A DNA stretch of 64,000 nucleotides from Bacteroidota bacterium. Its GTDB lineage: Bacteria > Bacteroidota > Bacteroidia > Chitinophagales > JADIYW01. The stretch's first letter is position 1. Each line of letters starts with the position of its first letter. Location: positions 905,923-969,922 of the forward strand of contig CAUJCO010000013.1 in the NCBI GenBank assembly GCA_963169645.1, in the 5' to 3' direction. Under the pieces are notes generated by a model. The model made no database searches, was not told the origin of the DNA, and saw only the letters and a program-made list of their open reading frames with translations. This document shows, one piece after another, positions 1 through 64,000 of this stretch. A program made the translations under genes and the position numbers.

Positions 1-1470
1 TTCTCTATCTTTTAAGTAGATATGATTGTAGTTAGTGAAATTCTTTGGCAATAAATTTGTCATGCCACCTTCTAAATCAAAAACTCGAATACTATCATTT
101 GATTTGAAGTTTGCTTTTATGTATTGGAGCGTTTTAAGGTTGCTTAAATTTTCTTCTCTTCTAAACATATTAAAATAAACAAAATCTTCGGCAACCGGTA
201 TGGTGAAGAAACAAACAACGCCGATTACAATAATTTTGTGGATGGGCTTCTCTATTTCAACAGTAATAGATGAAATGATTAAGCCGATACATACTAATAA
301 AAATGGAACTTGTAATATTAGATAGTGCTCTCGTGGATATGCATAAATACAAACAAAAATAGGTGGTGCCATAAAAACAAACAACACGAATAAGGTAAAA
401 TAATTCGCCCTCAATAAGGTAAAAAATCGCAATCGTTTATTTTGAGATATTTTTGTTAATGTGAAATAGATAGAAAATAATATCAGACTAACCATCAAGC
501 AAAGCCAATGCGTTTTTGCTGTAAAAATGGGTGCAAAAAAGCTAAAGATGATTTTTCCTGTTTGTATAAAGTAATTTGTACAATTTGAGGTGATGTGTTG
601 GATAAATAAATCCGGATTAGATTTTATGATAGTTGCTAAAGAAACGGAATCAGTGAAATTTTTGCGGACAATATCCCAAAAATCCAACCAAAAAATGCTG
701 TCGTCGTGATGCCATTGGCTATAATTCATTGCAAAATGTTGCAAAAATACGCCGATGCTTCTGTTGGCATCACCACCATTTAGCGGTGTTTTAAAGAAGA
801 TATACATAAATACGAACAAGCCGGAAAGTGCGGCTATTTGTACTCTTTCCAATGTTGAGCTTTGTTTTATCTTCATAAAAAACAAAATATAACTCAACAT
901 AAAAAGCGGTAAAAATGCTAAAAATAATTCCGGTCGTGCATACGAACAAATTAACAATGCGAAAGCAATGGTTATTGTTTTTAATAGTAAAGTTTGTTGA
1001 TGTTTTGCAATGAGTAATCCGGTGAGTAATACCATAATGCAAAAATGCGATACTCTCGGCCACAATGGCAAATTAATGAACGAGGCTAAAAATAAAACAG
1101 CAAACAGAAAGGCTAATATTTGTTGTACACCACAAGCCATCAATAACAAAAAAAGTACAATGCAAATTAGGATGGTTGTTAGCTTGAAATTGAAATAATA
1201 TAATTCAATTTTATCGGAAATAAAAAAAGACAAGAATTTATACCAAAGTGAATATGCCGGTCCCCAATCGCGTGGAATTGAACCAAACATATTTACGCCA
1301 CGGGTTAGGTAAACAGATTCATCCCAAAACAAAATATCCATATAATTTTCCAGCCCATATGTAACTTTTATTCCGCATATTATTATTAATAAAATGCCAA
1401 CCCAAGTAAAAGCGTTCCAACGAAGTTGGTTCAGTTCTTTTAGTTGATTAATTGTTTGCCGGAATTGCAT
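1..1470 (-). CDS. Polytopic membrane glycosyltransferase-like protein (partial)
   Basis: An open frame runs from an ATG at 1470 to the window edge, 490 codons with no stop, so the C-terminus is missing. After a short basic N-terminus comes a membrane segment, then a loop with WDESVYLTRGVNMFG. An acidic pair in the first outer loop, followed by many hydrophobic segments, is the layout of GT-C enzymes (PMT/ArnT type) that take sugars from polyprenyl-phosphate carriers. A more hydrophilic C-terminal part begins near residue 440. The family placement rests on topology and this loop motif only. It is divergent from the acyltransferase at 1548, which also suggests surface-glycan work. Confidence 0.6.
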   Translation of the reverse strand, partial: MQFRQTINQLKELNQLRWNAFTWVGILLIIICGIKVTYGLENYMDILFWDESVYLTRGVNMFGSIPRDWGPAYSLWYKFLSFFISDKIELYYFNFKLTTILICIVLFLLLMACGVQQILAFLFAVLFLASFINLPLWPRVSHFCIMVLLTGLLIAKHQQTLLLKTITIAFALLICSYARPELFLAFLPLFMLSYILFFMKIKQSSTLERVQIAALSGLFVFMYIFFKTPLNGGDANRSIGVFLQHFAMNYSQWHHDDSIFWLDFWDIVRKNFTDSVSLATIIKSNPDLFIQHITSNCTNYFIQTGKIIFSFFAPIFTAKTHWLCLMVSLILFSIYFTLTKISQNKRLRFFTLLRANYFTLFVLFVFMAPPIFVCIYAYPREHYLILQVPFLLVCIGLIISSITVEIEKPIHKIIVIGVVCFFTIPVAEDFVYFNMFRREENLSNLKTLQYIKANFKSNDSIRVFDLEGGMTNLLPKNFTNYNHIYLKDRE

Positions 1471-1547
1471 GAGATATACAAAAATAGAAAATAAATAGAA
1501 ATAAAAATTGAAATAACCTATCTTTAGAATTCGTATATTCTTACTCT

Positions 1548-2609
1548 ATGCACAAGAATAACTTTGATTTTCTCAGGCTTTTATTTGCTACGTTGGTCGT
1601 TGTGCATCATTGTTATCCGATATCCGGATTTTCTGAACAAGATCCATTGTATTATTTTAGTAATCATACCCTTTCTTATTCCTATTTAGGCGTTCGCGGT
1701 TTTTTTGTAATTAGCGGATATCTTATTTTTCAAAGTTTGTATAGAAGTAAAAATATCCTAGATTATTTAGTAAAACGAATATTACGAATCTATCCGGCTT
1801 TATTTGTAGTGCTTATTTTAAGTATGCTTGTTTGTTCTACAGCGTATAATGGTACAGTTATTGATTATTTTAAAAATAAAAGTACGTGGACATATGTACC
1901 TGTCAATCTTTTATTGATAAAATTACAATTGGGTATTCAAGGTGTGTTCGAGGATATACCATTTAGATCGGTGATTAATGGCTCACTGTGGACTATCATC
2001 TATGAGTTTTCTATGTATCTTTTTTTAATTCCATTTTTATGGATTAAACATTTTAATGAAACACAAAAGAAACGGATTGTTTTTTTTGTATTGCTACTGC
2101 TTTTTGTTGCCCGATTAACGCTTCATGAATATAAAGATTGGCATATTGGTGCGTTAGCATTTGGACAGTGGATACATTTTGCCGTGTTGTTTATGTCCGG
2201 TGCATTATTGTCTATCCTTCAAATTGAAAAATATAAATTTAGAAATGTCTTGTTGATAATATGCCTAATCTTGTTTTTTGCTTGTATGCCTTTTTCATTT
2301 TATGAAATACTACAATATTTTATTTTGCCACCTATTGTAATAATTATTGGTGCTGCGGCTACAAAAGGATTGTCGTCGATTGGAGAAAAAATTGGTGACA
2401 TTTCCTATGGAACGTATATTTATGGTTTTCCGATACAACAATTGTTAATGCATTACTTTTCTTTTGATATTGTATCGCTACTTCTTGTTTCATTGCCACT
2501 TACGTTGCTATTTGGCTGGCTCTCATGGCATTTAGTAGAAAAACATATCTTAAATAAAAAGAAAATAGTTTATGAAAAATTGATGTCTATTTCTTCAATA
2601 AAACGGTAA
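1548..2609 (+). CDS. Acyltransferase family 3 membrane protein
   Basis: This 353-residue protein has about ten hydrophobic segments. The N-terminal signature of acyltransferase-3 enzymes is clear: NFDFLRLLFATLVVVHHCYP, with the paired histidines near residue 20, followed by a GVRGFFVISGYLIF segment. The family transfers acyl groups (often O-acetyl) to sugars of surface polysaccharide, peptidoglycan or lipid at the inner membrane. There is no fused SGNH domain, so it is the short form. A TATCTTTA box about 25 nt upstream resembles a Bacteroidota -7 element. The acceptor cannot be read from sequence. The neighbouring glycosyltransferase-like gene suggests a glycan. Confidence 0.85.
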   Translation: MHKNNFDFLRLLFATLVVVHHCYPISGFSEQDPLYYFSNHTLSYSYLGVRGFFVISGYLIFQSLYRSKNILDYLVKRILRIYPALFVVLILSMLVCSTAYNGTVIDYFKNKSTWTYVPVNLLLIKLQLGIQGVFEDIPFRSVINGSLWTIIYEFSMYLFLIPFLWIKHFNETQKKRIVFFVLLLLFVARLTLHEYKDWHIGALAFGQWIHFAVLFMSGALLSILQIEKYKFRNVLLIICLILFFACMPFSFYEILQYFILPPIVIIIGAAATKGLSSIGEKIGDISYGTYIYGFPIQQLLMHYFSFDIVSLLLVSLPLTLLFGWLSWHLVEKHILNKKKIVYEKLMSISSIKR

Positions 2610-2653
2610 TTTCTTCTTGTCTTACTATTATTACCTATCAAAAAATCATCCGT

Positions 2654-4564
2654 TTAATTTTTTACAAATTTTCTTGAAACAGTACCATCTGTTGTTTGGA
2701 ATGATAGTATGTAATTGCCATTTGCTAATGAAGATATATCAATGGATTCTTCATTTAATCCTTTTTGTTTATAACCTAATTCAAATGTTTTTATCTCATT
2801 ACCTAATACATCATAGATAATGGCATGAAACAACTGAGGATTTTTTACAAAATATTGAAAGCGTAAATAATGTTGGGTCGGATTGGGATACATACTCATT
2901 ATCTCCATAAAATTCTGATTGTTTTTAATAGCACTTACAATGCCATTATTCCTTGGATTATATGGTATTAATGCCGGAAAAGTGCGCGGTGTAAATGTAG
3001 GTCCTGCGTAGGGTTTTAGGTGATTTTCATCTTTAACCGTACACCAAGTTCCTAACAATGAATAATTATTGCTCAATAAAAAACTTGTATCTGTTTCCCA
3101 AAAATCACAACAAACAGAAGTTGGTGTAACATCTAACACACTAAATCCTTGCGATTTTGGATTCACATATTTTAAGTGAGAATTGTTGGCATACATATAA
3201 CTTTGTTGACCGCCAAAGATGCTTCCTTTTACGGTGTTATCGCAAACAAATTCTACCCCAATAGAACCTGCTCCGGTTGTAGGGTTATATGGAATAACGC
3301 CACCCGGTAAATCAAATGCCATCGCAATATGAATATCTCCACTTAACACCACTAAATTTTTGAGTCCATAATGGTTAATGGTATCTAATACTTTTTTTCT
3401 ATCTAATGGGTTGATGTCCCATCCGGCAGCATTGTGAAAAGGGAATGCGATACCTAAGATAGTTTGTTTGTACACAAATGAGGCAAAGACAACTTGATTG
3501 GCTAATATTTTCCAAGTTGCTGTTGATTTTTTCAGTTGGTCTGTCATCCATTCCATTTGCCTAAATCCATGCATTGTTCGGTTGGGTGTGTCGTATGCCA
3601 AATTATCGATATGAGAAACTAAATCATACGCTTGTTGAAAGTCGTTGGCATCTACCCGTTCAATGCGGTTTTCCGTATAAATGATATCTGCCAAGTTTCC
3701 AATTTTTTGTGTGAAATTGATGATGTTCGTGTTAGAAGTGTCTTCCCGCATTGGTATCCATTCTTTATACACACGTATGGCATTGGCTTTTCGTATTGCC
3801 CAAGGACCTTGGGTTGCCGGGTCATGTCGTAAAGCCGTATCTTTTGTTGCATCGTTGGCAAATTCATGGTCGTCCCAAATTACGACCATCGGAAATTGTT
3901 GGTGTAAATTTCTTAAAGATGGATCTAATCTATACCATGCATAGCGTTGTCTATAACTTACCAAATCAAATGCATCGTATTCCGGAAATGGCCTTCGGTG
4001 AATAGTATCTATTCCACCTATACGCACACCATCTTCATAAATATAATCGCCTAAGTGAATGAGTAAATCTACGTCGTTTCTATTTTTGATGATATCATAC
4101 GCATTAAAATAACCAAAAGAATAATTAGAACAGCTCATAAATGCAATGCGTAAACTGCTCACATTTCCGGTAGGCATGGTTTTCGTTCTGCCACGTTGCG
4201 ATAATCTGCCTAAAGCTTCAAACTCATAGTAATAGTAAGTGTTGGGTTGTAATCCGGTAACATCTACTTTAACTGTATAATCTCTGGATGTATCTGTAGT
4301 CGTGGTGCCTTGTGCTACAATATTTTGCATGCCGGTATCTGTTGCCATTTTCCATTTTACAGAAACAGAAGGCAGGTCGGTTGTTACGCGTGTCCAAATA
4401 ATAACACGGTCATTAAGCGGGTCGCCGGATGCTACACCATGATAAAATGGTTGTATGGTTGAGTCTAAATCGGAACGGTCGTTTGGATATAGATTAGCGA
4501 AAACAGACGAAGTTGCAAGCGTATTCAATACGAGCGTTAGTAAAATAAAGTATAAAGTTTTCAT
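2654..4564 (-). CDS. phoD: PhoD-like alkaline phosphatase with T9SS sorting domain
   Basis: The 636-residue precursor has a signal peptide (about residues 1-23), then a PhoD N-terminal domain beginning around FYHGVASGDPLNDRVIIWTR. The metallophosphatase core includes SCSNYSFGYFNAYD, HLGDYIYEDG, WDDHEFAND and LSGDIHIAM, which carry the Asp/His/Asn metal ligands. The last 80 residues (from about MYPNPTQHYLRFQY to SRKFVKN) are a Por-type sorting domain, so the enzyme should cross the outer membrane by type IX secretion and be released or anchored at the cell surface. Its expected role is scavenging phosphate from phosphomonoesters or diesters. It stands alone, convergent with the acyltransferase. 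Confidence 0.92.
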   Translation of the reverse strand: MKTLYFILLTLVLNTLATSSVFANLYPNDRSDLDSTIQPFYHGVASGDPLNDRVIIWTRVTTDLPSVSVKWKMATDTGMQNIVAQGTTTTDTSRDYTVKVDVTGLQPNTYYYYEFEALGRLSQRGRTKTMPTGNVSSLRIAFMSCSNYSFGYFNAYDIIKNRNDVDLLIHLGDYIYEDGVRIGGIDTIHRRPFPEYDAFDLVSYRQRYAWYRLDPSLRNLHQQFPMVVIWDDHEFANDATKDTALRHDPATQGPWAIRKANAIRVYKEWIPMREDTSNTNIINFTQKIGNLADIIYTENRIERVDANDFQQAYDLVSHIDNLAYDTPNRTMHGFRQMEWMTDQLKKSTATWKILANQVVFASFVYKQTILGIAFPFHNAAGWDINPLDRKKVLDTINHYGLKNLVVLSGDIHIAMAFDLPGGVIPYNPTTGAGSIGVEFVCDNTVKGSIFGGQQSYMYANNSHLKYVNPKSQGFSVLDVTPTSVCCDFWETDTSFLLSNNYSLLGTWCTVKDENHLKPYAGPTFTPRTFPALIPYNPRNNGIVSAIKNNQNFMEIMSMYPNPTQHYLRFQYFVKNPQLFHAIIYDVLGNEIKTFELGYKQKGLNEESIDISSLANGNYILSFQTTDGTVSRKFVKN

Positions 4565-4686
4565 ACGGCTAAGATGAATGTATAAAAATACATCATTTTA
4601 TATTAAAACGATTATAATTAACATCATTTTGACATCTGTAAAAAATCGGATGTACGTAAATAAGAAATAATTGGATAAGAGTGTAA

Positions 4687-5253
4687 TTATCGGAGATATT
4701 GTATGGAGAAATCCGGATTTATTTTTATCAATTTAGATGGATGTTTATATGTGGAGGTGTCAAATTCTTTATCGGCAATAATATCTACTTGCTCTATGAT
4801 GGAATTTGCAATCGTATCAAAAGATGTTGGATTTTCAGCTCCTGAAACATTGGCGGATGTAGAAATGATTGGTTTGCCAAATACATGTAATAGGTTCTGG
4901 CAAAATGGATGTTTGGGAATTCGGATAGCAATGTTATTATCAGCATTCAATGCGTTTTTTGCCAATTTTCTCGGATGGTTGTAAATAACAGTTGTTGGCT
5001 CAGAGAAATTGGTAATTAAATTTGCAATAGTATCGTGTATGTCCACATATTGCTGCAACATTTCCAAGTCAGCCATTAATACAAGGAGACTTTTATGTTT
5101 CGGTCTGTTTTTAATTTGGAAAACACGTTCGATAGCTTGTTCATTGGTGGCATCACAACCAATTCCGTAAATAGTATCCGTCGGATACAAGAGCGTTTTT
5201 CCCTCGTGTAAAGCAGCCACAATTCTTGGAATATCTGTTGTGATTTTTTCCAT
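4687..5253 (-). CDS. tsaC: L-threonylcarbamoyladenylate synthase (YrdC/Sua5 family)
   Basis: This 188-residue protein is the YrdC-domain-only form, without the Sua5 C-terminal domain. Visible family motifs are LLYPTDTIYGIGCDATN near residue 20, KNRPKHKSLLVLM (KRP-like loop) and the S-T-SAN stretch IISTSANVSG near residue 130. It makes threonylcarbamoyl-AMP from threonine, bicarbonate and ATP, the first step of the t6A37 modification on ANN-decoding tRNAs. TsaB/TsaD/TsaE are not in this window. TcdA, which converts t6A to its cyclic form, is encoded at 50693. Only 24 nt separate it from the upstream GT4 gene, so they are probably co-transcribed. Confidence 0.93.
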   Translation of the reverse strand: MEKITTDIPRIVAALHEGKTLLYPTDTIYGIGCDATNEQAIERVFQIKNRPKHKSLLVLMADLEMLQQYVDIHDTIANLITNFSEPTTVIYNHPRKLAKNALNADNNIAIRIPKHPFCQNLLHVFGKPIISTSANVSGAENPTSFDTIANSIIEQVDIIADKEFDTSTYKHPSKLIKINPDFSIQYLR

Positions 5254-5277
5254 TTTACTGGGTGTAAGTAGTTGGTC

Positions 5278-6387
5278 TTAAACTAAGCTTTTATATACTT
5301 GCATCATCTGTTCCGTCATTTTCTGCGGATTAAATTTATTAATTTGATGCATTGCTTTTTCTTTTATTTCAGCAGCTAATTCTAAGTTGTAATAAATGAA
5401 ATTAATGGCAGCTGAAATTTCTTCTACATTTGTTGGGTTAATAAAAATGCAGGCATCGCCACCAACTTCCGGCATCGATGAAAGGTTGCTGGTGATTACC
5501 GGCTTTCCGCATCGCAGTGCTTCTAAAATAGGTAATCCAAATCCTTCGTATAAGCTTGGATAAATTAAGCCTTGTGACATGTGATAAATAATAGGTAACT
5601 CATACCACGGCAATTCTTTTAAAAAGAAAACACGGCCTTCTAAATGCTTTTCATAAATATATTCTTCTGCATTTTCATATTCATCGCCACCATTAGAAAC
5701 TGCCACTAAGTGCTTATCTTGATTTTCCGGCAAGGTCATTGCTTCCAATAAGCGTAGGAAATTTTTACGCTTGCTGATAGCACCTACGTATAATACAAAA
5801 TCTCGCGGTAAGCCATATCTTGCAAAAAATTCATCTTTCAAAACATACGTACATTCGTGTTCATATTCTCGGTTCCATGTAGGGTAGATGACATGGATTT
5901 TTTCTTCAGGAGTTTTGGTGAGCTCCATTAAATCCTGTTTCGTTTGTTCACTTACGGCAATAATAGCATCTGCCAAATGACATGCTTTTTTAGTTTTATA
6001 CGCATACATTTGTCTGTCAATAAACGGAAATGTTTTGGGTAATTTATGAAAAATGACATCGTGTATGGTAACTACTTTTTTAATAGTGGAAGGTAAATCC
6101 GGAATTTCGTTACTCAGGCCATGATAAATATGAATGCCATGATGTGTAATATCCTCTTCTACACCTTTAAATCTCCATAAATCGGAACTAAAGGCTTCTG
6201 AAATAATGGTGTTTTCTACGAAAGACGGATATTTATATGGACTTTCTTCGAAATATTTTTGATGCACAAAAATCCGATATTGTTCGTTTGGATAAAATTC
6301 GAGTAAGCGATGCAACAAGGTTCTGGAATAATTTCCCAAACCTGTTTTGTTGTCGTACAACCGTTTTCCGTCGAATCCGATAATCAT
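5278..6387 (-). CDS. Glycosyltransferase family 4 (GT-B fold)
   Basis: The 369-residue cytosolic enzyme starts with MIIGFDGKRLYDNKTGLGNY, the glycine-rich N-terminal loop of GT4 retaining transferases. The C-terminal half has VLYVGAISKRKN and the nucleotide-sugar site YPSLYEGFGLPILEALRCG with the E-x7-E pattern, followed by PVITSNLSSMPEVGG. It transfers a sugar from a nucleotide donor, but donor and acceptor cannot be read. Its neighbours do not form a recognisable polysaccharide operon: tsaC follows closely and dapD lies upstream behind an AT-rich low-complexity spacer. Confidence 0.9.
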   Translation of the reverse strand: MIIGFDGKRLYDNKTGLGNYSRTLLHRLLEFYPNEQYRIFVHQKYFEESPYKYPSFVENTIISEAFSSDLWRFKGVEEDITHHGIHIYHGLSNEIPDLPSTIKKVVTIHDVIFHKLPKTFPFIDRQMYAYKTKKACHLADAIIAVSEQTKQDLMELTKTPEEKIHVIYPTWNREYEHECTYVLKDEFFARYGLPRDFVLYVGAISKRKNFLRLLEAMTLPENQDKHLVAVSNGGDEYENAEEYIYEKHLEGRVFFLKELPWYELPIIYHMSQGLIYPSLYEGFGLPILEALRCGKPVITSNLSSMPEVGGDACIFINPTNVEEISAAINFIYYNLELAAEIKEKAMHQINKFNPQKMTEQMMQVYKSLV

Positions 6388-6494
6388 TTTTTCTTATAGT
6401 ATTAAGTACTTAGTAGTAAGTAATAAGATGAATATACAATTGCATTATTGCATTATTACATTGCTACATTATTTCATTATTTCATTCACATTTA

Positions 6495-7310
6495 TTAAAC
6501 AGAAACATTGAATTCTCTCAATGCGTCGTTTAGCGATGTTTTTGTATCTGTTGATGCTTTTCTTTTTCCAATTATCAACGCACACGGAACTTGATACGTT
6601 CCTGCCGGAAATTCTTTCGGAATAGTTCCCGGAATAACCACACTTCTGGCAGGCACTACACCGCGATATTCTACCGGTTCACTGCCCGAAACATCTATGA
6701 TTTTTGTGGACATTGTTAACACTACATTGGCCCCCAAAACAGCTTCTTCTTCTACCCGCACACCTTCTACTACAATGCAGCGAGAACCTATAAAACAATT
6801 ATCTTCAATAATAACAGGCGCTGCTTGTACCGGCTCTAAAACACCGCCAATTCCTACGCCACCGCTCAAGTGTACATTTTTTCCAATTTGTGCACAGCTA
6901 CCAACGGTTGCCCACGTATCAACCATGGTACCACTATCTACATACGCACCAATGTTTACATAAGATGGCATCATGATAACACCTTTCTCTAAAAAAGCAC
7001 CTTTACGTGCAATGGCATGTGGCACCACTCGCACACCTAAATCTGCATAGTTCTTTTTCAATGGAATTTTATCGTGGAACTCAAATGGACCTACTTCGAT
7101 AGTTTCCATTTTTTGTGTCGGAAAATATAAGATTACGGCTTTCTTTACCCAATCATTTACTTGCCATCCATTTGCTGTTGGTTCGGCAACACGTAATTTT
7201 CCCAAATCTAAATGGTTAATTACTTCATTAATAGCATTTAAGGTTTTTCCATCTTGCAATAGGCTTCTATCGTTCCAAGCATTTTCAATTATTTGTTGTA
7301 AATCGTGCAT
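6495..7310 (-). CDS. dapD: Tetrahydrodipicolinate N-succinyltransferase
   Basis: DapD transfers succinyl from succinyl-CoA to tetrahydrodipicolinate in the succinylase branch of lysine/meso-diaminopimelate synthesis. The N-terminal helical domain (LQQIIENAWNDRSLL) is followed by a left-handed beta-helix of hexapeptide repeats, for example NIGAYVDSGTMVDTWATVGS and GGVGIGGVLEP, ending near residue 230. I place the start at the ATG at 7310 (MHDLQQ) because family members begin at this point. An ATG at 7334 would add eight residues. The length, about 271 residues, is normal. It is divergent from the MORN lipoprotein at 7353. Confidence 0.95.
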   Translation of the reverse strand: MHDLQQIIENAWNDRSLLQDGKTLNAINEVINHLDLGKLRVAEPTANGWQVNDWVKKAVILYFPTQKMETIEVGPFEFHDKIPLKKNYADLGVRVVPHAIARKGAFLEKGVIMMPSYVNIGAYVDSGTMVDTWATVGSCAQIGKNVHLSGGVGIGGVLEPVQAAPVIIEDNCFIGSRCIVVEGVRVEEEAVLGANVVLTMSTKIIDVSGSEPVEYRGVVPARSVVIPGTIPKEFPAGTYQVPCALIIGKRKASTDTKTSLNDALREFNVSV

Positions 7311-7352
7311 AAAATTCCGAAATTTGATGTTCAAAAATAAATATTAATAGAC

Positions 7353-8003
7353 ATGAATAACATTAATCTTCAATTAAATGTTGTCACAAAACGGTTTTTA
7401 TACTTGTTTCTGTTGACAACTTTTGTGGCTTGTAGTAATAAGGAACTAGTAGAAGTGAAAAACAATAAAGGTACAGTGATTGAAAGTTTTTATGTAGATA
7501 AGAAAAATCCATCTGCCAAAATAGGAGAATATAAACGTTTTTATGATGATGGTAAGATATTAGAAGTGGCTAATTATACGGATGGAAAAATAAACGGAAA
7601 ACGAACATTGTATTATCCGAGCGGAAAAATTATGCAAGAAGAAAATTACGTAGATAACAAGTTTAACGGGAAATTTAGTGCCTACAATGAGGATGGTAGT
7701 TTACAACAAGAAGGTGCCTACGTAGATAATATGATGAATGGTGTCTGGAAAAATTATTTTAAAGAACCAAAAAATAAAGTAAAAGAGGAAATAACCTTAA
7801 AAGATAATCACATCAACGGACCTTATAAAGAATATTACCCGAATGGAAATATTTATGCTGCAGGCAATAAAAAAGAAATTATGGATGATTTAGACGTGTT
7901 TGATGGTGAAGTGCTTATTTATGATTCCATCCAAAGCAACAAATTAATCCGTAAATTGTTATTTGAAAACGGACGTCAAATATCCAAAGAAGAAATAAAA
8001 TAA
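7353..8003 (+). CDS. MORN/YwqK-repeat lipoprotein
   Basis: This 216-residue protein has a lipoprotein signal with lipobox TFVAC (Cys about residue 27). It then carries at least four repeats of the toxin-antitoxin YwqK/MORN type, of the form YYPSGKIMQEENYVDNKFNG and AYNEDGSLQQEGAYVDNMMNG. Such beta-hairpin repeats are common on Bacteroidota periplasmic or outer-membrane lipoproteins, and their partner is usually unknown. The YwqK antitoxin label attached to this domain in databases should not be read as function here, since no toxin gene is adjacent. It is followed after 8 nt by a second small lipoprotein and probably shares a transcript. Confidence 0.85.
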   Translation: MNNINLQLNVVTKRFLYLFLLTTFVACSNKELVEVKNNKGTVIESFYVDKKNPSAKIGEYKRFYDDGKILEVANYTDGKINGKRTLYYPSGKIMQEENYVDNKFNGKFSAYNEDGSLQQEGAYVDNMMNGVWKNYFKEPKNKVKEEITLKDNHINGPYKEYYPNGNIYAAGNKKEIMDDLDVFDGEVLIYDSIQSNKLIRKLLFENGRQISKEEIK

Positions 8004-8011
8004 TACGAAGT

Positions 8012-8389
8012 ATGAAATATCTAATGCACGCATTTTTCGCAGTACTTTTTTTTGTAGCTTGCGATAGTTCACCAAAACAATTAGGCGAGAAGTTTACCGC
8101 TCAAAAAACAATTTCAGTAGATGAGGTCGCCAATCAATTAAAATCACAATCAACACTCCAAGATGTACAAATTGAGGGCATCATAGATAAAAGTTGCAAA
8201 GGTGAAGGATGTTGGTTTACGATTAAAGATGCACAAGGCTCAGAAATCTTATTTGATATAAAAGATAAGAAGTTTAAAGTGCCTACCAATAGCCCCGGAA
8301 AAACGGCAATTGTGTTGGCCGATGCCGAGGTGGACAGCACGGCAGATCAAAAATTCAACCTATGGGTTAAAGGGTTAATGTTTAAATAA
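8012..8389 (+). CDS. DUF4920-like small lipoprotein
   Basis: This 125-residue lipoprotein precursor has lipobox LFFVAC (Cys about 17). The mature part looks like the DUF4920 family: a small beta-barrel-like domain with the conserved CKGEGCWFTI segment (two cysteines four residues apart), followed by a strand-rich half ending in NLWVKGLMFK. The function of the family is not established. The Cys pair could bind metal or be redox active, which is inference. It follows the MORN lipoprotein and precedes the tRNA-Lys promoter. Confidence 0.75.
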   Translation: MKYLMHAFFAVLFFVACDSSPKQLGEKFTAQKTISVDEVANQLKSQSTLQDVQIEGIIDKSCKGEGCWFTIKDAQGSEILFDIKDKKFKVPTNSPGKTAIVLADAEVDSTADQKFNLWVKGLMFK

Positions 8390-8420
8390 GCGTTAACAGA
8401 CTAAAAAATATAAAATTTTA

Positions 8421-8450
8421 TTGTCTTTTCCCAAAAAAAAACTATCTTTG
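8421..8450 (+). promoter_or_regulatory. Promoter of tRNA-Lys
   Basis: TTG at 8421-8423 and TATCTTTG at 8443-8450 are separated by 19 nt, a full match to the Bacteroidota housekeeping promoter (TTG, 19-20 nt, TAnnTTTG). The predicted start is near 8457, about 18 nt before the mature tRNA. Confidence 0.85.
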
Positions 8451-8474
8451 CACTCGCTTTTGTAAAAAAGCAAT

Positions 8475-8547
8475 GATTCCGTAGCTCAGCTGGTAGAGCA
8501 ATACACTTTTAATGTATGGGTCCTGGGTTCGAGTCCCAGCGGGATCA
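8475..8547 (+). tRNA. tRNA-Lys (anticodon UUU)
   Basis: The 73 nt fold as a standard cloverleaf. The acceptor GATTCCG pairs with CGGGATC, the D-arm is GCTC/GAGC, the anticodon stem ATACA/TGTAT carries loop CTTTTAA with TTT at 8508-8510, and the T-arm is CTGGG/CCCAG with loop TTCGAGT. The discriminator is A and CCA is not encoded. It reads AAA and AAG codons. Confidence 0.97.
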
Positions 8548-8562
8548 CAGGTGCCAAACCAC

Positions 8563-8602
8563 GAACGCTTGATTATCAGAGGATGACAAGCGTTCTTTTT
8601 TT
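8563..8602 (+). terminator. Rho-independent terminator after tRNA-Lys
   Basis: A perfect 9-bp stem, GAACGCTTG (8563-8571) with CAAGCGTTC (8587-8595), is followed by a run of seven T. It sits 15 nt after the tRNA. Confidence 0.85.
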
Positions 8603-8708
8603 GTAAGAATTTCCAGTTAGTTCCATCTTCATTTAATTTCTTCAACTGTTTTAATTGCTCCGCTTGATTTTTAATCGAGTTTCATTTATTTTTAATAAAA
8701 AACAAGCG

Positions 8709-9383
8709 ATGAGAATTTTAATGAGTGCACTTTTTTTTCTTTTTGCGCATGTTGCTGTTGCCCAATCATTATTTGGCACATGGAAAAATGATGAGTACGG
8801 AACGTTGGTGTTGCAATCCAATGGGCAAGGTTCTTTAGATGGAACTTCGTTCACATTCACTAAAACAGCCTCTAAAATAATAGCAACCGATGCTTATGGA
8901 GAAAGTTTTTTCTATACATATAAAATGAACAATGGTCAATTACAACTTTCCGGTGGCATATTTGAAGGTCAGGTTGTTTTTCTTGGAGCAAATGCCAATG
9001 CGACTAAAACTAGTAATAAAACTACTTCCAACGGAAATGATAAATCTATCGTAGGTACTTGGTGCTGGACAAATGCTTCTTCTACCTATACTTCCAGTTC
9101 AAGTAATACTCGCTGTATTGTTATTAATGCAAATGGTACCTATCAATATACATATGAAGGTGCTATCAGCGGTTCCGGTGGTGGATATTATGGAGGCTCT
9201 ACCAGCCAAAATTCGGACCAAGGTACATGGAAATTGAATGGAAATACTATCAGTATTGTCTCCCAAAACGAAGGTGCTCAAACCCTTTCTTTTCAAAAGA
9301 AAAATCACCCAAAAACGGGTGATCCTATGATAGTAATTGATGGCGATGCCTATGTTACCTATTACCAAAGAAATCCTTGGTAG
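8709..9383 (+). CDS. Exported beta-rich protein with two lipocalin-like halves
   Basis: I start this at the ATG at 8709, which gives an ideal signal peptide (MRILMSALFFLFAHVAVAQ). The frame is open further upstream but the added residues would spoil it. The mature protein of about 205 residues has two similar halves, each beginning with a GTWK/GTWC strand (SLFGTWKNDEYGTLVLQSNG and SIVGTWCWTN...) joined by a Thr/Asn/Lys-rich linker. The pattern resembles small periplasmic lipocalin-like barrels common in this phylum. The second half has a Gly/Ser-rich loop (GSGGGYYGG). No catalytic residues are recognisable and I cannot name a function. It is convergent with the DUF3127 gene. Confidence 0.7.
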   Translation: MRILMSALFFLFAHVAVAQSLFGTWKNDEYGTLVLQSNGQGSLDGTSFTFTKTASKIIATDAYGESFFYTYKMNNGQLQLSGGIFEGQVVFLGANANATKTSNKTTSNGNDKSIVGTWCWTNASSTYTSSSSNTRCIVINANGTYQYTYEGAISGSGGGYYGGSTSQNSDQGTWKLNGNTISIVSQNEGAQTLSFQKKNHPKTGDPMIVIDGDAYVTYYQRNPW

Positions 9384-9392
9384 TTTCAACCA

Positions 9393-9770
9393 TTAAAATG
9401 GTAAATCATCATCAGCGATAGCCGGTGCATCAGCTTCTTTATATGCCGGTGCATTATTTGTTGTAGCTGTACTTACAGGTTGTTGTGAATTTCCAGTATT
9501 TGCATTTGTTTTGTTAATTCTCCACGCTTTCACATCGGTGTACCATTTTCCCATATATTCCCTACTTTCCACGTCAAATTCTACAGAGATATCAGCACCT
9601 TCTACAAATGTATTGTTATTAACGATATCACCCCAAAGAGCCACACATACTTTTTTGGGATAACGCTCATGTGGTGTCTCGATTACAATGGACTGTTTCG
9701 TCCAACTTCCATTTTTTCCCTCGCCGGTTTCTTTCGGTAATACTTTAAATATTTTACCACTTAATTCCAT
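9393..9770 (-). CDS. DUF3127 protein with SSB-like acidic tip
   Basis: This 125-residue cytosolic protein has an N-terminal OB-fold-like DUF3127 domain (residues 1-85: MELSGKIFKVLPKETGEGKN, FVEGADISVEFDVESREYMG). A low-complexity Thr/Ala/Asn/Pro linker follows, and the protein ends in DDDLPF. That end closely copies the DDDIPF/DDDLPF tip by which bacterial SSB recruits replication and repair proteins. The domain-linker-tip order is the same as in SSB, so a DNA-metabolism role is a reasonable inference, but binding is not established for the family. TACCTTTG at 9787-9794 (minus strand) is a good -7 box. Confidence 0.85.
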   Translation of the reverse strand: MELSGKIFKVLPKETGEGKNGSWTKQSIVIETPHERYPKKVCVALWGDIVNNNTFVEGADISVEFDVESREYMGKWYTDVKAWRINKTNANTGNSQQPVSTATTNNAPAYKEADAPAIADDDLPF

Positions 9771-9961
9771 CTTATATATTTTTTTACAAAGGTAGAAAAT
9801 ACATAGAGTACTTTGAAATAAGTAACCTCAATTTTTTATACAGGATAAATAAAATTACCAACACCACCTGCTTTTAAATCTATTTTTTCAATATCAAGAT
9901 AGATTAAAGGAATTTTGGAGCGTATTTTGATGTTATAACAAAAAAAATACTACATTTAACT

Positions 9962-10615
9962 ATGGATACTACAATTATGCAGTTTGTTTCTAAAGATGCG
10001 TTGCAATTTTTTACAGACAATAAAGTATTACTCAGCCTAGTGATGGGTTTAGGTTTAAGTGCGTGTTGCGGATTTCGTGTTTTTGTGCCATTGCTTGCCG
10101 CTAGTATTGCATCCAAGATGGGCATTTTACATTTGGGTGATAGTTTTCAATGGATGAGTAGCACACCAGCCATAATTTGTTTTAGTGCGGCTACCTTATT
10201 TGAGATAGGTGGTTATTATCTTCCATTTATCGATAATGTTTTAGATACGATTATGACACCGGCATCTGTAATTGCAGGAACTTTGCTAACGGCCTCTGCT
10301 ATCTTACCGGATATTGACCCAATGCTAAAATGGGGCTTAGGAATTATTGTAGGTGGCGGTAGTGCCGGCATTATACAGGCAGGAACTGCACTTACTCGAG
10401 CTACTTCCACCGTATCAACTGCCGGAACAGCCAACCCGATAGTGGCTACGATTGAACATATCTTAGCAATTGTTGGGAGTATCTTTAGTTTGATAATTCC
10501 ATTTGTGGTAGCTGCTATTGTATGTGTGGTAATAGTGATTTTATTGTTTTTTGTAATTCGATATTTTAAACGACATATTCCTAAAACCACACCACAACCA
10601 ATCCAAAAGAAATAA
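9962..10615 (+). CDS. DUF4126 membrane protein
   Basis: This 217-residue protein of unknown function has several hydrophobic segments. The signature GLGLSACCGFRVFVPLLAAS near residue 30, followed by GILHLGDSFQWM, matches DUF4126 proteins found across Bacteroidota and Proteobacteria. A Gly-rich segment (IIVGGGSAGIIQAGTALTRA) around residue 125 is also typical. The C-terminus is basic and probably cytoplasmic (RYFKRHIPK). It is monocistronic and ends at a clear terminator. Confidence 0.8.
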   Translation: MDTTIMQFVSKDALQFFTDNKVLLSLVMGLGLSACCGFRVFVPLLAASIASKMGILHLGDSFQWMSSTPAIICFSAATLFEIGGYYLPFIDNVLDTIMTPASVIAGTLLTASAILPDIDPMLKWGLGIIVGGGSAGIIQAGTALTRATSTVSTAGTANPIVATIEHILAIVGSIFSLIIPFVVAAIVCVVIVILLFFVIRYFKRHIPKTTPQPIQKK

Positions 10616-10659
10616 CATTCCTTTTTTATTAAGAGCTATACGCTGTATACCATATTTTC

Positions 10660-10690
10660 ATCGGACAACTTTAGTTGTCCGATTTTTTAT
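10660..10690 (+). terminator. Rho-independent terminator after DUF4126 gene
   Basis: An 11-bp perfect inverted repeat, ATCGGACAACT (10660-10670) and AGTTGTCCGAT (10673-10683), is followed by T6. Confidence 0.85.
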
Positions 10691-10806
10691 TATGAAGTGT
10701 GAAACAAAAAAAATAGTATGCTGCTATTCATTTAATAAGGTGATTGATTACTTTAATGAAATACATCCCATAAGTAAAACATGAATAATATCGTATCTTT
10801 AGCACA

Positions 10807-11838
10807 ATGAACAAATCTATACAAAATACACTCAATTTCATTTCTAAACTTACGCCTCGTAGAGTATGGAATATGGCATTGGTATATAGTTCATTTTATC
10901 TTACCAAATATCTAAAAAAACCAATTCAATTAGGTAAGCCTTTTTCAGTATCGATAGAACCTACCACATCGTGTAATTTGAGGTGTCCGGAATGCCCAAG
11001 TGGCTTGCGTTCTTTCTCACGACCGATTGGTATGTTAGAGCCAAAATTTTTCAGAAAAACGATTGATGAACTTTCATCTCATTTAGTTTATCTTACATTT
11101 TATTTTCAAGGTGAACCCTATTTGAATAAGAATTTTTTGGAAATGGTAGCGTATGCTAAATCCAAAAACATCTATACATCTACATCCACCAATGCCCATT
11201 ATTTAAAAGATGAGACATCTAAAAAAACAATAGAAAGTGGTTTGGATAGATTGATTATTTCAATAGATGGCACTACGCAAGAAACCTATCAGCAATATCG
11301 GGTAGGCGGACAATTGAGTAAAGTAATTGAAGGTGCTAAAAATATAATACATTGGAAAAATCAATTGCACGCACAAACACCACACGTAATTTTCCAGTTT
11401 TTGGTAGTGCGTCATAATGAACATCAAATTGAAGACTTGAAAAAGTTGGCAAAAGAAATTGGTGTAGATGATATTATTTTAAAAACAGCTCAAGTGTATG
11501 ATTATGTAAATGGAAATAGTATGATACCGGAAAATGAAAAATATGCACGCTACAAAAAAAATAAAGATGGCACCTATTCCATTAAAAATGAATTAGAAAA
11601 TAGTTGCTGGAAACTATGGCACAGTTGTGTAGTTACTTGGGATGGCAAAGTGGTGCCTTGTTGTTTTGATAAAGATGCGAGCCACCAATTAGGCGATTTG
11701 AATTCGCATACATTTCATCAAATTTGGACGAACGATTTGTATCAAAATTTTAGAGCACAATTAGTAAAAGGCAGAAAAGAAATAGACATCTGCAAAAACT
11801 GTAGCGAAGGCTGTAAAGTCAATTTTGATGCGGAATGA
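10807..11838 (+). CDS. Radical SAM protein with SPASM-type C-terminus
   Basis: The 343-residue enzyme carries the radical SAM cluster CNLRCPEC (CxxxCxxC) near residue 58, inside SIEPTTSCNLRCPECPSG. The C-terminal extension is cysteine-rich: CWKLWHSC, PCCFDK and CKNCSEGC at the end, the SPASM/twitch pattern that binds auxiliary Fe-S clusters. Relatives include peptide-maturing enzymes and lipid or cofactor-modifying enzymes. No precursor peptide or partner is next to it, so the substrate is unknown. TATCTTTA about 12 nt before the start may be its -7 box. Confidence 0.85.
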   Translation: MNKSIQNTLNFISKLTPRRVWNMALVYSSFYLTKYLKKPIQLGKPFSVSIEPTTSCNLRCPECPSGLRSFSRPIGMLEPKFFRKTIDELSSHLVYLTFYFQGEPYLNKNFLEMVAYAKSKNIYTSTSTNAHYLKDETSKKTIESGLDRLIISIDGTTQETYQQYRVGGQLSKVIEGAKNIIHWKNQLHAQTPHVIFQFLVVRHNEHQIEDLKKLAKEIGVDDIILKTAQVYDYVNGNSMIPENEKYARYKKNKDGTYSIKNELENSCWKLWHSCVVTWDGKVVPCCFDKDASHQLGDLNSHTFHQIWTNDLYQNFRAQLVKGRKEIDICKNCSEGCKVNFDAE

Positions 11839-11876
11839 TTTTTATAAACGAAAAAAGGAGAAGAAGCTAATTGAAA

Positions 11877-11969
11877 TTTTGCATCGGTTTGTGTCCACAC
11901 AAACCGAAATGTATTGTTTTGTGAGAACTCAAACCACGCTGTGTTTCGTGAGGACACGAACCATGGCTG
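11877..11969. repeat. Hairpin repeat family, copy A
   Basis: This 93-bp unit is repeated at 11984 with a 107-bp period. It opens with the inverted repeat CGGTTTGTGT-CC-ACACAAACCG (11885-11906). Two degenerate versions of the same palindrome follow, each ending in CAAACC or CGAACC. The opening hairpin and the AAAyrTATT that follows match the repeats flanking the AbiH gene at 25.9 and 27.2 kb, with different arm bases. No gene lies between copies A and B. Confidence 0.85.
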
Positions 11970-11983
11970 ATAGTTAAATGTGC

Positions 11984-12077
11984 TTTTGCATCGGTTTGTG
12001 TCCACACGAACCGAAACGTATTGTTTCGTGAGAACTCATACCACGACATTGTTTCGTGAGGACACGAACCATGGCTG
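11984..12077. repeat. Hairpin repeat family, copy B
   Basis: This is a second tandem copy of the unit at 11877, differing at only a few positions. Its opening hairpin is CGGTTTGTGT-CC-ACACGAACCG (11992-12013). It ends with TTTCGTGAGGACACGAACC and ATGGCTG, exactly as in copy A. The two copies fill the 280-bp gap between the radical SAM gene and the GH3 fusion gene. Confidence 0.85.
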
Positions 12078-12119
12078 CGGGAAGAAAAGGTCTCAATACT
12101 AAATACGAACTTCTCAATA

Positions 12120-15047
12120 TTATTTCATTATCGCATCGTAAATAGCTTGCTGTATCTTTGGTCGTATGTTTTGGTTGGCAAGTTGATTAACTTCTGCACT
12201 TGGATAAACTCTGTTACACAAGAAAATATAAATGAGCTTAGTTTCCGGATCAGCCCAAGCAATAGTGCCTGTAAATCCGGTGTGTCCGAACGAAGCGTCA
12301 GATGCGGCGTCACACGTTGGTCCGTCTTGTCCATTTGGTGTTGGTTTGTCAAAACCTATTGCTCTTCTATTATTCGGATATTGTTTAGTGGTGAAATTTT
12401 TTATCGTGCTTGCTTCGTAATATTTATAACCACCGTAATTACCGCCATTCAGGAGCAATTGAAAATATTTTGCTAAATCATTGGCATTGGTAAAAATTCC
12501 TGCATGGCCGGCCACACCACCCAACAACGCGGCACCTTGGTCGTGTACCGTTCCTAATAGCAAAGATTGGCGGAAATTCTTTTCTATTTCTGTCGGCATT
12601 ATTTTATTTAAATCATATCCATTCCATTTTGGATTGTATTGCGTAAAGTTCATTCCTAAAGGTGCATACACATACTTCCTTGCAATATTTTGAAGAGAAT
12701 CTTTGTATGTTTTTTCAATGATTTGTTGTAATAAATAATATCCTAAGTCGCTGTATTTATATTTTTTTATAGTCGATATTTCGCTGGTATAAATCATATT
12801 CCAAATAGAATCCTGAAATGATTTTTTGAGAAATAAGCTATCTAAAATCTTCACAGAAAAAATAGAATCTTGTTTTTTAGCATACCACAAAGTATCTGGA
12901 TTTCCAGTAGCATCTAAGGTGTTTTTATAAAAAGGAATCCAAGCTTGTAAGCCGGCTTGATGACACAAAATTTCTTTTATTGTTAAGTCGCCTTTATTGC
13001 AATCCGATGGATATGAAAAATAATTTTCTAATTTTTTATGGATATTGATTTTTCCTTGCTCTTGCATTTTCATAATTAAAGGAACTGTTGCCGTTACTTT
13101 CGTTATGGATGCAATATCAAATAAGTCGGTTGTTTTAGTGGCAATTTTTGCATCGTAGGTGTGAAACCCATACGCTTTCTCATATATCACATTGCCATCT
13201 TTGGCTACTAATAATTGTGCTCCCGGAAAAATTTTATCGTCAATAGCTTTATAGATAATTGCATCTGCTTTTTTTAGTTTGGCAATATCCATATTTACTT
13301 CCAATGGATTTCCATACTTTAATCTTAAATCCGATTGAGTACATTCGCCATCGCCATACTTGAAATTTCCAACCGTTACAGGCAGCGTTCCTTCTGCACC
13401 GCGTGCACCAAATAGAATTTGTGCCGCAATAGATTGTGCTTCCTCATCTGATGAATAAGCGAGCAAAATAGTTGTAAAATCTTGGAAATATTTAAGACTA
13501 TAAGGTATTCCAAACACCGTTAAAATAGTTGGGTTTTGTTTATTCAGTTGCTTTAAAAATGAAATAGAATTATCCGTCAATCCAAAATTTTTAGCAGCAA
13601 ATCGACTCATATCTTGTATATCTGCAATCACTAAATGATACTCTTTTAATTGCATTATAACAGCATTAAAAACGGCAGGTGTTGCGTTTTTGGGAATATA
13701 GAAATGATCGATTTGTGTGTATTTATCCAATGTATTGGAGAAAGTAGTAGCTTGTGTGCTTCCGATGCTTACATTCGCAATTCGTTTTTGAATATTGACA
13801 ATCGGAATGCGTTGTGCCGAATCTTTAACAACCGTCATGGCATTTTCCAACAACTTAAACTTTAAATAGGTAGCTTCTTCATTTAGGATGTCTTTTTGTA
13901 TTCCATCTAAGGAAATAGGTTGGTATTTATTCAACCCTAACCAATATTTTGCAGCTAATATTTTACGTACTTTTTGGTTAATGGTTTCTTCAGAGATGAT
14001 AGAATCTTGCAACACTGCACAACGAACACCTTCTACTGCTTTATCTACGTCTTCGGGAAATAACATTACATCATTTCCTGCCATGATGGCCATTACCTCT
14101 GCGGTGCCGGAAGGATAAAATTTTGAGACACCTTTCATATTCATAGCATCCGTAAAAATCAAACCGTTGTAACCCATTGAGTCAATTAATTTTTGTTGGA
14201 TTATTTTTGGCGATAAAGTAGCCGGAAAATTAGGTGCACCATCCAATGCTAAAACATTCAAATGAGAAACCATAATACTGCCTACACCGTAGCGGATGAA
14301 TTGTTTAAACGGATATAATTCCACAGATTCCAACCTACTGAGAGGGTGTTTTAATATAGGTAAATCTTTATGTGAATCTACATCGGTATCGCCATGCCCC
14401 GGAAAATGCTTGGCACTGGCTAAAATGTGATTATCCTGTAAGCCTTGCATATATGCCAAACCTTTTCGGGTAACGCTAAATTTATTATCACCAAATGCAC
14501 GGTCATTAATTACCGGATTGTTTGGATTGCTGTTCACGTCAATATCCGGTGCAAAATTGATGTGAATACCAATACGTTTCATTTGTCGGGCTATTTCAAC
14601 ACCCATTTCATAAATTAAATTTGGATTGTCGATAGCACCCAATATCAATTGTCTTGGATAAGAAATGGTATTATCTAAGCGCATACCTAAGCCCCATTCT
14701 CCATCGAAACCTATCCACAATGGTATTTTGCTTTGAGCTTGATATCGGTTGGTTAATTCGGCTTGTTTGGGTGCTGTACCTTGAAAAAATATCAAGCCTC
14801 CAATTTTATAATCCTGGATGTATTTATCAATGGCTTTGTAGCTTGTTTCATCTTTATTAGAATACGCAGCAACCATAAATAGCTGCCCTATTTTTTCGTC
14901 TAAAGTCATTGTTTTTAATATAGAATCCACCCAAAAATTGGAAGTATCTTTGAGGTATGGCGGTTCGGCTGCTTTGGAGATATAAGTAATAAACAGTAAG
15001 TAGCAAGAAACGAGCAATATCCTAAAAAAACTTTTGTTTAACATCAT
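12120..15047 (-). CDS. GH3 glycosidase / class C beta-lactamase-like fusion
   Basis: This 975-residue exported two-enzyme protein has an N-terminal signal segment, then a GH3 domain (about 35-400) with NagZ-type motifs: KHFPGHGDTDVDSH, carrying the His/Asp acid-base pair, and GLIFTDAMNMKGV with the nucleophile Asp. A GH3 C-terminal domain follows. From about residue 590 there is a serine hydrolase of the class C beta-lactamase/DD-peptidase fold with SITK (SxxK), YSD and HTG. The fusion is well known in Bacteroidota. A likely job is trimming beta-N-acetylglucosaminyl links and peptide or ester bonds of peptidoglycan fragments in the periplasm. Both active sites look intact. Confidence 0.9.
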   Translation of the reverse strand: MMLNKSFFRILLVSCYLLFITYISKAAEPPYLKDTSNFWVDSILKTMTLDEKIGQLFMVAAYSNKDETSYKAIDKYIQDYKIGGLIFFQGTAPKQAELTNRYQAQSKIPLWIGFDGEWGLGMRLDNTISYPRQLILGAIDNPNLIYEMGVEIARQMKRIGIHINFAPDIDVNSNPNNPVINDRAFGDNKFSVTRKGLAYMQGLQDNHILASAKHFPGHGDTDVDSHKDLPILKHPLSRLESVELYPFKQFIRYGVGSIMVSHLNVLALDGAPNFPATLSPKIIQQKLIDSMGYNGLIFTDAMNMKGVSKFYPSGTAEVMAIMAGNDVMLFPEDVDKAVEGVRCAVLQDSIISEETINQKVRKILAAKYWLGLNKYQPISLDGIQKDILNEEATYLKFKLLENAMTVVKDSAQRIPIVNIQKRIANVSIGSTQATTFSNTLDKYTQIDHFYIPKNATPAVFNAVIMQLKEYHLVIADIQDMSRFAAKNFGLTDNSISFLKQLNKQNPTILTVFGIPYSLKYFQDFTTILLAYSSDEEAQSIAAQILFGARGAEGTLPVTVGNFKYGDGECTQSDLRLKYGNPLEVNMDIAKLKKADAIIYKAIDDKIFPGAQLLVAKDGNVIYEKAYGFHTYDAKIATKTTDLFDIASITKVTATVPLIMKMQEQGKINIHKKLENYFSYPSDCNKGDLTIKEILCHQAGLQAWIPFYKNTLDATGNPDTLWYAKKQDSIFSVKILDSLFLKKSFQDSIWNMIYTSEISTIKKYKYSDLGYYLLQQIIEKTYKDSLQNIARKYVYAPLGMNFTQYNPKWNGYDLNKIMPTEIEKNFRQSLLLGTVHDQGAALLGGVAGHAGIFTNANDLAKYFQLLLNGGNYGGYKYYEASTIKNFTTKQYPNNRRAIGFDKPTPNGQDGPTCDAASDASFGHTGFTGTIAWADPETKLIYIFLCNRVYPSAEVNQLANQNIRPKIQQAIYDAIMK

Positions 15048-15227
15048 AAATTCACTTTATCAAAAATCAATCCTATTTTGTTCAAACATAAGAAAAATAG
15101 AGTGGTTTATATGTTATAAACTCTAAACGAACGTGGATATCGAATTTTGATAATAATTTAATGCATCAAAATAACAGCATTTAACAAGGCAGTACGCTAT
15201 GAATTTTGTATTTTGCATACTCAAATT

Positions 15228-17114
15228 ATGCATAATAAAATAAATCTTTTACCCGATGCCATTGCCAACCAAATTGCGGCAGGTGAAGTAATACAACGAC
15301 CTGCATCGGTGGTGAAAGAATTATTGGAAAACAGTGTGGATGCCGGTGCGAAAAATATCCAATTAATTATTAAAGATGCCGGACGTGCCTTGATACAAGT
15401 AGTTGATGATGGTTGCGGTATGAGTGAAACAGATGCTAGAATGTGTTTTGAACGACATGCTACTTCTAAAATAAAAGATATTAATGATTTGTTTTCGCTT
15501 TATACATTTGGATTTAGAGGCGAGGCAATGGCAAGTATTGCTGCGGTAGCACAAGTGGAAATGAAAACAAAAATGCCGGATAGCGATGTTGGAGTTTTAC
15601 TGATGATAGAAGGCTCCAAGGTGCAATTGCAAGAACCGGTTGCCACGAATGATGGTACATCAATTTCTGTTAAAAATTTATTTTACAATGTGCCCGCACG
15701 TCGTAATTTTTTGAAATCTAACCAGATTGAAACCAAACATATTTTAGATGAATTTGTGCATGTAGCTTTAGCTAATCCACATATCTTTTTTTCATTGCAC
15801 CACAATGGAATTGAAGTATATCATCTCAAAGCATCTAATATCCGCCAACGTATCGTGCATATATTTGGTAAAAATTACAACGAGAAATTAGTACCAATTG
15901 AAGAGCTTACCGATTATGTAAGTGTACGTGGATTTATAGGTAAACCGGATATTGCCAAAAAAACACGTGGTGAGCAATTCTTCTTCGTCAACAACCGATT
16001 TATCAAAAATAATTTTCTCAATTATGCCATTACGAAAGCGTACGATGGATTGATAGGTGAGAAGACTTTTCCATTTTATTGTTTGTTTATTGATATAGAG
16101 CCGGGTGCTATTGATATCAATGTGCATCCAACCAAACAAGAAATAAAATTTGAAGATGAAAAGGCTATTTATTTGTTGCTGAATGCAGCGGCAAAACACG
16201 GCTTGTCGCAATACAGTGTAATGCCTACCATTGATTTTGAACATGAATCCACTTTTAATTTGTTGGTAGATGAAACCGTGTATAATGAACAGCCTTTTAA
16301 AGTAGTCCAATCAAAACTGAATACTGATACCAACACGCGCGGCTCTTATTATTCGCCGTTTGATAAGGATATTCCAACAACATCCCAACAAAAGATTGAC
16401 CATTCACCGAATACCAATTTTGATGATTGGAAAAAATTGTACGAGTTGGATGCAACAACAGAAGAGAAGACTATTACCATCAAAAGCAAGATGGATTTGT
16501 TATCGTTAGAAGATGAAAATGAGATTTCGAATAATCCATTTAGAAACGAACGATTTGAACCGATACAATTGCACGAACGTTATATATTGACACAAATAAA
16601 AAGTGGATTTATTTTGATAGATCAACACAAGGCACACCAGCGAATTTTATTCGAAAAATACGTAAGGAGTTTCTCCCAACAACAGGCGGTAACACAGCAA
16701 ACTTTGTTCCCGAAATCCTTAGAGTTTTCGAACAGTGATGCTGCCATTTTAATGGAAATCTTACCGGAACTAAAAGCGTTGAAATTTGATATTGAATTTT
16801 TTGGTGGAACCACCTTTGTCGTGCACGGTATGCCGAGTGATTTGATAGAGGAAAATGAAACAAAATTAATAGAACAATTGCTGGAAGATTATAAAATGAA
16901 CAGCAAAAGTGAGCAGTTTGATAAACGTAAAAATGTAGCAAAAACATTGGCCTACCAAACCGCTATTAAAAGTGGGAAAACATTGGATAAACAATCTATG
17001 CAACAACTGATTGACGAATTGTTTGCATGTGAGCAACCGACCATTAATCCGGCTGGAATGCCCACTTTTATACAATATAGTTTCGACGAGATAGAACGAA
17101 AATTTGGAAATTAA
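15228..17114 (+). CDS. mutL: DNA mismatch repair protein MutL
   Basis: This 628-residue MutL starts best at the ATG at 15228. A TTG at 15213 is also in frame. The GHKL ATPase has NQIAAGEVIQRPASVVKELL, NSVDAGA, DDGCGM and FGFRGEA. The C-terminal dimerisation domain is present, but its endonuclease motifs are altered. DQHA-xx-E-x4-E appears as DQHKAHQRILFE, so the first Glu is Gln. The region corresponding to ACxxAxR reads LAYQTAIKSG, and the CPHGRP-like stretch is INPAGMPTF. MutL couples MutS mismatch recognition to repair. It heads a mutL-rhomboid-rhomboid-EEP series that I recall as recurrent in this phylum. Confidence 0.96.
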   Translation: MHNKINLLPDAIANQIAAGEVIQRPASVVKELLENSVDAGAKNIQLIIKDAGRALIQVVDDGCGMSETDARMCFERHATSKIKDINDLFSLYTFGFRGEAMASIAAVAQVEMKTKMPDSDVGVLLMIEGSKVQLQEPVATNDGTSISVKNLFYNVPARRNFLKSNQIETKHILDEFVHVALANPHIFFSLHHNGIEVYHLKASNIRQRIVHIFGKNYNEKLVPIEELTDYVSVRGFIGKPDIAKKTRGEQFFFVNNRFIKNNFLNYAITKAYDGLIGEKTFPFYCLFIDIEPGAIDINVHPTKQEIKFEDEKAIYLLLNAAAKHGLSQYSVMPTIDFEHESTFNLLVDETVYNEQPFKVVQSKLNTDTNTRGSYYSPFDKDIPTTSQQKIDHSPNTNFDDWKKLYELDATTEEKTITIKSKMDLLSLEDENEISNNPFRNERFEPIQLHERYILTQIKSGFILIDQHKAHQRILFEKYVRSFSQQQAVTQQTLFPKSLEFSNSDAAILMEILPELKALKFDIEFFGGTTFVVHGMPSDLIEENETKLIEQLLEDYKMNSKSEQFDKRKNVAKTLAYQTAIKSGKTLDKQSMQQLIDELFACEQPTINPAGMPTFIQYSFDEIERKFGN

Positions 17115-17210
17115 CGAAACTTTTTGAACCATAAAATTGTATATATACTTTATTATTTATAAAAGCAGCACAAAAAATTACAATTGTAAGTTGCTTGAAA
17201 ATTTAAACAC

Positions 17211-17897
17211 ATGAATAATTTAACGCCTGTTGTAAAAAATATTATACTCATCAATGTATTTGTATTTGTAGCTTGTTTTATTTATCCGGATTTAACTGAT
17301 ATATTGGCGATGCACTATCCAACCAATCCGGATTTTAAACCATGGCAAATTGTAACACATATGTTTACACACGGTGGCATTTTTCATATTTTATTTAATA
17401 TGTACGCACTGTATAGTTTTGGTGGTGTATTGGAAAGCGATCACGTGTTAGGAAGCAAGCGTTTCGCCTTCTTGTATTTATTTTCCGGCTTAGGTGCAAT
17501 TGCGTTTTATATTGCAGTAAATGCCGGCATGGCTTATTATTATATTGGAGATGTATTTTTTACCAATGAAACACATTTACCGACACAGTTGAGTGAGTCG
17601 GCCATCAAAAGTTTGTCGCAAATATATTATGCCAGCTTGGTAGGAGCCAGCGGTGCCGTATATGGTTTGTTGGCAGCATTTGGTTATTTGTTTCCAAATG
17701 CACCGTTGGTTTTCATGTTTATTCCGGTTCCGATTAAAGCAAAATATATGATTCCGTTAGTGATTATCGGATTTGATATTATGTTTGCACAAACGGGCAT
17801 TGGTAACATAGCGCATACAGCACATATCGGTGGCGCATTATTTGGATTTTTATTAGTTTTATATTGGAATAAAACCAACAAACAAACGTTCTATTAA
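17211..17897 (+). CDS. Rhomboid intramembrane serine protease (first of two)
   Basis: This 228-residue protein has six or more hydrophobic segments. Rhomboid landmarks are FTHGGIFHILFNMYALY in TM2, GASGAVYGLLAAFG with the nucleophile Ser in TM4, and HTAHIGGALFGF with the catalytic His in TM6. It should cleave membrane-anchored substrates within the bilayer. No substrate is evident nearby. A loop of about 30 residues between TM3 and TM4 is longer than in the second rhomboid. Only one base separates its stop from the ATG of the next gene, so the two are translated from one message. Confidence 0.93.
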   Translation: MNNLTPVVKNIILINVFVFVACFIYPDLTDILAMHYPTNPDFKPWQIVTHMFTHGGIFHILFNMYALYSFGGVLESDHVLGSKRFAFLYLFSGLGAIAFYIAVNAGMAYYYIGDVFFTNETHLPTQLSESAIKSLSQIYYASLVGASGAVYGLLAAFGYLFPNAPLVFMFIPVPIKAKYMIPLVIIGFDIMFAQTGIGNIAHTAHIGGALFGFLLVLYWNKTNKQTFY

Positions 17898-17898
17898 A

Positions 17899-18816
17899 AT
17901 GAATATTTGGGATGATATAAAATGGCAATATCGCTTCGGCTCTGATTTAATCAAACTTATTCTGATTAATATCGCCATTTTTGTGGCGGTTAATCTCATT
18001 AACTTACCATTTGTATTAATGGCAAAGCATACTTCTTTTTCTATATTGAACTGGGTTGCCTTGCCGGCATCCGTAATGAGTTGGTTGTATAAACCTTGGA
18101 CAGTTCTTACCTATATGTTTGTTCACAAAGATTTCTTCCATATTTTGTTTAATATGTTAGGTTTGTATTGGTTTGGACAAATTGTACAAGATTTAATTGG
18201 GAAGCCAAAGATTGTTCCGATTTATTTATTAGGTGGTATGGTAGGTGGAATGGTGTATATGGCAGCCTATAATATTTTTCCGGTGTTCCAACATGCAGTT
18301 CCATTGGCTACCTGTATTGGTGCATCCGCAGCTGTTATGGCAATCGTGTTGGCGGCTGCAACCATCGCTCCCAATTATGAAATAGGCTTATTGTTTTTTG
18401 GTTCTGTGAAAATTAAATGGATTGCATTGGCATATATAGTGCTGGATTTAATTAATATCCAACATGGCAATGCAGGTGGACATATTGCCCATTTAGGTGG
18501 TGCCTTATTCGGTTTTGTCTATATCAAATTATTGCAAAATGGTACAGATTTAGCTCGACCAATTTTTGCTATCAGTGATTTCTTTCATTCCCTATTTGAG
18601 AAGAAACCTGAAATGAAAGTAACTCAAAAACGGGCGTATGTATATTCTGAAAAAGATACACAAAAGCAAACCAAAACACATCAAACTTCCCCCAAAAATC
18701 AACTTAGCAAGCAAGAGCAATTGGATGAAATATTAGATAAGATTAATCGCTCCAGTTATGATAGTTTATCTAAAGAAGAAAAAGATTTCTTGTTTAAAAT
18801 TAGCCAAGAAGATTAA
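17899..18816 (+). CDS. Rhomboid family protease (second of two)
   Basis: This 305-residue rhomboid has FVHKDFFHILFNMLGLYWFG, GASAAVMAIVLA (Ser kept, with GxSA instead of the usual GxSG) and HIAHLGGALFGF. Both catalytic residues are therefore in place. After the last membrane segment comes an extra cytoplasmic tail of about 90 residues, rich in Lys/Gln/Ser and predicted helical near the end (NQLSKQEQLDEILDKINRSS). The tail is absent from the first rhomboid. The pair probably arose by duplication and diverged. Confidence 0.92.
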   Translation: MNIWDDIKWQYRFGSDLIKLILINIAIFVAVNLINLPFVLMAKHTSFSILNWVALPASVMSWLYKPWTVLTYMFVHKDFFHILFNMLGLYWFGQIVQDLIGKPKIVPIYLLGGMVGGMVYMAAYNIFPVFQHAVPLATCIGASAAVMAIVLAAATIAPNYEIGLLFFGSVKIKWIALAYIVLDLINIQHGNAGGHIAHLGGALFGFVYIKLLQNGTDLARPIFAISDFFHSLFEKKPEMKVTQKRAYVYSEKDTQKQTKTHQTSPKNQLSKQEQLDEILDKINRSSYDSLSKEEKDFLFKISQED

Positions 18817-18871
18817 CGAAAATTAAAGACCGCAAATACATACATTTCAATTATTTCAATTATTTTGGAGT

Positions 18872-20005
18872 ATGAAATACTTGAAGTGGTTATTATCCTT
18901 TACGTCAAGAACCGTTAATCTTATTTTTGTTGTACTTTTATTAGTAAGCCTTTCTTCATCTTATATCAGTCCTGCAAAAATTTGGATAATTCCTTTTTTT
19001 GGGTTGATGTTACCAGTTTTCACATTTATCAATGTATTGTTTGTAATAGCATGGATATTACGTCGTAGATATTTTGCGGTGGTTTCATTGTTAGCAATAT
19101 CTGCATGTTTGCCACAATATTTCAAGTTATTTGCTACCCGAATTCAATTATCTTCCAACAATCCTATTGCCACACAATCTATTAAAATAATGTCTTATAA
19201 TGTGCGTGATTTTGATTTGTATAATTGGAGCGAAAACGAACATTCTAAAGAAGAAATATTCCATACATTAAAAGAAAAAAATCCGGATATTATTTGTTTT
19301 CAGGAGTTTTATAATGATACGACAAAGGAATTTAATACTATAGAGCAATTAAAAAAAAATGGATATCCGTATTATTTTTTCACGCGCGAAGTGGTATTGC
19401 GTGGTACCGATGAATGGGGCATTGCAACGTTTTCTAAATATCCCATTGTAAACAAAGGAAACATCATGAAACAGCCCTTTAAAACAGGATATGGTAAAAA
19501 ACCTTTTAAAGGAATTTATACTGATATTAAAATTGGTGATTCTACTATTTGTGTGGTAAATGTACATTTGCAATCGCTTTATTTTGGAAAAAAAGAATAT
19601 GAAACGATAGCAGAATTTAAAGAAACACAAGACCTTGATGAACACGGCACGCGCAGTATCGTTACTAAATTAAAAACTGGTTTTAGCAGAAGAACAAAAC
19701 AAGCAGAAGAGTTGAAAGCATTTTTAGATAAACAAACGAAGCCTGTTTTGTTGTGTGGTGATTTTAATGATTTACCTAATTCTTATGTAATGAATTTGAT
19801 TGCTAAAAATAGGAAAGATGCTTTTTTAGAAAACGGATTTGGGATTGGACATACATATAATGGCATGATTCCATTTATCCGCATTGATTATATTTTTGCA
19901 TCTACTAATTTTGATGTGCAACAGTTTCAGATTGTTGACAATAAAATATCCGATCATTATCCGATATATGGCGTATTTACTTGGGCTTTGGCCGAAAAAG
20001 AATAA
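18872..20005 (+). CDS. Membrane-anchored endonuclease/exonuclease/phosphatase family protein
   Basis: The first 90 residues of this 377-residue protein hold two or three membrane segments. From about residue 105 an EEP domain follows: IKIMSYNVRDFDLYN with the conserved Asn, PDIICFQEFYND with the metal Glu, GDFNDLPNSY with the Asp/Asn pair, and IDYIFAS...SDHYPIYG with the final Asp/His. All catalytic residues of the fold are visible. Substrates of the family range from DNA to phospho-lipids, and the membrane anchor favours a lipid or envelope phosphoester, which is inference. GGAG lies close to the ATG, one of the few SD-like sites here. Confidence 0.88.
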   Translation: MKYLKWLLSFTSRTVNLIFVVLLLVSLSSSYISPAKIWIIPFFGLMLPVFTFINVLFVIAWILRRRYFAVVSLLAISACLPQYFKLFATRIQLSSNNPIATQSIKIMSYNVRDFDLYNWSENEHSKEEIFHTLKEKNPDIICFQEFYNDTTKEFNTIEQLKKNGYPYYFFTREVVLRGTDEWGIATFSKYPIVNKGNIMKQPFKTGYGKKPFKGIYTDIKIGDSTICVVNVHLQSLYFGKKEYETIAEFKETQDLDEHGTRSIVTKLKTGFSRRTKQAEELKAFLDKQTKPVLLCGDFNDLPNSYVMNLIAKNRKDAFLENGFGIGHTYNGMIPFIRIDYIFASTNFDVQQFQIVDNKISDHYPIYGVFTWALAEKE

Positions 20006-20011
20006 ACATTA

Positions 20012-20959
20012 TTAGTTGGGTAGATTCAATTTCTCACTAATTGCATAAGTATTTCTATCTACGCCGTTGCGTGCAATTAATTCACCTAAAAATCCGGCAA
20101 CAAATAATTGAGTACCTACAATTACGGTTAAAATACCTAGGTAAAAAATAGGTCGGTTGGTCATACCAACAACACCGAAAAATGTTTTAGTAATGGTGAG
20201 ATAAATTAAGATTAGGATACCAAAGAAAAAAGAAAGCACACCTAATGTGCCAAAAATATGCATCGGTCGTTTGCCATATTTAGCAACAAAAGTAATGCTC
20301 ATTAAATCCAAGAAGCCATTAATGAAACGCTCTATGCCAAATTTGGTTTTGCCATATTTTCTTTCTTGATGTTGTACTGCTTTTTCGGCTATTTTATCAA
20401 AGCCGTTCCATTTTGCAATCACCGGAATATAACGATGCATTTCGCCATATACTTCGATGCTTTTTACCACTTTTTTTTGATAGGCTTTTAGGCCGCAGTT
20501 AAAATCGTGGAGGTTGTGAATGTCGGATACATACCGCGTTGCCGCATTGAATAATTTAGTAGGTATGGTTTTCGTTAGTGGGTCGTAGCGTTTCTTTTTC
20601 CATCCCGAAACAAGATGATAACCATCTATGGTAATCATCTTATAAAGTTCCGGAATTTCATCCGGCGAGTCTTGTAAATCTGCATCCATCGTGATGACGA
20701 CCTCGCCTTGTGCGGCTTCAAAACCAACTTGCAGTGCCGCCGATTTTCCATAATTGCGTTGAAAACGAATTCCTTTAATAGCCGAGTTTCTTTGGGATGC
20801 TTGTTGTATCACATTCCAAGAATCATCTTTACTGCCATCATCTACTGCAATAATTTCATACGTGAATTGATTCGCATGCATTACTTTTTCAATCCAAGTA
20901 AATAATTCGGGCAGCGATTCTGCTTCGTTTAATAATGGTATGACGATGGATATATTCAA
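20012..20959 (-). CDS. Glycosyltransferase family 2, polyprenyl-phosphate type
   Basis: This 315-residue protein has an N-terminal GT2 domain (ISIVIPLLNEAESLPELF, EIIAVDDGSKDDSW, VVITMDADLQDSPDEIPE with the DxD-type acidic motif, and GLKAYQKKV). Two C-terminal membrane segments follow, the layout of DPM1/GtrB/ArnC enzymes that load a sugar onto undecaprenyl phosphate at the inner face of the membrane. The start appears to be TTG at 20959: the family N-terminus begins exactly there and no ATG is nearby. It is last in a minus-strand run with DUF4199, the dihydroorotase-like gene and BatA/VWA. Confidence 0.9.
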   Translation of the reverse strand: MNISIVIPLLNEAESLPELFTWIEKVMHANQFTYEIIAVDDGSKDDSWNVIQQASQRNSAIKGIRFQRNYGKSAALQVGFEAAQGEVVITMDADLQDSPDEIPELYKMITIDGYHLVSGWKKKRYDPLTKTIPTKLFNAATRYVSDIHNLHDFNCGLKAYQKKVVKSIEVYGEMHRYIPVIAKWNGFDKIAEKAVQHQERKYGKTKFGIERFINGFLDLMSITFVAKYGKRPMHIFGTLGVLSFFFGILILIYLTITKTFFGVVGMTNRPIFYLGILTVIVGTQLFVAGFLGELIARNGVDRNTYAISEKLNLPN

Positions 20960-21011
20960 ACTGCTACAAAAATAGTTTTATTCGTGCGTGTGTGCAATAT
21001 TAATTCAGAAA

Positions 21012-21440
21012 TTATTCTTTTTTAAGGAATACACCAATAATGATAGACCAAATTAATCCCAACCCATTGTATAATAATAACAACATGGCAAATGCTCCTT
21101 TTGGCATAATATTTAATCCGGTTATTTTAGAAAAAATAGTGTAATAGGAAGAAATAAAAATGGCCAATACCATGCTTGTTAGCCAGCCGGTTAGAAGTGC
21201 TTGCATCATGGAAAGTTTGTTGCCTTGTATTTTTCTTGCTAAATATTGTGCTAAAAATACGGCCATTACAATGCATACAATTTGTATAAAAACGACTTGC
21301 GATTGTTGTAATGTCAATTTTTTGATGTACACTAATGTAGTGAATGCTGCATAGAAGATAGTAGAAAATAAGGCAGAAACAAGGGCAATCATTAAGCCAC
21401 TGAGCACGCCTCTTGGGTTGTTTTGTTCCATGTTTTCCAT
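21012..21440 (-). CDS. DUF4199-like membrane protein
   Basis: This 142-residue protein has four hydrophobic segments and a short N-terminus (MENMEQNNPRGVLSGLMIAL). Topology, length and position behind the dihydroorotase-like gene fit DUF4199 proteins of Bacteroidota, whose function is unknown. Its ATG overlaps the stop of the upstream gene by one base (TAATG), so its translation is probably coupled. Confidence 0.7.
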   Translation of the reverse strand: MENMEQNNPRGVLSGLMIALVSALFSTIFYAAFTTLVYIKKLTLQQSQVVFIQIVCIVMAVFLAQYLARKIQGNKLSMMQALLTGWLTSMVLAIFISSYYTIFSKITGLNIMPKGAFAMLLLLYNGLGLIWSIIIGVFLKKE

Positions 21441-22696
21441 TATGGTTGTACGATAAATTGTCCTTTAGAAAATACAGCTTTTACTTTCCCTTTCATTGTT
21501 TTGCCAATATAAGGTGTGTTCTTTGATTTAGAGTGAAGTGTTTTTTCTGTAACTGTATGTTCTGTATCAAAATCAACGATTACAAAATCAGAATTGCTTG
21601 GTTGTTGTATAATTTGTCTAGGATGCTTCGACAATAATTCCACCATTTTTTCTTTAGAAAGTTCATTTCCTAATTTGCTGTTTAATAAGCCGAATGCTGT
21701 TTCCAACCCAATCATTCCATTTTGAGCATACTCAAATTCTACATTTTTTTCATCAATGTTTAATGGTGTATGTTGTGTTGAAATACAATCTATCGTTCCA
21801 TCTTTCAATCCTTCAATCAATGCTTGTTGGTCTTGTTGTGTTCTTAGAGGTGGAAAAACTTTATAATTTGAATCGAAGCTTTTTACATCGTTTTCATCAC
21901 TCACTAAATGATGCACAAAAACAGCGCAAGTTAAATGGGCATTTTCCGGCAAATTTGTTTTTGCTTGGCGAATGAGTGCAACACTTTCTGCCGTAGAAAT
22001 ACCGGTTAAGTGTAGGTTGCCGCCGGTGTAACGCAATAGCTCGATGTCACGCTGTACGGCAACATATTCTGATAAGTTGGTGATGCCTTTCATTCCCATG
22101 CTAACTGAAATAGCACTTTCATTTACCAGTCCTTCTCCAACCAATGTTTTGTCGAATGGCATGGAAATGATAAGTCCGTTAAAAGGTTGCACGTACTGCA
22201 ATGCCCGCAACAATACACCACTGTCTTTGATGCTGTGTGGTACATCCGAAAAGGCTACAGCTCCGGCTGTGTGCATATCGTGCATTTCGGAAGGCGACTT
22301 GCCGTCAAAATTTTCAGTGATTGCACCAATTGGTAAAATATGGACAGCCGTATGCTTGGCTTTGTTTACTATATATTCTACTTGTGCTTTACTTTGCGTA
22401 ATTGGATGATTGTTAGCAGTAGCACAAATTGTGGTAAAACCACCCGCCAATGCTGATTGTGCAATTGTGTCGATATCATCGCGGTATTCAAAACCGGGAT
22501 CGTTGGCGTTTACATATATATCACAAAAACCCGGTGTAAGGTAACAGCCCGAAAAATCTATAATTTCTGCACCTTCTGCTTGTATGGCTGTGTCAATTTT
22601 TTCAATTTTTCCATCTTTTAACCAAACATCTACCTTTTGTTGATGATAGGAAGATGTGCTGTCTAAAATGGTTGTATTTTTGAGTAAATAATGCAT
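21440..22696 (-). CDS. Dihydroorotase-like protein lacking the metal ligands
   Basis: This 418-residue protein aligns over its whole length with type I dihydroorotases: TPGFCDIYVNANDPGFE, AGGFTTICA, KVFPPLRTQQDQQAL and NGMIGLETAF. The zinc ligands are gone. The HxH pair reads YVN, the His of the HVST segment is Gly (LTGISTAES), and the TDHAPH loop is TQHTPL, so the last ligand Asp is Gln. It therefore resembles the non-catalytic pseudo-dihydroorotases that assemble with aspartate transcarbamoylase. An active PyrC should be elsewhere in the genome. A database label of dihydroorotase would be misleading. Confidence 0.88.
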   Translation of the reverse strand: MHYLLKNTTILDSTSSYHQQKVDVWLKDGKIEKIDTAIQAEGAEIIDFSGCYLTPGFCDIYVNANDPGFEYRDDIDTIAQSALAGGFTTICATANNHPITQSKAQVEYIVNKAKHTAVHILPIGAITENFDGKSPSEMHDMHTAGAVAFSDVPHSIKDSGVLLRALQYVQPFNGLIISMPFDKTLVGEGLVNESAISVSMGMKGITNLSEYVAVQRDIELLRYTGGNLHLTGISTAESVALIRQAKTNLPENAHLTCAVFVHHLVSDENDVKSFDSNYKVFPPLRTQQDQQALIEGLKDGTIDCISTQHTPLNIDEKNVEFEYAQNGMIGLETAFGLLNSKLGNELSKEKMVELLSKHPRQIIQQPSNSDFVIVDFDTEHTVTEKTLHSKSKNTPYIGKTMKGKVKAVFSKGQFIVQP

Positions 22697-22724
22697 TTTT
22701 AAATAATATTTATTGGTTTTTATC

Positions 22725-24743
22725 TTATTTCCAATATCGAATTAATAAGATTTCTATCAACAAAAAGAACAAGGACAAAATTACACAAAGTTTCCATAAT
22801 GCTACACCATCTTTTATTTGCTTTACTTCTGCTGCTAAATTGGCTTGTGTATTATCTAATATCAATTGATTTTTTTGGTTGTAGATTGATGCTAAATCTT
22901 GTTTTCCGGCAAATTCCAAGGAAGATTCTGTTCTATCATAGTTGAAAGCAGCCATGCCAACCGTTTTATTATCGGATAAAATGGAATATATGCCATCGTT
23001 AGGTAAGTTGGTTTGTACGTTTAATAAAGTGGTATTTCCGATAGAGCGATTTTCCGGAATAAATTCATGTTTCCCGTTGCTGAGTTTGTAATTACTTTCG
23101 CTTGTTGTTTGTTCATTTTTTAATTCTATTAAATTATTTTGTCCAATTACATAGTACAACGCTTGGTTATTTTTTTTGTACACCGCTGCATTGTATAACA
23201 TCGGTGCGAAAATAGCCATAGATGCCAAATTGGAAAATTCCTTTTGCATAGGTACAGCTTGCAAGTAGGCTAATCCATTGCCACTTTCAAACTTGGAAAT
23301 AAAAGGTAAATTAAGATTCGTAGATAATAAAACACGTTCGTTTTGGTTTCTTCCGGATAAAATCGGGAAAAACTTGGAAAATGTAGGTTTCTCTATATTT
23401 TTAGGTATTTGCTGAAAAATACCGCTGAATAGTACATCTGAAGTGTGGATGGTGCTAACTTCACCTTGTTTGTTTTGCAATTCGCCCAATGTTGCCAAAT
23501 TAATGTTGGATAAGCAGGCATTATACGAAGCAATATTGGGTTGTGTGTTGGGAATGATATATAAATTACCGCCGTTTTCTAAATATGCTTTCAATGTAGT
23601 TGCTAATCCCGAACTAATATCTTGCAGTTGATTGAGTACAACAAGTGCATATTTTTTTAATGAAGAATAATCAATTTGTCCTTTATTGATGCGTTCCAAT
23701 TGGAAGTGTGCATCATCTGTAAATACGGAAGCCACATGGTTTGGTGTTTCAGCATCTTCGATGGATACTACTTTTTCTTTATCGGCAACATTAAACGAAA
23801 AATAGAAATGATCATCAAATGTAATTGGATAATCGTTGAAGGAGATTTCACCGCGTTGCCAGCCGGCTTGTGTAATAGAAAAATGAAATGAATCGAGTAC
23901 ACTACTTGAAGCCGGAATAGTTAGGTCGTTAATAGCTTTTACGGCATCGTTTATTTTTACAGATATTCTCATTTTGTCTGTTGAAGCTTTACCGGCATTT
24001 TTAATGCGAACCATCAACTTGTTGCTGGCATTTAGCGTAAATACGGGTTGTTCAAACCAACAAGAATCTACATACACATTTTTTTCGGGAACGCCATTGA
24101 TAGGTAGAAAATGGGCAATAAATCCGGTGTCTTCACTTTTGGAAAACATATTTTTTTGAAAATCTGAAATAAAAAAACCGGCTTTGTTTACATTTCCGAC
24201 TGTTTGGAATAAGGCGGCTTCTTTTTTGGATATTTCAGTGATGGTTTTGATAGTGGGTGATAGATTAACCTTTTCCACTACATCTAAAAAATCTTGTTTC
24301 GACATCCAACGTTGATGTGTGCCTTCTAAGTCGTTTGTGAGTAATGCAAACTTATCACCATCGTTATAGGCTTCCGCAATTTCTTTCGCTTTGGTTTTGG
24401 CAATTTGTAATACAGCTTCGCCATCTGCTTTCAAACCCATCGAATACGAGTTATCGATATACACGGCTACTGCTGCGTTTTCAGGCTGCTTTTGCGTATT
24501 GTTTTTTCCTATAAAAGGTTGTACAAATGCTAAAATCAAAAAGAAAAGTGCTAACAATCGAGCTGCTAAAACCAACCTCTTTTTTAATTTTTCTATAGTG
24601 GATTTTTCTTCTTGTACTTCTTTTAAAAATCGGATATCGGAGAAATAGATTTTCTTAAACCGTCGGAAATAAAATAAATGAATTAAGATTGGAACGGCTA
24701 ATAAAAGAAGTGCCCATAAAAACAAAGGAAATACAAAACCCAT
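22725..24743 (-). CDS. BatA-domain VWA membrane protein
   Basis: This 672-residue protein begins with the Bacteroidota BatA N-terminal domain (FPLFLWALLLLAVPILIHLF, then a basic FRRFKKIYFS stretch and a second membrane helix). A von Willebrand A domain follows, starting AAVAVYIDNSYSMG with the MIDAS DxSxS. A large periplasmic region and a final membrane helix (ALWKLCVILSLFFLLIEILL) complete it. Relatives belong to the Bat/aerotolerance group linked to MoxR ATPases, but no MoxR or other Bat gene is here. It probably acts as a membrane-tethered adhesion or assembly scaffold. It leads the run into the dihydroorotase-like gene after 28 nt. Confidence 0.87.
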   Translation of the reverse strand: MGFVFPLFLWALLLLAVPILIHLFYFRRFKKIYFSDIRFLKEVQEEKSTIEKLKKRLVLAARLLALFFLILAFVQPFIGKNNTQKQPENAAVAVYIDNSYSMGLKADGEAVLQIAKTKAKEIAEAYNDGDKFALLTNDLEGTHQRWMSKQDFLDVVEKVNLSPTIKTITEISKKEAALFQTVGNVNKAGFFISDFQKNMFSKSEDTGFIAHFLPINGVPEKNVYVDSCWFEQPVFTLNASNKLMVRIKNAGKASTDKMRISVKINDAVKAINDLTIPASSSVLDSFHFSITQAGWQRGEISFNDYPITFDDHFYFSFNVADKEKVVSIEDAETPNHVASVFTDDAHFQLERINKGQIDYSSLKKYALVVLNQLQDISSGLATTLKAYLENGGNLYIIPNTQPNIASYNACLSNINLATLGELQNKQGEVSTIHTSDVLFSGIFQQIPKNIEKPTFSKFFPILSGRNQNERVLLSTNLNLPFISKFESGNGLAYLQAVPMQKEFSNLASMAIFAPMLYNAAVYKKNNQALYYVIGQNNLIELKNEQTTSESNYKLSNGKHEFIPENRSIGNTTLLNVQTNLPNDGIYSILSDNKTVGMAAFNYDRTESSLEFAGKQDLASIYNQKNQLILDNTQANLAAEVKQIKDGVALWKLCVILSLFFLLIEILLIRYWK

Positions 24744-24822
24744 CTTATGCGTAAAGATAAAAATTAATTAGTTCTTTACACATAAGATGATGCTTGTTAA
24801 GTATTCTTTACAATTGAGGTGT

Positions 24823-25695
24823 TTAAGCGTATGCTTTATCTTTAAAGAAATTGTCCACTAAATGTCTGTCATCAATATCATTCGGATGGAAATCTCTGCG
24901 GAAATAGCTCAATAAATTTTTTGATAATTCTTTTCCGATTTGTCCGAACACAATTGTTTTTATCAAGAAATAGGTTTCAAATGGCATTTTTACAATGCTT
25001 TTATCTTTATCGACGGCGATGAAATAAACTTGTCCGGCGGTGATGTAGCCGAATAATAAAATAGTTGCCAAACTCATGCCCGAAACGCGCAAGATATAGC
25101 TGTCGTCCACTTCTTTCAATACATCAAAACATAAGGCTTTGTGTTCTATTTCTTCGGCTGCATGCCAATGTAATAACTCCAACATTTGCGGTGCAATATT
25201 ATCATTGGTGGCAATTGGTTCCAAAAATAAAGCATGTGCTAAAATGGCGGTGTAGTGCTCTAATGCTGTTGTAACCGATAAGGAAAATTTATCGCCTAAG
25301 CCCGGTTTTATTTTTTCTAATATGTTTCGGCTTACTTTTTCATAGCTATATTTCCCGGAAAATGCCGTTTTCTTTAAGAAGTTAGCAAATCGGTGAGGTT
25401 GTAAATTCTGTTCATTCATTACTTCCCAAAAACGTTCGTGCTCGCGTGCATGCACACCTTCTTGTCCACAGAAATTATTGATTTCTTTCACTAAATTTTT
25501 GTCTTTCATGTCTTTGGCATATCTGCGTACACTGCGGATGAAAAATTTTTCGCCTTCCGGAAATACGATGTGCATACTGTTGATGAAATGCGTTGCGATA
25601 GTACTTCCTAAAATCCAATGTTTAGGCACTTCGTCGAATTTGAAATGTACATTTCGAACTTTTAATGGGTTTGTTTTTGGAGCTTGTGCTGTCAT
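24823..25695 (-). CDS. Metal-dependent hydrolase, PF10118 family
   Basis: I use the ATG at 25695 (MTAQAPKTNPL). A TTG at 25749 would add an unlikely 18-residue head. The 290-residue protein is all-helical with the His/Glu pattern of PF10118: CGQEGVHAREHERFW near residue 100 and LLHWHAAEEIEHKALCFDV near residue 195, a ferritin-like di-metal arrangement. A hydrophobic stretch near residue 225 (MSLATILLFGYITAGQVYF) suggests membrane association. The reaction is not established for most members. Confidence 0.85.
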   Translation of the reverse strand: MTAQAPKTNPLKVRNVHFKFDEVPKHWILGSTIATHFINSMHIVFPEGEKFFIRSVRRYAKDMKDKNLVKEINNFCGQEGVHAREHERFWEVMNEQNLQPHRFANFLKKTAFSGKYSYEKVSRNILEKIKPGLGDKFSLSVTTALEHYTAILAHALFLEPIATNDNIAPQMLELLHWHAAEEIEHKALCFDVLKEVDDSYILRVSGMSLATILLFGYITAGQVYFIAVDKDKSIVKMPFETYFLIKTIVFGQIGKELSKNLLSYFRRDFHPNDIDDRHLVDNFFKDKAYA

Positions 25696-25864
25696 AAAAC
25701 GAATATTTGAACCAAAAATAAATTCATTCGTGTGGCATACACTATGCAAAAGTTAAGAATACTGGTGTTTGTTGCAAACCAATGGATTACTTATCCTAAG
25801 ATTATTTGATAAATATCTAAATACGCGCAAGATAATGCTTATATGTGTGTGGTTGTTTTTATCG

Positions 25865-25951
25865 TTATCGGTCGGTGTACACACCGACCGAAACATATTC
25901 CAATACAAGCAGCGCTCACGTAGTGGACGTTGCGTATAGTTGAATATCTGA
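25865..25951. repeat. Direct repeat flanking abiH, left copy
   Basis: This 87-bp element is identical to the copy at 27209-27296 except for one missing base and two substitutions. It contains two inverted repeats. The first is TCGGTCGGTGT-AC-ACACCGACCGA (11-bp arms); the second is a longer imperfect hairpin around CACGTAGTG with GCAGCG/CGTTGC arms. It lies between the PF10118 gene and the 3' end of the AbiH gene. Confidence 0.92.
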
Positions 25952-25989
25952 GTACTTTCTTTTTATGAATATGTTTGTAAAAGAGAAGG

Positions 25990-27132
25990 TTATTTATAAT
26001 TGTGTTGTGGCATTCGAATACATTTAGAAAAGGGAACAATTTTGTCTCTCATAGCCAGTTTGTCATTAAAATGACGTGATATCTCGTATGTTTTATTTCT
26101 GTAATCATTGTAATTTTCATGAAAAAATATTTTTATTGATTTACAATTTGGATGTTCAAAAATTGTACTTAGCATTGTTCTATCTGATAAGCCACATGAG
26201 TGACCCATTGTAAAGACTTCAAATTCATCATTATCTAAGAAAGCTAATAGTTTACTATAGTTTGATGTTTTGAAATAGTCAAATGATTTGATATGTTTAA
26301 AGAATTCATTCTCATTTAAGTCTTCAATTTCTTTATAATATTTATCAACTTCGTCGCCATATCCAAATATTATCTGATTTTCCGTGTTATTTAATTCTCC
26401 ATGTATGTTTACAATATCAAACTTATCATTTGAAATATATCTAACCGGTGTTTTTGTGTAATTAAAATTTAATAATAGGACAGAATCATCTATTGAAACA
26501 GTTCCTTTATCTGTTTTTAGATTTTTAACGACTAAACCAGAATTAAGTATTTCATTTAGCTCATTAATTTTTTTTGTATTGTTTTTTTCGATTTCTGATA
26601 AATAATTAATCAGTTTATCTTTTATAAAATCTAACTGGTTATTTAAATATGTAAGTCTTTCAATTGTTTGAAAATCACTATTATGTGTAGACTTATGTGC
26701 AATATGTTCTTTTAAGCATTTTTTTAACCCTTCATAATATAAACTTTCTATATCCACCCATTTTTTTGAATTAATAGATTTTAATATTGATTCAGGAAAA
26801 CCATATCCATTATACTTTATCAAGATTTTTAATTTAGATAAAATATCTACAATATCTTCAGTAGAATTGCAATCTCGAATTGCGTTAATAGTATTATCTT
26901 CAAAGCGTGGTATGTCAAACTCAAAAACTATTGAATTTTTTGAGATAATTTTTATTGAGATCAGCAAATCTTCATAGAGAATGAAATTTGCTGATACTTG
27001 GTTTAATAATTTTAATTTCTCAAGAGAATTAATACAACATTCTTTAAAATAATCTAGTATAAAATCATAATAACTGGTTTTTAAACCATGTGCTAAATCA
27101 AAACCATTTCCTATAAGTATTAATCTATTCAT
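25990..27132 (-). CDS. abiH: AbiH-family abortive-infection protein
   Basis: This 380-residue protein starts MNRLILIGNGFDLAHGLKTS, the diagnostic N-terminal motif of AbiH proteins. A helical, Lys/Asn/Glu-rich middle follows, then a Rossmann-like C-terminal part with LLLNFNYTKTP, NIHGELN, IFGYGDEVD and FTMGHSCGLSD. AbiH of Lactococcus blocks phage growth by an unsolved mechanism. Homologues are scattered in defence islands. The gene is more AT-rich than its housekeeping neighbours and lies alone between two copies of an 87/88-bp hairpin repeat, which suggests arrival as a single-gene cassette. No partner gene is adjacent. Confidence 0.87.
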   Translation of the reverse strand: MNRLILIGNGFDLAHGLKTSYYDFILDYFKECCINSLEKLKLLNQVSANFILYEDLLISIKIISKNSIVFEFDIPRFEDNTINAIRDCNSTEDIVDILSKLKILIKYNGYGFPESILKSINSKKWVDIESLYYEGLKKCLKEHIAHKSTHNSDFQTIERLTYLNNQLDFIKDKLINYLSEIEKNNTKKINELNEILNSGLVVKNLKTDKGTVSIDDSVLLLNFNYTKTPVRYISNDKFDIVNIHGELNNTENQIIFGYGDEVDKYYKEIEDLNENEFFKHIKSFDYFKTSNYSKLLAFLDNDEFEVFTMGHSCGLSDRTMLSTIFEHPNCKSIKIFFHENYNDYRNKTYEISRHFNDKLAMRDKIVPFSKCIRMPQHNYK

Positions 27133-27208
27133 TTATCAAAAATAATTATTTAATCTTCGTCCAATTCTCAGAAAATTTAATAAATTTTAGCGAACAATTA
27201 TAACATCT

Positions 27209-27296
27209 TTATCGGTCGGTGTACACACCGACCGAAACATATTCCAATACAAGCAGCGTCTCACGTAGTGGACGCTGCATATAGTTGAATATCTGA
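27209..27296. repeat. Direct repeat flanking abiH, right copy
   Basis: This 88-bp partner of 25865-25951 has 85 of 88 positions identical. The second hairpin is better formed here: GCAGCGTC and GACGCTGC are perfectly complementary, and the left copy keeps the pairing through a G-T wobble. The outer arms ATATTCCAA and TTGAATAT extend the stem. It lies between the AbiH start and the uvrA stop. Confidence 0.92.
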
Positions 27297-27340
27297 ATTC
27301 TTTTCAAGAGACTTTGCTGAGCAATAAAATAAAAATTACC

Positions 27341-30208
27341 TTACCTCAATTCGTCTTTCAAGAATTTTCCGGTAATACTTTTCTTGTTTTGAGCAATTTC
27401 TTCCGGTGTGCCGCAGGCAACAATTTCGCCACCACCGCGTCCGCCTTCCGGTCCGAGGTCTATAACATAATCGGCTACTTTTATCACATCTAAATTGTGT
27501 TCTATAATAATTACGGTATTGCCTTTATCTACTAACTTTTGCAACACATCTAACAACACGCGTATATCTTCAAAATGCAAGCCGGTTGTTGGTTCATCTA
27601 AAATATACACTGTTTTTCCCGTGTCGCGTTTGCTCAATTCTTCTGATAGTTTTACACGTTGAGCTTCACCGCCACTTAAGGTCGTAGCAGATTGACCTAA
27701 ACGTACATATCCCAAACCTACATCGTTTAATGTTTGAATTTTTCTATGGATGGATGGAAGCTGCTCAAAAAAATGCATGGCTTCTTCAATCGGCATTTCC
27801 AATACATCATAAATACTTTTTCCTTTGTATTTTATTTCTAATGTTTCTCGATTGTATCGTCTGCCTAAGCATTTCGGACATTCCACATACACATCCGGTA
27901 AAAAATTCATTTCTATTAATTTCATTCCACCACCTTGGCATTCTTCACATCGGCCACCAATTACATTAAAGGAAAATCGGCCATTTTTATAACCACGAAT
28001 TTTGGATTCCGGAATATTGGCATATAATTCTCTTATCTTGTCGAAAAGTTTGATGTAAGTAGCCGGATTGCTGCGAGGCGTTCGTCCAATAGGCTGTTGG
28101 TCTATCTCAATCACTTTATCAATAAACTCTAAACCTTCGATGCTTTTATACGGCATCGGATTAAATGGTGAACGATAAAAATGTTGGTTTAATATTGGAT
28201 AAAGTGTGTCATTAATTAAGGTAGATTTTCCCGAACCCGAAACACCACTAATACAAACCAAGGTGCCTAATGGAATTTGAATAGATACATTCTTAAGATT
28301 ATTTCCGGTAGCACCTTTTAAGGTGAGGAAATGCCCATTTCCGGCACGTCTTTTTTTAGGTGTTTCAATGCCCATTTTATTGGCGAGGTATTGTGCTGTA
28401 ATAGTTTTTAACCCGAGAAAATCTTTTGGAATGCCTTGTGCTACAATTTCACCACCATGTGTGCCGGCACGTGGTCCCATATCAATTAAATAATCGGAAG
28501 CTAACATGATGTCTTTATCGTGTTCCACTACAATTACGGTATTTCCGATATCGGATAAGTTGCGCAAAGCAGTAATTAAACGATGATTGTCGCGTTGGTG
28601 TAATCCGATGCTGGGTTCATCTAAAATATACGTAATGCCTTGCAATTCCGAACCGATTTGTGTTGCCAATCGGATGCGCTGCGATTCGCCACCGGACAAT
28701 GTGCCTGTCGGTCGGTTTAATGAAAGATAATTCAACCCAACATTCAATAAAAATCCAATTCTATCTTCTAATTCTTTCAGAATATCTTTGGCAATAATCT
28801 GTTGGTTGTTATCAATTTTTGTATTTAATTTTTTAATCCAATCTGCCAATTCTTGTAAATCTAAAAGTGCAATTTCGCTGATGTTTTTATTATCCAACTT
28901 AAACCATAAGGCATCTTTTTTTAGTCGATGGCCTTCACATTCCGGACAATCCACTTCGCTTACATAGTTTTCAGCCCAATTCATTAAGGCATCGCTGCTG
29001 TTTTCTTCTAACGTTCTATTGATTTGATTTACCACACCATCATACGATAAGCTCCAATGTGTATTGGTTGATTTTCTGCTTGGATTTTCTCTTGCTTCTA
29101 TCTTAAATTTTTCGCTGGTTCCGTATAAAATAATATCCAAACATTCTTGCGGTATTTTCTCTATTGGTGTTTTGATGGTTACGTTAAACGAATCTAATAT
29201 TTGCACAATGATTTTGTACGTATAGGTATCTCTATATTCACCGAGTGCTACGATACCTTGTTCTACGATGGATTTGGAATAATCAGGAATGATTTTAGTT
29301 AAATCGGCAGTTTTTAACACACCTAATCCTCTGCATTTCGGACAAGCACCATACGGTGAGTTAAAGGAAAACGTATTCGGCGAAGGTTCTTCGTATGAAA
29401 TGCCGGTTTCTGTACACATCAAGGTTTTGCTGTAGGTCGTAATTTTATGCTTATCTAAATCTTCAATAAAAATCAGCCCTTTACCTTCTTTTAATGCTTT
29501 TGCAACCGACTCGCGCAAACGTTGTACATCTTTTTTGTCCACTTTTATTCTGTCAATCACTACTTCTATATCGTGGATTTTATAGCGATCTACTTGCATT
29601 TTGGGTTGTATTTCCTGTGTCTCACCGTCCACACGTACACGCAAGTAGCCTTGTTTTCGGATGTCTTCGAATAATTCGCGATAATGACCTTTGCGGCCAC
29701 GTACTAAAGGAGCTAAAATGGAGATTTTTTTATCTTGGAATTTTTGTAAGATGTCTTCAATGATTTGCTCTTCGGAAAAACGCACCATTTTTTTTCCGGT
29801 ATTATACGAATAGGCTTCACCGATTCGAGCATACAACAAACGCAGGAAATCATAAATTTCGGTCGTGGTGCCAACTGTACTTCTCGGGTTTCTGCTGGTT
29901 GTTTTTTGTTCGATAGAAATCACCGGAGATAAGCCGGAAATTTTTTCTACGTTAGGGCGTTCCATATTTCCTACAAATTGACGAGCATAGGAACTGAAAC
30001 TTTCCATATACCGACGTTGTCCTTCGGCAAAAATCGTATCAAACGCTAAAGAAGATTTGCCACTTCCACTCAATCCTGTAATAACTACAAATTGGTTTCT
30101 AGGAATATGAATATCTATATTTTTTAAATTATGTTCTTTTGCACCATAGACATTGATGTGCGTGATTTCTTCTTCTGCAATAGGTGGTAAAGCGTTTTGG
30201 TCTGACAT
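27341..30208 (-). CDS. uvrA: Excinuclease ABC subunit A
   Basis: This 955-residue UvrA is full length. It has tandem ABC ATPases with Walker A GLSGSGKSSLAFDTI near residue 45 and GVSGSGKSTLINDTL near residue 650. ABC signatures are LSGGESQRIRLA and LSGGEAQRVKLSEE. The zinc modules show CPKCRGLG, CPECEGHRL and CEECQGGGMK...CPKCLGRRY. UvrA dimers scan DNA for bulky lesions and load UvrB in nucleotide excision repair. uvrB and uvrC are not in the window. Confidence 0.98.
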   Translation of the reverse strand: MSDQNALPPIAEEEITHINVYGAKEHNLKNIDIHIPRNQFVVITGLSGSGKSSLAFDTIFAEGQRRYMESFSSYARQFVGNMERPNVEKISGLSPVISIEQKTTSRNPRSTVGTTTEIYDFLRLLYARIGEAYSYNTGKKMVRFSEEQIIEDILQKFQDKKISILAPLVRGRKGHYRELFEDIRKQGYLRVRVDGETQEIQPKMQVDRYKIHDIEVVIDRIKVDKKDVQRLRESVAKALKEGKGLIFIEDLDKHKITTYSKTLMCTETGISYEEPSPNTFSFNSPYGACPKCRGLGVLKTADLTKIIPDYSKSIVEQGIVALGEYRDTYTYKIIVQILDSFNVTIKTPIEKIPQECLDIILYGTSEKFKIEARENPSRKSTNTHWSLSYDGVVNQINRTLEENSSDALMNWAENYVSEVDCPECEGHRLKKDALWFKLDNKNISEIALLDLQELADWIKKLNTKIDNNQQIIAKDILKELEDRIGFLLNVGLNYLSLNRPTGTLSGGESQRIRLATQIGSELQGITYILDEPSIGLHQRDNHRLITALRNLSDIGNTVIVVEHDKDIMLASDYLIDMGPRAGTHGGEIVAQGIPKDFLGLKTITAQYLANKMGIETPKKRRAGNGHFLTLKGATGNNLKNVSIQIPLGTLVCISGVSGSGKSTLINDTLYPILNQHFYRSPFNPMPYKSIEGLEFIDKVIEIDQQPIGRTPRSNPATYIKLFDKIRELYANIPESKIRGYKNGRFSFNVIGGRCEECQGGGMKLIEMNFLPDVYVECPKCLGRRYNRETLEIKYKGKSIYDVLEMPIEEAMHFFEQLPSIHRKIQTLNDVGLGYVRLGQSATTLSGGEAQRVKLSEELSKRDTGKTVYILDEPTTGLHFEDIRVLLDVLQKLVDKGNTVIIIEHNLDVIKVADYVIDLGPEGGRGGGEIVACGTPEEIAQNKKSITGKFLKDELR

Positions 30209-30418
30209 ACTAAAGGCAACAATTTTTGAACTGCAAAGTTTTAGATAAATTTGAATTTAAAACCTAACAAGGTAGTTGATTCGGTGTAAATATCTTAATG
30301 CATTGCTATTAAATTACTTACAACTTGATTTTCTGTTAATCTTTTCTTATTCTAAACACACGATAAATGTAGTATTATCTCCGTATTTTTGCACCCTATT
30401 TTTAAGAAAAATCTATCT

Positions 30419-32218
30419 ATGCTGAATATCAGAAATATTGCGATTATCGCACACGTTGACCACGGTAAAACAACTTTAGTGGACAAAATCTTATGGGAAT
30501 GCAAAACGTTCTCCGAGCACGAAAACACAGGCGTGCTTATTTTGGATAACAATGAGTTAGAGCGTGAACGTGGAATTACGATTACAGCAAAGAATGCTGC
30601 AGTAAAATATAAAGATTATAAAATCAATATTATTGACACACCGGGCCACGCAGATTTTGGCGGCGAAGTAGAACGTGTATTAAAAATGGCAGATGGTGTA
30701 TTGTTGTTAGTTGATGCATTTGAAGGACCAATGCCGCAAACACGCTTTGTATTACAAAAAGCATTGCAATTAGGTTTGAAACCAATTGTAGTAATCAATA
30801 AAGTAGATAAAGAAAACTGTACACCGGAAGAAGTACATGAAAAAGTTTTTGATTTAATGTTCCAATTAGATGCTACAGAAGATCAATTGGATTTTCCGAC
30901 TATTTATGGTTCTGCAAAAAATGGTTGGATGAGTACCGATTACAAAAAACCAACGACGAATGTTGTTGATTTATTAGATTGTATTATCGAACATATTCCT
31001 GCACCCAAAACAGCAGAAGGTGCTGCACAAATGCAAGTAACTTCTTTAGATTTCTCTTCATTTGTAGGTCGTATTGCTGTGGGTCGTGTTTTTAGAGGAA
31101 CACTTAAAACAAACATGCCTGTTGCTTTAATTAAGCGGGATGGAACGATAACAAAATCTCGTATTAAAGACTTGATGTTGTTTGAAGGGATGGCAAAAAT
31201 AAAAGTAGATGAAGTGCCGGCCGGAGAAATTTGTGCCATTGTAGGTGTTGAAGGATTTGAGATTGGCGACACCATTGCAGATGCGGAAAATCCGGAAGCG
31301 ATGGCTGCCATATCAATTGATGAACCAACCATGAGTATGTTGTTTACCATCAATGATTCACCGTTTTTTGGCAAAGAAGGTAAATTCGTTACATCCAGAC
31401 ATATTAAAGACAGATTAAATAAAGAGTTAGAAAAAAACTTGGCGTTGCGCGTGCAACAAGGTGATACAGCTGACTCATTTTTAGTATTTGGTCGCGGTGT
31501 ATTACACTTGTCTGTTTTAATTGAAACAATGCGTCGTGAAGGTTATGAATTACAAGTTGGTCAGCCACAAGTAATCTTTAAAGAAATAGATGGACAAAAA
31601 TGTGAGCCGATTGAAGAATTAACAATAGACTTACCGGAAGAAAAAGCTGGTACAGCCATTGAAATGATTACACAACGTAAAGGCGACATGAAAAATATGA
31701 TGTTGAAAGGCAATCGTTCTATTATGGAATTTGAGATTCCTTCGCGTGGTTTAATTGGTTTGAGAACGGAAATGATTACGGCTACTTCCGGACAAGCAGT
31801 AATGGCACACCGTTTCATTAAATATGATAGACATAAAGGCGAAATCAAAGGACGTATCAATGGTTCTATGATTTCTAAAGAAACAGGTGAAGCGGTTGCC
31901 TACTCATTAGATAAATTACAAGATAGAGGTCGTTTCTTCGTTGAGTCTGGTGATCAGGTTTACAGTGGTATGGTGATTGGTGAAAATTCTCGCCAAGATG
32001 ATTTGGTAGTAAACGTAACTATCAAAAAACAATTGACCAACGTGCGTGCTTCCGGTTCAGATGACAAAGCGAGATTAATTCCGGTAACAAAATTTTCTTT
32101 AGAAGAAGCATTGGAATATATTCAAGGCGATGAGTATGTTGAATTAACACCGAAGTCTATTCGTTTGCGTAAGATTTATTTAGATGAAAATGAACGTAAG
32201 CGTAAAACCGGTAAATAA
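30419..32218 (+). CDS. typA: Translational GTPase TypA/BipA
   Basis: This 599-residue protein starts at the ATG at 30419 (MLNIRNIAIIAHVDHGKTT). A TTG 30 nt upstream is in frame but adds unlike residues, and a TATTTTTG -7 box overlaps it. Motifs are AHVDHGKTT (G1), RGITITAKN (G2), DTPGHADFGGE (G3) and NKVDKE (G4). EF-G-like domains follow, with the TypA-specific C-terminal domain at the end. BipA binds ribosomes and helps 50S assembly under stress or cold. It is followed by a strong terminator. Confidence 0.97.
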   Translation: MLNIRNIAIIAHVDHGKTTLVDKILWECKTFSEHENTGVLILDNNELERERGITITAKNAAVKYKDYKINIIDTPGHADFGGEVERVLKMADGVLLLVDAFEGPMPQTRFVLQKALQLGLKPIVVINKVDKENCTPEEVHEKVFDLMFQLDATEDQLDFPTIYGSAKNGWMSTDYKKPTTNVVDLLDCIIEHIPAPKTAEGAAQMQVTSLDFSSFVGRIAVGRVFRGTLKTNMPVALIKRDGTITKSRIKDLMLFEGMAKIKVDEVPAGEICAIVGVEGFEIGDTIADAENPEAMAAISIDEPTMSMLFTINDSPFFGKEGKFVTSRHIKDRLNKELEKNLALRVQQGDTADSFLVFGRGVLHLSVLIETMRREGYELQVGQPQVIFKEIDGQKCEPIEELTIDLPEEKAGTAIEMITQRKGDMKNMMLKGNRSIMEFEIPSRGLIGLRTEMITATSGQAVMAHRFIKYDRHKGEIKGRINGSMISKETGEAVAYSLDKLQDRGRFFVESGDQVYSGMVIGENSRQDDLVVNVTIKKQLTNVRASGSDDKARLIPVTKFSLEEALEYIQGDEYVELTPKSIRLRKIYLDENERKRKTGK

Positions 32219-32252
32219 TCGCTGATTGATATGATTCGCTTATTTTACATAT

Positions 32253-32290
32253 AAACCTGTCAAATACAAACTTGACAGGTTTTTTTATTT
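32253..32290 (+). terminator. Rho-independent terminator after typA
   Basis: An 11-bp perfect stem, AAACCTGTCAA (32253-32263) and TTGACAGGTTT (32272-32282), runs into a T-rich tract. Confidence 0.9.
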
Positions 32291-32352
32291 TAAAAAGATG
32301 CGGTGCTATTCCGAGGCATCTTTAAATTAAATATTTTGCTTACATTTCAATA

Positions 32353-33171
32353 ATGAAAAACAAACTCGTTTTCATAACCGGTGGTTCTTCCGGCATTGGA
32401 TTGGCTATTGCGAAATCATTTGCGAAAAAAGGAAATGATATTGTCATTTTTGCAAGAACAGTTTCTACATTAGAAAGTGCAGTTGATGAAATTAAAAAAG
32501 ACGCTTCGTACTTTAGCGTAACAAAGTCGCGAGTAAATTATTACAGTGTTGATACTTCTAATTTTAATGATACAAAAACTGTTTTTGAAAAAGCAATTTC
32601 AGAAATCGGCATTCCTGATATTTTAATTAATTGTGTCGGTATTGCACAACCTAATTATTTTGAAAACATCACACCCGAAATGTTTGACAAAACTATTAAG
32701 ACTAATTTATATGCTACTTGGAATGCCTGTTCTATACTAATTCCATACATGAAACAAAAAGGTGGCCATGTTGTTAATACTTCATCTATTGCCGGATTTT
32801 TAGGCGTATTTGGTTATACTGATTATTGCATGAGTAAATTCGGTATTATTGGTTTCTCGGAAGCACTACGACAAGAAGTGTCGCAGTTCAACATAAAAGT
32901 GTCGGTGCTTTGCCCGCCGGATACGGATACACCGGGTTTGCACGAAGAAAACAAAACAAAGCCGAAAGAAACGAAGGCTATTTCAGGAAATGCAAAATTG
33001 CAACATCCGGATTTTATCGCAAAAGCAGTATTGAAAGGAATGCAACAAAATAAGCTATTAATCATTCCGAGTGTAGATGGGAAAATTACCTTTTGGTTGA
33101 AACGTTTTTTTCCCGGATTAGTAGATTGGTTTATAAGTCGAAGTATTCGCAAAGCACAAAGAGAAATTTAG
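32353..33171 (+). CDS. SDR oxidoreductase, 3-ketodihydrosphingosine reductase-like
   Basis: This 272-residue short-chain dehydrogenase has TGGSSGIGLAIAKSF (NADPH-binding TGxxxGIG), NCVG, an NTSS catalytic Ser segment and YCMSK (YxxxK). After it comes PPDTDTPGLHEENKTKP followed by ET and IS, which is very like the signature of eukaryotic 3-ketosphinganine reductase (KDSR/FVT1). It would reduce 3-ketosphinganine to dihydrosphingosine in sphingolipid synthesis, and many Bacteroidota make such lipids. The serine palmitoyltransferase partner is not in the window. It overlaps the convergent kinase gene by 4 nt. Confidence 0.85.
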   Translation: MKNKLVFITGGSSGIGLAIAKSFAKKGNDIVIFARTVSTLESAVDEIKKDASYFSVTKSRVNYYSVDTSNFNDTKTVFEKAISEIGIPDILINCVGIAQPNYFENITPEMFDKTIKTNLYATWNACSILIPYMKQKGGHVVNTSSIAGFLGVFGYTDYCMSKFGIIGFSEALRQEVSQFNIKVSVLCPPDTDTPGLHEENKTKPKETKAISGNAKLQHPDFIAKAVLKGMQQNKLLIIPSVDGKITFWLKRFFPGLVDWFISRSIRKAQREI

Positions 33172-35360
33172 TTGAGTTGTTCGCAGATGGTTTTTAAAAG
33201 TAAAGTGGGTTTTACAGGTTTATTTAAAATGTTATCAAACCCGATTTCTTTTAATTCATCTTTACTCATCGTGAGTAGGCTTGCCGTTACAATCACAATT
33301 TTTAAATCAGGATTTGGATAGGTTTTTCTTATTTGAATGGTTGCGTCAAATCCGTTTAGCTCCGGCATGTCTAAGTCCATTAAAATTAAGTCAGGCATTG
33401 TGTGTTCCAAAGTGCTGACAGCTTCTTTTCCATCGTTAGCAAAAAGCAATTGTACATCTTTTTGTGTGGATAAAAATATTTCGGCTAAAATGCTTCGGTT
33501 CTCTTCTAAATCATCAGCGATTAAAATAGTTTTGCCTTGTAATATGTCTAAGTTGAGTGTTTCATCTGAGTTAACTGCTATGGAAGCAACTGTTTTTAAT
33601 TTTAGGTTGATGATGAAGGTAGCGCCTTCACCTTCTGTACTGTCTGCACGAATTGTTCCGCTCATTAATTCTACTAAATCTTTGGTGATGGAAAGACCTA
33701 AACCCGTTCCGCCAAATGAAGTGTAAATCTTGGCGTCAGCTTGTATATATCGTTCAAAGAGTGTGTCTAGTTTTTCAGCAGGAATGCCAATGCCGGTATC
33801 TGTAATTTGAAATTCAACATTAACAACGTCTTCAGTTTTGTCTATAATAGTAGCATGAATGCGTACCCAACCGGAATCGGTAAATTTGATAGCATTGGAA
33901 ATAAGATTGGTAAAAATTTGACTAAAGCGAACGCTGTCTATGTATGCAAATATCGTTTTTATATCCTCAAAATCTGTCTGTAAATCAATTCCCTTTTTTT
34001 GTGCATTAGAAGATAAAATTGCACACACATTTTCTATGATATCGGCAATATTTTTGGGCTCTTCATTCAATACCATTTTGCCGGTTTCTATCTTGCTGAT
34101 GTCTAACACATCATTAATAATTCCTAATAAATTTTCTCCATTTTTTTCTAATCGTTGTATGTAGTTATTTTGTTTTTCGGTTAGGACATCTTGTTGTAGT
34201 AGATAACAAATTCCGATAATACTATTAATAGGTGTTCTGATTTCATGACTCATGTTTGCCAAAAATTCATGTTTGATGTGTGCTATTTTTTCGGCATTTT
34301 CTTTTTCTAATTTAAATGTTTTTACTTCTTGAGTGATTTGCAAATTGCGGATTGTTTTTTCTGATTCTTGGCTAAAACTAATTTCTTTTGCTGCTACATA
34401 TTTTTTCATGCATAGGAAGGCATTTTCGTAATCGGATTTTTTATCATACGTTTCATAAAATAATTGATAGCATTTTATTAGAATCGGATTGTTTCCGGAT
34501 GTAGTAGCAACTTGCTCTATTTTATGTAGTAGTTCAATTGTTTTTTCATATTTTTTATGTTTGAAAAATGCACTTGCTAAAATGATTTCAGCTTCTAAAG
34601 CAGAATCAATTGCATGATGTTTTTCTAATAAAATAATTGCTTGTTTTGCATAATCAATAGCTAACAATAATTTTTTTTGAGTTTCATATAATAAGGCAAA
34701 ATTTAAATAATAATGAGCTAAAATGTAACTGTATTGGTCGCTGTTGTTTTTTTCTTTTTCCATTATTTGCATGCCTTCATTCAAAAGCAATTCCGATTGC
34801 TCGGGTTTCTTTTTCATAATTTGATAGGCATAATTATTGTAAATAGTTACTAAAGTATACGTGTCCTTAAGTTGCTGAGCCAGTTTTAAAGCAGTTTCAT
34901 TTTCTTCTATACATTTTTCTATATCTCCGGTTCTGCTATATTGAATAGCAGCCGTAATATGAATATTGCATTTTTTCTTTAAATCATCCGTTTGGTACAA
35001 ATAATCTTTTACTTCATTAATGTATAGTTCAGATTGAGAATAATTGCCTAATACTTGATTTAATTGAATGAGAAAGGCGAGCGTTAGCAATAATTCTTCA
35101 GTGAATAGATGTTGCTTACAGTCATCGTAATTTTTCACACCAATTTCTAATGCAATCCACAATTCATTAATATGGGAATAATAGCTCACCATATACGCAC
35201 GAGTTCTATACAACAACCGGAAATGTTGTTGCTCTTTCGCCATGGATTCGCACTTTTTTAAGAACAGAATTTCTTCATCTTGGTTTCGAGAACGCCCTTC
35301 GTACCAATTATATTTAAAAATAAATTGCTCCGCTTGTTCTATGGTTTCAATTGCTTGCAT
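33168..35360 (-). CDS. Hybrid histidine kinase with TPR-like sensor
   Basis: This 730-residue soluble-looking kinase has a helical TPR-like N-terminal region (residues about 1-340). A HisKA domain follows with the phospho-acceptor in HEFLANMSHEIRTP (about residue 373). The HATPase contains NLISNAIKFTDSG, DTGIGIP and GGTGLGLSI. A C-terminal receiver from about residue 607 holds ILIADDLEENR, LILMDLDMPELNGFD and NKPVKP. No signal peptide or membrane helix is evident, so the stimulus is probably cytosolic or comes through a partner. There is no output gene alongside, so it may act in a phosphorelay with an unlinked regulator. Confidence 0.9.
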   Translation of the reverse strand: MQAIETIEQAEQFIFKYNWYEGRSRNQDEEILFLKKCESMAKEQQHFRLLYRTRAYMVSYYSHINELWIALEIGVKNYDDCKQHLFTEELLLTLAFLIQLNQVLGNYSQSELYINEVKDYLYQTDDLKKKCNIHITAAIQYSRTGDIEKCIEENETALKLAQQLKDTYTLVTIYNNYAYQIMKKKPEQSELLLNEGMQIMEKEKNNSDQYSYILAHYYLNFALLYETQKKLLLAIDYAKQAIILLEKHHAIDSALEAEIILASAFFKHKKYEKTIELLHKIEQVATTSGNNPILIKCYQLFYETYDKKSDYENAFLCMKKYVAAKEISFSQESEKTIRNLQITQEVKTFKLEKENAEKIAHIKHEFLANMSHEIRTPINSIIGICYLLQQDVLTEKQNNYIQRLEKNGENLLGIINDVLDISKIETGKMVLNEEPKNIADIIENVCAILSSNAQKKGIDLQTDFEDIKTIFAYIDSVRFSQIFTNLISNAIKFTDSGWVRIHATIIDKTEDVVNVEFQITDTGIGIPAEKLDTLFERYIQADAKIYTSFGGTGLGLSITKDLVELMSGTIRADSTEGEGATFIINLKLKTVASIAVNSDETLNLDILQGKTILIADDLEENRSILAEIFLSTQKDVQLLFANDGKEAVSTLEHTMPDLILMDLDMPELNGFDATIQIRKTYPNPDLKIVIVTASLLTMSKDELKEIGFDNILNKPVKPTLLLKTICEQLN

Positions 35361-35390
35361 AATTTTCTATTATATTGCTATTGATTCCTA

Positions 35391-36362
35391 TTAATCTATT
35401 TGTTCTAATAATTTAATTATTGTTTTATCAGCTCCACGTTTTAATGGAAATATGTTTTTATTTTTTTTATCGATGAGATAATTATAGGAATTAAAAATAG
35501 CAAATGTATCATTGTCGATTATTATAACGAGATCCGGAAACATACAGAATTGTATACTGTCTATTTTATGGTTTATTGGTGGACCGCTAATGGATGAAAA
35601 TAATGCCTTTTTTAGCATGCTATCTTTATTGCTTTTGGTGTTAATATTATATGTGTCCTTAAATCCTACGTTCATTTTGGGAGTCTGTTTCTTTTTGTTA
35701 CGGTGCGTTAGTGTAGGTTTACATCGAATCCAAACATCCGAGCCGGAAGCACGCACTGAGCCAGGGTACGCATCTGTTCCTACACGATTGTATGTATAAC
35801 ATTGTTCATTTTGTTGGGCAAATGTACCTTCTAAATAGCCTCTGGAGCCATACACAATACAACCTATACTATCTGCAAGAATTGCTGCAGCCGAACGATA
35901 GTCATTATTAGAGCGGTATTGTGGTACACCTGTATTGCATCCATTCAAATAAAGCACAGTGTTTGTATCTAATGTACATTTTGCATTCATTTTTTTAATG
36001 AAACTGGATAATGACATGGTGTAAAATTGTAATGGATTGGCATGTGCCACTAAATCGTACAAATAATATTGTTGCTGTACCATTTGGGAAATTGTAGTGT
36101 CTAGCATCTCTTTGTCTGTTTTAAATACCTGTATATGCCAACCGTTTTTAATTAATTCTACTCTACTAGGATTGTTTGTAGTAAAAATACTATCTACAAC
36201 ATTGTTAGCAATGTTAAATGCCTTCTTATAGTTGTCTGGATGGATTACTTCTTTTTCATTCTTCCCTGTAGCATCTTTATTGAAATAGAGTAGTATACTT
36301 GCTAAAATAGTAGCAATGAATATGAATAGTATTGTTATGGTTTTTGTTTGGAATTGTTTCAT
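35391..36362 (-). CDS. Membrane-anchored protein with caspase/CHAT-like His and Cys motifs
   Basis: I take the ATG at 36362 (MKQFQTKTITILFIFIATIL) as the start. The protein has 323 residues with one N-terminal membrane helix and an extracytoplasmic body. In the middle, AHANPLQFYTM is followed about 30 residues later by VLYLNGCNTGVPQY and a SAAAILADSIGCIVYGSRG segment. The spacing of a His motif and a beta-strand ending in GCxTG recalls CHAT, caspase and C80-type cysteine peptidase cores. This is a weak structural inference and I cannot name a family. It follows the hybrid kinase start by 30 nt on the same strand. Confidence 0.55.
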   Translation of the reverse strand: MKQFQTKTITILFIFIATILASILLYFNKDATGKNEKEVIHPDNYKKAFNIANNVVDSIFTTNNPSRVELIKNGWHIQVFKTDKEMLDTTISQMVQQQYYLYDLVAHANPLQFYTMSLSSFIKKMNAKCTLDTNTVLYLNGCNTGVPQYRSNNDYRSAAAILADSIGCIVYGSRGYLEGTFAQQNEQCYTYNRVGTDAYPGSVRASGSDVWIRCKPTLTHRNKKKQTPKMNVGFKDTYNINTKSNKDSMLKKALFSSISGPPINHKIDSIQFCMFPDLVIIIDNDTFAIFNSYNYLIDKKNKNIFPLKRGADKTIIKLLEQID

Positions 36363-36515
36363 AAAAAAAACTCCATATATCAATATTACTTGTTTTTTCT
36401 GATATTTTTAATATATTTAATTTGATTTCTAAACCAAAATCTACCGTTCGAAATACTCTTCCCGGCGATATTAATCCACCAATTAAACCAAGAAAAACGC
36501 CTTAGCTCAATTGAT

Positions 36516-36545
36516 AATAAAGGGTGCCATTAGGCACCCTTTATT
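36516..36545 (-). terminator. Terminator hairpin at the 3' end of the flavin reductase gene
   Basis: A 13-bp perfect stem, AATAAAGGGTGCC (36516-36528) and GGCACCCTTTATT (36533-36545), directly abuts the stop codon of the gene at 36546. The flanks are AT-rich on both sides, so it may act in either direction. Confidence 0.75.
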
Positions 36546-37409
36546 TTATTTTACATTTAATAGAATTAACCAGGCTTCTTTAATTTTATTATCTTCTAAA
36601 AAGCGTTTTATTTCATAAATACTTTGTGCCTTATATTCTGAAATTAGTTCCACTAATTCAGTATCTTGTTGTATTTCTTCTTTATTAGGTATTTCAGCAA
36701 TACTTGCTAGTTTGCCCAATTCGTTACCGGTTAATACATCTTCATCTTTTATCCATTGTGGAATAGCATCTACGCCAACACCATACGCTTTAATTGGTTT
36801 GGGTGTTTCAAATATATCGTCTGCTGTAAATCGTACATAGTTATTGTACCCGAGTCGAGCAATTGGGTCTAATCTTTCTGCGATTACGTTGCCCTGCTCA
36901 TCTAATAGCGTTTCATCTACATGTATCATTAAAATTTCGCAAATTATCAAATTGCCGGAACCACCTTTGTCACCTAATTCTATTACTTGTGTTACTTTGC
37001 ATTCAAAGGCAATTGGTGCTTCGCTGATACGTGGTGGTTTAACTAAGGTTGATGTAGCTTCGGTGAAACCGCCTTTTACAAATTCATTCACCTCAGACGG
37101 AAATGAGCCACTGGTAACGGAAAGTTGCTCCGACATGGCAAAGTTGGCAATATGAATCACGCATTCCGGCACGGCTTTCACATTGTGATACGTATCTTTT
37201 TGTTTGCCGGTTAAGGCACTTTTTGCTGCCGAAAAAATTAAAATAGGTGGATCGGAACTAAATGCATTGAAAAAGGAAAATGGGCTTAAATTGGGTTGCC
37301 CACTCGCATTTACCGTACTTACAAATGCAATTGGTCGCGGTATAATAGACGAAGTTAAGAAGTTGGATATTTCTTTTAAAGAGCGTTCTTTTGGTAGTAT
37401 TGTTTTCAT
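36546..37409 (-). CDS. Flavin reductase family protein (FMN-binding split barrel)
   Basis: This 287-residue protein has the DIM6/NTAB flavin-reductase domain in residues 1-200: SSIIPRPIAFVSTVNASGQP, NLSPFSFFNAFSSDPPILIF and YHNVKAVPECVIHI. About 80 further helical residues follow. It is third in a tight series PAH, 51-aa protein, flavin reductase (gaps of 1 and 3 nt). Its role with phenylalanine hydroxylase is unproved. Reduction of a flavin or quinonoid pterin would be one possibility. Confidence 0.85.
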   Translation of the reverse strand: MKTILPKERSLKEISNFLTSSIIPRPIAFVSTVNASGQPNLSPFSFFNAFSSDPPILIFSAAKSALTGKQKDTYHNVKAVPECVIHIANFAMSEQLSVTSGSFPSEVNEFVKGGFTEATSTLVKPPRISEAPIAFECKVTQVIELGDKGGSGNLIICEILMIHVDETLLDEQGNVIAERLDPIARLGYNNYVRFTADDIFETPKPIKAYGVGVDAIPQWIKDEDVLTGNELGKLASIAEIPNKEEIQQDTELVELISEYKAQSIYEIKRFLEDNKIKEAWLILLNVK

Positions 37410-37412
37410 TTT

Positions 37413-37568
37413 TTATTCTAGTTCAATTTTTAATCTACATTGTTTTTTATTGCCTTGTTTCTTTTTATCCGGTTGTACTTTTGGAGCAAATCTTCCATCA
37501 AAGAAACCATCTTTTAATTGTTTCTTTCGAATGCTGGATTTTATATGTTTGAGTGTTTGTTTTTTCAT
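37413..37568 (-). CDS. 51-residue basic protein between PAH and flavin reductase
   Basis: ATG at 37568 to TAA at 37413 encodes 51 residues beginning MKKQTLKHIKSSIRKKQLKD, very rich in Lys/Arg. A short GFFDGRFAPK segment lies in the middle and the end is CRLKIELE. Its start is 1 nt after the PAH stop and its stop is 3 nt before the flavin reductase ATG, so it fits exactly into the operon. This placement is the main evidence that it is a gene. I do not recognise the family. The charge suggests nucleic-acid or ribosome contact, which is speculation. Confidence 0.6.
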   Translation of the reverse strand: MKKQTLKHIKSSIRKKQLKDGFFDGRFAPKVQPDKKKQGNKKQCRLKIELE

Positions 37569-37569
37569 C

Positions 37570-38346
37570 TTATAATTTAAAGTCTAAAGGTGTGGCATTT
37601 ACATTCTTATCATGTTTTATAGCTGTTAATGCGTGTGTCAATAGTTGCTTAATTTCAGGTATTGCATCAAACAAATCTTTGTAGGTATTTATCACATAAT
37701 ATCTATCTTGATAGTGATCTTTGTAATAGTGTTTTTCCATAATATCTTTTACATTAAATGGTAAGATATTGGCTTTTTCACCGAGACAAAAAATACTTTC
37801 ACCACTTGAAGATAAGATGCCTGCACCGTAAATACGCAAACCATCTTTTTGTTGTATCAAACCAAATTCTACGGTAAACCAATAAATTCTACCAATGAGT
37901 TCTATCGCTAAAGCATCATCGATATGTTGCAAGGCAATCTTGGAAAGTTCTTGTAGGTAATCGACAAAAAAAGGTTCAGTAAGCAACGGCATGTGTGCGA
38001 AACAATCGTGAAACATATCTGGTTCTTCGATGTAGTCGAGTTGTTCCAATTTGCGAAGCCAAGTGGAAGAAGGAAATTTTTTATCGGCTAACAATTCAAA
38101 AAAATCTTTATCCGGAATCAAGCCGGGTACAACTTCAATTTGCCAACCCGTTGTGTCTGCTAATACGTTGTTTACATGTTTGAAATCCGGAATTTTATCG
38201 ACACTAAAATGCATTAATTCCATTCCTTTTACAAACTCTTTTGACGCTCTATCTTGCAAGAGTACTTGTTGGCGTTGGAACAACAATTTCCATACGAGAA
38301 AATCCTCGTTCGTATAGTTGTCGTATTCTTGATGTAATCCAAACAT
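37570..38346 (-). CDS. phhA: Phenylalanine 4-monooxygenase
   Basis: This 258-residue protein is the bacterial, single-domain form of aromatic amino acid hydroxylase. The iron site is visible as EPDMFHDCFAHMPLL (H-x4-H) and YWFTVEFGLI (Glu). The pterin region is WQIEVVPGLIPDKDFFELLA. It converts phenylalanine to tyrosine with O2 and a reduced pterin, feeding the tyrosine breakdown genes downstream in coordinate order. No pterin-4a-carbinolamine dehydratase (phhB) lies next to it. Confidence 0.95.
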   Translation of the reverse strand: MFGLHQEYDNYTNEDFLVWKLLFQRQQVLLQDRASKEFVKGMELMHFSVDKIPDFKHVNNVLADTTGWQIEVVPGLIPDKDFFELLADKKFPSSTWLRKLEQLDYIEEPDMFHDCFAHMPLLTEPFFVDYLQELSKIALQHIDDALAIELIGRIYWFTVEFGLIQQKDGLRIYGAGILSSSGESIFCLGEKANILPFNVKDIMEKHYYKDHYQDRYYVINTYKDLFDAIPEIKQLLTHALTAIKHDKNVNATPLDFKL

Positions 38347-38417
38347 ATATTAGATGTAAGTATTAAGTATTAAGATTACCTTTCATTACTTCATTACTTC
38401 ATTATTTCATTATTACA

Positions 38418-39638
38418 TTATTCAATTATCGTATTTCGTACTTCACCAAAACCAATTTGTTTATCATCTATTTTGCAAACTGCACTTAATATAGTTGTGT
38501 CACCATCTTGCAAAAAAGTGCGTTCTTCCTTACCAATTTTTATTTTTTCTTTTCCGTTCCAAGTTAATTCTAACAAGCTACCAAAACTACTTTTTTCTTT
38601 TCCGGAGATGGTGCCGGTTCCTATTAAATCTCCAATGCGTAAGTTGCAGCCGTTTATAGTGTGATGTGCAATTTGTTGTGCTGCTGTCCAGTATAAATAT
38701 TTTGCGTTGGTAACGGCTACTGTACTTTTCTGCTTGTCTTTTGTTTCTATTTCGAATGTAATTTCAATGTCGAAATTTTTTCTGTTTTGTTCTTGCAAAT
38801 AAGGTAAAACTTCTTGAGTTTGATTGGGTGCGTCTGTCAAAAAATCTTTTAAGGCATCATAAGGAACGATCCAAGGTGAAATAGAAGTAGCAAAATTTTT
38901 ACCTAAAAATGGACCGAGCGGCTGATATTCCCAACGTTGAATATCGCGTGCAGAAAAATCGTTTAACAGAACGGCACCAAAAATATAACTGTCTGCAGCG
39001 TCAATGTTTACAGGTGTTCCAAGCGGATTTTCTTTTCCGATGATATATCCTAATTCTATTTCTATGTCTAATGTCTGTGATGCAGAGAATACTACATCTT
39101 CCCCTTTTAGTATTTGTCCATGCGGACGTTTTATATTTGTATTGGTTGTAATAATAGAGGAACTTCTTCCGTGATATGCAATCGGCATGTGCTTCCAATT
39201 GGGCAATAAAGGCTCGGCATTTGGACGAAACATCTTACCGACATTTGCCGCATGTTCTTCTGAAGAATAAAAATCTGTATAATCACCAATTTGAACGGGA
39301 ACATGCATTTTAGCCTCACCTTGTTGGAATAAAAATGCAGTATGATGTTGTTGAAAGAATGTACTTTCTGTGGTGAGCAATTGTTGTATTTTTTGTCGCA
39401 CGGTTAGATGAGTGTGCTGTCCTAATGCGATATAAGCATTCAGTGTTTGTTGTTGAAATACATTGTGGTCGATTAATCCATCAAAAAAATGCAACTCAAA
39501 TAGTTTAGATAGGTCGATGATGTGATTACCGATGGCCATGCCTGCACGTGCAGATTTTGTTGGAGTTGAGAAGATACCATACGGTAAATTGTGTAGGGTA
39601 AAATGTGGATGATGCTCGATGAATGATGCTAATATCAT
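38418..39638 (-). CDS. fahA: Fumarylacetoacetase
   Basis: The 406-residue enzyme starts at the ATG at 39638 (MILASFIEHHPHF). A TTG three codons upstream is in frame. An SH3-like N-terminal domain is followed by the FAH catalytic domain: YTDFYSSEEHAANVGKMFRP, MPIAYHGRSSSI, LDIELGYIIGKENPLG-type metal Glu residues, and DFSARDIQRWEYQPLGPFLG with NF. It hydrolyses fumarylacetoacetate to fumarate and acetoacetate, the last step of tyrosine degradation. The maleylacetoacetate isomerase for the preceding step is not in the window. Confidence 0.95.
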   Translation of the reverse strand: MILASFIEHHPHFTLHNLPYGIFSTPTKSARAGMAIGNHIIDLSKLFELHFFDGLIDHNVFQQQTLNAYIALGQHTHLTVRQKIQQLLTTESTFFQQHHTAFLFQQGEAKMHVPVQIGDYTDFYSSEEHAANVGKMFRPNAEPLLPNWKHMPIAYHGRSSSIITTNTNIKRPHGQILKGEDVVFSASQTLDIEIELGYIIGKENPLGTPVNIDAADSYIFGAVLLNDFSARDIQRWEYQPLGPFLGKNFATSISPWIVPYDALKDFLTDAPNQTQEVLPYLQEQNRKNFDIEITFEIETKDKQKSTVAVTNAKYLYWTAAQQIAHHTINGCNLRIGDLIGTGTISGKEKSSFGSLLELTWNGKEKIKIGKEERTFLQDGDTTILSAVCKIDDKQIGFGEVRNTIIE

Positions 39639-39674
39639 AAAACGCAATGTTTAAATTAATGTGTGCTTTTGTGT

Positions 39675-40097
39675 TTAATTCGATAAATTTTCTTGTATTT
39701 TTTTCGTAATACGTTCGATGTGTGCAATGTCTTTATCGGATAAATCTTGCCATCCTTTTTTTCTGAATTCAATCACGTTGGGCATTAATTTTTGGACTAA
39801 TATTTTTCCTTTTTTACTCAAAGATATATTGTACCGTCTTTTATCTTTTTGACAAGCTTCTCGTGTTGCCAATTCTTTCTTTACCAATAAATCAATAATA
39901 CGCGTAATTGTAGGTGCATCTTTGGAGCAATGTTCACATAATTCTACTTGATTTTGTGTTCCATGTGTGTGTAATTCAAATAAAACAACCCATTGGTCAA
40001 CGGTAATGCCTACACCAATTTCATTGAAATGTCGCTGTAATTCTAACTTTATTTTCTTCGCTGTTGATTCTAATATGTATCCGTAATTAAAGTTCAT
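39675..40097 (-). CDS. MarR family transcriptional regulator
   Basis: This 140-residue winged-helix protein has QNQVELCEHCSKDAPTITRIIDLL as the recognition region and the wing KKELATREACQKDKRRYNISLSKKGK. It lies between fumarylacetoacetase and HPPD on the same strand, so it probably senses an intermediate such as homogentisate and controls the pathway. No clear inverted repeat was found immediately upstream of it. The flanking spacers are AT-rich low-complexity sequence. Confidence 0.9.
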   Translation of the reverse strand: MNFNYGYILESTAKKIKLELQRHFNEIGVGITVDQWVVLFELHTHGTQNQVELCEHCSKDAPTITRIIDLLVKKELATREACQKDKRRYNISLSKKGKILVQKLMPNVIEFRKKGWQDLSDKDIAHIERITKKIQENLSN

Positions 40098-40183
40098 TTT
40101 TTTTAATGTAATAATGTATTAATAAATCAATGTAATAATGCGATTAAAAAATTATTTAATTACTACATTATTACATTATTCAA

Positions 40184-41320
40184 TTAAAGTGTTCCACGCT
40201 TTGCTTGCTCTCTTTCTATGCTTTCAAATAATGCTTTAAAGTTTCCTGCACCAAACCCTTTGGCACCCATTCTTTGTATTATTTCAAAAAATAAAGTAGG
40301 TCTATCTTGTACAGGCTTGGTAAATATCTGCAATAAATAGCCATCTTCATCTGCGTCAATTAAAATCCCTAATTTTTCTAATGTTTGAATATCTTCTTTT
40401 AAGAGTCCAAAATGTTTTCCTAAACGTTGCGGAATTGCTTGATAATAGGAAGCCGGTGGAGCAGATAGAAACTCTACACCGCGTTGTTGCATTTGTGTTA
40501 CCGTTGTGATAATATCATCTGTGGCAACTGCGATATGTTGCACACCTGCACTTTCATAAAAATCTAAATATTCTTCTATCTGAGATTTCTTTTTTCCTTT
40601 TGCCGGTTCATTAATCGGAAATTTAATTCTGCCGTTTCCATTGCTCATTACTTTACTCATTAAAGCAGAATATTCGGTATGAATTTGTTTGTCGTCAAAC
40701 GATAAAAAGTTGACAAAACCCATAACCTCTTCATACCATTTTACCCATGTATTCATTTCATTCCAACCCACATTTCCAACCATGTGATCGATATATTTTA
40801 AACCCACTTCCGTCGGATTGTACTCGGAAGTATGAGCCTGAAATCCGGGCAAGAAAATTCCGTGGTAATTTTTTCGTTCTACAAAAATATGCACCGTTTC
40901 GCCGTAGGTATGAATGCCGGAACGTACGGTTTCGCCGTAGGCATCTTTTTCAATAATTGGCTCAAAGTAGGGTTTTGCACCACGCTTTGTTGTTTCTTCA
41001 AATGCTTTGGTTGCATCCTCTACCCAAAGTGCAATCACTTTCACCGCATCGCCATGTTTTACTATATGGTGATTGATTGCGGAATCTGATGTTAAAGGTG
41101 TGGTTAATACCAACCGTATTTTATCTTGTTTTAGCACGTACGAAACTTTGTCGCTTACACCTGTTTCTAAGCCGGCATACGCATACGATTGAAAGCCGAA
41201 TGCTGTTTTGTAATAGTGTGCAGCTTGTTTAGCATTGCCCACATACAACTCAACATAATCCGTACCGAGCAATGGCAAAAAATCTTGAGCACCTTCAAAT
41301 ATTTTTTCTAAATTTTCCAT
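40184..41320 (-). CDS. hppD: 4-hydroxyphenylpyruvate dioxygenase
   Basis: This 378-residue protein has two vicinal-oxygen-chelate halves. Iron ligands are in YIDHMVGNV (His), GVQHIAVATDDI (His) and the late TRPTLFFEIIQRMGAKGFGA-type segment (Glu, here within RPTLFFEIIQR). It converts 4-hydroxyphenylpyruvate to homogentisate with O2, decarboxylation and side-chain migration. The C-terminal FGAGNFKALFESIEREQAKR helix that gates the site is intact. Two ATTATCAAATT direct repeats lie upstream of the start (about 41374-41400), possibly regulatory. Confidence 0.95.
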   Translation of the reverse strand: MENLEKIFEGAQDFLPLLGTDYVELYVGNAKQAAHYYKTAFGFQSYAYAGLETGVSDKVSYVLKQDKIRLVLTTPLTSDSAINHHIVKHGDAVKVIALWVEDATKAFEETTKRGAKPYFEPIIEKDAYGETVRSGIHTYGETVHIFVERKNYHGIFLPGFQAHTSEYNPTEVGLKYIDHMVGNVGWNEMNTWVKWYEEVMGFVNFLSFDDKQIHTEYSALMSKVMSNGNGRIKFPINEPAKGKKKSQIEEYLDFYESAGVQHIAVATDDIITTVTQMQQRGVEFLSAPPASYYQAIPQRLGKHFGLLKEDIQTLEKLGILIDADEDGYLLQIFTKPVQDRPTLFFEIIQRMGAKGFGAGNFKALFESIEREQAKRGTL

Positions 41321-41405
41321 TTTCTATATTTCCAAGATTTCTGATTAAATGAGAAAAACAGTCAATCTTAACATTATCAAATTTGCTAATTATCAAATTA
41401 TTTCA

Positions 41406-42563
41406 TTAATCCAACCAACTTTTATAATATTTTCCATCGTCTATTTTTAATGCTGCTTCTGTTACCATTAATGGTTTAAACGTGTCAATCATAACAGCTA
41501 ATTCTTGTGTGTCTTTTTGTTCGATACTGCGTTCCATGGCTCCGGGTGCCGGACCGTGTGGTATGCCTTTCGGATGCAGTGTAATATGACCTTGTTCAAT
41601 ATTATTTCTACTCATAAAATCGCCATCTACATAATACAATACCTCATCACTGTCGATATTGCTGTGGTTATACGGTGCCGGAATTGCTAAAGGGTGATAA
41701 TCATACAAGCGTGGACAAAACGAACATACGACGAGTGCGTTGGTTTCAAAAGTTTGATGCACAGGTGGTGGTTGATGAACACGTCCGGTTATTGGTTCGA
41801 AATTATGTATGCTAAAACCAAAAGGATAATTGTAGCCATCCCAACCAATCACATCAAACGGATGCGTAGCATACACCAACTCGTGCAACATATTTTGTTT
41901 TTTTATTTTGATGTGATAGTCGCCCTTATCATCGTGTGTTTCTAATGTTTGAGGTAATTTAAAATCGCGTTCACAAAAGGGTGCGTGTTCTAATAATTGA
42001 CCGGATTCATTTTTATAGCGTTTAGGCGTGTAGATGGGTGCATGTGATTCTAAGTAGAGTAATCGATTATCTTCAGAATTAAATTCAATTTGATATATCA
42101 TGCCGCGAGGTATGATTAAATAATCGCCATACTCAAAAGGAATATTGCCCATAATGGTGCGCAATGTTCCGCTTCCTTTATGGATAAATAACATCTCATC
42201 CGCATCCGCATTTTTATAAAAATACGCGTTGAGTGATTGCCGTGGTGCGGCTAACCCAATTACACAATCGCTGTTTACTAATAAATCTTTTCTGCTGTCT
42301 AAAAAATCATCAGATGGTTCAATATGAAAACCTTGTAAGAGTAAAGCTTTAATATTTTTTTCGATGGCGATTTTGGGTGTAACATCTTTTGATGATAAAA
42401 TCTCTTTTACTTGTGTTGGTCTATGTATGTGATATAATAAAGATGAATGCCCGTGAAAACCTTCTGTCCCGAATAATTGTTCGTAATAAAAATTCCCATT
42501 TTCTGATTTGAAAATGGTATGCCGTTTTGGTGGTACTTTTCCAAGTTGATGATAGATAGGCAT
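41406..42563 (-). CDS. hmgA: Homogentisate 1,2-dioxygenase
   Basis: The 385-residue cupin enzyme shows the iron ligands in YNHSNIDSDEVLYYVDGDF (His and Glu) and HPKGIPHGPAPG (His). The MLFIHKGSGTLRTIMGNIPF stretch is in the N-terminal cupin half. It opens the homogentisate ring to maleylacetoacetate. It is shorter than the human enzyme (about 445 residues) but typical for Bacteroidota forms. It lies immediately upstream of HPPD on the same strand. Confidence 0.95.
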   Translation of the reverse strand: MPIYHQLGKVPPKRHTIFKSENGNFYYEQLFGTEGFHGHSSLLYHIHRPTQVKEILSSKDVTPKIAIEKNIKALLLQGFHIEPSDDFLDSRKDLLVNSDCVIGLAAPRQSLNAYFYKNADADEMLFIHKGSGTLRTIMGNIPFEYGDYLIIPRGMIYQIEFNSEDNRLLYLESHAPIYTPKRYKNESGQLLEHAPFCERDFKLPQTLETHDDKGDYHIKIKKQNMLHELVYATHPFDVIGWDGYNYPFGFSIHNFEPITGRVHQPPPVHQTFETNALVVCSFCPRLYDYHPLAIPAPYNHSNIDSDEVLYYVDGDFMSRNNIEQGHITLHPKGIPHGPAPGAMERSIEQKDTQELAVMIDTFKPLMVTEAALKIDDGKYYKSWLD

Positions 42564-42686
42564 GGTTTTTTAATTTAGAATGAAGTAATTAAATAATTAA
42601 ATAATATAGCAATGCCTGTTCATTATTTATTAGCTTCATTTTTATTACATCAAAAATTATTGAATTATTACACTGTTCCATTATTC

Positions 42687-42747
42687 CATTATTTCATTAT
42701 TTCATTATTTCATTATTTCATTATTTCATTATTTCATTATTTCATTA
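42687..42747. repeat. 8-bp tandem repeat (CATTATTT)n
   Basis: Seven full copies of CATTATTT plus a partial eighth run into the stop codon of the dehydrogenase at 42745. Related but imperfect tracts occupy other spacers in this part of the window (about 6440-6490, 38380-38425 and 40140-40180). Confidence 0.9.
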
Positions 42748-43974
42748 CGAAAGCTCTTCTATTGCAAGTTGCAACGCATTTTTGGTAATGTAAATACTTC
42801 TTTTTTCTTTCTGATATATTTTCTCTATGGCGTGAAAGATTGTTTTAGATACATCTTGAAATATGGCGTCGTCAGTTATTTTTACATTTTTATGCATTAA
42901 ATATGCAAATACACGTGCCATGCCACAGTTGGCTATAAAATCCGGGATGACGGCAATTTTTGCATCGGCTTTGCTCAGTATTTTTCCATAAAAAATTTCT
43001 GCATCATTAAAAGGTACATTGGCACCTGATGCTATTACTTTTACTCCGGATTTTAAAAGAGCAGATAAATTATCTTCGCTCACAAATCGAGAACCGGCAG
43101 CCGGTACAAAAATATCGGTTGGTGTATGCCAAAATGCTGTTTGTGCTGTTTCAAATGGCATTAAGTGTTTGTGATACAGCTTGTTGTTTTTGCGATGTAG
43201 GAATAATTCTTTGATTTCATCAAATGTGTATCCTTCTTCTTTAATCATTGCACCGGTAATGTCAATGATTCCGTTTATTTTCACACCTTGCTGTGCCAAA
43301 AAATATGCGGCAGCTGCACCAACGTTTCCGAAGCCTTGTATGGTTGCTTTTTTATTTTGTATTGTTTGATGGTGATAAATTTGATAATAATGCTTAATAG
43401 ATTCCGCCACACCGTATCCGGTAATCATATCGGCAACTAAATAGCCGGCTTTCTTGGATGGTGTGTAATCTTCATCTTCGATGAGTTTGGAAACGCCTAC
43501 TCGCAATTGACCAATCTTGTTTATTTTATCTTTTTCTTTGGGATGGAAATGTCCGTTTACAATGCCTTCTTGTGGATGCCAAATACCAAATTCTTCTGTA
43601 ATTGGAATTACTTCGTCAATTTCATCTACATTCATATCGCCTCCGGTACCGTAATAGTTTTTTAAGATGGGTGCAATGGCATTGAACCAGCGTTCCAACA
43701 CTTCTTTTTTGCGCGTGTCGTTCGGGTCAAAGTTGATACCTGATTTTGCACCACCAATGGCAGGTCCGGAAACGGAGAATTTTATTTCCATAGTTTTGGC
43801 TAATGAAATAACTTCGTGTTTGGTTAGTCCTTTACGCATGCGAGTGCCACCACCAGCCGCACCGCCACGCAATGAATTGATAACAAGCCAACCTTGTGCA
43901 TCGGTTTTGGTGTCGTTCCATTCGAAGATAATTTCGGGTGCTTTTTCTTCAAAAGCTCGTATAAAATCTGCCAT
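42745..43974 (-). CDS. Glu/Leu/Phe/Val dehydrogenase
   Basis: This 409-residue amino acid dehydrogenase has GGAAGGGTRM and SGPAIGGAKSGINFDP (catalytic Lys), YYGTGGDMNVDEIDEV (catalytic Asp) and a Rossmann domain with IQGFGNVGAAAAYFLAQQG. The family interconverts an amino acid and its 2-oxo acid with NAD(P). Specificity among glutamate, leucine and phenylalanine cannot be settled by eye. Its position beside phenylalanine/tyrosine breakdown suggests a role in amino acid catabolism. A perfect 16-bp palindrome lies 57 nt upstream of the start. Confidence 0.88.
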   Translation of the reverse strand: MADFIRAFEEKAPEIIFEWNDTKTDAQGWLVINSLRGGAAGGGTRMRKGLTKHEVISLAKTMEIKFSVSGPAIGGAKSGINFDPNDTRKKEVLERWFNAIAPILKNYYGTGGDMNVDEIDEVIPITEEFGIWHPQEGIVNGHFHPKEKDKINKIGQLRVGVSKLIEDEDYTPSKKAGYLVADMITGYGVAESIKHYYQIYHHQTIQNKKATIQGFGNVGAAAAYFLAQQGVKINGIIDITGAMIKEEGYTFDEIKELFLHRKNNKLYHKHLMPFETAQTAFWHTPTDIFVPAAGSRFVSEDNLSALLKSGVKVIASGANVPFNDAEIFYGKILSKADAKIAVIPDFIANCGMARVFAYLMHKNVKITDDAIFQDVSKTIFHAIEKIYQKEKRSIYITKNALQLAIEELS

Positions 43975-44030
43975 ATTTTTTGGATGATATGAACGAATCT
44001 TTCTTTACTTAACATTAAATATACATAAAT

Positions 44031-44046
44031 AGTTGTTATAACAACT
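44031..44046. promoter_or_regulatory. Palindrome upstream of the dehydrogenase gene
   Basis: AGTTGTTATAACAACT is a perfect 16-bp palindrome 57 nt before the start of the dehydrogenase at 43974. It could be an operator for a dimeric regulator. The rest of the 448-bp gap (43975-44422) shows no gene I can support. Confidence 0.45.
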
Positions 44047-44422
44047 ACTTTGTGTTCGGAATTTTTGTTAAATAGATTACTTGTATTCGATAATATGTAG
44101 GTGTGTGTTGCCATACACTTAGGTGTAGATTGAAAAAATCATTCTCCTGAAAATGGGAATCACTGAGCGATAACAAACAAGATATATTGGAATCAATGGA
44201 CGACTGAAAGTTGCCGGATGCTATATATATTGCTGCGTTAGCGATAGAAGTGGAAATGTTTTTTTGATGGAAGGTTAGGTGCGTGGCAAAAAAAAACATT
44301 GCAACGAATAGCGCGGCACCGAGTGGCTTTGTGTGTGGCGGTGCAACGCCCAAAAATAATCAATAAGAGTTTTGAGAAACGTCAAATAATATTTTAAAAA
44401 AATAGTGCATCTTTGTCTTATT

Positions 44423-45004
44423 ATGATACGCAAAATCTTTATTCTTATTTTTAAGATGTTGGGCTGGAAGTTGAAAACGGAAGCCATAAAAGGTATTAAA
44501 CAGTCGATTACGATTGCGGCACCGCATACGGCAAATATGGATTTGCCCATTGCAAAAGCTGCATTTGATTTGATGGGATTACCGTTGCGTTTTACGGTGA
44601 AAAGAGAATGGGTCCGTTTTCCGTTTAAAAGCATCATGGAGGATTTGGGTGCAATTGCAATTGATAGAAGTCCGAAAAAACCGGGTGATCCGAGACCAAG
44701 CATGGTGGAAGCGATGACCAACTTATTTAAAGAAAATGAAGAATTACATGTGATGGTAACACCGGAAGGTACGCGTAGTTTGCGTACAGAATGGAAAACA
44801 GGATTTTGGTACACCGCAAAAGCGGCAAATGTGCCAATTTTATTAGGTTATTTAGATTATAAAAATAAGATTGCGGGTATTGGTAAAATTATTTACCCGA
44901 CAAATTTGGAAGATGACATGCGCACGATGATGGAATTTTATAAAGACATTACACCCTGCCATCCGGAGAAGTTTAGCATCGACTTACGTTATGCACCGAA
45001 ATAA
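44423..45004 (+). CDS. PlsC-like 1-acylglycerol-3-phosphate acyltransferase (first of two)
   Basis: The start is the ATG at 44423. A GTG at 44405 is in frame but unlikely. This 193-residue protein of the PlsC/LPLAT superfamily has APHTANMDLP (HX4D catalytic motif), GAIAIDRSP, and TPEGTRSLRTEWKTGFWYTA (the PEGTR acceptor-binding motif). It lacks long membrane helices and is shorter than classic PlsC, like the small Bacteroidota acyltransferases of this type. The acyl acceptor is uncertain. It is followed by a close paralogue after 83 nt. Confidence 0.87.
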   Translation: MIRKIFILIFKMLGWKLKTEAIKGIKQSITIAAPHTANMDLPIAKAAFDLMGLPLRFTVKREWVRFPFKSIMEDLGAIAIDRSPKKPGDPRPSMVEAMTNLFKENEELHVMVTPEGTRSLRTEWKTGFWYTAKAANVPILLGYLDYKNKIAGIGKIIYPTNLEDDMRTMMEFYKDITPCHPEKFSIDLRYAPK

Positions 45005-45087
45005 GGTCTAATCGGTATTGTGTAGTTAGTTTCGGTGAAAATTTTTAAAATAAGATATTTTATTTTTGGACCAGAAAACTACGATAT

Positions 45088-45672
45088 ATGCTGAGACTAT
45101 TTTCTCAAATGATTTTAATGGCAAAAGGTTGGTCGTATCAGGTGGATGCGATAAAGCCGATTGATAAATGTGTGTTGATTGTGGCACCGCACACATCTGC
45201 TTGGGACATGGTTTTAGGCAAAGCGATTTTTGTGCTGGCGGATATTCCGGTGAAAATTGCAATTAAAAAAGAGGCTTTTTTTTGGCCTATGAGTTGGGTT
45301 TTGCAGTATTTGGGTGCAACACCGATAGATAGAACGCCAAAAGATGGCACTACAAACAGAATAAGCTTGGTAGATGCGATGGCAAACAGCATAAAAAATG
45401 AAAAGAAGATTTGCATGGTGATAACACCGGAAGGAACGCGCGGCAAACGCAAACAATGGAAAACCGGATTTTATCATATTGCATTAAAAGCAAATGTGCC
45501 AATTGCGTTGGGTTATTTAGATTTTGAAGTGAAAGAAGGCATTATTGATAAGATATTATATCCATCCGGTGATATGGATAAAGATATGCGCGAAATAATG
45601 GCGTATTATAAAGATAAAGTACATTTAGGAAAATATCCGAATCGTTGTGCACTGGATGAGCGTTGGAGTTGA
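45088..45672 (+). CDS. PlsC-like acyltransferase (second of two)
   Basis: This 194-residue protein is a tandem paralogue of the gene at 44423, with APHTSAWDMV (HX4D), GATPIDRTPKDGT and TPEGTRGKRKQWKTGFYHIA in the same places. The two share layout and many residues, so duplication followed by divergence is likely. They may acylate different acceptors or work one after the other. Neither has a signal peptide. It is convergent with the response regulator gene. Confidence 0.87.
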   Translation: MLRLFSQMILMAKGWSYQVDAIKPIDKCVLIVAPHTSAWDMVLGKAIFVLADIPVKIAIKKEAFFWPMSWVLQYLGATPIDRTPKDGTTNRISLVDAMANSIKNEKKICMVITPEGTRGKRKQWKTGFYHIALKANVPIALGYLDFEVKEGIIDKILYPSGDMDKDMREIMAYYKDKVHLGKYPNRCALDERWS

Positions 45673-45689
45673 TGCTACTCGCTATGCAT

Positions 45690-46307
45690 TTATATCAATC
45701 CTAATTGCATTGCTACTTTAATAAGTGAAGTAGTGTTGTTTACTTTCAATTTTTCTAACAGGTGCTTGCGGTGTGTGTCTACTGTTGTTACACTAATAAA
45801 TAGTTGTTTGCCTACTTCGGCACTGGTCATTCCATCGGCAATTAATTTTAAAATTTCTTTTTCTCTACGGGTTAGCATTGGGCTTTGTGCGGATTGGGTT
45901 TTTATATTTTCAGAAACTTCTTTGGATAAATATTGTTTGTGAGCTAATACGGTTTGAATGGCATCCAACATTTCTTCTTTCGTAGCATTTTTTAATAGAT
46001 AGCCGTTAGCACCATGGTTCAACATGCTATTGATAAAACTATTTTGATTGAATGTGCTAAGTGCGATTATTTTTATGGTTGGATATGATGCCTTGATGTC
46101 TTTGCAAATATCAATGCCACTTTTATCAGGTAGATTGATGTCCAAAAAAATAACATCAGGTTGTATGCGTTGCAGAAATGCCATACAGCTTTCGGCATTT
46201 TGTGCGTAGCCTACCACATTTATTTCGGGTTGATATTGCATAAGTGAGATGATACCTTCAATAATCATGTAATGATCATCCACTATAAATAATTCAATTG
46301 GTTTCAT
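45690..46307 (-). CDS. NarL/FixJ-type response regulator
   Basis: This 205-residue protein has an N-terminal receiver (ELFIVDDHYMIIEGI, DVIFLDINLPDKSGIDIC with the phospho-Asp, and LLKNATKEEML). The LuxR-type HTH follows: LTRREKEILKLIADGMTSAEVGKQL, FISVTTVDTHRKHLLEKL. Its ATG overlaps the stop of the kinase gene (ATGA), so the pair is translationally coupled. Targets are unknown. The beta-helix lipoprotein divergent from the kinase is a candidate. Confidence 0.93.
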   Translation of the reverse strand: MKPIELFIVDDHYMIIEGIISLMQYQPEINVVGYAQNAESCMAFLQRIQPDVIFLDINLPDKSGIDICKDIKASYPTIKIIALSTFNQNSFINSMLNHGANGYLLKNATKEEMLDAIQTVLAHKQYLSKEVSENIKTQSAQSPMLTRREKEILKLIADGMTSAEVGKQLFISVTTVDTHRKHLLEKLKVNNTTSLIKVAMQLGLI

Positions 46308-48268
46308 GCTAATGGTATTTCAATATTGATAGATGTGCCTTCCGAAGCAGAAGATTGCACATCCAATTTTCCTTTAAGATAATTAATTCTATTGAGAATA
46401 TTCGTCCAACCTGCACCTTTAAAATGTTGGATATTAGTGGTATCAAAACCTTTTCCGTTGTCTTCAACAGTGATATATAACGTCGTGTCTTCTTTAGAAA
46501 GTTGTACCAACAATTCGGATGCATTGGCGTGTTTAATGGTATTGTTAATCAACTCTTGAATAATACGATATACGATGACACTTTCAGATGATTCGGCTTT
46601 AAAATTTTCCATTTGGAAAGAGGAATAATTGATACGTAGTACATTGGTTTTAGTAATGGCATCACAATAATCTTTAAGTGCAGTATCTAATCCAAATTTT
46701 ACTAAATTTTCCGGCATCATACTGTGTGCAATGCGACGTAATTCTTGAATGCCGGTGTCCAGCATGTCGATGCTGCGCGTAAATGAAGCGGCATTATCTG
46801 CGCTTAAAATTACATTTTCTTTCATGATGTTTAAGGAATATTTTACACCGGATAATAAACCGCCTAATCCATCGTGTAAATCTTTAGCAATACGGCTTCG
46901 TTCTTCTTCTTGGCCTTTTAATATGGCTTCGGTGGCTTGTAATTGTTTCTCTTTTTCTAGTTCTAAAATTTGTTGTTGTTGGATGATTTGTTCTTTTTCT
47001 AAAATGGTATTTTTTTGTTTAAAATACCGAAAGATAAAAAAGGAAAGCGTTAATAAAATTATGGTGGAACATATTAAAAGGATAATCCAAATTTTTTGAT
47101 TTTTAATTTCTTGTTTTTGCTTTAGTATCTCATTTTGTTTTTTTTGTGTTTCATATTTGGTATTAAGATCTAAGGCAAAAATGTTGAGTTCACGGGTATA
47201 TATAGTTTGTTGAATAGAATCTGCTTTATAATAATAGTTTTCTGCATCCGAAATATTGTGGCTTAAATATTCAATTTTAGAAAGCATTTCATAAACACTT
47301 AAAAGTGCATCATTATTGCTTTCTAGTTCGGCATATTTAATTCCTTTTACTAATTCCTTTTTGGCGTCGATTAATTTATTTTCAGCTAAAAATTCAAGAC
47401 TCTTTATGATTGTCTGATATGCAAGAATACTTTTGTTGTTTTTTAAATCATATACTTTAATTAATTCACTTAATTGTTGGCTATATGATTTGATAGTATT
47501 CAATTTACCGGTTCTGAAATCATTCATGCTTAAATTGATTAGAGAAGCATAGATGTAAAAGACATTGTTGTTTTTTAAAGCCAAATTAAGTGCTTGTTGT
47601 TGATAATATTTTGAACTATCTAACTTAAATAAACCGGAATAAGAAGCGGCAACATTATTGTATGAGATGATAGTGCCATTTGCATGCTTATACCGTTCAC
47701 CATATATAATACCCATTTTCCCATATTCAATACTTTTGGGATATTCTTTTAAATCATTATAAATTCTACAAACAGTAGCGTATCGATTAGATAAGTTTAT
47801 TGTATCATTTAATTCTATGGCACTGTTTAGAGCAGCGAGTCCATACTCAATAGCTAATCGGTGTTGTCCAAAACGACTATATGTAGCAGACAAATTATTC
47901 AGTACTTTACTTAATAACAGTTTGTCATTTTTCTTGGTAGCAATTTGTTTGCATTTTTGTAAATATGAAATAGTAGCTTGATAATCATTTTGATTGTAGT
48001 AGTATTCTGCATATGCTGTATATAATGTATAATCAAAATCGGTAGTGTTTAACTTTTTGGTTAGTTTTTCTGCTGCTTTTATGTAGTATAAACTGGAATC
48101 AAAATAATTATCTGAGTAGTATTCAACAAGATGAAATAACGTTTTTACTTTATTGGTATCCTCTTTTTTCTGTTGTACTAATGTAGTTAATAAACTATCC
48201 AACTCATTGGCCTTGGTGTATTCTCCAAGCAGCAATGAAAATATAAGTAGGTACAATAAATTTTTCAT
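46304..48268 (-). CDS. TPR-domain sensor histidine kinase (HisKA_3 type)
   Basis: The start is the ATG at 48268, preceded at proper distance by AAAGGAG. A TTG two codons upstream would sit on that site. The 654-residue protein has a signal peptide (MKNLLYLLIFSLLLGEYTKA), periplasmic TPR repeats (about 30-380), one membrane helix near 400, a short coiled coil, and HisKA_3 with RIAKDLHDGLGGLLSGVKYSL (phospho-His). The HATPase ends the protein (ELINNTIKHANA, DNGKGFD). It signals to the coupled NarL-type regulator. Confidence 0.93.
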   Translation of the reverse strand: MKNLLYLLIFSLLLGEYTKANELDSLLTTLVQQKKEDTNKVKTLFHLVEYYSDNYFDSSLYYIKAAEKLTKKLNTTDFDYTLYTAYAEYYYNQNDYQATISYLQKCKQIATKKNDKLLLSKVLNNLSATYSRFGQHRLAIEYGLAALNSAIELNDTINLSNRYATVCRIYNDLKEYPKSIEYGKMGIIYGERYKHANGTIISYNNVAASYSGLFKLDSSKYYQQQALNLALKNNNVFYIYASLINLSMNDFRTGKLNTIKSYSQQLSELIKVYDLKNNKSILAYQTIIKSLEFLAENKLIDAKKELVKGIKYAELESNNDALLSVYEMLSKIEYLSHNISDAENYYYKADSIQQTIYTRELNIFALDLNTKYETQKKQNEILKQKQEIKNQKIWIILLICSTIILLTLSFFIFRYFKQKNTILEKEQIIQQQQILELEKEKQLQATEAILKGQEEERSRIAKDLHDGLGGLLSGVKYSLNIMKENVILSADNAASFTRSIDMLDTGIQELRRIAHSMMPENLVKFGLDTALKDYCDAITKTNVLRINYSSFQMENFKAESSESVIVYRIIQELINNTIKHANASELLVQLSKEDTTLYITVEDNGKGFDTTNIQHFKGAGWTNILNRINYLKGKLDVQSSASEGTSINIEIPLA

Positions 48269-48433
48269 ATTCAATCTCCTTTACAAATTTCTGTTTATAT
48301 AAATATAGGATTATCCTTAATTCTAATGATTTTATTGTTGTGTTGTAGAATCCTTAATTCTAAGGAGAAAATATAAGCAATTGCCTAATAAGTTTGCAAT
48401 ATAATCGTAAACAAACTTTTAAAATCAAATAAT

Positions 48434-49852
48434 ATGAAAATAACAATTAAAAACACAGCATGGTCCATACTGCTTATCGGTATAGGCCTCATTTCATCTT
48501 GTACTAAAAATGAAGGAACACCGGATGGTGTCGCTTCTGTAACTACAGCAACTCCTATAAAAGTGGACGATGAAACATATACCTTAGGTGGTAACGTAAC
48601 CGACCAAGGTGGCTCAACAGTAACAGAATGCGGTGTAGCCATTGCATTAACTTCCAATCCGGTTGTAGACGATCCGGATGGTGTAACAATACCTATCGCA
48701 AATGGTGTAGGTGCGTTTTCAACAGACGTCGCCCCATTTGCAGCAGGTTTTGAATATCACGTTAGAGCTTACGCAAAAAACAGCAAAGGTATTGCCTATG
48801 GTTCAGATGTTATCATCAATACAGGAGCAAGTACCGGTAGCTGCGATACGGTTGATATTAAATCTAATATTAATGTCCCGACAACTTGGGTTGCAGGTAA
48901 AGTATATATGGTACGTACTTGGGTAAATGTGAACGCACCTTTAGTAATCGAAGCAGGCACAATTATCAAATTTAAAGATGCTAATTGCGGTATGGAAATT
49001 TATGCTAAAACTACTGCAAATGGTACTGCTGCCAACCCGATTATTTTCACATCGTATAAAGATGACTCTTACTGTAGCGATAATAATGGCGATGGTAATG
49101 CTTCTACACCGAGTAAAGGTGATTGGGGCCGCATAACTATGCGTGGTAATCAACATGGTTCACTTTTTAAATACTGTAAATTCTTGTATGGTGGTGGTAG
49201 TGGTAATGGCGTAATTTATGTAAATTCCGGGACAGGAAATGTACATGATTTTACGTTTGACCATTGCACCATTGCCCACACTTATGGTACGAATTCCTAT
49301 ACTACAGCAGCATTTAGTGGCGGTTCCATGTATGATGAAAGCATAAGTGTGTTAACCAATAACATTTTCTATGATAATGCTATTCCTATCCACATTCAAG
49401 CTAAATATGGATTAGACGCAAGTAATAGTTACCACAATCCGGATAATGCAAGCGAAATAAATAAATACAATGGCATTTTTGTTTATGGTGGAGGATTGGG
49501 TGGTCGTTCAGTAGTTTACGGCGAAACAGAAGTACCGTATGTGTTTAATGTAGGTGGTAACGGATCATTATATGTTGGTAGCAGCGACTATTTAAAGATA
49601 AATCCGAATGTGATTTTAAAATTTGGACAAACATCCGGTGGTGTAGATTTAGGTGATTATAAAAGTAATGCAAACATTGATGCTTCCGTTATATTTACTT
49701 CCTATAGAGATGATGCGCGTGGTGGTGATACCAATGGTGATGGCAGCACATCATTGCCGGCAACAGGCGATTGGGGTGGCTATGGATATTGGACAACCGG
49801 GCATGGTTCTTATGTATGGGTGCAATCCAATGTTTTTTATGATTCTCATTAA
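48434..49852 (+). CDS. Lipoprotein with Fn3-like and right-handed beta-helix domains
   Basis: This 472-residue precursor has lipobox LISSC (Cys about 23). An Fn3-like domain follows with the Bacteroidota pattern ETYTLGGNVTDQGGSTVTEC. From about residue 140 it is rich in short strands and Gly/Asn turns, with WVNVNAPLVIEAGTIIKFKD and a near-duplicate late segment, fitting a parallel beta-helix. Two SYKDDSYCSDNNGDGNAS / SYRDDARGGDTNGDGSTS loops resemble each other and could bind calcium. It is probably on the outer surface. The function is unknown. It is divergent from the kinase gene. Confidence 0.8.
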   Translation: MKITIKNTAWSILLIGIGLISSCTKNEGTPDGVASVTTATPIKVDDETYTLGGNVTDQGGSTVTECGVAIALTSNPVVDDPDGVTIPIANGVGAFSTDVAPFAAGFEYHVRAYAKNSKGIAYGSDVIINTGASTGSCDTVDIKSNINVPTTWVAGKVYMVRTWVNVNAPLVIEAGTIIKFKDANCGMEIYAKTTANGTAANPIIFTSYKDDSYCSDNNGDGNASTPSKGDWGRITMRGNQHGSLFKYCKFLYGGGSGNGVIYVNSGTGNVHDFTFDHCTIAHTYGTNSYTTAAFSGGSMYDESISVLTNNIFYDNAIPIHIQAKYGLDASNSYHNPDNASEINKYNGIFVYGGGLGGRSVVYGETEVPYVFNVGGNGSLYVGSSDYLKINPNVILKFGQTSGGVDLGDYKSNANIDASVIFTSYRDDARGGDTNGDGSTSLPATGDWGGYGYWTTGHGSYVWVQSNVFYDSH

Positions 49853-49947
49853 AAAGATTAGCTATGAATACAATAAAATCAATCTTAAAATGAGTATTTT
49901 TTAATTACTCTTAAATAATTATAAACCATATTTTTCATAAAGCAGAG

Positions 49948-49976
49948 GTCCATCATTCTTGGTGGACTTTTTTTAT
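49948..49976 (+). terminator. Terminator after the beta-helix lipoprotein
   Basis: The stem GTCCATCA (49948-49955) and TGGTGGAC (49960-49967), 8 bp with one G-T pair, is followed by T7. It sits just before the convergent rnhB stop. Confidence 0.85.
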
Positions 49977-50573
49977 TTAAAACAGGCTTAATTGTTCTTC
50001 TTTTAATAATCGAAATGATTGCCGATGATACACGCAACTGCCGTTTTCTTTTACTGCATTTCTATGCTCAATAGTTGGATAGCCTTTGTTTTTATGCCAA
50101 TGATACATAGGAAATTCCAAGCATAAATTTTCCATAATTTCATCACGATACGTTTTAGCTAATACAGAAGCTGCTGCAATTTCAATATATTTTCCATCGC
50201 CTTTGATAATGGTTTGATGCTCGATGTTTTTATATGATTTAAAACGATTGCCATCAATAATTAATAAATCAATCTGCTGATTTATTTTATCAATAGCTTG
50301 ATGCATGGCTAAGTATGTTGCTTGTAAAATATTGACTTCATCTATCTTATGATTATCTATAATGCCAACACCAAAAGCTATTGCATTTTCTTCAATAATA
50401 GGTCGCAATTCATTGCGTTGTTTTTCGGATAATTGCTTAGAATCATTTAGAAAATCGTGTTTAAAATTTTTAGGTAGAATAACAGCCGTCGCCACCACAG
50501 GACCGGCAATGCAACCGCGTCCGGCTTCATCTACACCACAAATTATTTTATGAGATGGAAAATGTTGTAACAT
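49977..50573 (-). CDS. rnhB: Ribonuclease HII
   Basis: The 198-residue enzyme has ICGVDEAGRGCIAGPVVATA (first catalytic Asp-Glu), LLIDGNRF (Asp) and IAAASVLAKTYRD, with a later acidic residue completing the site. It cleaves the RNA strand of RNA:DNA hybrids, including single ribonucleotides in DNA. The length is normal and it appears to be a single gene. Confidence 0.96.
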   Translation of the reverse strand: MLQHFPSHKIICGVDEAGRGCIAGPVVATAVILPKNFKHDFLNDSKQLSEKQRNELRPIIEENAIAFGVGIIDNHKIDEVNILQATYLAMHQAIDKINQQIDLLIIDGNRFKSYKNIEHQTIIKGDGKYIEIAAASVLAKTYRDEIMENLCLEFPMYHWHKNKGYPTIEHRNAVKENGSCVYHRQSFRLLKEEQLSLF

Positions 50574-50692
50574 CTTGTTGAAAGATAAGTGTTATTTGTT
50601 ATTTGTTGTTTGATTTTAGGAGGCTTTTTTATGTCAATAACCATTAACGAAAAACAACATCCTTAATTATCTTTGCATTCTAAAAAATAAAA

Positions 50693-51418
50693 ATGCAAGA
50701 TATTAAGTGGCTTTCGCGCACAACCGCTTTAATAGGTGATGAAAAATTAGACAAACTCATTAATAGTCATGTGTTGGTAGTTGGCTTAGGTGGTGTGGGT
50801 TCTTTTGCCGCAGAATTTATTGCAAGAGCCGGTGTTGGAACTATGACAATTGTCGATGGTGATGTGGTAGATCCAAGCAATAGAAATCGTCAATTGCCGG
50901 CCCTTTCTTCTACACATGGCGTTAGCAAAGCCGATTGGATGGCAGCTCGCTTACAAGATATCAATCCGGAAATAAAATTGAACGTCATTAAAGAATTTTT
51001 GACACCCGAAAAAGCGTATGACATTATTGGTAGATATGACTACGATTATATTGTGGATGCGATAGACAGCATCACACCTAAATTAAATTTAATCACCGCT
51101 GCATATCGTTTAAAAAAACGTATTGTAATGAGTGGTGGCGCCGGCGGAAAATTAGATCCAACAAAATTACAAGTAACGGATTTATCCAAAACCTACAATT
51201 GTGTATTTGTAAAAAACGTACGCAAACGGTTAAAGAAAGAGAAAATATACAAAGGTATTAAAGTTGTGTTTTCACCGGAATTGCCCAATCGCGATTCGTT
51301 GATTATGACAGATGGCAGTAATTTTAAACGCTCAGCTTATGGTACGATTTCGTATTTGCCTGCTGCATTTGGCGGCGTTTGTGCAAGTGTTGTTATTCGG
51401 GACTTATTGGAAGATTAA
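50693..51418 (+). CDS. tcdA: tRNA threonylcarbamoyladenosine dehydratase
   Basis: This 241-residue ThiF/E1-like protein has the ATP site [19 protein letters not shown] near residue 28, [16 protein letters not shown], and [13 protein letters not shown]. It cyclises t6A to ct6A on tRNA in an ATP-dependent dehydration. TsaC at 4687 supplies the first t6A step. TATCTTTG at 50668-50675 is an exact -7 box. The stop overlaps the convergent purE by 4 nt. Confidence 0.92.
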
Positions 51419-51897
51419 GGTTTAAAATTCTTCGTTTTTTCCAATACCTCTTTTTCCAAATTATTTTTATAGGCAATTACTTTTTTCTGTAATTCACTAT
51501 TGGATGAGCCTAATATTTGTGCGGCCAAAATGCCGGCATTTTTAGCACCATTAATGGCAACAGTTGCCACCGGAACGCCACCGGGCATTTGCACTATGGA
51601 TAATAGAGAATCCAACCCATTGAGTGATTTGCTTTGCACCGGAACACCAATTACAGGCAATGGTGATATGGCAGCAACCATACCGGGCAAATGTGCGGCG
51701 CCGCCGGCACCTGCAATAATTACGGCATAACCATCATCGTGTGCTGTGCGGGCAAATTCGTACATACGTTCCGGTGTGCGATGTGCTGATATGATGGTGT
51801 ATTCAAATTCTACTCCAAATTCAGTTAATACTTTTGCTGCTTCTTGCATCACCGGTGAGTCGCTGTCAGAGCCCATTATTATTGCTACTTTCTTCAT
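51415..51897 (-). CDS. purE: 5-(carboxyamino)imidazole ribonucleotide mutase
   Basis: The 160-residue PurE has [32 protein letters not shown] (conserved His), [18 protein letters not shown] and PVIGVPVQS. It moves the carboxylate of N5-CAIR to give CAIR in purine synthesis. It follows purK on the same strand after 67 nt and works directly after it. Confidence 0.96.
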
Positions 51898-51964
51898 ATT
51901 TTAGATTTTGAGAGTAGAGAATAGAGAGCAGAGAATCTTTAATCTCATATCTCATATCTCACGT

Positions 51965-53113
51965 CTATTGTAAAATTTCTATTTCCAACAAAGTTCGTAC
52001 TTTTTCGGCTAATCTTATAACTTCATTTCTGTCGGCATTTACAATGGTAACATGGCCTAATTTTCTGTTGGGTTTGCTTTCTTCTTTTCCATATAAATGA
52101 ATATACACACCTTTCAATTGCATCAATTCCTCCATGTATTTCAGTTGGTATTTTCCTGTTTTATCACCAACAATATTAACCATGGCACACGGTTGTATCA
52201 TTTCTGTAGATGCCAATGGTTTGTTTAATAAAACACGTAGCAATTGCTCATATTGTGAAGCATAAAAACCTTCAATAGTGTGATGTGCTGAGTTGTGAGG
52301 TCGTGGTGCAATTTCATTAACCCATAACTCATCTTGTTGTGATAAGAAAAATTCAACGGCAAACAAACCGGCACTGTTAAAAGCATCGGCACATTGAATG
52401 GCAATCTGTTGTGCTTGTTTTTCTATTTCAGGATTGATATCGGCAGGAGAAATTAAAAATGAAACCAAATTACTTTCCGTAAATTCCATTTCGATAGCCG
52501 GATATACGGCGTTATTGCCATGTTGGTCACGTGCTACCAATACGGCCAATTCTTTTTTGCAAGCTACAAATTCTTCGATCATCAATGCATCATCAAACGG
52601 AATACTATTTGGATTCTCTAAGATAGATGCAACATCCGAGATGAACACACCTTTGCCATCATAGCCTCCGGTGCATGATTTGATAGCTACTTTTTTAAAG
52701 TTGGAAACGGTGAGTTTTTCAATAGCTTCGATTCTGTTTGCCACAACAAAAAATGGTGCGGTCGGTATGTTGTTTTGTTGATAGAATAATTTTTGTTTGC
52801 CTTTGTCTTGTATGGTTTTTAAAACATTCGGATTGGGGATAATTGTTTTTCCTTGTGCTTGTAATTCGATGAGTTTATCTACTTGGATATGTTCTATTTC
52901 CCAAGTTATTACATCCGAAATATCGGCTAATTTTTGAATGGCATCGGCATCGGTGATGCTGCCTACCAAATGCTTTTTGGCGATGCCGTGTGCGGGGCAG
53001 CAGGCATCTTTATCTAAAATATGAATGGCAACTGCTAATTTGGAGGCATTCTCGATGAACATTTTACCGAGTTGGCCACCGCCAATAATTCCGATAGTTG
53101 GGTTGTTGTGCAT
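51965..53113 (-). CDS. purK: 5-(carboxyamino)imidazole ribonucleotide synthase
   Basis: The 382-residue ATP-grasp enzyme starts at the ATG at 53113 (MHNNPTIGIIGGGQLGKMF). A TTG three codons earlier is in frame. The ATP-grasp core has AIKSCTGGYDGKGVF, the acidic metal site in LFAVEFF and WVNEIAPRPHNSAHHTIEG. It makes N5-CAIR from AIR, ATP and bicarbonate, the substrate of PurE. Confidence 0.96.
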   Translation of the reverse strand: MHNNPTIGIIGGGQLGKMFIENASKLAVAIHILDKDACCPAHGIAKKHLVGSITDADAIQKLADISDVITWEIEHIQVDKLIELQAQGKTIIPNPNVLKTIQDKGKQKLFYQQNNIPTAPFFVVANRIEAIEKLTVSNFKKVAIKSCTGGYDGKGVFISDVASILENPNSIPFDDALMIEEFVACKKELAVLVARDQHGNNAVYPAIEMEFTESNLVSFLISPADINPEIEKQAQQIAIQCADAFNSAGLFAVEFFLSQQDELWVNEIAPRPHNSAHHTIEGFYASQYEQLLRVLLNKPLASTEMIQPCAMVNIVGDKTGKYQLKYMEELMQLKGVYIHLYGKEESKPNRKLGHVTIVNADRNEVIRLAEKVRTLLEIEILQ

Positions 53114-53195
53114 GGTGTACAAAGATACGAATGATTTATTTCATCTATCCCAGAAAGCGATGTGTATTGGATAAAAATATGATTAAGAAAAGCAT

Positions 53196-53220
53196 AAAAA
53201 AAACGCCTCCAAAAGAGACG
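53196..53220 (-). terminator. Terminator of the tRNA-like RNA
   Basis: On the minus strand CGTCTCT and GGAGGCG (with G-T pairs, within 53204-53220) form a tight hairpin followed by T8. It ends transcription about 10 nt after the tRNA-like structure. Confidence 0.8.
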
Positions 53221-53229
53221 GTTGTGTTG

Positions 53230-53386
53230 CTGTAAGAGAAGGACTCGAACCTCCAAGAGGCGATTAGGAACTGCACAAAAAGTTGGTGGTCAACCCCTGC
53301 ACACTGAAGTGCTCTACACAGTCTTTATTTCGAACTCCTCACCCCCGAGACAAGAGGGCATGGCTGCCAAATTTCATCACCTTACA
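53230..53386 (-). ncRNA. tRNA-like structured RNA with 87-nt variable region
   Basis: Read on the minus strand, 157 nt make a cloverleaf outline. The acceptor TGTAAGG (53386-53380) pairs with TCTTACA (53237-53231). The D-arm is ATG/CAT with a Leu-type loop AAATTTGGCAGC. The anticodon-type stem CCCTC/GGGGG has the 7-nt loop TTGTCTC, whose middle bases read GTC (53351-53349). The T-arm is GGAGG/CCTTC with loop TTCGAGT. Between the anticodon and T arms lie 87 nt (53341-53255), far beyond any class II variable arm, closed by GAGG/CCTC and holding internal hairpins. Pyrimidine after the anticodon is atypical for tRNA. A promoter and a terminator flank it. It is not a tmRNA by any motif I know. Confidence 0.7.
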
Positions 53387-53433
53387 ATTTTAAGTATTTT
53401 ACAATGGTGAGATTGTTAATGAACTTGTTGATA

Positions 53434-53464
53434 CAAAATTAAGTAAATAGCTTTTTGTATGCAA
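53434..53464 (-). promoter_or_regulatory. Promoter of the tRNA-like RNA
   Basis: On the minus strand TTG (53464-53462) and TAATTTTG (53441-53434) are 20 nt apart, a full Bacteroidota promoter match. The expected start is near 53427, giving a leader of about 40 nt. Between this promoter and the YdeI-like gene, an imperfect inverted repeat around 53503-53533 (AACAAATA/TATTTGTT) is the only other structure. Confidence 0.75.
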
Positions 53465-53587
53465 GTTTTTTAATAAAAATCTTAAAAATTTACATTATTG
53501 TCAACAAATACTCAATTTCATTGAATATTTGTTATTTTTAGGTTGAAAGTGCGTTTGTTGAATACGGATTTGTTAATACAAAGCGAC

Positions 53588-54160
53588 TTAATTTCTTCGG
53601 AGTTGCTTAATAAGCAGCTTGTTTTCGCAGTCTAGTATGAGTTGTTTTAGTCTACGGAGCTTCGTTTCTTCTAATTTAGCACTGATAACATGCCAAGTAG
53701 CTTGTTTTCTATAGGAGTTGCTTTGTTTGCTAAAAAAATTCCAAGCAATGTTGTTTTGTTGAAATTGTTGAAGAAGGGTAAATGGAAATTCAATGTCTTT
53801 TTGTTCAAAGGAAGCTGATTTTTGTTTAGTAATATCGCGTGTGATAAATACATGTTTGCCTTGTTCGTGTACTAAGCCGGCTTCCATTAATTCCTGTATT
53901 CGCTTAATGTTTACATTGCTCCAGTTACTTCTTTTTCTTCGTGGTGTAATGCGATTGCAATACGATTCATCATCTATTTTTTTGCGAATACCATCAATCC
54001 AGCCAAAACATAATGCTTCATCTACTAATTGTTGCCACGTAATACTTTTTTTGCCCGATTTTTTATTATAAAAACCAATCCAAGCTTCGGTTGCTTTTAA
54101 GTGGTTTTTTTCAAACCATTTTCTCAATTCTCGCTGTGTTTCAAAAAAGATAGGTTGCAT
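53588..54160 (-). CDS. YdeI/OmdA-like protein
   Basis: This 190-residue protein has ETQRELRKWFEKNH and AWIGFYNKKSGKKSITWQQL, then DEALCFGWIDGIRKKIDDES and TPRRKRSNWSNVNIKRIQEL, the signature of the YdeI/OmpD-associated (bacteriocin-protection) family. A C-terminal helical OmdA part includes WHVISAKLEETKLRRL. Members are small soluble proteins of unclear biochemical role, sometimes linked with envelope stress. Confidence 0.88.
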   Translation of the reverse strand: MQPIFFETQRELRKWFEKNHLKATEAWIGFYNKKSGKKSITWQQLVDEALCFGWIDGIRKKIDDESYCNRITPRRKRSNWSNVNIKRIQELMEAGLVHEQGKHVFITRDITKQKSASFEQKDIEFPFTLLQQFQQNNIAWNFFSKQSNSYRKQATWHVISAKLEETKLRRLKQLILDCENKLLIKQLRRN

Positions 54161-54223
54161 CGAAGATGAGGAAGTTGTATGGCATAAAATCCATCTATAA
54201 AACTAAAAAGAAAGTTGCTTAAA

Positions 54224-54544
54224 TTATTCGTCAAAATCGGTTTCCATCCAAGCTAACATGCCACCTTTAAGATTGTAAAGTTCACCAAATCCTTGAGTTG
54301 CCATGTATCTGCAAGCTTGTCCGCTCCGGTTGCCACTACGGCAATATACAAAGTACGTTTTGCTTTTATCTAAGGCTGCTACTTTCTCCATAAAGCCCGG
54401 TTGTTGTATATCTATTGCAATATGTCCTTCGATGCTGGCATCTGCAATCTCAGCTGCTGTTCTTACATCTAACAATACTGCATTTTCTTTTTGTTCGTTG
54501 AAAGCTGCTAAGAATTCTTTAGGTTCTAAATCTTGATGTGCCAT
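54224..54544 (-). CDS. Rhodanese-like domain protein
   Basis: This 106-residue single rhodanese domain has LLDVRTAAEIADASIEGHIA and the active-site loop YFVYCRSGNRSGQACRYM with catalytic Cys. It may carry sulfane sulfur for transfer to an acceptor. The loop CRSGNRS is the usual rhodanese length rather than the Cdc25 type. It is not linked to a sulfur-metabolism operon here. Confidence 0.92.
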   Translation of the reverse strand: MAHQDLEPKEFLAAFNEQKENAVLLDVRTAAEIADASIEGHIAIDIQQPGFMEKVAALDKSKTYFVYCRSGNRSGQACRYMATQGFGELYNLKGGMLAWMETDFDE

Positions 54545-54692
54545 TTTAGTTTAGATTTTTGATTTCGGATAGATGAATTATTTGGATACAATATTAAAGG
54601 ATTTTTTTGAATAAAAAGTTCAATTTCACAGATAAAAAATCCCAAACTTTTTAGGTTTGGGACAAGCTGAGATTCCAGTTGGTTAGTCATTT

Positions 54693-57212
54693 CTAGCTTC
54701 CGCACATTTCGCATTCGCCCGGATTTTCTAAGGAACACACTTTTTGTGCTGCCAAAAAATCATCTACGCTCATGCCAAATTCTGCGGCTCTTTCTTCCAA
54801 TGTTTTCTCTTGTACCGTCGGTTCGGAAACGGTAAATATTTCTTGTTGTGCATTAGCAACATTTTCATAAATAGGTGCCACGCTTGCCACTTTATCTGTT
54901 TGGGTATGTTGGGTTTCAGCGGATACAGCTATTGATTTTGCTTTTTGAGTATCAACCGTAAATTTAATTGGATCAACCGCCGGACGAGATCGCAAATAAT
55001 ACATGCCGGTTTTTAATCCTTTTTCCCAAGCATAGAAATGTGCCGACGTTAATTTTTTATAGTTCGGTGATTCCATAAACAAATTCAAGCTTTGGCTTTG
55101 ATCGATGAACGCACCTCTGTCTGCTGCCATATCAATAATCGCACGTTGTTTAATTTCCCAAGCTGTTTTGTATAAATCTTTTATTTCTTGAGGTATGCCT
55201 TCTATAGATTGGATAGAACCATTGTTGGCAATAATGGCATTTTTCATTTCTTCATTCCAAACACCTAAATCAATCAAGTCTTTTAATAAATGTTTGTTCA
55301 CTACCATAAACTGACCACTCAACACACGACGAGTATAGATATTGGATGTATAAGGCTCAAAGCATTCATTGTTGCCTAAAATTTGTGAAGTAGAAGCAGT
55401 TGGCATTGGTGCTACTAATAAACTATTTCGCACGCCATATTTTGCAATTTTCTCTCTTAGTGCTGTCCAATCCCAACGGTCGGTTGGTGTTACATTCCAT
55501 AAGTCGAATTGTAATTTTCCTTCCGAGATAGGAGAGCCTTCGTAGGTTTGGTAAGGTCCATCTACTTGAGCTACATCGTTAGAGGCACATAATGCAGCGT
55601 AATAGATAGTTTCAAAGATATTTTTATTTAAGATGCGAGCTTCTTCACTTTCAAACGGATGGCGCAACATCAAAAATACATCAGCTAATCCTTGTACACC
55701 TAAGCCAATAGGTCGATGTCTAAAGTTGCTTCTGCGAGCTTCTTCTACCGGATAGAAATTAATATCAATTACTTTATTTAAGTTTTTGGTAACGATATAG
55801 GTAATTTCTTTTAGTTTCTCAAAGTCAAATGTTCTTTTTTCAGTATTAACGAATTTGCTCAAGTTGATAGAAGCTAGATTACATACTGCTACTTCATCCG
55901 GAGAGGTATATTCTACAATCTCTGTACATAAGTTACTAGAGCGAATGATACCTAAATTTTTTTGATTTGATTTTCTGTTGACATGGTCTTTGTACAACAT
56001 GTATGGTGTTCCTGTTTCTGTTTGGCTATCCAATATGTGGAACCATAATTCTTGTGCATTGATTTGTTTTCGGAATTTGCCTTCGGCTTCATACTTCATG
56101 TATAATGCTTCAAATTCTTCGCCGTACGTATCGCACAATCCGGGACATTCATTCGGACACATTAAAGACCACATGCCATTTTCTTTAACACGTTTCATAA
56201 ATAAATCCGGAATCCATAATGCAAAGAATAAATCTCTTGCTTTCATTTCTTCTTTTCCATGTGGACGACGCAATTCCAAGAAATCGAAAATATCGGCATG
56301 CCAAGGTTCTAGATAGATTGCAAATGCACCTTTACGTTTGCCACCGCCTTGGTCAACATAGCGTGCCGTAGAGTTGAATACTTGTAACATCGGAACCAAA
56401 CCGTTGCTTTCGCCACCGGTTCCTTTTATGTAACTTCCTTTGGCTCTAATATTGTGTATACTTAAGCCTACACCGCCGGCAGATTGTGAAATTTCAGCAC
56501 AATTTTTTAAGGTGTCGTAAATACCTTGAATGCTGTCATCTTTCATCGTTAATAGGAAACAAGAAGATAACTGTGGTTTCGGTGTTCCGGCATTGTATAA
56601 AGTAGGTGTGGCGTGCGTAAACCATTTTTCTGACATCAAATCGTAGGTTTGAATAGCCGCATCGATATCATTTTTGTGAATACCTACGGCTACACGCATT
56701 AACATGTGTTGCGGACGTTCTACAATTTTACCGTGCATCTTTAATAAGTACGATTTTTCTAATGTTTTAAATCCGAAGAAATCGTAATTATAATCGCGGT
56801 GGTGTACAATGGCTGCATCCAATCTGTCTTTGTTTGCCATAATAATTTCATACACATCATCGGCAATTAAAGGAGCTCGTACTTTTGTTTTGGGATCTAC
56901 GTAATTGTATAATTCTTCTACAATTCTGGAGAAATTCTTTTTAGTATTTTTATGTAAGTTGGAAACGGCGATACGAGCAGCTAAAACTGCATATTCCGGA
57001 TGCACTACTGTCATGTTTGCACTGGTGCGTGCTGCCAATTCATCTAACTCTGTTGTGGTAACACCATCGTATAAGCCTTGAATTACAGCCTGTGCCACGC
57101 GATGCGGCACTACAAATGTGGCATTTAATCCGAAGGATAATTTACTGATGCGTGCAGTAATTTTGTCGAAATGAACAGGCTCTTTTCTGCCGTCTCTTTT
57201 GATAACGTACAT
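54693..57212 (-). CDS. nrdA: Ribonucleoside-diphosphate reductase alpha subunit, class Ia
   Basis: The 839-residue large subunit begins with an ATP-cone ([20 protein letters not shown]). The catalytic barrel follows, with LSSCFLL (active-site Cys), [23 protein letters not shown] (N, C, E of the loop) and the PMPTAST segment. The C-terminal redox pair is in [13 protein letters not shown]. The tail and several loops resemble eukaryotic R1 rather than E. coli NrdA, as known for Bacteroidota. It lies 55 nt after nrdB on the same strand. Confidence 0.96.
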
Positions 57213-57267
57213 AATTTATAGTTTTTTTTATTGTGAACTCTGATTAAAAAACTTAATAGAGTGTAAA

Positions 57268-58245
57268 TTAAAAATCGTCGTCGGTTTCAAATTTCTTTTC
57301 TCCTGATTCTACACCGGCTTTTACATATTCGGTTGGTCGCTCTTCGAAGAAATTTGTTTTTCCTTGAGTGGAAATTTTTTCCATAAATGGAAACGGATTT
57401 TGTGCGTTGTACACTTTTGGGTAGCCTAATGCAACAATTAATCTATCTGCACAGAACTCAATATACTCGCACATTAATTTATCGTTCATACCGATTAAGG
57501 AAACCGGTAATGAATCTTTTACAAATATCTTTTCACACTCTACCGCATCGCAGATTATTTGGTAAATTTCTTCTTTGCTTAATTTGTTTTCTAACATGGA
57601 ATAAAGTAAACAAGCGAAGTCGCAATGCATACCTTCGTCGCGGCTAATAAATTCATTGGATTTACCCAATCCTTTCATCAAACCTCGGTCGGTTAACCAA
57701 TAGATAGAACAGAAGCTACCACTAAAAAAGATACCTTCAACTGCGGCGAAGGCTACCAATCGGTGTGCGAAAGATGGTGCAGTTTCAATCCATTTTAAAG
57801 CCCAAGTTGCTTTTTTCTTTACGCAATCTAAGGTTTCAATTGCATTGAATAATTTATCTTTTTCATCAGCATCTTTAATAAATGTATCTATTAATAGAGA
57901 ATACATTTCTGAGTGTATATTTTCGATGGCCACTTGAAAGCCGTAAAAACAACGTACTTCCGGAATGGTAACATCTTGCATGAAATTAACCACTAAGTTT
58001 TCATTTACGATGCCATCACTTGCAGCAAAGAATGCCAATACATGTTTGATAAAGTGACGTTCATTGTCGTTTAGTTTTTGGCTCCAATCAACAATATCCT
58101 GACTTAAATCTACTTCTTCTGTAACCCAATGAGCTGCTAAGTGTTTTTTGTACATTGCCCAAATTGCATCATGTTTGATAGGAAACAATACAAAACGATT
58201 GTCGCTTTCTTGCAATATCTTTTCAGTAGCCAAAGTGTTATTCAT
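57268..58245 (-). CDS. nrdB: Ribonucleoside-diphosphate reductase beta subunit, class Ia
   Basis: The 325-residue R2 subunit has the di-iron ligands ([28 protein letters not shown] with His/Glu and radical Tyr, and [14 protein letters not shown]...[12 protein letters not shown]). It ends in FETDDDF, the R1-binding tail. Eukaryote-like [13 protein letters not shown] supports the NrdAe/NrdBe clade. It leads the nrdBA unit. Two perfect DnaA boxes lie 116-149 nt upstream of its start. Confidence 0.96.
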
Positions 58246-58360
58246 TTAATTTCTTTTAAATGTTATGTATAAAAAATATAATTTGAAAGGCAGGATTTTT
58301 GTGCAACATCATTTCTGACATCTTAAAACTACTTTATAACTTTTAAATAGTTGTTTCTGA

Positions 58361-58394
58361 TTATCCACAGTTTGTTTATTGGGTATGTGTATAA
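58361..58394. promoter_or_regulatory. Two DnaA boxes upstream of nrdBA
   Basis: TTATCCACA (58361-58369, plus) and TTATACACA (58394-58386, minus) both fit TTATnCACA exactly and face each other 16 nt apart. They lie in the 385-bp gap (58246-58630) between nrdB and a lipoprotein gene. A third, degenerate match is TGTGTAAAT at 58462-58470. DnaA is known to control nrd transcription in E. coli. The rest of the gap is AT-rich with one terminator. Confidence 0.6.
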
Positions 58395-58547
58395 TGAGAA
58401 TATAATTGAATTTTAAGGAGTTACCGACCTTATTAACAGGAAAAGAAAATTTCAACATAGCTGTGTAAATAGCGTTAAAAAAAATCTTGTTTTGGGGTTG
58501 GTAATTTGGAAGAAATAACAATTAATAGGTTTGGATGAAAATAAAAA

Positions 58548-58590
58548 AAACCACCTTTTTTATTTGGTGGTTTCAATTTTTTTTATTTTA
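58548..58590 (-). terminator. Terminator after the lipoprotein at 58631
   Basis: The minus-strand stem AAACCACC/GGTGGTTT (58573-58566 with 58555-58548) runs into a T-rich tract. The opposite strand is also T-rich, so it may be bidirectional. Confidence 0.75.
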
Positions 58591-58630
58591 TTTTATGTCA
58601 GTAACCTACACTTAAGTAGGTTTGATGTTG

Positions 58631-59242
58631 CTAATATTTTCCTGCTAGTATTGGTGTGTTAGGTGCTTTTTTATAAGCATAACTTTGGATGGTTAGTTTT
58701 ATTGTGTTTGCTATTGCCCAAGGTGGTAATCCATTAAACGTAACATCCATTTTAAATTTCATCCATCCATAGTGTAAGCCATCATTTTGTGTAAGCCTAA
58801 AGCCGGCATAAACAGTTTGGCTACCACCTGCATTATTACCTGTTCCGAATATAAGTCTGTTGAATGTAAAATATGGAGTATCTATCACCTCATTCAAATT
58901 AAATTTGAATCCATTAATTGCCATTGTAGTGTCATTCTTTATCGCTAATTCAGTACCGGTATAACTGTAAATGTTCGTATTGGCATAACCATAATTTCCG
59001 TTATACGAATCAAAGTGTAAATCATCTACTCCGTTGCTGTCTATGTCTATAGGTATTCCGTTTGAATTAAATGTTGATTGGTTATAATCAACCACCACTT
59101 TATTGATTAATTTATAGATTACCGTAGTGTCTGTTTGTGGGGTTGGGTTTCCACCAGTAGGTGCATTGGGAATGCAACCAGCAGCAAACAAGCTTAATGC
59201 AAGTAAGCTGATTGATTTGAGAATTAGTTTTGAAGTGTTCAC
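58631..59242 (-). CDS. Small beta-rich lipoprotein
   Basis: This 203-residue precursor starts with GTG at 59242 (MNTSKLILKSISLLALSLF) and has lipobox FAAGC (Cys about 22). A Pro/Thr linker (IPNAPTGGNPTPQTDTTVIY) follows. The remaining sequence has DIDSNGVDDLHFDSYNGNYG, typical of Bacteroidota surface proteins with an EF-hand-like Asp-rich loop. The later part has YAGFRLTQNDGLHYGWMKF. I cannot assign a function. It has a terminator behind it. Confidence 0.75.
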   Translation of the reverse strand: MNTSKLILKSISLLALSLFAAGCIPNAPTGGNPTPQTDTTVIYKLINKVVVDYNQSTFNSNGIPIDIDSNGVDDLHFDSYNGNYGYANTNIYSYTGTELAIKNDTTMAINGFKFNLNEVIDTPYFTFNRLIFGTGNNAGGSQTVYAGFRLTQNDGLHYGWMKFKMDVTFNGLPPWAIANTIKLTIQSYAYKKAPNTPILAGKY

Positions 59243-59366
59243 GTTTTGTATTTGTTATTTATATAATATTATAAAGGTATAATAAAAAATTTAATTTATC
59301 AATATAAATAGATAAAATAATAAAATTCAAATTAAAAATATTTTTCAGTAGTATGGTTTTAGCATA

Positions 59367-59819
59367 TTACTCCGGATTTTTGCTGTCTAAATAAATGGTG
59401 ACAGGTCCGTCGTTTAATAATGTAACTTTCATATCGGCTCCAAAAATGCCGGTCTGTATTTTTCGGCCTATATTTTTTTCTGTTTCACCAATAAATCGCT
59501 CGTATAATGGAATGGCAATATCCGGTTTGGCAGAACGTATAAAACTGGGTCTGTTTCCTTTTTTTGTGGAGGCAAATAAGGTGAATTGTGAGATGACTAA
59601 TATTTCTCCTTTTATATCTTGTACCGATAAATTCATTTTTCCATGCTCATCGGAGAAGATGCGCATTTGTACTGTCTTTTTAGATAGCCATTCAACATCT
59701 GTTGTCGTGTCATTTTCTTCTATACCTAATAATACTAAGAGTCCGTTGTTTATTTCGCCGTATGTTTTTCCATCTATCTTCACAGCAGCTTGAGTAACTC
59801 GTTGAATGATTGCCCGCAT
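59367..59819 (-). CDS. dtd: D-aminoacyl-tRNA deacylase
   Basis: The 150-residue enzyme has RAIIQRVTQAAVKIDGK, the SQFTLFASTKKGNRPSF catalytic segment (Thr) and the GPVTIYLDS end with the Gly-cis-Pro segment (LLNDGPVTIYLD). It removes D-amino acids and mischarged glycine from tRNA. It is divergent from the WYL regulator. The first WYL operator sits 47 nt from its start. Confidence 0.95.
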   Translation of the reverse strand: MRAIIQRVTQAAVKIDGKTYGEINNGLLVLLGIEENDTTTDVEWLSKKTVQMRIFSDEHGKMNLSVQDIKGEILVISQFTLFASTKKGNRPSFIRSAKPDIAIPLYERFIGETEKNIGRKIQTGIFGADMKVTLLNDGPVTIYLDSKNPE

Positions 59820-59865
59820 ATCATTTTTATTTGGAATGAAGTTACAGCGTTTTTCTATTTTTTTT

Positions 59866-59888
59866 AATACGACATATAATGTCGCACT
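59866..59888. promoter_or_regulatory. Candidate WYL operator 1 (regulator promoter)
   Basis: AATACGACA-TATAA-TGTCGCACT is an imperfect 9-5-9 inverted repeat. It ends 7 nt before TATCTTTA (59896-59903), a near-consensus -7 box, and 31 nt before the ATG of the WYL gene. The spacing is the same as at operator 2, so autorepression is likely. Confidence 0.65.
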
Positions 59889-59918
59889 AAAAAGCTATCT
59901 TTATTAAAATACTTTCTA

Positions 59919-60812
59919 ATGTCTGCAATAGCCAAACTTACCCGTTGTGCCTTGATTATTGAAAAAATTCAACAATCCAATTATCCATCGATGCAATCTA
60001 TCGTTACGTTTTTGAGAAAAATGGATTCGGAAGTTTCGGAGCGTACGGTTCAACGCGATATAGAACAAATTCGTACAGATAGCCAAATAATAATTGAGTA
60101 CGATCGCTTTCATAGAGGATATTATATTGAAGACAACCCGATTGTACAAAAACGAATTCGCTTTTTGCAGGCACAATCGATGAGTATGCATTTCCTACAA
60201 TTCTTAAATGAGAATCCAAAACATAACGATGCCATTTTGTTGAGTGATGAATTGCAAGTAAAAGGATTGGAATTTATAGAGCCTATTTTATCGGCAATAA
60301 AGCACAGTCGTCAAATTGAGTTTACCTATATAAAATTTCAAGATGAGCAACAAAAACGGCACGTGGTACAACCGTACGCTTTAAAAGAATTTCGCAATAG
60401 ATGGTATTTGGTGTGTACGCGTAAATCTTCTGCAACATTGTTGAAGTTTGGTTTAGAAAGAATGTCTTCATTACAATTACAAACGCAGAAGTTTATTAAA
60501 AATAAAAAGCTGGATGTGAAAGAACATTTTTCAAAAATGGTGGGTGTGCACAGTGAAAATGAAGATAGAGAAAAAGTGTTATTGCAGTTTACTGCATCAC
60601 AAGCAAAATATATCGAAACATTGCCGCTGCATTGGTCGCAAGAAGTGCAATCTAAAGAGACATCTCATGTTGTTTTTTCTTATTTTTTAATTGTGAACTA
60701 TGAATGGATACAACTGATTCTATCGTATGGAAATCAAGTGAAAGTATTGCAGCCTAAATGGTTGGTTACAGAACATAAAAATATCTTGAAACAAACACTT
60801 AAACAATATTAA
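59919..60812 (+). CDS. WYL-domain transcriptional regulator
   Basis: The 297-residue regulator has an N-terminal winged HTH (ALIIEKIQQSNYPSMQSIVTF, SERTVQRDIEQIRTDS). A WYL domain follows from about residue 125: KHSRQIEFTYIKF, VQPYALKEFRNRWYLVCTRK. A C-terminal WCX-like domain comes after it. WYL domains sense nucleic acids or other ligands and often control defence or DNA-damage genes (PafBC and CapW are known cases). Its own promoter carries the 9-5-9 palindrome also found before two unlinked units nearby. Confidence 0.9.
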   Translation: MSAIAKLTRCALIIEKIQQSNYPSMQSIVTFLRKMDSEVSERTVQRDIEQIRTDSQIIIEYDRFHRGYYIEDNPIVQKRIRFLQAQSMSMHFLQFLNENPKHNDAILLSDELQVKGLEFIEPILSAIKHSRQIEFTYIKFQDEQQKRHVVQPYALKEFRNRWYLVCTRKSSATLLKFGLERMSSLQLQTQKFIKNKKLDVKEHFSKMVGVHSENEDREKVLLQFTASQAKYIETLPLHWSQEVQSKETSHVVFSYFLIVNYEWIQLILSYGNQVKVLQPKWLVTEHKNILKQTLKQY

Positions 60813-60873
60813 CACGTTATGTGGTTTAAATTAATAATCATTTTTTTTATTTAATGGATTGCCAAGTTGAACC

Positions 60874-60911
60874 TTTTGTCACTTTTTTCTTAGTCAAAAA
60901 AAGTAACAAAA
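60874..60911. repeat. Long poly-T/poly-A inverted repeat
   Basis: TTTTGTCACTTTTTT (60874-60888) and AAAAAAAGTAACAAAA (60896-60911) form a stem of about 15 bp with one mismatch around CTTAGTC. It may be a terminator for the WYL gene or an interspersed element. It lies in the 274-bp gap (60813-61086), which has no gene. Confidence 0.6.
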
Positions 60912-61032
60912 AATGACAAAGCAAAAATATCGCTCCACGCACAGAGCCACGCTTATTTGTAATGCGTTTATTTTTTTTTATTATACTGTTATTTCGAAAT
61001 TATAAACGCTTAACAAGTAATATTAATTTTTT

Positions 61033-61055
61033 ACTACGACATGTTTTGTCGTAGT
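61033..61055. promoter_or_regulatory. Candidate WYL operator 2 (93-aa gene promoter)
   Basis: ACTACGACA-TGTTT-TGTCGTAGT is a perfect 9-bp inverted repeat with a 5-nt spacer. TAGTTTTG (61063-61070), an exact -7 box, starts 7 nt after it. The ATG of the 93-aa gene is 32 nt after the operator. Confidence 0.75.
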
Positions 61056-61086
61056 TCTGAATTAGTTTTGTTTTAAATTTTGTAAG

Positions 61087-61368
61087 ATGCAAAAAAATTA
61101 TTCCACTTTTATAATTCCTGAAAACTCAGCAGGCTTATTGTTTTCCATTGTAAGCAGAGGTTATATTTATCATTGTTGGAAAAGCCCGAAAGATGCGATG
61201 TATGTTGTGGTAAAAGAATCGAACGATACCCAAATAGTACAGCCCAACCAATTGATGAATTTTACCGAAGCCGCCTTAAAGCGCTATTTATTTATTGCTA
61301 CAAATAAATTGAAGAATATAGAGCAATATTTGTTTTTTAACGAAGAGTTATGGAATGAAGTGGCGTAG
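61087..61368 (+). CDS. 93-residue protein under WYL operator control
   Basis: This 93-residue soluble protein begins MQKNYSTFIIPENSAGLLFS, then has GYIYHCWKSPKDAMYVVVKE and a helical C-terminal half (LMNFTEAALKRYLFIATNKL). I do not recognise the family. It is the only gene of its unit, ends 2 nt before the convergent HepT stop, and is preceded by the best copy of the palindrome plus a consensus -7 box, so it is a likely main target of the WYL regulator. Confidence 0.7.
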   Translation: MQKNYSTFIIPENSAGLLFSIVSRGYIYHCWKSPKDAMYVVVKESNDTQIVQPNQLMNFTEAALKRYLFIATNKLKNIEQYLFFNEELWNEVA

Positions 61369-61370
61369 TG

Positions 61371-61712
61371 TTAATGTGATTGTTGCAGATGCAAAATTTG
61401 AGTTTTAAAATCCGGAAGTATTTGGGTGATAGTATTCCATAGTAAATGCAGATCCACAGAGAAATAACCGTGTATCAATCTGTTTCGCATACTGATTGGT
61501 TTATGCCATTCTACTTCCGGATGAGAAAGCATAAATGAATTTGGTAATTGATTACATGCTTCACCAATAATTTCGATATTGCGTTCTACCGCGTCTACAA
61601 CTAAATCATTTTCTATAAAATCTTGGAAAGATAGATTTGTGGTATATTTTTCTATCTTAGAGATAGCTTCCATAATATCTTCAATGAGTATATTTGAAGG
61701 TCTTTCAGGCAT
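61371..61712 (-). CDS. hepT: HepT-like HEPN toxin (DUF86)
   Basis: This 113-residue all-helical protein has the HEPN RX4HXY motif in MRNRLIHGYFSVD and the DUF86 stretch ERNIEIIGEACNQLP. HepT is an RNase-type toxin. Its partner MntA, encoded just upstream and overlapping by 8 nt, neutralises it by adding AMP to the motif tyrosine in the studied system. The complete pair argues for a functional toxin-antitoxin module. Confidence 0.9.
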   Translation of the reverse strand: MPERPSNILIEDIMEAISKIEKYTTNLSFQDFIENDLVVDAVERNIEIIGEACNQLPNSFMLSHPEVEWHKPISMRNRLIHGYFSVDLHLLWNTITQILPDFKTQILHLQQSH

Positions 61713-61992
61713 AAATTAATTTATCTTTTAAATATTCCCAATGTCTTTGTTTAATACTTCTTTTGGAAATTAAATCAACTTTCTTATTGGTAATTTTTTC
61801 TAACTCATTTGCCAATTGAACAAATAATAAAAAGTCGTCACTTTTAAAATCTACAATGATATCTACATCACTATCTTTTGAGAAACTGTCTGTAGTTATT
61901 GACCCAAAAAAAGCTAAGCTATCAACGGCATACTTTTGCCTAAGTTCCGGTAATGCTTCTTTGATGTTCGCTATGATAGATGCTTGTATCAT
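61705..61992 (-). CDS. mntA: MntA-like minimal nucleotidyltransferase antitoxin
   Basis: This 95-residue protein has the nucleotidyltransferase core LAFFGSITTDSFSKDSDVDI: GS, then ten residues, then DxD. A third acidic residue lies in KKVDLISKRS. In studied HEPN/MNT pairs this enzyme inactivates the toxin by polyadenylylation or AMPylation. The GSxxxD pattern lacks the common GSRARG, but the metal-binding acids are present. Confidence 0.9.
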   Translation of the reverse strand: MIQASIIANIKEALPELRQKYAVDSLAFFGSITTDSFSKDSDVDIIVDFKSDDFLLFVQLANELEKITNKKVDLISKRSIKQRHWEYLKDKLIYA

Positions 61993-62056
61993 ATTGTAAA
62001 GTTAAGCTAATTTATTTTCTTTTTAAGTTGATTGTTAAATTGAAAAATCCTATTTT

Positions 62057-62581
62057 TTACATCGTAAATGTCGGCTCTTCGGTATGATTTTGTAAGAAAT
62101 TTAAATATAATAATGCACAAGCACGTGCATCGGATAGTGCTTCGTGGTGCTGTAGTGGGATGCCTAATCGGGAGCAGCAATCACTGAGTTTATTGTGTCG
62201 ATATCCTAAACTGCGATATAGTTTTACGGTGCATTGCCATTGTTTGTGCAAGGATAAACCTTTAGAAGATAGTCCATAGTGTTGGATGCATTTTCGCAAT
62301 ACACTACGGTCAAAATTTTCATTGTGTGCAACAATCTGTTTGTGGATTAATCTTTTGTAGATTTCCGGATATAAATCATTGAATGTAGCCGTATGTTCAG
62401 TGTGTTTGGATGTGATGCCGTGTATGCGAATGTTGTGGTACGAATAAAAATTATTGGGTGGTTGAATAAACGTGTGATATTCATCAACAATAATTCCGTG
62501 TTCTACGGTAACAATTCCTACCGCACATGCTGAATGTGCTTCGTGCGTTGCCGTTTCGAAATCTATTGCGGTGAAGGTCAT
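62057..62581 (-). CDS. DEDDh 3'-5' exonuclease (DnaQ-like)
   Basis: I start at the ATG at 62581 (MTFTAIDFETATHEAHSACA). A longer frame from TTG at 62677 is less likely because the exonuclease motif I would be far inside. The 174-residue protein has DFETA (motif I), HNENFDRSVL (motif II) and HHEALSDARACALL (motif III, DEDDh type). It should remove nucleotides from 3' ends of DNA or RNA. Its ATG overlaps the stop of the upstream 183-aa gene (TAATG), so both come from the same operator-bearing transcript. Confidence 0.9.
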   Translation of the reverse strand: MTFTAIDFETATHEAHSACAVGIVTVEHGIIVDEYHTFIQPPNNFYSYHNIRIHGITSKHTEHTATFNDLYPEIYKRLIHKQIVAHNENFDRSVLRKCIQHYGLSSKGLSLHKQWQCTVKLYRSLGYRHNKLSDCCSRLGIPLQHHEALSDARACALLYLNFLQNHTEEPTFTM

Positions 62582-63132
62582 TAAAAATCCATTGTATTTA
62601 TTAAATATAGTACATTTTTTTGAACAAACCTTAGCTCGCTTTGCGAGACATTTTGCCTGATTTGTATATACTGACAAACATGTTGGGTATGTAAATGCTG
62701 TAACTGTGAATGGATGAGTAAGGTTTGAGTTTGTAGTTTTTTATAGGTTGTTTTTTTATTTAGCATGTTTGGATATTGGATGTATCCATGTTCAAAGTTT
62801 TCATCCAATTGAAAATGTAAACAACAATGTGGTTCTACTATTTCAATGTAATATTTTCTATTGCGAAGCTTCATTAAATTGTCTTTGTTTTGAATATCGT
62901 TAAAAGTAAAAATAGTATTTTCTAATATTGTCAATTTTGTTTCTTCTAGTTGAAGTTGAAACGTATGAAGAATGCGAGAAAAAGCATCCAACGTCTTACT
63001 TTTTGAATTGTTATTGTCAGAGATTAAGTCGATTATCACAAATAGTTTAAATGCTTGTTGATGATATTGTGCACCAATATGCAAATGTTCATCTGTATTT
63101 AGTAATGCCGGATTGATAGTATAGGTAAACAT
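62581..63132 (-). CDS. 183-residue protein of unknown family, coupled to the exonuclease
   Basis: This protein starts at the ATG at 63132 (MFTYTINPALLNTDEHLHIG) and ends overlapping the exonuclease ATG. It looks like a mixed alpha/beta soluble protein, rich in His/Gln/Leu in the last third (LLIHSQLQHLHTQHVCQYIQ). I do not recognise the family. The one-base overlap says that it works with, or is dosed with, the 3'-5' exonuclease, and operator 3 lies 36 nt upstream. Confidence 0.7.
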   Translation of the reverse strand: MFTYTINPALLNTDEHLHIGAQYHQQAFKLFVIIDLISDNNNSKSKTLDAFSRILHTFQLQLEETKLTILENTIFTFNDIQNKDNLMKLRNRKYYIEIVEPHCCLHFQLDENFEHGYIQYPNMLNKKTTYKKLQTQTLLIHSQLQHLHTQHVCQYIQIRQNVSQSELRFVQKNVLYLINTMDF

Positions 63133-63167
63133 GATGTTGTATTTTACTGTTACCAATTTCTACTATC

Positions 63168-63190
63168 ACTACGTCAAATCATGTCGTAGT
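63168..63190. promoter_or_regulatory. Candidate WYL operator 3 (exonuclease unit)
   Basis: On the plus strand ACTACGTCA-AATCA-TGTCGTAGT is the same 9-5-9 palindrome with one arm mismatch. It lies between rsgA and the 183-aa gene, 36 nt upstream of that gene on the minus strand. A -7 box is not clear here, unlike at operators 1 and 2. Confidence 0.6.
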
Positions 63191-63242
63191 AAAAAAATAA
63201 AAAGGATTAACTAGTCTATAACAAGTGGTTTTTACAAAAAAA

Positions 63243-64000
63243 CTATTTTCGTTCCCAATAATTAATATCCTTGATGTTCTCGATGATATTGAGATAGTTT
63301 TCGTACCGTGTAGCTGCAATTTTTAATGCTTCTACGGCTGTTTTTACTGCGCAGTTGGGTTCATTTTGATGTAGGCAATTATTAAACTGACAGTCTTTCG
63401 CAAATTGTCGAATTTCTTTAAAATAGCCGGATACTTCTTCGGGTTCTACGTGTAACATCATAAACTCTTTAATGCCCGGCGTGTCAATAATAAAAGTGTT
63501 TTCCATTAATTGGAACATGGTGGCAAACGTAGTGGTGTGCATTCCTTTGCTCCATTTTTCAGAAATTTTATTGGTCTTTAAATTCAATTCCGGATTTATC
63601 ACATTTAATAAGGTGGATTTGCCTACTCCGGAATGACCGGCTACTAAGGTGGTTTTATTGGTTAATGTATTTTGGATAGTATCTATTCCTTCTTTTGTGA
63701 TGGTGGAACTACAAATCACGTCGTAACCTAATGAATTGTACACGAGTTGTAAGTATTCTACTTGCTCGCGTTCTTTTTCTTTTAAGATATCAATTTTATT
63801 CAGTACAATTTTTACCGGAATATGAAATGATTCAGCAGCAGCGATAAATCTGTCAATAAAACCTAATGAAGTACGCGGTTGGGATATGGTAACAATCAAT
63901 AATGCTATATCAATATTAGAAGCAATGATGTGCCGTTGATGTTTGTTTCTGGGCGATTGCCGAATAATATAATTGTTGCGTTCGTGTATTTCGTTGATGA
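63243..64000 (-). CDS. rsgA: Ribosome small-subunit-dependent GTPase A (5' end cut by window)
   Basis: The frame is open to the window edge, so the N-terminal OB domain is partly missing. The circularly permuted GTPase order is visible: G4 VLNKIDIL, then G1 GHSGVGKSTLLN, then G3 DTPGIKEF. The C-terminal zinc site is CQFNNCLHQNEPNC. RsgA helps late 30S maturation. The visible part reads INEIHERNNYIIRQSPRN at the edge, consistent with the OB-fold. Confidence 0.95.
   Translation of the reverse strand, partial: INEIHERNNYIIRQSPRNKHQRHIIASNIDIALLIVTISQPRTSLGFIDRFIAAAESFHIPVKIVLNKIDILKEKEREQVEYLQLVYNSLGYDVICSSTITKEGIDTIQNTLTNKTTLVAGHSGVGKSTLLNVINPELNLKTNKISEKWSKGMHTTTFATMFQLMENTFIIDTPGIKEFMMLHVEPEEVSGYFKEIRQFAKDCQFNNCLHQNEPNCAVKTAVEALKIAATRYENYLNIIENIKDINYWERK

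Follow-up and report, generated by a model that had tools for sequence, protein, structure and literature searches.

Bacterial AspRS recognizes an identity set comprising G73, the anticodon GUC, C38 and the base pair G2-C71 (PMC9976931; PMC6523644). Bacterial GatCAB reads U1-A72 on Asp-tRNAAsn, and G1-C72 together with U20a blocks tRNAAsp (PMC9976931; PMC4206432). AspRS and GatCAB act on tRNAAsn in the tRNA-dependent asparagine biosynthesis of Deinococcus, Thermus and Bdellovibrio, and GatCAB that occurs beside both AsnRS and GlnRS has been noted as possibly vestigial or tRNAAsn-based (PMC4206432). Among tRNA-like molecules with a long variable arm, the allo-tRNAs and selC* tRNAs, some of which have a GUC anticodon, show an 8/4 or 9/3 branch, a long D stem and charging with Ser or Cys (PMC7609411). 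Here we describe an uncatalogued tRNA-shaped RNA encoded on the minus strand (53386-53229) of a 64,000-nucleotide stretch of a Bacteroidota genome (hereafter the window), between a YdeI-like gene and purK.

The initial annotation of this locus had proposed a minus-strand cloverleaf of 157 nt with a Leu-like D loop, good acceptor and T arms, an anticodon-type loop reading GUC followed by a pyrimidine, and 87 nt in place of the normal variable arm, and all of these elements were found at the positions given for them. The RNA body runs from T1 to G73 (157 nt, 53386-53230; minus strand, like all parts below) and is followed by an encoded C74; T1 to C74 (53229..53386) matched the covariance model of the family with 148.8 bits, with covariation in seven helices. 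The acceptor stem pairs TGTAAGG (53380..53386), whose U1, G2 and U3 are invariant in the family, with TCTTACA (53231..53237), whose A70, C71 and A72 are likewise invariant, and is followed by the discriminator G73 and C74 (53229..53230). The D arm (53360..53377) has a stem of 3 bp and a Leu-like loop, AAATTTGGCAGC, with G18G19, C20 and A20a. In the anticodon-type arm CCCTC-TTGTCTC-GGGGG (53342..53358), the loop UUGUCUC contains GUC (53351-53349), U37 (53348) and C38 (53347). The giant variable region of 87 nt (53255..53341), which consists of a base stem GAGG/CCTC, a 3-bp helix, an AATAAA/CUAA internal loop and a variable hairpin, separates this arm from the T arm GGAGG-TTCGAGT-CCTTC (53238..53254). 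A terminator with T8, also part of the annotation, was recovered by a terminator scan as an intrinsic terminator with a 7-bp hairpin (53196..53220, the hairpin itself at 53220-53204; one found against 0.3 expected). The consensus promoter held up in part: a sigma-70 scan of the promoter region remained at chance level with no significant site, and the sequence fits by eye a putative Bacteroidota-type promoter, TTG-N20-TAATTTTG (53434..53464), of the TTTG/TAnnTTTG type. The downstream neighbour purK (51965..53122, minus strand) is a separate unit past the terminator, and both purK and the upstream YdeI/OmdA-family gene (53588..54160, minus strand) lie outside the system. Elsewhere in the window, 44227-44322 on the plus strand encodes a Flavo-1 RNA of unknown function (Rfam RF01705, 51.8 bits), a kind already known in Bacteroidota.

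Neither ARAGORN, used as a tRNA and tmRNA search, nor Rfam 15 gave a match at the locus; the tRNA models of ARAGORN and Rfam RF00005 did not recognise the RNA, Rfam with permissive thresholds returned chance-level matches only, and no earlier description was found in the open-licence papers searched. Since the single sequence folded no better than its shuffles (z=+0.73), comparison of homologues was essential. Relatives were detected by blastn in 40 of 100 genomes of the window's order, often in tandem, and a covariance model was built from 32 of these relatives. The model set true members clearly apart, most of them at 95-150 bits, from ordinary long-arm tRNAs, which scored at or below about 62 bits. 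Run on 150 genomes of the order, of which 113 are good, it located the RNA in 69 and 63, respectively. Members were also present in other orders, including Cytophagales and Saprospirales, and outside the class, with named records from Chitinophaga, Niabella, Dyadobacter, Spirosoma, Cyclobacterium, Algoriphagus, Belliella, Marivirga, Emticicia and Saprospiraceae; the Flavobacteriaceae genomes of the survey gave only tRNA-level scores. The RNA family is spread over much of the phylum Bacteroidota.

Covariation was strong. In an alignment of 69 distinct sequences, the seven helices comprise 32 pairs, which were paired in 96.8% of cells, and 398 double changes were counted, compared with 119 +/- 10 in shuffles and 49-71 with slid partners; this alignment had been fitted to the covariance model, and the original MAFFT alignment gave the same picture, with double changes in 19 of 34 pairs. 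All tRNA arms covaried strongly across many families. The family cloverleaf has a 7-bp acceptor stem, D, anticodon and T arms, a T loop of the form TTCRANY, and G18G19. The variable region ranges from 39 to 123 nt. From its 4-bp base stem it continues through a bulge and a 3-bp helix to a conserved GAUAAA/CUAA internal loop, which presumably resembles the UAA/GAN motif, and a hypervariable hairpin. Three readings had been offered in the initial annotation, namely a tRNA-mimicking regulatory RNA, an evolved tRNA relic and a tRNA with an insertion. The proposal withstood both the covariation check in related genomes and the comparison with Rfam, in which no named RNA was matched. The label of tRNA mimic proved correct, with a purely regulatory role possible, and relic and chance insertion are excluded by the covariation in seven helices, the conserved helices and loop of the arm, and the invariant AspRS and GatCAB determinants described below. 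We accordingly give next to no credence to a decayed tRNA-Leu with an acquired insertion, whether relic or mobile element: the Leu-like D loop and the tandem copies in several genomes would suit such an origin, but the family combines strong covariation with invariant functional bases and has kept its position beside one gene across orders. Phage and plasmid records contained no match to the RNA, and a mobile-element origin was rejected on this ground. The RNA is a new family derived from tRNA.

Tandem arrays of three to four copies with differing variable hairpins were observed at G087:C55, G409:C4, G052:C137, G363:C84, L114 and L101, and near-identical copies sometimes alternate in such arrays. 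A separate locus, L204 (538-615; G166:C23:55337-55414), encodes a 78-nt member that lacks the long variable arm and has the loop CUAUCUC (A34), still with U1-A72, G2-C71, C38 and G73; its neighbour is a dinB-type polymerase-like gene, not asnC. This short member is possibly an intermediate or a degenerate form.

We then compared the conserved bases with the determinants of AspRS and GatCAB and with the features of decoding tRNAs. The AspRS set alone (G73, GUC, C38 and G2-C71) was complete in 158 of 159 distinct full copies, U1-A72 was present in 158, and the two occurred together in 157; all 159 copies had A20a and therefore lacked U20a. Because half of the copies had been fetched with a pattern that fixes the loop, the count was repeated on copies found by whole-sequence or model search alone, and 67 of these 68 carried the full determinant set. 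G10 was the sole bacterial AspRS determinant not kept (A10 in 127, U10 in 23 and G10 in 9 of 159 copies). At acceptor pairs 4 to 7, free variation with compensatory changes was seen, which would be expected under selection on the end of the stem. The family departs from the conserved U33 and purine 37 of decoding tRNAs: in the unbiased set U33 was found in 58 of 68 copies, and position 37 was never A but U, C or G, with U or C in 66 copies and U37 in 62. The window genome also has a canonical tRNA-Asp(GUC) with A37 and G1-C72, and its tRNA-Asn has U1-A72. All 30 ordinary tRNA genes found there encode the discriminator and C74, one of them the full CCA, and the 3' end of the RNA family (G73-C74, no CA) follows the same rule. 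As far as sequence can tell, the RNA looks like a tRNA under selection for AspRS and GatCAB but not for the ribosome.

Other identities accounted for these bases less well. Leu identity was rejected, since the discriminator of tRNA-Leu is A73 and the RNA has G73. Ser identity would fit G73 and the long arm but leaves the invariant GUC unexplained, and an 8-bp acceptor stem with a Y(-1)-G73 pair was discarded because A(-1) occurs. Replacement of a missing tRNA was likewise rejected, as the window genome has tRNA-Asp(GUC) in addition to the 30 ordinary tRNAs. The full cloverleaf, the good D/T loop contacts and the GUC anticodon could also belong to a decoding tRNA, either an accessory one for GAC/GAU or, if amidated, one for deliberate Asn-for-Asp mistranslation, and engineered tRNAs with variable-arm hairpins can stay translationally active (PMC7590224). 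We judge this improbable, because the canonical tRNA-Asp is already present in the window genome, the AspRS bases are invariant but neither U33 nor a purine at position 37 is conserved, and the arm varies freely up to 123 nt.

To relate the RNA to GatCAB, we considered genomes in which AsnRS and GlnRS are both present and GatCAB is without a decoding job, with the prediction that GatCAB is retained where the RNA is retained. AsnRS was found in 40 of 40 genomes checked (of the 150). Among good genomes with GlnRS, 45 had both RNA and GatB, none had the RNA without GatB, 4 had GatB without the RNA, and 18 had neither (p=8e-13). Counting each genus state once gave 32, 0, 4 and 11 in the same order, and the association persisted in a within-family permutation (p=2.5e-4). 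The result was the same in a sample of 40 genomes that had been picked ahead of the large survey (18/20 vs 0/9). There was no association among good genomes without GlnRS, in which GatCAB is needed for Gln-tRNA (17/1/26/2). Overall, GatB was present in 66 of 69 genomes with the RNA (62 of the 63 good ones); of the three without a GatB match, two are about 85% complete and one is in 530 contigs. Genomes that lack both the RNA and GatCAB occur separately within several groups, among them the window's genus (G001) and two genera each of families f21 and f19. Conversely, GlnRS and GatB were found without a detected RNA in ten genomes, four of them good; seven of the ten belong to one family (f13), whose RNA variants could score below the cut-off used. 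At one locus (G428:C1:1520131-1526268), the RNA and gatB are about 4.5 kb apart on one contig, which could be chance.

The co-occurrence could also be indirect, if a non-discriminating AspRS makes Asp-tRNAAsn for GatCAB and the RNA marks such lineages but is no substrate. Bacteria with AsnRS, GlnRS and GatCAB, including some Bacteroidetes, have been explained in this way (PMC4206432), and the U1-A72 of the tRNA-Asn in the window genome would fit. This explanation leaves the U1-A72 and the whole AspRS set on the RNA without a reason, as it does the joint loss of RNA and GatCAB within families and in the window's genus, and we regard it as quite unlikely. Non-discriminating AspRS typically has a histidine at a position in its N-terminal region; the AspRS N-terminal regions here showed no histidine at that position, at most a weak sign against this explanation. 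Genomes that lack both AsnA and AsnB showed no enrichment of the RNA (9 of 63 good genomes with the RNA and 6 of 50 without it lack both, with paralogues included among the AsnB-like matches), and the window genome carries AsnA and AsnB-like genes. The RNA is thus not simply the sole asparagine route, and a role as the only Asn source was not supported. Together, the conservation and the GatCAB co-occurrence suggest that the RNA is charged and acts in aspartate/asparagine metabolism.

The genomic neighbourhood links the RNA to a regulator. The same Lrp/AsnC-family gene was the first gene upstream, in divergent orientation, at 81 of 134 loci (a few of which duplicate one another), usually 95-220 bp from the RNA, and the downstream genes differed among lineages. 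The best solved relative of the regulator was E. coli AsnC (2cg4, E=5e-33, compared with 8e-10 for Lrp), and NCBIfam ranked AsnC first with a score of 168, below the model cut-off of 227. In E. coli, asnC is divergent from asnA. The window genome has the regulator elsewhere, not adjoining the RNA. A palindrome like TTGNAANTANTTNCAA with at most two mismatches was found upstream of 48 of 125 copies, compared with about 10 in shuffles; this enrichment is no more than suggestive, since the pattern was picked after part of the same data had been viewed. Such AT-rich palindromes lie at about -60 to -140, including in the window's genus (L002), in which the regulator gene does not adjoin the RNA. 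Three genomes (G009, G011 and G014) have the AsnC-type orthologue and AsnA but no RNA, and it is possible that AsnA has replaced the RNA route in them.

Linkage to a regulator gene is also what a regulatory tRNA mimic might show, one serving as a decoy or sensor of AspRS and perhaps GatCAB, or acting on other targets through the GUCUC loop or the variable arm, with charging being incidental. The RNA's own putative promoter and terminator, the conserved internal loop of the arm, and a GUCUC loop that is conserved also outside the identity positions, with U37 in 62 of 68 copies, are consistent with such a role. Regulation alone predicts neither the invariant U1-A72 and the encoded C74 nor a need for GatCAB precisely in those genomes where the enzyme plays no part in decoding, and we consider a purely regulatory mimic unlikely.

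The analysis establishes how the RNA folds, that its determinants are conserved, that its gene is linked to the regulator and that it co-occurs with GatCAB. For the role, we put at about an even chance a non-decoding, tRNA-derived RNA on which AspRS would place aspartate and GatCAB would amidate it, giving an Asn-RNA that would supply or help to sense asparagine under the control of AsnC. The RNA, which stands alone, would be processed like a tRNA and receive CCA; AspRS would load it with aspartate, and GatCAB would convert the Asp-RNA to asparaginyl-RNA. The altered anticodon loop and the giant variable arm would keep it off the ribosome, hence a role in asparagine supply or sensing, not in decoding. 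If the ribosome used an Asn-RNA with a GUC anticodon, errors would follow, and pyrimidine 37 and the giant arm would make sense as safeguards against them. The asparagine may then be released or sensed, and its destination could be free asparagine, a sensor or another acceptor. In most genomes, the RNA gene is divergent from an AsnC-type asparagine-responsive regulator and probably regulated by it. Against this proposal, the bases at 20a/20b and the giant arm might hinder AspRS or GatCAB. More specifically, and with somewhat less than even confidence, the RNA may be a dedicated biosynthetic carrier, run by the AsnC-type regulator in much of the Bacteroidota. Its sole job would be to keep aspartate bound during the conversion to asparagine by GatCAB, or to signal this reaction. 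If so, tRNA would be split by function in living bacteria into a decoding copy and a structurally marked copy that makes an amino acid, and the retention of GatCAB in many Bacteroidota that have both AsnRS and GlnRS would be explained. The family is widespread and uncatalogued, and the role proposed for it is concrete and testable; tRNAs with very large variable arms could be built on it as a natural chassis.

As a pathway, this would be a new form of tRNA-dependent amidation. It implies the same enzymes as tRNA-dependent asparagine biosynthesis on tRNAAsn and shares with it U1-A72 and the presence of GatCAB despite AsnRS and GlnRS; it differs from that route in that aspartate would be carried not by tRNAAsn but by a non-decoding RNA of its own, marked by GUC, pyrimidine 37 and a giant variable arm. 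An AspRS of the discriminating type would be enough, and the cell would continue to need AsnRS. The allo-tRNAs and selC* tRNAs are similar in their long variable arm and, in part, GUC anticodon, but the RNA family is set apart from them by its 7/5 branch, the short D stem of 3 bp, the Asp identity and an arm that is much longer. With ordinary tRNA-Asp(GUC) it has G73, GUC, C38 and G2-C71 in common and differs in its class II core, U1-A72, pyrimidine 37, variable U33 and variable region of 39-123 nt. Like tmRNA, it joins a tRNA-like end to a large non-tRNA domain; unlike tmRNA, it has a complete anticodon arm and no reading frame or tag, and the insert lies in the variable region. The non-proteinogenic tRNA-Gly of staphylococci, which serves cell-wall synthesis, is likewise a tRNA for a non-ribosomal task, with a different amino acid, structure and pathway.
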